Below, in pieces: positions 1 through 25,276 of a stretch of DNA of 25,276 nt. The DNA is from a virus. Both the position numbers and the translations under genes were made by a program. The notes beneath the pieces are model-generated. The model was not told where the DNA came from. It did no database searches and worked only from the letters and a program-made list of their open reading frames with translations. The first letter of the stretch is position 1. Each line of letters opens with the position of its first letter. Where the stretch lies: positions 1-25,276 of the IMG/VR virus record IMGVR_UViG_3300020205_000160; one strand, written 5' to 3'.

Positions 1-876
1 AGTTGATGACCTACTGCTGATATTTATTGTTCGTGCTACATGGGATAGCGATGTACCATCAACATATACAAGCCCTTGTGCGCCCCCTACGCCATAGTCG
101 GTACTCGAAAAATTTGTATATGTAAAATTGCCTAAACTAACTTGATACACCGTAAACGGCAAACCTGTAATTGTTAAATTTGATGTCCCAACTAAAGCAT
201 CTGTGGTAATTCCAACCCGAGCAAAAATGTAAACAAGACGGCCCACTTTTGTGTAAGTGCAAGTTGACCCATCAACAAGAGTTACAGTACCTGACGCGCT
301 CGTTATTGCAGGAGTCCAAGTGCCTTCTTCATAGTCATTCAGCAACTCGCTAGTTGCACCTGGAGCACCAGATGTGGCAGCGAAATCAATTCCAAAACCA
401 CTCGCAGGAATTACATTGCCTGACAATTTAATGTTTCCGACAACATCGAGTTTTTCAGCAGGGCTGATTGTGCCGATACCTACACGGCTGTTGGTTGCAT
501 CAGTGTAGAGCAGGTTGGCATCTGTATCACCTTCAATACGGACGTTATAGATCGCGCCGATTTCGTTGATGACCAAGTTGGTCGTGCCAATAATCATCTT
601 CTCGGTAGATACGCCACCCGTTGCTGTTTCAAAATGAATCTGCCCACCCTCAGCGCCTGAAGTTGGGCTGATGATTGAGCCATGAATAAGCGCATATTGC
701 TGTTTATTGCCTGCTGAGTCTTCACCATTGAATTCAATCTCACCGAGCGTGTCATTCGCTGCTGGACTGGCTGAGTCTCGATAGAGATCAAGCAATGGGC
801 CTGCTGCTGCACCTGGATCAGTAGATGTTATGGTGACGCTGGGAAAGTTGCCGAGCGATGAAACTGTCTTGAGCAT
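1..876 (-). CDS. Tail fibre / receptor-binding protein, C-terminus cut by window edge
   Basis: The frame is open from an ATG at 876 to base 1 (292 codons read, no stop), so the C-terminus is missing. An SD GGAGAC lies 7 nt before the ATG. The N-terminal part is Gly/Ser/Thr/Asn-rich. The middle holds the fibre-type repeat RVGIGTISPAEKLDVVG followed by NIKLSGNV, and then a DYEEGTWTPAI segment, a combination common in phage fibres and tail appendages. No catalytic motif is visible in the part present. It begins 10 nt after the stop of the head-binding protein gene, so the two are probably made together and assembled as one appendage. Role inferred: receptor binding at the tail tip. The exact fold and whether an S74-type chaperone domain follows cannot be seen. 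Confidence 0.75.
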   Translation of the reverse strand, partial: MLKTVSSLGNFPSVTITSTDPGAAAGPLLDLYRDSASPAANDTLGEIEFNGEDSAGNKQQYALIHGSIISPTSGAEGGQIHFETATGGVSTEKMIIGTTNLVINEIGAIYNVRIEGDTDANLLYTDATNSRVGIGTISPAEKLDVVGNIKLSGNVIPASGFGIDFAATSGAPGATSELLNDYEEGTWTPAITSASGTVTLVDGSTCTYTKVGRLVYIFARVGITTDALVGTSNLTITGLPFTVYQVSLGNFTYTNFSSTDYGVGGAQGLVYVDGTSLSHVARTINISSRSST

Positions 877-886
877 TTCGGTCTCC

Positions 887-1369
887 TTAAACCAAGAATT
901 CGATCACCGAGGTGAATGGTGGGGCTTGTGAGAACGTCACGTTTCCACCAGCCACTGTGTAGGTGTTCTGGTTTTGGTAGACGCCGTTGATGTAGATTGC
1001 AAAAGGTGTGGAAGTCACAGGGAAAATGGTCTGTGTGCCCGTGCCGGTTGCGTTGCTGGCCACGGAGCCAGAAGCCACATTGCCATTCAGCGAGGTGTAG
1101 ACCAAGCTGCCCTTGCTATCCAGCACCTGGATGCTGTAGTCACTGCCAGCGTAGAAGCGCGAAGGCGTGCCCTGGTACACCGGATAGCCGTTAAGCGTGC
1201 GGATCGGCTGGGCCGCTGGGATGGTCAAAGCTGCATCCCAATAGACCGTGATGGGGTTCACCTGGGGGTTGAGGTTGACCGTGCCCACATAGATGTAGCC
1301 ATTCTCCAGCGGCTGTCCGTCAGTGCCAGCGAAGGCCGGGTACGGGGGTTGAATGCTGAGTGCGCTCAT
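887..1369 (-). CDS. P22-tailspike-type head-binding domain protein (appendage adapter)
   Basis: 160 residues with an ATG at 1369 and SD AGGAG 8 nt upstream. Residues about 5-95 resemble the N-terminal head-binding domain of P22 tailspike gp9, with the pattern PYPAFAGTDGQPLENGYIYV, then NPITVYWD, QPIRTLNGYPV and YSIQVLDSKGSLVY. Residues about 108-160 look like a second small beta domain common in phage fibres (FAIYINGVYQNQNTYTVAGG...VTFSQAPP). The long beta-helix and endorhamnosidase part of a real tailspike is absent, because the protein ends after these two domains. It probably docks to the gp4/gp10-like tail hub and presents the next protein (1-876). The family resemblance is good; the adapter role is inference from size and gene order. 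Confidence 0.8.
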   Translation of the reverse strand: MSALSIQPPYPAFAGTDGQPLENGYIYVGTVNLNPQVNPITVYWDAALTIPAAQPIRTLNGYPVYQGTPSRFYAGSDYSIQVLDSKGSLVYTSLNGNVASGSVASNATGTGTQTIFPVTSTPFAIYINGVYQNQNTYTVAGGNVTFSQAPPFTSVIEFLV

Positions 1370-1396
1370 TGTTGGGTCTCCTAGATGGATTGTCGT

Positions 1397-3379
1397 TCAA
1401 GGCTGCACTGGTGGCAATGCGTTGAGGGCTTCATTAATTTTGGCTTTGGTGCGGCCTTCTTTGCGCATCTTTGCGATTTGCCTGATGCCAGCCATGACAG
1501 GTAAGGGTAGGCCAGTGGCAGCGCCTGTAAGCCCCGCCTCAGCCATAGCAGCCATGAGAGTGCCTGCCGTGCCTGAACTGTTGATGAGTGTGCCTGGTGG
1601 AACGGTGGTAACGTATTTGACCACCTCGTTCAAGTCACGCATCCGCTGGGCTTCTTGCTTGCCAAAAATTACGTCCAGACGCCCGTTTTTATCAAGCTGA
1701 TTGACGATCTGATTTAGTTTAGCCGGAGAAACTAGTGCGCGGCCTGAGCTGTCCGTTCCAACGCCTCCGGTAGCTTGATCTCGGATGTATTGCACAGTGG
1801 CTGCTTGCAGCTCTTTAAAGGCTTGCTGGCCATCTTTTCCGCTGGTGAGAAGGACTCGTTTCAAGAATGTGATTTCCTCCGGAGATCCACCAAGAACTGA
1901 CCGTTGAAACACTTGGTCAACTGCAACCTGTGGGTCTTGCATGCCTTTGCGGTTTTTGATGAGCCGGGCCACGATTGCGCGGTTTTCAAACTTTCGGGCT
2001 TGCTCGGTGCGAAGTGCTCGGGCTTGCTTGTACAACGGGCCGGATGCTGAATCAGTTTGAGCATCAATCAGTTTCTTCAAAATGGTTTCTTCACGCAAGC
2101 CTACAGCGTCATCAAACTTTGCAGTACCACTTAGTTCTTTGCGGAATTCCTCAAGTCTGCCAACTGTGGCCGATTTTGCAATCAAGTTGCCAGCTTCGTC
2201 AGCATTTGCCAAGTCCAGCTTAATTAAAAGTTTGCGGGCAGTGTCGGGCACGACTGAGGAAGGCAGGCCCGTGATTTTTCCATTGATGTAACCAATGAGC
2301 GAATTGGTGATTTCTTGATCGCCACGGCCTATGGTCACAACTGTGTTGGTGTCAACCGCTGCCTGCGCCTCTGGCGACTTCTTGGCTGCAGTATAGGCAA
2401 CGTTTGTTTTGTTCTTTGCTGCTTGGTAGCCGCTGCTTAGTGCATTGACAACTGAACTGCCAGTGGCCGATGGGCCTGCAAATGCAGCCTCAGCACCAGT
2501 GGCATCAATGGCTGCGTCAAAGTTTTGCAGCACTTGCAGGTTGTTTTCTTCGGCACGGTTGCGCAGTGGCGCACCAAATTCACCCTTGATTTGTTCTTTT
2601 TCAAATGCAAGTTGCCCAGCGTCTCGTTCTGCCGCACCCTTGGTGAGGGTGACTGGCACACGCAATCCCTCTGCTGTGGTGATGCGTTGCAAGACCTCTG
2701 GTGTTCCCGCAGCACCAACAGAGCCACGCCCAGCAGTTGCTGTAATAGCGGCTGGGGCTTCCATGCCAAATGTCTCGCGCACGGCTGTGGTGGCCGCTTG
2801 GACGGGCCTAGCAATGGCTTGGCCTGCTGCGCTTGCTGCTTGCTGTGTGGCTGCTAAACCGCGCTGGGCTGTGGCCTGAGCAATCGGGGCCACGTTGCGT
2901 GTGGCTTGAACTGCCATGCCTGGGGCTGCAATTACAGGTAAAACTGGTGGCAGGACGTTGGCTAAGAATTGGCTTGCTGATTGAACCTGCTCCTGACCTT
3001 CTAGTGTGCTAGGCTGAAATGGTGCTGCAAACGCCTGTCCGCCTTTTGCTGCGGCCTGCTCAACTGCTTTTGCTGCTTCAGGAGTGCCAAACCGACCTGC
3101 AAGAATTTCCTGCGCCAAGCCTCCAACTGCACCGCCAATTGTGCCCACTGCTCCAGCAACAGACCCTGGCACAAGTGCCACTGCTGCCTCACCTGCGCCA
3201 ATCAGTTGCTGGGCGATGGTTGGTCTTTGTGGGGCTGGCGCAATCTGCTGCTGAGTGGCTGCTGTGGTCTCTTGAGCCTTTGCGAACTGATATGCCTGCG
3301 CAACCGTGTCGAACTCAGGAGTCCCACGCTTATCAGCGTTTTGCACTATCCAAGCTGCATACTCTTGTGCGGTTGCCAT
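1397..3379 (-). CDS. Putative internal virion / DNA ejection protein (gp16-like position)
   Basis: 660 residues; the ATG at 3379 directly follows the stop of the preceding gene (TAAATG) and has SD GGAGG. The first 35 residues (EYAAWIVQNADKRGTPEFDT) resemble the N-terminal motif of many podophage ejection proteins. Residues about 55-185 are Ala/Gly/Val-rich with hydrophobic stretches (VALVPGSVAGAVGTIGGAVG) that could insert in membrane. The remainder is mostly helical and Gln/Ala/Lys-rich. No lysozyme or transglycosylase motif was seen. Its place as the last large gene before the tailspike-type gene matches P22 gene 16, and its size is close to that of gp16. Function is inferred from position, composition and the N-terminal motif. 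Confidence 0.65.
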   Translation of the reverse strand: MATAQEYAAWIVQNADKRGTPEFDTVAQAYQFAKAQETTAATQQQIAPAPQRPTIAQQLIGAGEAAVALVPGSVAGAVGTIGGAVGGLAQEILAGRFGTPEAAKAVEQAAAKGGQAFAAPFQPSTLEGQEQVQSASQFLANVLPPVLPVIAAPGMAVQATRNVAPIAQATAQRGLAATQQAASAAGQAIARPVQAATTAVRETFGMEAPAAITATAGRGSVGAAGTPEVLQRITTAEGLRVPVTLTKGAAERDAGQLAFEKEQIKGEFGAPLRNRAEENNLQVLQNFDAAIDATGAEAAFAGPSATGSSVVNALSSGYQAAKNKTNVAYTAAKKSPEAQAAVDTNTVVTIGRGDQEITNSLIGYINGKITGLPSSVVPDTARKLLIKLDLANADEAGNLIAKSATVGRLEEFRKELSGTAKFDDAVGLREETILKKLIDAQTDSASGPLYKQARALRTEQARKFENRAIVARLIKNRKGMQDPQVAVDQVFQRSVLGGSPEEITFLKRVLLTSGKDGQQAFKELQAATVQYIRDQATGGVGTDSSGRALVSPAKLNQIVNQLDKNGRLDVIFGKQEAQRMRDLNEVVKYVTTVPPGTLINSSGTAGTLMAAMAEAGLTGAATGLPLPVMAGIRQIAKMRKEGRTKAKINEALNALPPVQP

Positions 3380-5026
3380 TTAGCGACCTCCACGAAGAAT
3401 TGCATCTGCTTGAGACATGACGCTTGCAGGACTGGCTGCTGGTGTTGTTGGCGCAGCCGCTGGAGCTGCGTTTGCTGGTATCCGTCCAATGGACTGCTGC
3501 CGCTGCTCTTCAGCAATCTGTGCTGGTGAGCGATATTTTTGTGACACATCACCAACGATGCGTTGAGCAAAGTCGTTAAATGTCTCACCAGGCTTTGCCG
3601 CATAGTCACCAGCAATGAATGTGCCTTTTGCGCGGGTCAACAGACCATTGTTCTGGGATAGCCAGTCGGTCTTAGCATTGTTGATGGACGAATCAATGTC
3701 CTGCAACTTTGCAGAACCACGCAAAAATGACGCCAGCGTTGCTGCGTTTGCATTCTCAGGTGGAATGCCCTTCAGTGCCAGCTCGATGTCCTTGTCGGTC
3801 GCAACCCCAGGCGGCAATGACTTAATAGCAACAGAATTTCTGACCCTGGTGTATTCATTCCTAATTTGAGTCCAGGCATCCTGTGAACCAAGAGTTTTTG
3901 CAAACCACTCGCTTGCAGTTGTCACTGCACCCTTGCCGCCTTCTGCAGCCTCAATGCGCCTTGCAAGATCGTTGTATTGCGTTGCAGCCTGCTTTGATGT
4001 GGATGCCAAAGTTGCAGACTCGTTGATTAGCTTCCTAGCTCCTTCGGGAATATCAGTCAGTCTGGCCTGAATGCTAGACATCTTCTCTGCAACCGTAGCC
4101 TCAGTGGTCTGCCTATCAAGATTAAGTTTTGAGGCCCGATCAGTGATCTGACTTTGCAGGTTTCTGATGTCCCAATTCGTTTTATTAAGTCCAGATTGTG
4201 CCAATTGCTCTGCAAATCTAGCCTTGACTGCCGCTTCTTCAGCCTCGCTTGCCGCCTTGCCGACTCTGGTTCCCTCAGTGGCTCGTGCCACACGTGCAGT
4301 CGTTGCCGCCTCGTCTGCTTTTGCCTGCTCAAGCGATGCTTGCGCTCTTGCTTTGGCGATGTCATCTTCTGCAGTGAGAACAGCATTTGATGCCTTCTGC
4401 ACTGCTTCCTGCGCTTTGGCCTGTGCCTCAATAAGTTCAAATGGCGCTTTGGCCTCAGTCCTTATTGTTGATAGTGTTTTATCAGCGTTTTCTAAAAATT
4501 CTTTACCACCAGGAAGCTGCGACATATATAAGCCGATAGTCGCCTGTGCTGCCGTTGGGTTTAGATTTATCAGCTCCAGTGAGTTTTCTGCTGCCTTGGC
4601 TTCGCTTTCACGACCACTATTACGTAATGCAGTAGCTTTATCAGTCAATCTTTGTTTTGCAACATCAATATTGCCTGATTTAATGGCACTGTAAACTTCA
4701 CCGCCCATACGCAAATCAGCTTGTTGTTGCTCTTTTGTTTTTCTTTCAAAACCTTGCGTGACGATTGCTGCTTGATCTTTAGGTAAAAAGGCAGAAACCC
4801 GTGCGTAATCTGCACTTGTTGCATTTGGATTATTAAAAAGGTTTCGTAATTCAGCTTGCCCTGCTTGTGCGGCTTGCAGTTGCTGCATTTCCATCGCACG
4901 CTTTTGTCGTGCAACATCCATCTGTTCTAAGCCAGCGCCAATTTGTAGGCCACCAAGTGCTGCCTGAAATGGGCTTTGCACATCAACTGCGTAATTGATT
5001 GGGGTTTGTAGTGGGTTGATAGCCAT
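3380..5026 (-). CDS. Putative ejection protein, coiled-coil rich (gp20-like position)
   Basis: 548 residues; ATG at 5026 with SD AAGGAAG. The N-terminus (MAINPLQTPINYAVDVQSPF) is followed by a QMDVARQKRAMEMQQLQAAQ helix, a start typical of phage DNA-injection proteins. Residues about 200-350 are a long Ala/Gln/Glu/Lys heptad-like stretch, predicted coiled coil. The C-terminus is Pro/Ala-rich (APAAAPTTPAASPASV). It lies between the 266-residue and 660-residue proteins, the place of P22 gene 20. No enzymatic motif is visible. It probably rides inside the capsid and leaves with the DNA; this rests on synteny and composition rather than a clear domain. Confidence 0.6.
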   Translation of the reverse strand: MAINPLQTPINYAVDVQSPFQAALGGLQIGAGLEQMDVARQKRAMEMQQLQAAQAGQAELRNLFNNPNATSADYARVSAFLPKDQAAIVTQGFERKTKEQQQADLRMGGEVYSAIKSGNIDVAKQRLTDKATALRNSGRESEAKAAENSLELINLNPTAAQATIGLYMSQLPGGKEFLENADKTLSTIRTEAKAPFELIEAQAKAQEAVQKASNAVLTAEDDIAKARAQASLEQAKADEAATTARVARATEGTRVGKAASEAEEAAVKARFAEQLAQSGLNKTNWDIRNLQSQITDRASKLNLDRQTTEATVAEKMSSIQARLTDIPEGARKLINESATLASTSKQAATQYNDLARRIEAAEGGKGAVTTASEWFAKTLGSQDAWTQIRNEYTRVRNSVAIKSLPPGVATDKDIELALKGIPPENANAATLASFLRGSAKLQDIDSSINNAKTDWLSQNNGLLTRAKGTFIAGDYAAKPGETFNDFAQRIVGDVSQKYRSPAQIAEEQRQQSIGRIPANAAPAAAPTTPAASPASVMSQADAILRGGR

Positions 5027-5071
5027 GTGTCTTCCTTAAATCGCTTGACAAAAACAGCGATTTGTTTGCAT

Positions 5072-5872
5072 TTAAGGTGCGCCGATTGCGTTATATTGAG
5101 ATGTAAATGACCCAGGTGCGTTGCCCATCGCGTTATATTGAGATGTAAATGATCCGGGTGCGCCGCCGAAACCACCGCCGCCTTGCCCGAACTGCATCCC
5201 AGCAAGTTGAGCAGGGACATTTAGCAAATTGCCAAAAGCCTTGGCCTGGCCAAGCTCACCGCCTGCCATTGCCGCACCTTGCTGCCCAAGCAGATTCGCT
5301 ACGTTGGAACCTAGAGTGCTAGCTTGCGATGCCTGATTGACTGCTGATGCTTGACCGCCTCGGTACAAGGCCTCAGATGCACCCAGGCCAGTAGCAGAGA
5401 AGCCGCCCAGCCGGCCGTATTGCTTGTCGATTTCTTGCTGCAGCAACTGTGGCCGAAACTGAGCCAAGGCTGCTTGGATGTTGCCACCTCGCAGACCACC
5501 TGTGGCAGATGCACGCTGAAGCAAGGCCTCTTCGCCCTGCTGAACATTGGCCTGAAAGCCTGGACTTTGCTCAATGCCTGCAATGGCTTCTTGCTGTGCG
5601 GCTGGGCCAAGTAGCCCCGCTATGGCTTGTTGGCGCTGGAAGGCTTGGGCGCCAGCTTGCTGGAATGGCTGAAACTGACTGATTGCTCCTGTGCCTGCCT
5701 GGACGTACGGCTGCAGCAGTTGTTGAATGGCATCAAACTGCCTGCGCTGCTCATCAATACCGGCTTGTGATGCACCCGCTTGCATTCCTGCTGCGCTCTC
5801 GGCTGCATCGGCCTGCATTGAGCTGCTTAAAAGCGAGCCTCCAACGATTAAACCAGTGACTGGATCAGGCAT
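5072..5872 (-). CDS. DNA transfer / ejection protein (gp7-like position)
   Basis: 266 residues from ATG at 5872, which has SD AAGGAG 7 nt upstream; a longer frame from TTG at 5878 lacks good spacing. The N-terminus (MPDPVTGLIVGGSLLSSSMQ) is hydrophobic and small-residue-rich. The middle is Gln/Ala/Gly-rich and helical (AGASQAGIDEQRRQFDAIQQ). It resembles a phage family usually annotated as DNA transfer protein, although I cannot search to confirm. The C-terminus ends in two copies of a 14-residue unit, APGSFTSQYNAMGN and APGSFTSQYNAIGA, encoded by a 42-bp tandem repeat. Its position after gp10-like and accessory genes matches P22 gene 7. Likely a capsid-internal protein ejected with the DNA. 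Confidence 0.65.
   Translation of the reverse strand: MPDPVTGLIVGGSLLSSSMQADAAESAAGMQAGASQAGIDEQRRQFDAIQQLLQPYVQAGTGAISQFQPFQQAGAQAFQRQQAIAGLLGPAAQQEAIAGIEQSPGFQANVQQGEEALLQRASATGGLRGGNIQAALAQFRPQLLQQEIDKQYGRLGGFSATGLGASEALYRGGQASAVNQASQASTLGSNVANLLGQQGAAMAGGELGQAKAFGNLLNVPAQLAGMQFGQGGGGFGGAPGSFTSQYNAMGNAPGSFTSQYNAIGAP
5088..5158. repeat. 42-bp tandem repeat, about two copies
   Basis: The string gcgttatattgagatgtaaa starts at 5088 and again at 5130, a period of 42 bp (14 codons). It lies inside the 3' end of the ejection-protein gene and encodes the SFTSQYNA units. Nearly identical copies suggest a recent duplication or one kept by selection on the C-terminus. Confidence 0.85.
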
Positions 5873-6308
5873 GGTCAAACTCCTTCATGTAATCTTCAAA
5901 CGTCTCACCATACAGTTCCATGACCTGCTGCGCTTTTTCTGTGGCCTGCTGAGTGCCGTGGCAAAGAGCTACTGTCATCAGCACAACGTCATAGTACCCA
6001 GCACGCCAGACAAAGGATTTGGCATCGGCTTTGCCATCACGCTCTGCTTGGTCAGAGGCTTGCCACTTCAAGATCATGGTAGCCACTACAGGAGCCAAGC
6101 TGTGGGAGTTGGCAATCCAAAATGTGTTTTGGTTCATGCCCACCAGGGTGTTCCAAATCACAGCATTGAGGTCTTCGCGCTCGACTGGATCGCCATCGGC
6201 CACATCGTCAAAGACTTGTATGGCCTCAAAAAGCATGAGCAGCCAGTCAACGGCTGGCGCTGGCAGTGCAAGAACCCTTTGTAGGTTCAGTCTCAGCCAA
6301 TCAGTCAT
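5865..6308 (-). CDS. Conserved phage helical protein with a DDxxD motif, function unknown
   Basis: 147 residues from ATG at 6308, chosen for SD CAGGAG 6 nt upstream; an in-frame ATG at 6374 would add 22 Pro-rich residues but has a poor SD. The protein is all-helical and Trp-rich. Residues 33-40 read FDDVADGD, giving D34-D35-x-x-D38, followed by PVEREDLNAVIW. Later segments are KWQASDQAERDGKADAKSF and WRAGYYDVVLMTV. I recall similar unnamed proteins in podophage virion modules. The Asp motif looks like the metal-binding motif of isoprenoid synthases, but the protein is far shorter than that family and only one motif is present, so the likeness may be superficial. It overlaps the ejection-protein gene start by 8 nt. 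Confidence 0.7.
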   Translation of the reverse strand: MTDWLRLNLQRVLALPAPAVDWLLMLFEAIQVFDDVADGDPVEREDLNAVIWNTLVGMNQNTFWIANSHSLAPVVATMILKWQASDQAERDGKADAKSFVWRAGYYDVVLMTVALCHGTQQATEKAQQVMELYGETFEDYMKEFDHA

Positions 6309-6386
6309 GCGCAACTCCTGTTTAGGGCAAGCTGCTGGCGGCTTTGGTGACTCAGCGGCTGGATTTTCCCACATTTCCGCATTTGG

Positions 6387-6785
6387 TCAATCCTCGTATT
6401 CTTCTTCATCTTCCCATGCTTGACAGACGCGCATGTCGTTGCAAATGAAGTTCAGCTTTTCACAGTGTCCACGAAAGCCTGCACCCTTGTCGTAAGCCGC
6501 CATCGGGATGCGCTCGATCTTGACTTGGGTCATGAAGCCATTGTCGTAATAACCGCAGTTCGAGCAGTGCTTGCGCCTTGCGTCCTTTTCGTTGCACTGC
6601 ATGGCCTCGGCCAGACCAGCATAAAACTCCTTGTTTGCGCCAGCCTCATTGGTGGGCATCTCAGGGCCATAGTTCCAGTCTTCTACCGCAATGCTGTAGT
6701 TCTTCTTGTTCTCTGCGTTGGTGATGAATTCTTCCTCCATCGGCAAACCCATAAAGCCTTTAGGCATCATCATAAATTTGTCCAT
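6387..6785 (-). CDS. HiPIP-like four-cysteine protein
   Basis: 132 residues from ATG at 6785 with SD AAAGGAG; the frame stays open upstream but there overlaps the next gene and has no SD. Cys occur at 64, 74, 77, 108, 115 and 121. The core C74-S-N-C77-G-Y-Y ... G-H-C108 ... V-C121-Q-A-W recalls high-potential iron-sulfur proteins, which have CxxC-x-[FY]-[FY], then G-x-C, then W-C-x-A-W. The spacing here (x2, x30, x12) has a longer middle loop than usual. No signal peptide is seen, whereas classical HiPIPs are periplasmic. The C-terminus is very acidic (EDEEEYED). A zinc-binding protein is the main alternative. It lies among virion genes, so it could be a virion or assembly protein. Confidence 0.75.
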   Translation of the reverse strand: MDKFMMMPKGFMGLPMEEEFITNAENKKNYSIAVEDWNYGPEMPTNEAGANKEFYAGLAEAMQCNEKDARRKHCSNCGYYDNGFMTQVKIERIPMAAYDKGAGFRGHCEKLNFICNDMRVCQAWEDEEEYED

Positions 6786-6798
6786 TCTGTGTTCTCCT

Positions 6799-7134
6799 TT
6801 AAGTGATTTCGCGACCAGAGGCACGTATTGTGAGTGAGGTGGCTGCACTGGCAATGGTTGAAATAAACCCGCCAGACTCCAGCGATTGCCCGACCAGCTC
6901 GGGGAAAGTGTAGGTTTCGTCAGGTGCAATTGCACGGGCATCCACAATCAAATTGCTCACGCCTGCTGTGCCGCCACTGGTCACCAAGTTGACGCTGATG
7001 GTGACATTGCCTGCCGTGGTGTTGGTGGCCGTGAACTTGTCAATGATGGCCTTGCAGTTCACTGCGGTGTACTGCGTAGTCTGTGTGTTTTCGGCTTGCT
7101 TTGCTGGAATCAGCACCTTGATTGTTACTGCCAT
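6799..7134 (-). CDS. Small beta-rich virion-module protein, paralogue A
   Basis: 111 residues from ATG at 7134 with SD AAGGAGAA 4 nt upstream; the frame extends to 7161 but without SD and into the neighbouring gene. The sequence alternates beta-strand and Gly/Thr turns (FTATNTTAGNVTISVNLVTS, then TYTFPELVGQSLESGG and SLTIRASGREIT). It aligns by eye with the next gene (paralogue B): NTTAGNVTISVNLV matches NTTATGINVRVFLV, and TSLTIRASG matches TGLTIIASG. I do not recognise a named domain. The likely role is a small structural or decoration protein, judging from fold type and location. Confidence 0.75.
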   Translation of the reverse strand: MAVTIKVLIPAKQAENTQTTQYTAVNCKAIIDKFTATNTTAGNVTISVNLVTSGGTAGVSNLIVDARAIAPDETYTFPELVGQSLESGGFISTIASAATSLTIRASGREIT

Positions 7135-7144
7135 GGGGTTCTCC

Positions 7145-7480
7145 TTATGTGGCTTCGCCACCGCTTGCGATGATGGTCAAGCCCGTGGATGCCGCCTGAA
7201 TCTGGATAGTGTCGCCTGCGTTCAGCACCTCAATGCCGTTGTACTGAAGTGAGTTTCCGCCTGGAACTGCAACATCGTAGAGAAATGCATTGCTTGTGCT
7301 TGCCGAACCTGCGGATGGAACCAAGAACACGCGCACGTTGATGCCTGTAGCTGTGGTGTTGGCGATATTGAATTCTTTAAGCAAAGTGCGAGTACTGGCC
7401 GGCACGGTGTAGAGCGTGGTCACGCCCGTGGTGATTGCTGCTTGGCCTAGCTTGGCAGGCGTGATTACATCGAAAGCCAT
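7145..7480 (-). CDS. Small beta-rich virion-module protein, paralogue B
   Basis: 111 residues; ATG at 7480, with GGTT about 8 nt upstream as a weak SD. Features in order: TTLYTVPASTRTLLKEFNIA, NTTATGINVRVFLVPSAGSA, a central YDVAVPGGNSLQYNG turn, LNAGDTIQIQAAS, and TGLTIIASGGEAT. It is the tandem paralogue of 6799-7134. The start overlaps the 115-residue gene by 16 nt, suggesting coupled translation. Similar unnamed proteins are found beside phage fibre genes. No enzymatic residues stand out. A trimer-forming appendage or head-decoration role is possible but unproven. Confidence 0.75.
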   Translation of the reverse strand: MAFDVITPAKLGQAAITTGVTTLYTVPASTRTLLKEFNIANTTATGINVRVFLVPSAGSASTSNAFLYDVAVPGGNSLQYNGIEVLNAGDTIQIQAASTGLTIIASGGEAT

Positions 7481-7812
7481 GTGAGAACCTGGTTAGATCG
7501 CACTCGTGCGGTTTGGTTTGCATAGGGCAAGATGCCGTTCACATCGTGCGACAGCTCAATATTGTTACGCACTGGAGCTAAAGCAAGCAACTCTAAAGCC
7601 TGAGCCAAGGAACTAATCTGAGCAAGTGCGCTGTTGGCTGTGGCTGCTGCCGTGTCTGCCTGATATTCAAAGTCAGTTCCAATGATGACTTGAATTTCAT
7701 CGACAGTGGAGAACAGCAGCTCAAACTGCCTAATCTGCTGCTGGTCGGTCAAGAACTCCGCAAGCTGGTCACGGGTCAGGTTCAGCCTGCGTGATTGTGG
7801 TGCGGTAGCCAT
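7465..7812 (-). CDS. Conserved phage structural-module protein, helical
   Basis: 115 residues; ATG at 7812 shares one base with the stop of the gp10-like gene (TGATG), so reinitiation is likely; no clear SD. The N-terminal half is helical (LTRDQLAEFLTDQQQIRQFE, then LLFSTVDEIQVI). Residues about 55-78 form an Ala/Leu helix (ATANSALAQISSLAQALELL), possibly a coiled coil. The end is less ordered. In P22 the gene after gp10 is the tail needle gp26, but this protein is half that length and does not look like gp26. I recall similar unnamed proteins next to fibre genes. Function unknown; a tail or fibre-attachment role is inferred from context only. Confidence 0.7.
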   Translation of the reverse strand: MATAPQSRRLNLTRDQLAEFLTDQQQIRQFELLFSTVDEIQVIIGTDFEYQADTAAATANSALAQISSLAQALELLALAPVRNNIELSHDVNGILPYANQTARVRSNQVLTWLSM

Positions 7813-9257
7813 CAGTACGCCAGTGGCTCAATTTGAGCTTCAAGACGGATAAATGAGACATGGGCATCACTGTCGCCACGGAATCGCTGAATGCGCCAGT
7901 TGCGCATGTGACCTTGCTGGAACCAGGCTAGGCGCTTGGAGGTGTTGCCAATCGTGCCCACGGTAATGCTGCGGTCTTGACTCCACGACAAACCATCCAC
8001 GCTGTAGCTGGTGCTGATCTGTGGGTTTTTGCCAAGGGCAACGCTGCCAGTCAAGCTGACTAGCTCGAGGCGGTTAAAGATTGCACCATTGCTTTCGTTG
8101 TAGACGATAAAAGTGCTGAACTCCCATCGCACCTGTTGGCCCCAATGGTAGCCGGTGTCTTGCACCAGATAGCCGATGGAACTGGACTGCGGATCACCCA
8201 CCAGCCATTTGTCGTAAATCCAAACCAGGTTCCGTGCTCGGTACTGTGCAAAGCCAGAGACTGTGCTGGTAAGAGTGAACCAGACCGGATTTTGTAGTGC
8301 CTCTGATGCGGCTGCGTCATAGACCACCGTTCGGTCTGGCAGATGCACATAGAGGTGTTGATGGTTCTTGTCGTTGCGTGCCTCGAGCTTGACCTTGGCC
8401 AGTTGCGCATCGGTGTACTGCAGCAGCAGATTGTCAATTTCCTGGGTGCTGATTTTCTGAGTGGTGGCTGCTGCGGCAATGTAGATGCTTGGAGCTTCAT
8501 TGCGGCCACCGCCCAAAAAGGCAATGCGCTCAAGGTAGATGCAGCAAGCATGTGTGCCAAGCACTCCTTTTTGGACTTGTGCGCCATCAATGCGTGCAAA
8601 TGGAAATAGCGCACCGCCCACATTGTCGAACACCTCCATAGTGTTGCTGTTCAGTGCATAAACCTCGTTGCGTAGCTTGATGAGGGCCACCACTGGATCA
8701 GGGTCGACCTCTGAGCTTCCATATTTCAAAGGGTTGACCTGGGTCGGGTCTGTTAGCTCGGTGACGACTAGGTTTGCACCGTCAGTGGTCATGAAGTAAC
8801 CATCAACCCAGCAGAAGTCCAGCACCACTCCAAGGTCTGGATCAGTGACTTGTCTGAGTATCGGGGCCGTTGGGTTCCAGCCTATAGTGGCTGGCGTGTT
8901 GACTGGAATCCAGTAGTACAGCCGCCCACCAGAGGCAATGCCCAGCACATCGAAGCTGTAGTCCATCGTCACCAGCTCTGTGACTGGCCCACCAACATCA
9001 CCCAGCACGGTCACAGTGCCGTTGCTTGCCACGGTCACTAGCTTTGTGCCCATGACCCGATAGCAAATGCCGTTCCAGTTGATGCCGCCTCGGTCAACAC
9101 CTGGGCCTGTGCCGCTGGACACAATGCCATCACCTTGTCGCAAAAATAAATTGCTGATGCCAGATGAAATTGGCACAGGAACCATGTTGACCGGATAGGC
9201 AGTGCGCAGCTCAGGTGTGCTGTCAGCATAGATGCCACTGAGGATAGGGATTTGCAT
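7812..9257 (-). CDS. P22 gp10-like packaged-DNA stabilization protein (tail hub)
   Basis: 481 residues from ATG at 9257, which overlaps the upstream stop as TAATG and has SD AAGGTG; the frame also opens at GTG 9263. Size matches P22 gp10 (472). The opening MQIPILSGIYADSTPELRTA, with PVNMVPVP following, is typical of the family, and the rest is beta-propeller-like with repeated strand patterns (MDYSFDVLGIASGGRLYYWI, VVALIKLRNEVYALNSN, FARIDGAQVQKGVLG). In P22, gp10 hexamers follow gp4 at the portal vertex, close the head and carry the needle and tailspikes. Three small basic genes and a fibre gene separate it from the gp4-like gene, unlike P22, where gp4 and gp10 are adjacent. Confidence 0.9.
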   Translation of the reverse strand: MQIPILSGIYADSTPELRTAYPVNMVPVPISSGISNLFLRQGDGIVSSGTGPGVDRGGINWNGICYRVMGTKLVTVASNGTVTVLGDVGGPVTELVTMDYSFDVLGIASGGRLYYWIPVNTPATIGWNPTAPILRQVTDPDLGVVLDFCWVDGYFMTTDGANLVVTELTDPTQVNPLKYGSSEVDPDPVVALIKLRNEVYALNSNTMEVFDNVGGALFPFARIDGAQVQKGVLGTHACCIYLERIAFLGGGRNEAPSIYIAAAATTQKISTQEIDNLLLQYTDAQLAKVKLEARNDKNHQHLYVHLPDRTVVYDAAASEALQNPVWFTLTSTVSGFAQYRARNLVWIYDKWLVGDPQSSSIGYLVQDTGYHWGQQVRWEFSTFIVYNESNGAIFNRLELVSLTGSVALGKNPQISTSYSVDGLSWSQDRSITVGTIGNTSKRLAWFQQGHMRNWRIQRFRGDSDAHVSFIRLEAQIEPLAY

Positions 9258-9535
9258 TACCACTTCACCTTGTCAGCCCAATATGCTGCGCTCATCTTGC
9301 CCTTGGCAATGTTCTCAGCATGTCGAGCTTTGAATGACTGTCTACGTGCTTGATCTGCTTTTGACTCGCCTTCACGCTTAGGACTGCCACTTACACCCTG
9401 TTGCCCAAACCGGATCGTCTTCACTTGGTCACCCGTTTTGGCAACGACTACGTGAGACTTGGTCGGATGCGATGGAGTGCGCTTTGGCTTGTTGAACGAT
9501 TCAACACCGGCACGAGTCAGGCGAGAGTCTTTCAT
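9257..9535 (-). CDS. Small basic conserved phage protein (92 aa)
   Basis: 92 residues; ATG at 9535 overlaps the upstream stop by 4 nt (ATGA), SD AAGG. Lys/Arg-rich. The conserved-looking core reads SHVVVAKTGDQVKTIRFGQQ, then GVSGSP, FKARHAENIAKG and KMSAAYWADKVKW. I recall this pattern in many marine and freshwater podophages as an unnamed protein. A nucleic-acid-binding or virion role is plausible from its charge, but nothing shows an activity. It is the last of three short basic genes placed between the fibre and gp10-like genes, all joined by 4-nt overlaps. Confidence 0.75.
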   Translation of the reverse strand: MKDSRLTRAGVESFNKPKRTPSHPTKSHVVVAKTGDQVKTIRFGQQGVSGSPKREGESKADQARRQSFKARHAENIAKGKMSAAYWADKVKW

Positions 9536-9765
9536 CTGTAGCCCTTAACTTTTTCGGCAACCTTTTTGGGCTGCTTGGCAAACTGCTTACCTGCTTTTGT
9601 AGCCTCGCGCTTGGCCTTGGTGGTTGCCGCATACTCAGCCGCTGTCAGGGCTTTGATAGCCTTCTCGGGCAGATAGCGCTCACCGGTCTCGCTCGATGGC
9701 TTGCCGGACTTGGTGCGCCAGTTTTGAGCGCTCCAGTCCTTCAGGCTTTTCTGCGGGGCTTTCAT
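9532..9765 (-). CDS. Small basic conserved protein (77 aa), GERYLP motif
   Basis: 77 residues; ATG at 9765 overlaps the upstream stop by 4 nt (AAATGA) and has SD GGAGG. The sequence LKDWSAQNWRTKSGKPSSET, then GERYLPEKAIKALTAAEY and GKQFAKQPKKVAEK, resembles a short family I have seen in phages and in large DNA viruses of eukaryotes. Very Lys-rich. No catalytic residues can be assigned. It is translationally coupled to its two neighbours, suggesting the three act together, possibly as capsid-packaged basic proteins. Confidence 0.75.
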   Translation of the reverse strand: MKAPQKSLKDWSAQNWRTKSGKPSSETGERYLPEKAIKALTAAEYAATTKAKREATKAGKQFAKQPKKVAEKVKGYR

Positions 9766-9947
9766 TTATAGCCTCCGCCTTTTTTCTTGTACTCAGTCGC
9801 CAGCAGTTGCGCTTTTCTGGCAGACCACTCGCCTGGGTCGCCGCCTTTAGTCCCTGCTTTGATTTTCTCAAACAAGGCTTTACGCATGGTTGGCTTCGTG
9901 TAGTTGCCAGCCGCATTGACCGAGGACTTGGGCTTGGTAGCCATCAT
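9762..9947 (-). CDS. Small basic conserved protein (61 aa), WSARKAQL motif
   Basis: 61 residues; ATGATG at 9947, overlapping the upstream fibre stop by 4 nt, without a strong SD. The core KAGTKGGDPGEWSARKAQLL, with ATEYKKKGGGYK after it, is characteristic of a small domain of unknown function that I associate with DUF5872 (name from memory, moderate certainty). It is found in phages and giant viruses. Lys/Gly-rich; function unknown. Confidence 0.75.
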   Translation of the reverse strand: MMATKPKSSVNAAGNYTKPTMRKALFEKIKAGTKGGDPGEWSARKAQLLATEYKKKGGGYK

Positions 9948-10993
9948 GCACTCACAGCTTTTATGACTGCAAATGCAATAACAATGGCTTCAGATAACGA
10001 ACCCAAAGAAATGTTCCGCACGTTGATGCTTGCTGACCCTGCCGCTGACTGAGCATTTAATGAGTACGAACCAGCCGTACCGCCACTGATGTGGTTCATC
10101 ACTAAAATATCACCAGCTTCAATTACTGTGTTGGTCAAGGTGAAACTTACAGTTGTGGAAGCCGCCAATGCAGCACCAGCCAACGTAATTTGACCTGTGG
10201 ATTTGCTTAGTGTTACTGCTGTTGTCTTGTCTGTGAGCTGCGTCACAACACCACCTGAGCCAGTTGCATAGCCCTGCTTGCCAGTGCCTGTGATAACTTG
10301 ATTGCCAGTGGTTGATAGGCTTGTGCCTGTAGCAGCACCAATTGCTGGAGTTACCAATGCAGGGCTTGTGAACGTGCCTGTGGTAACTGTTGGATTGGTA
10401 ACTGTCGGGGTGGTCAGGGTTGGGCTGGTGTTGAAAACTAGCAGACCAGTGCCGGTCTCGTCCGTCATTGCAGCACGCAAATTGGCGCTGCTTGGTGTGG
10501 CTAAGAAAGCCTGAATTCCAGCCGCATAAACCACATCAGAATTGATCTGATACCAGGAATTTGTAGGCTGATAAAACCTGATTGTTGTTGCTGCGCCAGC
10601 CGCCAATGAAGTCACAGCACCAAAAATGGCAGATGCACCATTCAGAGCAATTGTCAGTGAGGTGATCTCCTGCGTTGACGTAATCAGCACTGTAGTGCCA
10701 TCAGGCACGCCAGTGTTCAGCGGCAGCGTGATCGTGCCAGAGGCCAAAGTCCCTGCGGGCTGCAATAGCATCCACTGTTGCTGACTCACCGGAGTGGGTA
10801 CTGTGATGTTGAACCCAGAGCCAGGCACGTACAGATTTACAGCAAGAGTCGGGCTGGCAAAGGACTGCTGAAAGAATGTCAGCAAACTGCCCACCGAGGT
10901 GCGCCGTGCATCCCCGTTGTTAGGCGAATAAACTGGAAGCTGGTCGCCGCTGCTGATGGGACTCAGCAAAGGCAGTTGATTAATTTGTGCCAT
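9944..10993 (-). CDS. Fibre / tail-needle-like structural protein
   Basis: 349 residues; ATG at 10993 with SD AAGGAC. The N-terminus (INQLPLLSPISSGDQLPVYS, then PNNGDARRTSVGSL) is a known attachment-type start in phage fibres. Residues about 190-235 are a Thr/Val/Pro repeat (SPTLTTPTVTNPTVTTGTFT), likely a thin shaft. The C-terminal ~110 residues (GYATGSGGVVTQLTDKTTAV, then SGQITLAGAALAASTTVSFT and IEAGDILVMNHISGG) form a compact beta tip found on many phage fibres. The gene sits between gp4-like and gp10-like genes, where P22 has no gene. It may replace the missing gp26 needle or be a head or neck fibre. Confidence 0.75.
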   Translation of the reverse strand: MAQINQLPLLSPISSGDQLPVYSPNNGDARRTSVGSLLTFFQQSFASPTLAVNLYVPGSGFNITVPTPVSQQQWMLLQPAGTLASGTITLPLNTGVPDGTTVLITSTQEITSLTIALNGASAIFGAVTSLAAGAATTIRFYQPTNSWYQINSDVVYAAGIQAFLATPSSANLRAAMTDETGTGLLVFNTSPTLTTPTVTNPTVTTGTFTSPALVTPAIGAATGTSLSTTGNQVITGTGKQGYATGSGGVVTQLTDKTTAVTLSKSTGQITLAGAALAASTTVSFTLTNTVIEAGDILVMNHISGGTAGSYSLNAQSAAGSASINVRNISLGSLSEAIVIAFAVIKAVSA

Positions 10994-11001
10994 TTTTGTC
11001 C

Positions 11002-11484
11002 TTAGTAGTATTCGATTGGCCCATCTGGGCCAGCATCAACAGGGCTATACGGTGGGCGAACAAACGGATTGTCGTACACACGCCAGGGCTTGTTGCCAGC
11101 ACCAGCCGGTGTGGTTGCTGGCAGTTGCTTCTCCAGCGGGAATGTCGCACGCTGCAGCAAGATGTCGTAACCCTGCTTGGCAGTGGTCTTGGTCTCAATC
11201 ATCACTTGCTTGCCGTAGCTTGGGGCAAGTCTGATGCCTAGACTGCAAATGATGGCCTCATATGCCGAGTCGGGCACATTGGTCTGCTCATCTAGATCGC
11301 TGTTTTGTGGGCTTGAGGGTATCGGGTAGCCTAAGCGGATGCCCTTAGCGTTCCAGTCTGCCATCATCGCATCAAGCCTGCGCAATGCTGACTCGAGCTG
11401 CTGGGGCTGCATGTCGAAGGTGTAAGAGGCCAGGCCGATTTCCTCTAAGGCGGCACTTACGAACTGGCGCTTGCTGTATCCCAT
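11002..11484 (-). CDS. P22 gp4-like tail accessory (head-completion) factor
   Basis: 160 residues; ATG at 11484 with SD GGAGG. Length matches P22 gp4 (166). Helical N-terminus MGYSKRQFVSAALEEIGLAS, then LESALRRLDAMMADWNAKGI, RLGYPIP, and a helix VPDSAYEAIICSLGIRLAPS; the C-terminal tail is Pro/Gly-rich and extended (NPFVRPPYSPVDAGPDGP). In P22, twelve gp4 copies bind the portal ring first and build the platform for gp10. The original protein also has reported peptidoglycan hydrolase activity, but I see no basis to claim that here. It overlaps the preceding small gene by 28 nt. Confidence 0.88.
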   Translation of the reverse strand: MGYSKRQFVSAALEEIGLASYTFDMQPQQLESALRRLDAMMADWNAKGIRLGYPIPSSPQNSDLDEQTNVPDSAYEAIICSLGIRLAPSYGKQVMIETKTTAKQGYDILLQRATFPLEKQLPATTPAGAGNKPWRVYDNPFVRPPYSPVDAGPDGPIEYY

Positions 11485-11774
11485 GATGCGGCCTCCATCG
11501 CCTGATTGATGCGGTTGAGCAGAGTTTCATCTGACCAACGCTTGTCCACTTTAAGGCCAATTTTAGCAGCCTGCTCCAACATCTCACCATGTGTTGGCTC
11601 GCCAACTTCCACAATCTCCACTGGCTGCTGAACAGCATCAATGGGTGATGGAAAGCAGCGTTTGGTCAGCTTGCGCTCAAGGGCTTGCGCCTTTTTGTGC
11701 TTGCGCTTTTGCAGCCGCAACTCCCGCCATGGGGCAAGAGTCTTGGTCTTGATGATCGCTGCCGACTTTATCAT
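11457..11774 (-). CDS. Hypothetical protein (105 aa), basic N-terminus
   Basis: 105 residues; ATG at 11774 overlaps the upstream stop by 4 nt (ATGA). Residues 18-40 are strongly basic (ELRLQKRKHKKAQALERKLT). The middle is PVEIVEVGEPTHGEMLEQAA, and the C-terminal half is a helical region (AAKIGLKVDKRWSDETLLNR) reminiscent of small virus proteins that carry a SAP- or HeH-like helical motif, though that is only a resemblance. It overlaps the gp4-like gene by 28 nt, a large overlap, so expression of both is likely coupled. Function unknown. Confidence 0.65.
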   Translation of the reverse strand: MIKSAAIIKTKTLAPWRELRLQKRKHKKAQALERKLTKRCFPSPIDAVQQPVEIVEVGEPTHGEMLEQAAKIGLKVDKRWSDETLLNRINQAMEAASWDTASASS

Positions 11775-11935
11775 TTTTTCATTGGTGCTTTGCCTGGCTT
11801 GCCTGCGGCTTTTGCCGACTTGCTTGCCATGCCAAGTGCCATTGCCACGGCTTGCTTTTGTGGCTTGCCTGCTTTCATTTCCATCGAAATATTCTTTCCA
11901 ATGGTCTTGTCAGAGTAACCTTTTTTCATCGGCAT
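11771..11935 (-). CDS. Small conserved phage protein (54 aa), Lys/Ala-rich
   Basis: 54 residues, from ATG at 11935 with SD TAGGAG, ending in TGA that overlaps the next gene's ATG. The sequence starts MPMKKGYSDKTIGKNISMEM and continues KAGKPQKQAVAMALGMASKS, a pattern I know from many aquatic phages and prophages, where it is unnamed. It is basic and Met/Ala/Lys-rich with one probable helix. A hairpin lies just upstream (11952-11981). Function unknown; with the other short basic genes here it may be a packaged DNA-associated protein. Confidence 0.8.
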   Translation of the reverse strand: MPMKKGYSDKTIGKNISMEMKAGKPQKQAVAMALGMASKSAKAAGKPGKAPMKK

Positions 11936-11951
11936 GATGCGCTCCTAAGTG

Positions 11952-11981
11952 AGACAGGCCAACATTTCTGCTGGCCTGTCT
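11952..11981. terminator. Inverted repeat downstream of the decoration-type gene
   Basis: A perfect 10-bp stem (agacaggcca / tggcctgtct) with a 10-nt loop lies 7 nt after the stop of the 203-residue gene. On the minus strand there is no T-run after it (CACTTAGGAG follows), so it is not a classical intrinsic terminator. It may be a weak or attenuating structure, an RNA-processing site or a 3'-end stabilizer for coat/decoration mRNA. Confidence 0.5.
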
Positions 11982-11988
11982 GGGTTGA

Positions 11989-12600
11989 TTAGCTCAAACG
12001 ATAAGCAACAAAGGTGTCTGCTGCTGTCTTGCGAAGACGCACTCGCATTGCTGATCCAGCCGTTGCAGCGGATGTAGGATTGCCGACAATGGTTACACCA
12101 GTGTTGACCGTGATGGTCAAAGCATATGCGCCCAAAGTCATAAACGTCACATCAAACGAATCACCGATGGCCCACTCAGTTGCCAGATCAAGGTTTGCAC
12201 CTGTTGGCAATTGAAGGTTGCGAGCCTGGGTCAGCGTTGATGTAACGATGCCAGTCAGCACATTGGCTGCTGTGGCAATCATTGAGCCGCCATCGGCTAT
12301 GTCAGCAGGCGCACCCTGGGGCTGCCAGTTGCCATTGTTGCTGATGTCAGGCGCAACACCCACAGAGTAGTACGCACCTGATGCACCGGCCTGAATGGTC
12401 ACGCTGGTGGCGTTGGTGAATGCGCCCGACACATAGGTGGTGTTCTCAACCGTAGTCAGCAAATCCTGCGAATCAGGAAAGTTGGGGAAACCAACTTCCT
12501 GGAACACAAGTGCTGGTGAGAAGGCTTGAACGGCGATTTTTTCGCCAGCAGGCACGGTGACGGTGGCTGTGCCCTGGGTGAAAATTACTTGATAGCTCAT
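11989..12600 (-). CDS. Putative capsid decoration / head fibre protein
   Basis: 203 residues; ATG at 12600, SD GGAGT, 11 nt after the coat stop. The N-terminal half is beta-rich (MSYQVIFTQGTATVTVPAGE, later VSGAFTNATSVTIQAGASG). The C-terminal ~95 residues (ATAANVLTGIVTSTLTQARN, then LQLPTG, DLATEWAIGDSFDVTFMTLG, TITVNTGVTIVGNP) form a module I recognise from phage head-decoration and head-fibre proteins. Placement directly after the coat gene supports binding to the capsid surface. P22 itself has no decoration protein here, although related phage L has Dec elsewhere. No enzymatic motif seen. Confidence 0.7.
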   Translation of the reverse strand: MSYQVIFTQGTATVTVPAGEKIAVQAFSPALVFQEVGFPNFPDSQDLLTTVENTTYVSGAFTNATSVTIQAGASGAYYSVGVAPDISNNGNWQPQGAPADIADGGSMIATAANVLTGIVTSTLTQARNLQLPTGANLDLATEWAIGDSFDVTFMTLGAYALTITVNTGVTIVGNPTSAATAGSAMRVRLRKTAADTFVAYRLS

Positions 12601-12611
12601 GATGTGACTCC

Positions 12612-13898
12612 TTATGCTTGACCGAACAGCAAGATACCAGACATTTCTGGCTGCTTATTGACCACACCAAACAAAGTGTCGAGACGATACTTGGTTTTCA
12701 TGGTGTTGACATCGTATTGCTTCTGCATGACCAGCTCAATGCCCTGGTCGGTGGAGGCACGCATCACTGCGACACCAGCGTCAGAAGGCACAGCGTAACG
12801 GCCTGGCAGAATCTCCAGCGCATCTTTCTGCCAGAAGCAGTTAATGGGTGCAGCCGCCACGTTCAAGCGCGTGATGGTGCGGCCAGAGGCTGCAGTCACG
12901 ATGACGTTTTGGTATTGCAACTCGGCATCAGTTCCACCTTGGGCAGAAATGATGGGAGGTGTAATCACGCAGGTTGTGGCGTTAATCACTTGCACCACAC
13001 GGAAGGTCTTGGAGAAACCAGTGCCCTGTTTGGTGATGTGATGCACGGCCTCAACACCAGCGATCTGGATTGGCGTGCCTGCTGGCAAGTCGGTGGTGCT
13101 GGAGACCGTGATGGTCTGAAAGCGGTTATCCACGTTCTGGGTTTCGCCGGTAGCTGCAGTCTGGGTTGCTTGGGGCACGTAGTAGTTGCCAGCAGCAGCC
13201 AAGGTACTCATCGTTGGGTCTGCACCAGTGCGAGCCGCGATGCGGTTTGCGTAGTCCAGCTTGTAGGTGTCAAAGCCTGCAACCATGCCAACGAACGAAC
13301 GCTCGAAAGCATTGTTCGACTTGGTTCCAGCAAAGCTGCGAGACACGGATGTACCACCAGCGCCGCCAGCAATGTTGCCAGCAATGCCGTTGTAGTCGCG
13401 TGAAGACAGAGCCAAGTAACGATCAAAGGCTTGGACTCCCTGCTCGTTCATAATGCTGTCGCACAGGGCCACATCGTCATAGTCACCAGCAGCGGTGTTC
13501 ACGGTCACGACCAGCGAGCCTTGGGCTGCGGCCACGTTCATGATTGCGATGTTAATGTCGGAGGCCAGCTTTTGCTTTGCAGCATCACCGAGGCGACCTT
13601 CTTGCAGGGCATCACGCAGCTCAAGTGCGTCCAAGATGAACGGCACGGACTTCTGAAAGCCGAGCGTTGCAGGGACGGAAAGCTGGGTGTAAGCCGTGAA
13701 GTTGCCGGTTTGATCCATGCCATCGTACGACTGTGCGATGTAAGGCTGTGGACGGTAAATCACGTTGTTGGTGCGCTCCATCATCGAGCCGTCTGTGTTG
13801 TAGACGGACACGTTGCGGGACAACACCAGAGCATCGTTAAAGCCTTCGAGAATGTCCTCAAAGGCAACGCGCTCTTCTTTTGAAAATGCATTAGACAT
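12612..13898 (-). CDS. P22-type major coat protein
   Basis: 428 residues, nearly identical in length to P22 gp5 (430). ATG at 13898 with SD AGGAAA. The N-terminus MSNAFSKEERVAFEDILEGF, then VIYRPQPYIAQSYDG and a long spine helix (AKQKLASDINIAIMNVAAAQ), follows the gp5 HK97-fold layout. Residues about 240-345 (QTITVSSTTDLPAGTPIQIA onward) correspond to the inserted I-domain typical of the P22 coat group. The scaffold gene lies just upstream and the putative decoration gene just downstream. Builds the icosahedral head with the portal and scaffold. Confidence 0.92.
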   Translation of the reverse strand: MSNAFSKEERVAFEDILEGFNDALVLSRNVSVYNTDGSMMERTNNVIYRPQPYIAQSYDGMDQTGNFTAYTQLSVPATLGFQKSVPFILDALELRDALQEGRLGDAAKQKLASDINIAIMNVAAAQGSLVVTVNTAAGDYDDVALCDSIMNEQGVQAFDRYLALSSRDYNGIAGNIAGGAGGTSVSRSFAGTKSNNAFERSFVGMVAGFDTYKLDYANRIAARTGADPTMSTLAAAGNYYVPQATQTAATGETQNVDNRFQTITVSSTTDLPAGTPIQIAGVEAVHHITKQGTGFSKTFRVVQVINATTCVITPPIISAQGGTDAELQYQNVIVTAASGRTITRLNVAAAPINCFWQKDALEILPGRYAVPSDAGVAVMRASTDQGIELVMQKQYDVNTMKTKYRLDTLFGVVNKQPEMSGILLFGQA

Positions 13899-13919
13899 TT
13901 TGGTTTCCTATCAAAAAAA

Positions 13920-14750
13920 TTATTTGGAAGCTGCTCGTTTTTGCGCTTTGTACTGGATGATTTTCGTCATGTTGCCAGTACGTGCCGCATCTTCGCGCAG
14001 CCGTTCGAGGGTTGAGTCCACCGCACCTGACGAACGACCAGTTCCACTGATGATTCGTTCTGGTGCGGGTGCTGCCTTGCGGTTTGTAACTTTCAATTCT
14101 TTCTCCAGTTTTGCTACCGCAAAGGCAAACTTTACGGGGTCTGAGACTTCAGCCAACTCCTTGGCCTTCTTCGGGTTCTTACCAAGTGCGTAGACAACCA
14201 ATGCGGGGTTTTCAGCCCCTTGAAGAATCACGCCTTGCTGTGTGATTGAAAAGACCTCCTGGGCCACGGCCTCGGCGTCTTCGTAATCCCTGACTCGCAG
14301 CTCTGCTTTCGCTTTGCCGTAGCCACTTAGCTTGGCTTCCCATGCCTTCTGCTGATTCATAACTTCAGCTTGTTGCCTGGCGTTGACCTCATCGGCCTGG
14401 CGCTTGCGCTCAAACCAACCTGTCAGTGCCTCCTCGTATTTGTCAGCGTCATAGTCGTGGTCTTCTAGCTTGGGCTTGGCTCCAATGACAACCGGCTTGA
14501 TCTCAGTTGGCTGGACTTGCAGCTTGCTTTGAAGTTCACGATTCTGGCGTTGCAACTCACGGTTCGTCTTCCGCAACTCTCGTACCCATTCAGGCGCTGG
14601 AGTGTTCTGTTCGTGAGGCGGCGCTTCCTCACCAATGCTGACAACTACTTCCTCTGCATCGACTTCATCTTGGTCATCAGCGATTTCCGTGACTTCCTCA
14701 ATGTCTTCTTCAAAGGTTTCTTCGTCCTCAATTACTGCCTTTTCGTTCAT
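13920..14750 (-). CDS. Scaffolding protein
   Basis: 276 residues (P22 gp8 has 303); ATG at 14750 with only a weak GGGG-type SD. Residues 1-50 are very acidic (DEETFEEDIEEVTEIADDQD, then EVDAEEVVVSIGEE). A coiled-coil segment follows (WVRELRKTNRELQRQNRELQ), then a mostly helical middle part, and a basic C-terminal end (ARTGNMTKIIQYKAQKRAAS). This matches P22-type scaffolds, whose basic C-terminal helix-turn-helix binds coat protein. It lies between portal and coat genes, the expected place. The acidic head and basic tail could help autoregulation or exit, but that is inference. Confidence 0.85.
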   Translation of the reverse strand: MNEKAVIEDEETFEEDIEEVTEIADDQDEVDAEEVVVSIGEEAPPHEQNTPAPEWVRELRKTNRELQRQNRELQSKLQVQPTEIKPVVIGAKPKLEDHDYDADKYEEALTGWFERKRQADEVNARQQAEVMNQQKAWEAKLSGYGKAKAELRVRDYEDAEAVAQEVFSITQQGVILQGAENPALVVYALGKNPKKAKELAEVSDPVKFAFAVAKLEKELKVTNRKAAPAPERIISGTGRSSGAVDSTLERLREDAARTGNMTKIIQYKAQKRAASK

Positions 14751-14818
14751 CTTTTGACCCCATTAAACTCACCCAGGAAACGGTGGGCGGCATCCGTTAA
14801 TACATTCTCGCCTGTTTT

Positions 14819-16882
14819 TTACTGATTCGCAACAGGCTGCACAATCTGGCCCTGCAAGATTTCCTGCACTGCCTGGGCATTAGTCATTGCCATTTCCTGC
14901 GAAGTTTGGTCAACTTTCCCCAAAGTCTGCAGGGTCTGGGCACGTTTGAGTTCTGCGCTTGCCACGGTTTCCACTGTGTCCGCACGGGCTTTTGCTGCCT
15001 TGGCAGTGGCTTCCTCGGCTGCTGCTTGCAGGTACATTGCATTGGGGTCTTGCGGCTTGCCCTGCATTTCGGCCATAAGTTCTTCGGCCTCGTCATCAGT
15101 TGGCTTGACCACGCCCATGCGAAGCAGCTTCTTGCGGAAGTAAGCATTCGCATCGGATACGCCTTCGCCCTCCATATTCATCATCGCCATAGAGGTCAGC
15201 ACCTGCGCTGTCTCCGGGTCGCTGGTGATCTGGAGCATGCCTGTCAATGCACGGACAGTTGCGGCACGTTTGCTGCTGCTGGATGGGCCAACATCCGCAA
15301 CCACATCAAAGGTCGCATTGCTTAAATCGTTCTCCGTGACCATCGCACCCGTTTCTGGGTCAATCATGGGCCGCATCAGCTCAACCACGCTGGACTCGCC
15401 AGTTGGCGCAATGGTCTTCATCTTGCGCTCGCCTTCAACGTAAATCTCTTTGGCCATAGAGAGCCAGATTTCACCGCAGCGTTTCATGCCCTTGGCAAAG
15501 TTGCTCATGTAGATGTACGTCTGCATGTCCACACGGGTTTGTATCATCTCCACCGCTTTGCCAGAGACGCCAGACACCATCTTGTCAGCCCCTTGCGGGT
15601 TGCCCAGAATGTCTTGCATATCCTGCTCAGTGATCTGCAGCAGTGCAGCCATTGCTGGAGGAATTGCCGCCGACTTTGTGTAAGCCAATGGCCCAGCCGC
15701 TTGAGTGTTGCCATCAGGCCCAGTGATTGGGTTAATCAGCAGGTACGGGTAATCCCTCAGGTTGTCCTCGGCCCACATGAGCTGATGCCCTGCCACCTGC
15801 TCGGGGGTCATGATGGGCTTCTCAATGCTGGATAGTGCGCTGATTTCGCCCAGCTTGCTCAGTTGCATGTTCTTCAGGCGTTGGGCATCTTTTGCCAGTC
15901 TAACAGCGCCCATGCACCTCTCGATGTTGTCCACGAACCATCGCTTGCCGTAGACCACCACAATCGGGATGCACTTGCCGGCAATGTAGCCAGCGTCCTC
16001 CAGCACCCTGCCGCCAGACATGATGTATTTGCGGACACGCATGCGCTTGACCCGCTTTTGCCTGACCTCGCGTGTGCCGATAGCCATCAGGGTTTCTTCT
16101 AGGGTCTCGTCGTTCTCAAAGTCCCTGGCCGTGTAACGTTCCTCAGTTCCGTCGATGGCCTCAAAGATGCGGATGGTCTCGGTCTTTTCCTCGACCTTGT
16201 AGTATTCAGCCACGAACACGACATCAGGCGTTGCCCAGTCAAATTCGTACTGGTGGATGATCTTGGGCCAGTCCGTTGGGTCGTCGTTGTAGGTTTCCTT
16301 GTAGCTCTCGCGGGTCATGCTCGTGACCACGAAGGCATACTTGGCGTCCGACTTGTCCTGGCGCTTGGCGTTCAGGTCAAAGAAAACAGAGCTGTCAGCA
16401 TCGAAGATTGGCTCCATGCGGATGCGCTGCCTGTCGTCCTCGTCGTTCTCTTCGTCTTCGTAGACCGTCCGCAGCCGCCATGCACCAATGCCGCCGCCTA
16501 CGGCTTCCTCAAAAGCGTTGTCGTAGGCCTCATCAGCCACCGATGCTTGCTCGTCTGCTCGGTACAGTCCATCACAGACTTCTGCCAACTTTGCGTTGTC
16601 AGTGCCATCTTTTGACACATAGTCAACTGTGATACGGTTATTTCGGTATTCGTTGACGATACGAATGACCGCCAGCATGATCTTGTTAACCTCAAACTTG
16701 GGTTTGTTTTCGTACTGATCCCACAATGGCCCTTCCCACTGTGCACCGCACAAAGAATAAAACCGCCTGTCTTGCAGGCACTGGAGGCGCTCGTCACGCA
16801 GCGCGGTTTGAATGTCATTGAACTGGCGCAGGGCTTCACTGTGCAGATTAGAAAGCCGCTGATCGTTAGAGATTCTTGCCAT
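14819..16882 (-). CDS. P22-type portal protein
   Basis: 687 residues (P22 gp1 has 725); ATG at 16882 with SD TAAGGA. The N-terminal part (DIQTALRDERLQCLQDRRFY, then SLCGAQWEGPLWDQYENKPK and VNKIMLAVIRIVNEYRNNRI) is characteristic of the P22 portal family. The centre carries the wing and clip regions. The last ~90 residues are Ala/Glu/Lys/Gln heptads (YLQAAAEEATAKAAKARADT), matching the helical barrel that lines the DNA channel in P22. The dodecameric portal is the docking site for terminase during packaging and for gp4 and gp10 after it. Terminase is immediately upstream and scaffold immediately downstream. Confidence 0.92.
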   Translation of the reverse strand: MARISNDQRLSNLHSEALRQFNDIQTALRDERLQCLQDRRFYSLCGAQWEGPLWDQYENKPKFEVNKIMLAVIRIVNEYRNNRITVDYVSKDGTDNAKLAEVCDGLYRADEQASVADEAYDNAFEEAVGGGIGAWRLRTVYEDEENDEDDRQRIRMEPIFDADSSVFFDLNAKRQDKSDAKYAFVVTSMTRESYKETYNDDPTDWPKIIHQYEFDWATPDVVFVAEYYKVEEKTETIRIFEAIDGTEERYTARDFENDETLEETLMAIGTREVRQKRVKRMRVRKYIMSGGRVLEDAGYIAGKCIPIVVVYGKRWFVDNIERCMGAVRLAKDAQRLKNMQLSKLGEISALSSIEKPIMTPEQVAGHQLMWAEDNLRDYPYLLINPITGPDGNTQAAGPLAYTKSAAIPPAMAALLQITEQDMQDILGNPQGADKMVSGVSGKAVEMIQTRVDMQTYIYMSNFAKGMKRCGEIWLSMAKEIYVEGERKMKTIAPTGESSVVELMRPMIDPETGAMVTENDLSNATFDVVADVGPSSSSKRAATVRALTGMLQITSDPETAQVLTSMAMMNMEGEGVSDANAYFRKKLLRMGVVKPTDDEAEELMAEMQGKPQDPNAMYLQAAAEEATAKAAKARADTVETVASAELKRAQTLQTLGKVDQTSQEMAMTNAQAVQEILQGQIVQPVANQ

Positions 16883-16906
16883 AAAAGTCCTTAGTTGGCC
16901 GATTTT

Positions 16907-18130
16907 CTACCATTTATTTATGGTCGGCAATGGCGTGAAGTTGATCGTCTTGGTCACTGCTGCACGCCTCACACCCTCGCAGGCATATCTCAGGGCATCA
17001 ATAACGTGGTTCTTCTTGTCCTCCAGCACGGGCAGGATTCTACCTGTCAGTGGGTCTGACTTGTAGCTGTAAAGGCTCAGTTCGTCTATGGTGTGTATAC
17101 AGCGCGGGTGAACCACGATGTCGTAATTCTTCAGAAACTCAATGCCTTCCTCGACTGACTTTGGGCCTTTGACCGCGGTCATGATCTTGGGAAAGCCATT
17201 GCGTTTCATGTGAGAAATGGTCTCTGGCCTGGCTGAATCTGCAACGATGGGCCACCTCTCGGCCTCAGGCACTTGCATGAACAACTCTGGCGTGTTGATG
17301 ATTTCACACCCCACCATGTACGCCTCGTAATCGATGTACAAAGTGCGCCCAATGATGTGACACCGCACAAGCACTGTCGGGTCAATCGAAAAGCCCCAGT
17401 CTGCCCCGAGGCGGTGGATAGCCTCTGGCGGTGCATCAAAGTCTTCTATGCGCCAGTTCTTGAACACCCGGCTGCTGCTGTTCCGCAGGTATTGCCCCAT
17501 CCAAACGTGCTGGTATTTGTCAGGATCACGCCGCTTGTCGTACTCCATTTCATCTTTAAGGACTTGAGGAAACCAAGGGTTTTCCCCAAAGTTTACCTTC
17601 AGCACCTTGGCATCGGCTGGTGGCTCTGGCCCTCTCAACAGGAAATCCACAGGGTCGCTGTTCTGCCTCGGGTTCCAGGTGAACCAGAGTTCGGATCCAG
17701 GCTTACGGATGGTGGGTCGCAGCAGGTCAAGGCTGGACTGGCTTAAGCTCTGGGCCTCTTCAACCCATGCACAGTCGTAACCCTCCAGCGACTTGATCGA
17801 GTCTGCGGTGTGGTTCTGCATGCCCTGAAAGATGATTGCCCCATCAGCCTTGCGCGACTTAATGACTGCATCTTGCACCTCAAAGTAGGCCCCGGCATTC
17901 ATGGCCTCAATCTTGGTCTCCAGCAGGCGCTTGACCGACTGGTTCAGCGATTTCTGTATCTCACGCACGCAAACGCTGCGCCGCTTCTGGTCAAGGATAT
18001 GCGCCTCAATCATCAACTCGGCAAACATGTGGGACTTGCCAGAGCCTCGGCCACCCCATGCACCCTTGTACCGGCTGGCCTCCAGTAAGGGCAGCGCCCA
18101 TTCTGGGGTCTGGAGCTGCAGGACGCTCAT
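16907..18130 (-). CDS. terL: Terminase large subunit (PBSX-like family)
   Basis: 407 residues; ATG at 18130 overlaps the upstream stop (ATGA) with AAGG as SD. Walker A GGRGSGKS at 26-33, Walker B CAWVEEA at about 120-126, coupling motif ELWFTWNP near 147-154. The nuclease domain shows Asp candidates in GADWG (D244), VADSA (D298) and HVIDALRYA (D378), as expected for the RNase H-like fold. The family resembles PBSX/SPP1-type terminases more than P22 gp2 (499 residues), so the packaging motor appears to come from a different lineage than the P22-like capsid. Cuts concatemers and pumps DNA through the portal; headful packaging is likely for this group but not shown. Confidence 0.95.
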   Translation of the reverse strand: MSVLQLQTPEWALPLLEASRYKGAWGGRGSGKSHMFAELMIEAHILDQKRRSVCVREIQKSLNQSVKRLLETKIEAMNAGAYFEVQDAVIKSRKADGAIIFQGMQNHTADSIKSLEGYDCAWVEEAQSLSQSSLDLLRPTIRKPGSELWFTWNPRQNSDPVDFLLRGPEPPADAKVLKVNFGENPWFPQVLKDEMEYDKRRDPDKYQHVWMGQYLRNSSSRVFKNWRIEDFDAPPEAIHRLGADWGFSIDPTVLVRCHIIGRTLYIDYEAYMVGCEIINTPELFMQVPEAERWPIVADSARPETISHMKRNGFPKIMTAVKGPKSVEEGIEFLKNYDIVVHPRCIHTIDELSLYSYKSDPLTGRILPVLEDKKNHVIDALRYACEGVRRAAVTKTINFTPLPTINKW

Positions 18131-18564
18131 GCCTTGACGATCACCCGCTTGATTTCCCTGAACTCTAGGGGTGCACCATCAGCGCCGGTCACCTCATGCT
18201 TCTGGGTCTCGGCCCAGCGCATCTGGGTCTTGCTCCACCAGATCGCTGCGGTGGTGTCGCCTGCCATTACTTTCTGGAAAAGGGTTTTCCCTACCTGCCC
18301 ATTGGCCTTGGCCTTGCCAGAAACCAACTCAGTGGCAAAGTGAGCGCGGAGGGTGTCAACGTGGATGCCCTCGCGCACCAGCACGGCGATCTGCTCAATG
18401 GGCAGGCCGTAGCCAGACAGGGCTTCCACCTGTTTACGCTCGGCAGCAGTGGGTTCAAAGGCTGGCCGGCCAGCGCCTGGCATTGCGCCGCCAGTGCCTG
18501 GTCTAGCACCTCCGTGCTTTTTAGGAACTGGTTTTTCTTCAAGTTTTGGCTTCTTAGTTGCCAT
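18127..18564 (-). CDS. terS: Putative terminase small subunit
   Basis: 145 residues from ATG at 18564 with SD GGAGG 5 nt upstream; the frame opens further to 18708 but there it runs through the Mom-like gene. The N-terminus is basic with Gly/Arg/Pro repeats (GGARPGTGGAMPGAGRP), similar to the starts of many small terminases. A helix-turn-helix-like segment follows (GLPIEQIAVLVREGIHVDTL, then RAHFATEL). The C-terminal part KVMAGDTTAAIWWSKTQMRW, then AETQKHEV, is common in phage proteins placed just before TerL. It would recognise the packaging site and regulate TerL. The call rests on position, size and the HTH. Confidence 0.75.
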   Translation of the reverse strand: MATKKPKLEEKPVPKKHGGARPGTGGAMPGAGRPAFEPTAAERKQVEALSGYGLPIEQIAVLVREGIHVDTLRAHFATELVSGKAKANGQVGKTLFQKVMAGDTTAAIWWSKTQMRWAETQKHEVTGADGAPLEFREIKRVIVKA

Positions 18565-19243
18565 GTGTAACCTCCGCGAAAGGTTCTGATTTCTGCGATG
18601 TTTGGAGCGTGTCGGTCGGTACTGCCCCGCCCAGCTCTGAAGGGTATTCAGAGTCCTGCTTTTTGACACGCATGGGATATGGCTTTGCCAATTGTTGAAT
18701 TTTATCATTCATCATCTTGTCAAGCGGCATCAAGTATCTGTGCTTTCCTGCCACAACTTTTTTGGGCAGATTGGTTTGATCCACTCCAGCATCATCCACT
18801 GTCTTTTTGTGTGACCATTTTCCCTTATAAAAAACTTTGACAGCTTTATCACTTGGGCCTGTATAAATCCAGTTGCATGCCTGATAAATTCCACCATGAT
18901 GCCCTTGTTCTGGGTCAGCATAAGAAACTATGAGCTTGAGGCCAGGCTGGGATTTCTTCAAGAATCTGATGGCGACTGCCATGATTTTGCTCACTGGCGT
19001 GGAATGCTTTGTCAGTGCAATCCTGACCAACTCACAGCCATCGTCCTGTTCCAAGCCAAAGGGCTTGAGCATGTTGTTGTTGGCTCCACGACCAAAAATA
19101 ACAACACCAATAAACTTTGAATCTTCCCAAACCCCAACTTTGACCAACTTCCCAGCAGGCACACACCGACTGTAGTGCCAGTTTACGCAGGCATATTTCG
19201 CAGCCTCATGACTTGCCCAGTCGATTTTGAGTTCAGGCTTCAC
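18554..19243 (-). CDS. Mom-like DNA adenine hypermodification protein
   Basis: 229 residues from GTG at 19243, preceded by AAGGAA; the frame also has an ATG at 19336, but that start would overlap the ParB-like gene by 104 nt and add 31 residues before the conserved region. Landmarks are WHYSRCVPAGKLVKVGVW (22-39), IGVVIFGRGANNN (45-57), CELVRIAL (70-77), VSYADPEQGHHGGIYQACNW (106-125). These match the phage Mu Mom family, GNAT-like proteins that convert adenine in DNA to a carbamoylmethyl form and protect against restriction. It overlaps TerS by 11 nt, so modification is made with the packaging genes. Family call is strong; that it modifies adenine here is inference. No Com-like regulator was seen. 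Confidence 0.85.
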   Translation of the reverse strand: MKPELKIDWASHEAAKYACVNWHYSRCVPAGKLVKVGVWEDSKFIGVVIFGRGANNNMLKPFGLEQDDGCELVRIALTKHSTPVSKIMAVAIRFLKKSQPGLKLIVSYADPEQGHHGGIYQACNWIYTGPSDKAVKVFYKGKWSHKKTVDDAGVDQTNLPKKVVAGKHRYLMPLDKMMNDKIQQLAKPYPMRVKKQDSEYPSELGGAVPTDTLQTSQKSEPFAEVTHGN

Positions 19244-19751
19244 GGGAATCAAATTCCTTGCCGCAGTGTGGGCAGGCAATCCACTTTGGATCAAGCTGAT
19301 CCAGCTTTCCTTGGTCTTGCTCAGTGCCTGGTTCAAAGTCTGGTGTCTGCAGTGCTTGGATTTCTTCAGCCTTGAATCCAGTCAGGTCGAGGTCAAACCC
19401 CAGATCACCAATCTCGCCCAGCTCGAGCGCCAGCATCTCGTTGTCCCATCCAGCATTCATAGCCAGCTTGTTGTCGGCCAGTACATAGGCCCGTTTCTTG
19501 GCCTCTGACCAGCCCTTGGCCACCATGACTGGCACCTCGGTCATTTGCAGGCGCTGTGCGGCCAATGTGCGGCCATGGCCGGCAATGATGCTTCCCTGCT
19601 CATCGACCAGGACAGGAGTTGTCCAGCCCCATTCTTTGATGCTGGCTGCTAGCTGGCTGATCTGCTCGTCAGAGTGAGTTCGTGCGTTTCGGGCGTATGG
19701 GATGAGCTTGTCAATGGCCCACTTTTCAACTTTGTCGGCAGGATTTATCAA
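19233..19751 (-). CDS. ParB/Srx-fold domain protein with C-terminal CxxC
   Basis: 172 residues if it starts at TTG 19751, which overlaps the stop of the small exported ORF (TTGA) with a GAGG upstream; an ATG at 19808 would give 191 residues but has no SD, so the start is uncertain. The core VEKWAIDKLIPYARNARTHS, then EQISQLAASIKEWGWTTPVL, GSIIAGHGRTLAAQRL and VPVMVAKGWSEAKKRAYVLA, DNKLA is the ParB N-terminal domain found in phage and MTase-linked ParB-like proteins. The C-terminus ends CPHCGKEF, a small zinc-knuckle-like motif. It overlaps Mom by 11 nt. It may guide DNA modification or packaging, or act as a nuclease; none can be shown from sequence. Confidence 0.85.
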   Translation of the reverse strand: MINPADKVEKWAIDKLIPYARNARTHSDEQISQLAASIKEWGWTTPVLVDEQGSIIAGHGRTLAAQRLQMTEVPVMVAKGWSEAKKRAYVLADNKLAMNAGWDNEMLALELGEIGDLGFDLDLTGFKAEEIQALQTPDFEPGTEQDQGKLDQLDPKWIACPHCGKEFDSREA

Positions 19752-19897
19752 AACCCGCCGCCTCGGGTGGTCGTGCAAGTCACACTGCCATCCCAATTTC
19801 TGACGCATTTTGTCGTCGTCTGTGCTTCGGCTGTAAAAGACAGCAGAAACCCAGCTGCAAAAGACAGCAGCAAAGCGATTGTGATTAGGGTTTTCAC
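19748..19897 (-). CDS. Small exported protein (49 aa) with signal peptide
   Basis: 49 residues from GTG at 19897 with SD AAGGAG 6 nt upstream; stop TGA at 19748. The N-terminus KTLITIALLLSFAAGFLLSF is a short basic start plus hydrophobic core and is followed by TAEAQ, a type I cleavage site (A-E-A before Q). The predicted mature peptide, about 24 residues, has two Cys (C31, C41) and reads TTTKCVRNWDGSVTC, so a disulfide in the periplasm is possible. The hydrophobic core contains an 8-residue duplication (LLSFAAGF / LLSFTAEA). It directly follows a terminator and overlaps the ParB-like start. Function unknown; superinfection exclusion or envelope modification are guesses. Confidence 0.7.
   Translation of the reverse strand: MKTLITIALLLSFAAGFLLSFTAEAQTTTKCVRNWDGSVTCTTTRGGGF
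19830..19870. repeat. Direct repeat, 17 bp, period 24
   Basis: gctgtaaaagacagcag at 19830-19846 and gctgcaaaagacagcag at 19854-19870 differ by one base. The repeat encodes the duplicated hydrophobic segment of the small exported protein. Confidence 0.85.
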
Positions 19898-19908
19898 GGT
19901 TACTCCTT

Positions 19909-19928
19909 AAAAAAGGGGCCGAAGCCCC
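19909..19928 (-). terminator. Intrinsic terminator, UUCG tetraloop
   Basis: On the minus strand GGGGC-TTCG-GCCCC is followed by six T, a textbook rho-independent terminator with a very stable tetraloop. The SD of the exported protein starts right after the T-run. It separates the DNA-metabolism genes on its right from the ParB/Mom/terminase/virion genes on its left, so it likely marks the early/late boundary and would require read-through or antitermination for late expression unless a promoter lies within it. Confidence 0.8.
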
Positions 19929-19944
19929 AAAAGCTGGCAACTGC

Positions 19945-20082
19945 TTACCAACACGGCTGGGAACTGTATGACGTTTGCCATCGATTGCCGAAGCACTCTT
20001 TGACGGTACTCAATCCCCATGCGTGTTGGTGTTGGTACTCGCTGCGTCTGTTTGCATCACCGGGAACCCCCAGTGCCAGCAT
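19945..20082 (-). CDS. Possible small ORF (45 aa), uncertain
   Basis: An open frame from ATG at 20082 (or GTG at 20097, directly after the HNH stop) to TAA at 19945. The encoded peptide contains NRRSEYQHQHAWGLSTVKEC, then FGNRWQTSYSSQPCW; two Cys, three Trp, no membrane segment. SD-like GGAAAG is close to the ATG. It fills the otherwise empty 170 nt between the HNH gene and the terminator. I do not recognise it; the same DNA carries repeated CCAACAC/GTGTTGG motifs, so it could instead be untranslated. Confidence 0.35.
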   Translation of the reverse strand: MLALGVPGDANRRSEYQHQHAWGLSTVKECFGNRWQTSYSSQPCW

Positions 20083-20097
20083 CCGCTTTCCCAACAC

Positions 20098-20421
20098 CTA
20101 TATTGTCGCATTTGGTATAGCTATGTCAACAGGCCATTGACCGTTTGCCACCAGTATTTTGACCGTTGCAATGTGTGCTGCAAACCATGCAGTCTGTCTG
20201 GCCTCTCTAGAAAACTTTGCCCCTTGGTCAATCTCAAAGTGGCATGGCTGGCACAGTGCGGCCACCAGATTGTCATCAGCCTTGATGCCCCTGCCCTTGC
20301 CGCCGCCCCAGTTTGTGTGTGCGGCTTGCACCATCTGGCCGCTTCCGCAATGCTGGCAGTCTAGGCTCGCCACCAGCTTTAACAGTTTTTTACTTCTGAC
20401 GTATGTGTGCTTGGGAATCAT
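20098..20421 (-). CDS. HNH-type nuclease, YbcO/DUF1364-like
   Basis: 107 residues; ATG at 20421 overlaps the upstream stop by 4 nt. Zinc/HNH signature: C22-x2-C25, then AAHTNW with H35, GKGRGIKADDN, and C57-x2-C60-H61 followed by EIDQG and FSREARQTAW. This order matches the DUF1364 family (YbcO of the E. coli DLP12 prophage), HNH-fold proteins in phage recombination regions beside RusA- and Nin-type genes. It lies two genes after RusA, the expected context. Predicted to bind or cut branched or nicked DNA; activity not shown. Confidence 0.82.
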   Translation of the reverse strand: MIPKHTYVRSKKLLKLVASLDCQHCGSGQMVQAAHTNWGGGKGRGIKADDNLVAALCQPCHFEIDQGAKFSREARQTAWFAAHIATVKILVANGQWPVDIAIPNATI

Positions 20422-20747
20422 TGGTGTGCCCTGTCTTGCATCCGGTTGGTTGCTTCCCTTGTCCTCCAGATTTCGATATCAAGCCTCGCGGCCTCCAGCT
20501 CCCACTTTAGTGTTTCCTCTTGTTCTATGGCCAGGGCCAGGCCTTTCAGCAACTGGTGGTAAGCAGGGTCGGCATAGGCTTCGCGTTCTTGGGCGTTGGC
20601 GGCTTCAATGCCCAGCTTGAGTGCGTCTTTCATCAGCAGGGCTTTTTTGCTGCGCCTAAATTCTTCAAGGTAGACCCGTTGAGCTTTGGCTTCGCCGTAG
20701 GCTGGGGCTTTGTCACGGATGGTTTGGGCTGCTTCTTCTGGTTTCAT
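20418..20747 (-). CDS. Conserved phage helical protein (109 aa)
   Basis: 109 residues; ATG at 20747 overlaps the RusA stop by 4 nt and has SD GGAGG. Entirely helical and charged: QRVYLEEFRRSKKALLMKDA, then AQEREAYADPAYHQLL, WELEAARLDIEIWRTREATN, RMQD. I recall this pattern as an unnamed but common phage protein located beside RusA, ERF or Nin-region genes. It likely forms a helical hairpin or coiled coil. Role unknown; its position implies DNA replication or recombination. Confidence 0.75.
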   Translation of the reverse strand: MKPEEAAQTIRDKAPAYGEAKAQRVYLEEFRRSKKALLMKDALKLGIEAANAQEREAYADPAYHQLLKGLALAIEQEETLKWELEAARLDIEIWRTREATNRMQDRAHQ

Positions 20748-21166
20748 TCGGCCTCCATCACCATCACATCAACACCAGCTTTGTCTGAGTACAGCTTCTT
20801 TACGTGAAGATCAACCACCTGGGTGTCATCCACAAAAATCACCCCGTTCATGGCATCCAAGTAGGTTTTTGCAATGTTGTCGATGTCTGGCTTCTTGCAA
20901 GGCTTCTCAGTGCCGCCTAAACAGGCCTCCCTGCGCTTTTTGGTGTAGGACTGCGGCACTGGTAGCCTGACATACAAAAAAACGCTTACAGGCGTTTCTA
21001 GCAAATCCGTCACACCCATAGCTTGTTTGGCAAAAAAGGCAATCATGGCCTCATAGCTCAAGGTTTGTTTGTCGGTGTAGACCTTTGTGAAGTTGCCAAC
21101 CCTGCTGAACCGGGGTCGGCCTTTGCCTTTTGGGTCGCCTTCAACTTGAAAGTGAATTTGCATCAT
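20744..21166 (-). CDS. rusA: RusA-family Holliday junction resolvase
   Basis: 140 residues (E. coli RusA 120). Starts at a double ATG at 21166. Family marks: N-terminal strand with basic loop (GDPKGKGRPRFSR), central KKPDIDNIAKTYLDAMNG (D94, D96), then VIFVDDTQVVDLHVKK (D113/D114) with conserved acidic residues that hold metal in RusA. It cuts four-way junctions and would clear branches from replicating or recombining DNA before packaging, in partnership with the annealing protein Erf at the other end of the window. Overlaps the preceding small gene by 26 nt. Confidence 0.92.
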   Translation of the reverse strand: MMQIHFQVEGDPKGKGRPRFSRVGNFTKVYTDKQTLSYEAMIAFFAKQAMGVTDLLETPVSVFLYVRLPVPQSYTKKRREACLGGTEKPCKKPDIDNIAKTYLDAMNGVIFVDDTQVVDLHVKKLYSDKAGVDVMVMEAE

Positions 21167-21425
21167 TTCGCTGCCTGTTCATTTCGGTGGTCAAGGTAAC
21201 GACTCCAGCCTGGCCACGCCGTTTTTTTATGTCCAGCTTCACACCTTCCCACCAGGCCAGTGCTTGCTGTTTCCCAGCTTGCTTCTCTTTCAATCGGTAA
21301 CGCTTCAGCCATTCCCTCGCCTCGGTCTGACGCAAGGTCTCCAGCATCGCAGAGCGCTCGGTTGATGTCAGCAAGGCTAAATTCTTGGCCTTCCCGTCTT
21401 CTGTCCAGTAGGGATTTGTGGTCAT
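21141..21425 (-). CDS. Conserved phage helical protein (94 aa)
   Basis: 94 residues; ATG at 21425 overlaps the methyltransferase stop by 4 nt. The core REWLKRYRLKEKQAGKQQAL, then AWWEGVKLDIKKRRGQAGV, matches a short phage family I have seen with conserved REWL..Y, A-W-W and RGQ; no function known. A competing frame from GTG 21432 to 21163 lacks these features and was rejected. It overlaps the RusA start by 26 nt, so translation is probably coupled. Likely nucleic-acid associated, given its basic charge and neighbours. Confidence 0.75.
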   Translation of the reverse strand: MTTNPYWTEDGKAKNLALLTSTERSAMLETLRQTEAREWLKRYRLKEKQAGKQQALAWWEGVKLDIKKRRGQAGVVTLTTEMNRQRNDANSLSS

Positions 21426-22231
21426 ACGTCACTTAAGATTCTCCATGCTGTTGCTGCACACAATGGGACTTGTCCGTTTCCAATGGCTTTAAGTCTGTCC
21501 ACCCTAGCGGCCACCCCATCAGCCACTCTACCCACGTTGGGTTCAGCCTTCCACCAACTTGCGCCGCCAAAGTCGGCGTGTTTCTGTTTAATTCGCTGGG
21601 TGCGTTTGTTTCCTTCGAATTGTGTGCCGTTGGTGTCGGCCATAGGTTTTTTCTTGCCATTAATGCTAGTGTCGGTCTCTGCTTTGAACTTCCCACCGAA
21701 GTATTGAACCTCCCGCTTCCTGAATCTATGCTGCAAGGTGTCGGTAGCAACAAGCCAGAATCTGTCCCGTTGGTGATTTGCTTCAACGTCGGCAGCTCCC
21801 AGCACTGTCCATCGGCAGTCATACCCGAGCGCGGCCAAGTCACTGAGGACAACTCCAAGTCCTCGAGTAAGGAGAGCTGGGCTGTTTTCCACAAATGCAA
21901 ATCGGTGTCGTACTTCGCTAATGATGCGCGCCATTTCAGCCCACATTCCGCTGCGCTTTCCTGTGATTCCTGCCCCCCCCCCAGCAACTGAGATGTCTTG
22001 GCATGGAAACCCGCCAGATACAACGTCAACAATTCCTCTCCACGGTTTTCCGTCAAAGGTTTGTACGTCATCCCAAATCGGGAAAGGCGGGAGAAGCCCG
22101 TCATTTTGTCGGGCGCACAGTACGCTTGCTGGATACGGCTCCCACTCAACGGCGCAGACTGTTCGCCACCCAAGGAGGTGTCCCCCAAGTATTCCTCCAC
22201 CAGCGCCTGCGAAAAGAGCCAACTCATTCAA
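21422..22231 (-). CDS. DNA (cytosine-5) methyltransferase
   Basis: 269 residues starting at TTG 22231; no ATG is available because a TGA lies a few codons upstream and motif I begins at residue 5. Motifs: I LFAGAGGG (6-13), IV GGFPCQDIS with catalytic C77, VI ENS (115-117), VIII HQRDRFWLV (153-161), X AIGNGQVP (249-256). The target-recognition region (about 165-235) is short; M.HhaI has 327 residues. SD GGAGG is only 4 nt from TTG. A 264-codon open frame overlaps almost the whole gene in the +1 frame, and a run of ten G (21973-21982) lies in it. It is an orphan methyltransferase, with no restriction gene nearby, and probably protects phage DNA. Confidence 0.9.
   Translation of the reverse strand: MNELALFAGAGGGILGGHLLGWRTVCAVEWEPYPASVLCARQNDGLLPPFPIWDDVQTFDGKPWRGIVDVVSGGFPCQDISVAGGGAGITGKRSGMWAEMARIISEVRHRFAFVENSPALLTRGLGVVLSDLAALGYDCRWTVLGAADVEANHQRDRFWLVATDTLQHRFRKREVQYFGGKFKAETDTSINGKKKPMADTNGTQFEGNKRTQRIKQKHADFGGASWWKAEPNVGRVADGVAARVDRLKAIGNGQVPLCAATAWRILSDV
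21433..22227 (-). CDS. Overlapping ORF in the +1 frame of the C5-methyltransferase gene
   Basis: 264 codons from ATG 22227 to 21433, lying wholly inside the methyltransferase gene. The perfect SD AGGAGG is 8 nt before this ATG but only 4 nt before the methyltransferase TTG. The peptide has recognisable segments such as SRLSRFGMTYKPLTENRGEE, SSVTWPRSGMTADGQCWELP and NPTWVEWLMGWPLGWTDLKP. I recall similar sequences, including MSW-start and PRxGM-type stretches, as unnamed entries near phage methyltransferases. The similarity could be a by-product of conservation of the methyltransferase frame. Trp/Pro/Ser-rich, no domain known. Whether a protein is made is unknown. Confidence 0.45.
   Translation of the reverse strand: MSWLFSQALVEEYLGDTSLGGEQSAPLSGSRIQQAYCAPDKMTGFSRLSRFGMTYKPLTENRGEELLTLYLAGFHAKTSQLLGGGQESQESAAECGLKWRASLAKYDTDLHLWKTAQLSLLEDLELSSVTWPRSGMTADGQCWELPTLKQITNGTDSGLLLPTPCSIDSGSGRFNTSVGSSKQRPTLALMARKNLWPTPTAHNSKETNAPSELNRNTPTLAAQVGGRLNPTWVEWLMGWPLGWTDLKPLETDKSHCVQQQHGES
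21973..21982. repeat. Homopolymer run of ten C (ten G in the coding strand)
   Basis: The run follows the PCQDIS motif of the methyltransferase and encodes AGGGA. In the overlapping frame it encodes LGGG. It is the only homopolymer of this length that I noticed in the window. Its length keeps the methyltransferase frame intact. Confidence 0.9.
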
Positions 22232-22458
22232 AATGCCTCCTCGTCATCTTGCCAATGTTGCACTGGAGGCTTTAGGGCTGCTTCAACAATGCTTCGCTTC
22301 GCGGCAAATTTCCCACCAGACCACTTGTGAGCTGAACAAAAAGCTGGCTCACCGTCCATTCGCACCGACCATCGCTTGCCGCAGCCTGCAACACTGCACA
22401 TCAGGTGGTCTGCGTCCGAGGTTGGTTGCTCTTGTTTTTTCCAGTTTTCAAGTGCCAT
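22228..22458 (-). CDS. Small Cys/His-rich protein, probable zinc binder (76 aa)
   Basis: 76 residues; ATG at 22458. The middle carries MCSVAGCGKRWSVRMDGEPA followed by FCSAHKW, i.e. C-x4-C then C-x2-H, a small zinc-ribbon-like pattern common in short phage proteins. The ends are charged. The stop overlaps the methyltransferase TTG start (TTTTGA), so it supplies coupled translation to the methyltransferase and to the overlapping ORF. It overlaps the DUF1376 gene by 11 nt. Function unknown; nucleic-acid binding is likely. Confidence 0.75.
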   Translation of the reverse strand: MALENWKKQEQPTSDADHLMCSVAGCGKRWSVRMDGEPAFCSAHKWSGGKFAAKRSIVEAALKPPVQHWQDDEEAF

Positions 22459-23248
22459 GGTATTTGCCCTCTACGATTTTTGCGAAGTTGCTGGGTTTGA
22501 TGATCCACTCTAAGTCGGCCAGGAATGCTCGACCGTCTTTGCTGTTGACCTTGCCGGTCAGGAACTTGGATTTGTTGATGTGCTGGAAAAAGCCTTCCCA
22601 CCACTCCAGAATTGCTTCGGCTGTGGCTGGCCTGCTTTGCCCGATGTCAGCAGCAACCTCACGCCATCGTTGTCTGAGGTAGCCCTGCCTAGCAGTGTTC
22701 CAGACCTCAACCTTGCGTAGTGTTGGCAAGTGCTGGTGGTACAGGCTTATGACTGCTTGGTGATTGCAGCCTGGAAAGCTCGAAAGTTCACCCTCAGGTT
22801 CACCTTCAGGTGGACATATAGATGTATTTGTTGTTGATAAAGGTGAAGGTGAAGGTGAAGGTGATGTGCTATCCCCCAAGGATGCTTGGAGCATAGTTGG
22901 AGCATCTTTTTTGCCGTATCTTGCTGCTGCACCGGCTTTTCCACGCTTTGAATTCACTTCTTTGTTGTGATTGGCCTTGGCCAGCTCATCATCAACACGG
23001 TGGTGTGACCATTGCCCAGACTGAACTTGGAAGAATGCTTGAAGCATAGTCCGAGCATTGCTCCAAGCTGCAGGCGACAGTCTTGTGATCTGTGCTAGCA
23101 CGCCATCATCGTCTGGTGGAGGCCCGTTTTTCCAATAGTCCATCAGCAGCAGGAGATAGGCTCCGTGCTGTTCTGTTGTCAAACGGGAGGTTGCGCTCAG
23201 ATAGTCCGCTACATAAAGCGGCATCCAAATATCGACTTTTGAACTCAT
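22448..23248 (-). CDS. DUF1376 (YdaU-like) replication protein
   Basis: 266 residues; ATG at 23248 with SD AAGG. Residues 5-90 (VDIWMPLYVADYLSATSRLT, then QHGAYLLLLMDYWKNGPPPD, ITRLSPAAWSNARTMLQAFF) form the DUF1376 domain found in YdaU of the Rac prophage and in phage replication organisers. A Lys/Arg-rich part (NSKRGKAGAAARYGKK) and a low-complexity SPSPSPSP linker (about 130-140) follow. The C-terminal half (NTARQGYLRQRWREVAADIG, then AILEWWEGFFQHINKSKFLT) resembles the tail of such proteins, thought to bind DNA and the host helicase. Likely recognises the phage origin; no helicase gene is seen here. First large gene of the leftward operon. Confidence 0.8.
   Translation of the reverse strand: MSSKVDIWMPLYVADYLSATSRLTTEQHGAYLLLLMDYWKNGPPPDDDGVLAQITRLSPAAWSNARTMLQAFFQVQSGQWSHHRVDDELAKANHNKEVNSKRGKAGAAARYGKKDAPTMLQASLGDSTSPSPSPSPLSTTNTSICPPEGEPEGELSSFPGCNHQAVISLYHQHLPTLRKVEVWNTARQGYLRQRWREVAADIGQSRPATAEAILEWWEGFFQHINKSKFLTGKVNSKDGRAFLADLEWIIKPSNFAKIVEGKYHGT
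22840..22863. repeat. Hexanucleotide repeat GGTGAA, four copies
   Basis: aaggtgaaggtgaaggtgaagg in the plus strand encodes the SPSPSPSP linker of the DUF1376 protein on the minus strand. Copy-number change would keep the frame. Confidence 0.85.
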
Positions 23249-23346
23249 GATGACCTTACTTCATTGGTCTGCTTCACTGTGAAAGAACATCGGCAGGAGG
23301 GTGAAGAATCCTCTTTTCGTCCGCTAAGACTAGCCGTGCCCAAATT

Positions 23347-23502
23347 TTAACTTACAAACCACTCCGGCTTGATGACCATGAGCTGATACAGCCGCCCCTT
23401 GGGGAGCTGCACCCACTGCGATACAGCACCCCTGGTCACGCCCAAGATGCGGCCTAGGGCTGCTTTTGAGCCTGCAAGTTTCACTGCTTGTTCCGTTGTC
23501 AT
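23347..23502 (-). CDS. Cro/YdaS-like HTH transcription regulator
   Basis: 51 residues, from ATG at 23502 with AGGA upstream, to TAA at 23347. The sequence TEQAVKLAGSKAALGRILGV, then TRGAVSQWVQLPKGRLYQLM and VIKPEWF, shows the layout of P22-Cro and YdaS proteins: helix 2 KAALGRILGV, turn, recognition helix TRGAVSQWV, then a short Leu/Tyr dimerisation tail. First gene of the leftward operon, as cro is in lambdoid phages. It would bind in 23503-23682 and repress early transcription. No partner CI-type repressor gene lies between the divergent operons. A toxin-repressing YdaS-type role is the alternative. Confidence 0.85.
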   Translation of the reverse strand: MTTEQAVKLAGSKAALGRILGVTRGAVSQWVQLPKGRLYQLMVIKPEWFVS

Positions 23503-23682
23503 TCGCGCATCCTACTATACATTTGCGGGCTTGTGCAATAAATTTTCCCTATCAGGTTTGGAAAGCCGATTAAAAAGTTTTTTCATTTTTTTTGTGCTGA
23601 TGTGAATTTTGGCGTTTAGAATCCTATACAATATTTACATGCCCCAGCAATTTCACAAGGGGTCTTTTTAGGAGCTAGCAAC
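23503..23682. promoter_or_regulatory. Divergent early promoter/operator region
   Basis: 180 bp, AT-rich, between the leftward regulator gene and the rightward operon. A motif atccta-ctatacA at 23509-23521 and atcctataca at 23621-23630 share ATCCTA..TATACA. Each overlaps a possible -10 element: TATAGT (minus strand, 23519 to 23514) and TATACA (plus, 23625-23630). -35 elements are unclear (TTATTG 16 bp upstream of the leftward one). The two repeats are candidate operators for the Cro-like protein. A T-rich stretch lies at 23575-23592. No coding frame of note was seen. Confidence 0.55.
23641..23675 (+). promoter_or_regulatory. Leader hairpin and RBS of the first rightward gene
   Basis: CCCC at 23642-23645 can pair with GGGG at 23659-23662; T5 at 23665-23669 and the SD AGGAG at 23670-23674 follow. 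The segment CAAGGGGTCTTTTTAGGA recurs before the next gene (23938-23955) with one base less. Possibly an attenuator-like structure. Confidence 0.5.
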
Positions 23683-23907
23683 ATGATCATTACACGCCCA
23701 CCAATCACACACATCGAAGTCCTGCAAGCCAATGAAGGCGAGCGAGTTTACGGCATCACAACAGGCCAACTGTTGACCGTGCATCATGTGACACCATGCT
23801 TTATTTTTGCCAAGTCACATTCTGGACGCGAGATCAAAATCAGCAAGAAAACTAGACGCGCATGCCATTGGGGATCAGCATCTACCAGCCCTGTCTTTAA
23901 CGTCTAA
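23683..23907 (+). CDS. Hypothetical early protein (74 aa)
   Basis: 74 residues; ATG at 23683, SD AGGAG 8 nt upstream. Sequence pattern IEVLQANEGERVYGITTGQL, then LTVHHVTPCFIFAKSHSGRE, a small beta-rich protein with a basic tail (KISKKTRRACHWG). I do not recognise it. First gene of the rightward operon, so probably expressed early and under control of the Cro-like protein. Could be a DNA- or RNA-associated protein from its basic C-terminal part. The stop is followed by an intergenic stretch with two hairpins. Confidence 0.7.
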   Translation: MIITRPPITHIEVLQANEGERVYGITTGQLLTVHHVTPCFIFAKSHSGREIKISKKTRRACHWGSASTSPVFNV

Positions 23908-23910
23908 ACC

Positions 23911-23955
23911 AACCGGGGCTTCGGCCCCATCACTCCCGCAAGGGTCTTTTTAGGA
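23911..23955 (+). promoter_or_regulatory. UUCG hairpin plus leader hairpin before the second rightward gene
   Basis: GGGGC-TTCG-GCCCC at 23915-23928, the same sequence as the terminator at 19909-19928 but here without an immediate T-run, is followed by CCC-GCAA-GGG at 23935-23944, then TCTTTTT and AGGA. The second half repeats the leader at 23656-23673. It may partially terminate or tune translation of the downstream gene. Confidence 0.6.
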
Positions 23956-23961
23956 AACATC

Positions 23962-24177
23962 ATGACAATTTACTTTAACCGCAATATCAACGGCTTTTGG
24001 TTTACCGGAAAGGCCGAACTGGAGCCTGCTGAGGCAGCAACCGCCACTGACCCAGCTTGGCCCGCTGTAGCCACGGTGTACACACTGCACATAGATGGGT
24101 CTGAAAAAGACTGCATCGACATCATTGATCCAGCCATTGTTCAGCGCATCGAACAGATGCTGGTGGAGGCCGTATGA
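23962..24177 (+). CDS. Hypothetical early protein (71 aa)
   Basis: 71 residues; ATG at 23962 with SD AGGA 8 nt upstream. Short beta-rich start (MTIYFNRNINGFWFTGKAEL), Ala/Thr/Pro stretch, then ATVYTLHIDGSEKDCIDIID and a C-terminal helix (PAIVQRIEQMLVEAV). Acidic overall. Small proteins with the FxGKAELEP-like start and a terminal helix occur in phage early regions, but I cannot name this one. Stop overlaps the next start (ATGA), so translation is coupled. Confidence 0.7.
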   Translation: MTIYFNRNINGFWFTGKAELEPAEAATATDPAWPAVATVYTLHIDGSEKDCIDIIDPAIVQRIEQMLVEAV

Positions 24178-24350
24178 AGCAGCTTAAAGACATGGCTTAC
24201 GCAAGCTGCAACAACCCACAAGAGCAACTTGCTCTTTATGTTGAGCTGCTCGAGGCTCACATCGTTCACCAAAACCAAATGCTGGAGGTTTTCCAGAAGG
24301 AGCTTGATGAAGTCATCAATTTACTTTCAAGGAGCAATCATGAAAATTAA
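24174..24350 (+). CDS. Hypothetical small helical protein (58 aa)
   Basis: 58 residues from ATG at 24174, which overlaps the previous stop by 4 nt. Mostly helical and acidic: MKQLKDMAYASCNNPQEQLA, then LYVELLEAHIVHQNQMLEVF and QKELDEVINLLSRS, with a heptad-like Leu/Val/Ile spacing suggesting a coiled coil. The end overlaps the next gene by 11 nt. No recognised family. Confidence 0.65.
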   Translation: MKQLKDMAYASCNNPQEQLALYVELLEAHIVHQNQMLEVFQKELDEVINLLSRSNHEN

Positions 24351-24621
24351 GACCACCATCCATGTCCACTTTGTCAAATATTCTTGGGACACTGAGGGCT
24401 GCTTCCAGGCCATGTCTTGCAAGATCACAGACAGTCAAGACTTCTCTTATGTTGGTTCTCAAGAGATCGAGGTTGATGTGCCAGATCACTTTAACCCACG
24501 GCCTGCACAAATTGCTGTGCTGGAAGCAGAGAGGCAAAAGGTCATGACCGACTTCCGAAAGTCCATCATTATCATCAACGAACGCATCAGCAAATTGGAA
24601 GCATTGGAGTACACAGCATGA
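24340..24621 (+). CDS. Hypothetical protein (93 aa) upstream of erf
   Basis: 93 residues from ATG at 24340 with SD AAGGAG; the open frame extends back to 24229 but there it only shadows the 58-residue gene. N-terminal beta part (MKIKTTIHVHFVKYSWDTEG, then AMSCKITDSQDFSYVGSQEI and EVDVPDHF), followed by a C-terminal helix (AQIAVLEAERQKVMTDFRKS). I recall similar unnamed proteins just before phage recombination genes, where they may cooperate with the annealing protein. Stop overlaps the erf start by 4 nt, suggesting a functional pairing. Confidence 0.7.
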   Translation: MKIKTTIHVHFVKYSWDTEGCFQAMSCKITDSQDFSYVGSQEIEVDVPDHFNPRPAQIAVLEAERQKVMTDFRKSIIIINERISKLEALEYTA

Positions 24622-25181
24622 AGAACATCGCAACTGCACTTGTTAAGGCACAGCAAGCCTTTGGCCCTGCATTGAAAAGCAGCACTAACCCGCATTTCCG
24701 CAGCCGCTATGCAGACTTGTCAGCTTGCGTTGAGGCAGTCATCGAAGGTCTGAACGGGGCTGGCATTGCCCTTGTCCAACGCACCAGCGAAGACCTCACC
24801 GGGGTGACAGTGGAAACAGTCTTCATTCATGAATCTGGCGAGATGCTAGAGTGCGGAAAGCTGCACGTACCAGCCGCCAAGCAAGACCCGCAAGGCTACG
24901 GCAGCGCCCTTACATACGCAAGGCGATACAGCTTGATGGCCGCTTGCGGCATTGCACCTGAAGATGACGATGGCAATGCTGCCACCCGCAAGCCGACAGC
25001 ACCGACTCCAGACATTACCGACCATCTGGCAGCAATTGAGGCCAGTGCGACCAGTGATGAGCTGGCTGCGATCTACAAGCAAGCACTTGAGGCTTGCCAA
25101 GGCAACCAGGCGCTTCAGGCCAAAGTCATTGCAGCGAAGAAGGCACGGGTTGAGCGAGCCAAACAGGAGAAAGCAGCATGA
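24618..25181 (+). CDS. erf: Erf-family single-strand DNA annealing protein
   Basis: 187 residues (P22 Erf 204); ATG at 24618 overlaps the previous stop. The N-terminal domain IATALVKAQQAFGPALKSST, then NPHFRSRYADLSACVEAVIE, ALVQRT and YGSALTYARRYSLMAACGIA is the hallmark of ERF proteins. It is followed by PEDDDGNAA, a linker and a C-terminal Ala/Lys helical domain. It anneals complementary strands and allows circularization or recombination of the injected genome; P22 uses the same type. With RusA and the HNH protein on the other arm, it completes a recombination set. Confidence 0.93.
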   Translation: MKNIATALVKAQQAFGPALKSSTNPHFRSRYADLSACVEAVIEGLNGAGIALVQRTSEDLTGVTVETVFIHESGEMLECGKLHVPAAKQDPQGYGSALTYARRYSLMAACGIAPEDDDGNAATRKPTAPTPDITDHLAAIEASATSDELAAIYKQALEACQGNQALQAKVIAAKKARVERAKQEKAA

Positions 25182-25276
25182 GCACACGACCCGAAGCCCT
25201 GCGACTTGCTGATGCGTTAGATGCGTACCACACTGCCGCACATCATAAACAAGCCGCCGTTGAACTGCGCCGCTTG
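25178..25276 (+). CDS. Hypothetical early protein, cut by window edge
   Basis: ATG at 25178 overlaps the erf stop by 4 nt. 33 codons are visible, MSTRPEALRLADALDAYHTA, then AHHKQAAVELRRL, a helical start found in many short phage early proteins of unknown role. The C-terminus lies outside the window. Confidence 0.65.
   Translation, partial: MSTRPEALRLADALDAYHTAAHHKQAAVELRRL

Follow-up and report, generated by a model that had tools for sequence, protein, structure and literature searches.

Two overlapping reading frames in phages and bacteria very probably encode the two polypeptides of one C5-cytosine DNA methyltransferase

In a virus record of 25,276 nucleotides (IMG/VR record IMGVR_UViG_3300020205_000160, positions 1 to 25,276, referred to as G000; this whole 25-kb stretch is called the window), we found a segment of 0.8 kb which, judging from sequence comparisons, very probably encodes, in overlapping frames, the two polypeptides of a single C5-cytosine DNA methyltransferase. 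The first, alpha, is the C5-cytosine methyltransferase catalytic subunit (21422..22231, minus strand, 269 aa, TTG start) and contains motifs I-VIII and X. The second, beta, is the product of an ORF in the +1 frame (21433..22227, minus strand, 264 aa, ATG start) and most likely serves this two-polypeptide enzyme as target-recognition/motif IX subunit. The same two-frame arrangement is present in hundreds of phages and bacteria, in which usually one gene is annotated.

The beta ORF lies completely inside the alpha ORF, its ATG being located 4 nt past the first base of alpha and its stop codon 11 nt ahead of the alpha stop codon. These coordinates agree exactly with a preliminary description of this DNA, in which two long same-strand frames, a methyltransferase and a 264-codon +1 ORF, had been noticed on the same 0.8 kb. 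The frames were also called co-terminal there, which holds in so far as the stop codons are near each other in relatives, at a spacing that is not fixed. A Shine-Dalgarno-like GAGGAGG (22236..22242, minus strand), read from the sequence and putatively functional, is situated 4 nt upstream of the alpha TTG and 8 nt upstream of the beta ATG. Because a single Shine-Dalgarno-like site precedes both starts, which are no more than 4 nt apart, both chains could come from one mRNA.

Alignment places the alpha motifs, all on the minus strand, as follows: ELALFAGAGGG, known in C5-methyltransferases as motif I, at 22193..22225, motif IV with the catalytic cysteine (GGFPCQDIS) at 21989..22015, motif VIII (QRDRFW) at 21755..21772 and motif X (AIGNGQVP) at 21464..21487. 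Beta, on the same strand, contains a conserved core at residues 96-145 (GLKWRASLAKYDTDLHLWKT...WPRSGMTADGQCWEL, 21793..21942), a WPTPTA repeat-like motif (21625..21642) and a motif IX equivalent (LNPTWVEWLMGWPLGWTDL, 21490..21546), which occupies the motif IX position of single-chain relatives. The motif order on the DNA is thus the ordinary one (I-VIII, variable region, IX, X) and only the variable region and motif IX change frame; alpha motif X follows directly 3' of motif IX, yet in the other frame.

In database searches, alpha matched PF00145 (E 2.5e-29, residues 4-210) and phrog_363 (E 5e-65), and motifs I, IV (PCQ), VI (EN) and VIII were all found, with motif residues invariant in the alignment. 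No LxPRExxRLQGFP-like segment was detected in frame 0 between the variable region and motif X; this segment is in the +1 frame. Consequently, the preliminary description, which had credited the methyltransferase frame with all main C5-methyltransferase motifs, was right for I-VIII and X and not for IX, and since motif IX is absent from frame 0, alpha by itself falls short of a canonical monomeric enzyme. Beta matched phrog_1008 in a profile comparison (E 7.1e-27), and this profile hits overlapped, split and fused forms alike. Both PHROG families, 363 and 1008, are labelled 'DNA methyltransferase' and are entered separately, and the overlap is not recorded in the entries seen. Searches of beta against Pfam, NCBIfam and PADLOC gave no match, and a sequence search of the PDB gave no convincing one. 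The AlphaFold2 model of beta alone was poor (pLDDT 56), for which reason it was not used for fold search; residues 96-145 were better modelled (pLDDT of approximately 70-78 in the best blocks).

To what extent the alpha codons account for the open +1 frame was assessed with 83 distinct genes, drawn from 80 IMG/VR loci (found with the alpha query alone), 8 phage genomes (found by beta) and the window. A gene was considered open if its +1 frame contained no stop outside the last 16 codons, and the null was obtained by shuffling synonymous codons within each gene. The +1 frame proved open in 81 of the 83 genes, compared to 0.23 expected from methyltransferase codon use, the shuffle predicting 5.2 stops per gene, whereas the other same-strand frame (+2) was open in none of the 83. 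The exceptions were L025, with a stop near the 3' end, and L081, with a stop at codon 144. For the window gene, 3 out of 20,000 codon-permuted versions kept the +1 frame open. These permutation tests, which put the refuting condition named in the preliminary description to the proof, rule out a codon-usage artefact for the +1 frame. A beta HMM trained on bacterial loci only scored the real +1 frame above all of its 20 codon-shuffled versions in 82/82 genes (real median 337 bits, permuted mean 160 bits). Over codons 3-150, the overlapped family had an open +1 frame in 82/83 genes (2.6 expected), in contrast to 1/20 single-chain actinophage relatives (0.7 expected), in which 3.65 +1 stops were seen compared to 3.37 expected; in a small control set of canonical methyltransferases, none of 6 was open. 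As the single-chain relatives lose +1 openness, an open +1 frame accompanies alpha chains that lack motif IX.

Selection differs along the gene. In the variable region (21548..21739, minus strand; alpha codons 161-228), most divergence falls on the first codon position of frame 0, corresponding to the third position of the +1 frame, and pairwise overlap-aware counts gave a dNN/dSN of 0.99 for alpha and a dNN/dNS of 0.46 for the +1 frame, so that here the alpha frame is unconstrained and the +1 frame constrained. Both frames are constrained over codons 229-262 (0.18 each), and the +1 dNN/dNS of the motif IX segment (21490..21546) is likewise 0.18. Plain dNN/dNS was discarded as sole proof because the frame-0-only null is already below 1 (0.64), and weight was therefore placed on SN/SS, openness and the regional contrast. 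Changes that are silent in frame 0 but not in beta occur, in proportion to changes silent in both frames, about half as often as under the frame-0-only null (raw SN/SS 0.31 versus 0.56); dSS is saturated and dSN/dSS values are rough. Given this saturation and the phylogenetic non-independence of the sequences, we regard the selection counts as supporting and not as primary evidence. Together, the openness and the constraint in the variable region support the conserved overprinted protein proposed in the preliminary description.

The beta start site is conserved as well. At the +4 position, 145 of 171 loci have a start codon (ATG in 141, GTG in 4). Ten loci with CTT or TTT there (L016, L030, L051, L053, L056, L063, L071, L080, L082 and L094) have an alpha start six codons earlier, where other codons, read in another register, specify a new beta N-terminus resembling MSWLISKAL. 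Upstream beta N-termini were also read in L142 (MTWLFSRAL), L152 (MSWLMSRAL) and L162 (MTWYFSRAM). That M-S/T-W-x-x-S-x-A-L/M recurs in different registers has no easy explanation other than translation of beta from this start.

Natural rearrangements provide the key to the identity of beta. Single-chain actinophage C5-methyltransferases (e.g. WillSterrel gp71) share the catalytic domain, the PTP repeats and an LNPxFxEWMMGWPxGW motif IX with the overlapped family, but have everything in one frame (I-VIII, PTP repeats, RLNPAFPEWMMGWPTGW, GNGVVPQQ) and do not keep the +1 frame open. Alignment with canonical methyltransferases puts their segment on motif IX (RLSPRECFRLQGFPDSF), directly ahead of motif X, and in a profile comparison the same segment matches beta with 97% probability. 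In the model of a single-chain relative, of which M.HhaI is the closest structure, the motif IX segment has a pLDDT of 93-96. ToneTone gp88/87, Cintron gp79/78 and SchoolBus gp6/5 are each annotated as two genes, alpha bearing I-VIII and beta bearing PTP, IX and X, with a +1-frame overlap of 26-209 nt. The alpha frame of Paraburkholderia L162 ends just after motif VIII and has many further stops, and its +1 frame, in which IX and X are both found, runs without a stop for about 500 codons. The presence of motif IX in beta and not in alpha, the fused and split relatives and L162 together make beta most likely the target-recognition/motif IX subunit. The overprinted protein of the preliminary description is accordingly conserved, and instead of an unrelated newcomer it most likely represents the half of the enzyme, with motif IX and target recognition, that alpha is missing.

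A reverse search, in which one beta motif was run against genomes of bacteria and archaea, retrieved 80 loci, of which 79 have alpha one frame back, the remaining one (L159) having a 1-nt indel. They are found in Proteobacteria, Verrucomicrobia, Planctomycetes, Nitrospirae, Actinobacteria, Patescibacteria, Geothrix and an archaeal MAG. When alpha-based and beta-based loci were pooled, the C-terminal part of beta was in the +1 frame of the alpha domain in 173/175, the exceptions being a fused gene (L012) and the indel in L159; beta stands in another frame beside the alpha domain in all but one of the 175. One frame is broken in a few loci, namely beta in L081 and alpha in L084, L100, L135 and L152, some of which are possibly sequencing errors; beta is intact in L084, L100 and L152. 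In L135 (2497-2740, Microvirga), a stop replaces the glutamine after the PCQ cysteine in alpha while beta is intact; alpha may have decayed here, the stop codon may be suppressed, or the sequence may contain an error.

A divergent second class from Enterobacteriaceae and IMG/VR viral contigs (L244-L323 and L224, L226-L240, L242-L243), in which alpha has YYNEIDPYAAQWLRNLI, shows the same +1 layout. Among 71 distinct genes of this class, retrieved from IMG/VR with the alpha query alone, the +1 frame is open from codon 40 in 66 (1.3 expected) and the motif IX pattern occurs in the +1 frame in 66; in the five genes that are not open, beta motif IX can still be read in the +1 translation. E. coli genomes searched with the divergent-class gene gave no match, and a search with the Salmonella phage gene matched 4 genomes. 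The Salmonella phage S9-5 version (L003, 2497-3231) occurs with 94.6% identity in the complete E. coli genomes PT62 and LP5-1. Most records viewed carry just one of the two frames as annotation, variously alpha or beta.

The window also encodes a Mom-family DNA modification protein (18557-19336, minus strand; PF25680, E 5e-45), so that this 25-kb contig carries, with the cytosine methyltransferase, two DNA modification systems of different kinds. ParB-like proteins are encoded near the alpha/beta genes of unrelated phages (window 19236-19940, minus strand; downstream in L152; ToneTone gp89, L206 1148-1504), and a functional link is possible.

C5-methyltransferases are composed of a large and a small domain. 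The small domain consists of the variable region and motif IX, and the large domain of motifs I-VIII and X (PMC3404938). In the proposed enzyme, alpha (frame 0) would supply the large catalytic domain, with the SAM site, the PCQ nucleophile, ENS, motif VIII and motif X, and beta (+1) would supply the small domain, with the variable target-recognition region and motif IX, and, as in M.EcoHK31I, the two chains would presumably come together to form the active enzyme. The variable region of alpha would then be a largely passive overlay, the small domain being that of beta. In a phage, the role of the enzyme would most likely be methylation of phage DNA against host restriction.

Three other explanations were weighed. 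The preliminary description had itself raised the alternative that the second frame looks conserved only because the methyltransferase codons are; the first 160 alpha codons are indeed highly conserved and GC-moderate, and alpha forces part of the +1 similarity, since permuted genes still reach about 160 bits with the beta HMM. That conservation of the alpha codons and protein is the whole explanation is nevertheless extremely improbable, being rejected by the permutation counts, by the HMM, in which real frames outscore all permuted ones, and by the single-chain relatives, which have a similar catalytic domain and do not keep the +1 frame open; moreover, the variable region is constrained in the +1 frame and not in alpha, and L162 kept beta where alpha was destroyed.

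Beta could also be a real overprinted protein with a function of its own, e.g. a regulator or an anti-restriction protein, and no methyltransferase subunit, in line with its lack of a Pfam domain and with its N-terminal 95 residues, for which no counterpart was seen among the fused forms examined. We consider this unlikely, as the C-terminal part holds the motif IX that alpha lacks, is present at the expected place, either fused or split off, in other methyltransferases and accompanies the alpha domain in another frame in all loci except one. Still less probable is one chimeric chain produced by programmed frameshifting from alpha to +1 in place of two independent starts: although the canonical domain order on the DNA and the fused single chains of actinophages would fit, two frameshifts would be required to regain motif X in frame 0, the +4 start codon is widely kept and the MSWL N-terminus re-encoded in other registers, and +1 openness reaches the very start of the gene.

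A two-polypeptide C5-methyltransferase has precedents. In M.EcoHK31I (YGGCCR), the ORF of the 176-aa small chain is located within the large-chain gene in another frame, a nesting that the window shares. However, beta of the window is longer (264 aa), begins 4 nt past the alpha start and covers nearly all of alpha, and the window gene belongs to a phage, with no restriction enzyme recognised in its vicinity. The motif layout is alike too, the large chain of M.EcoHK31I bearing I-VIII and X and the small chain only motif IX (PMC3404938), as do alpha and beta. Its predicted target-recognition domain was assigned to the large chain (PMC3404938), whereas the selection pattern here suggests the small chain. 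In M.AquI (CYCGRG), the enzyme is split after motif VIII into two chains, alpha and beta (PMC3404938), which the split actinophage genes and L162 resemble; IX and X are both on the small chain in M.AquI, as in L162, ToneTone, Cintron and SchoolBus, whereas motif X of the window is on alpha. The novelty anticipated in the preliminary description is therefore reduced by M.EcoHK31I and by phrog_1008, which already groups such +1 ORFs, while the near-complete 0.8-kb overlap, its spread over phages and many phyla and the series of overlapped, split and fused forms appear to be unreported; a limited literature search found no description of the phage two-frame overlap.

It is uncommon for two frames on one strand to overlap over a long distance with selection acting on each, and proof is difficult to obtain; this case can be tested since well over a hundred related sequences are available, in which the single-chain relatives serve as negative control and the split ones point to the function. 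We consider it reasonably likely that these genes form a large, ancient phage/prophage class in which nearly the whole gene, about 0.8 kb, is coding twice, the catalytic subunit being overprinted by the one for target recognition, with both frames under purifying selection across phyla, the N-terminal third of beta born by overprinting and databases usually listing one gene. If the two-polypeptide reading is true, numerous phage genes listed as 'DNA cytosine methyltransferases' would be unable to work in the form annotated, because alpha expressed alone would be without motif IX and the target-recognition region, and this would bear on failed methylase cloning, specificity prediction and studies of phage counter-defence.
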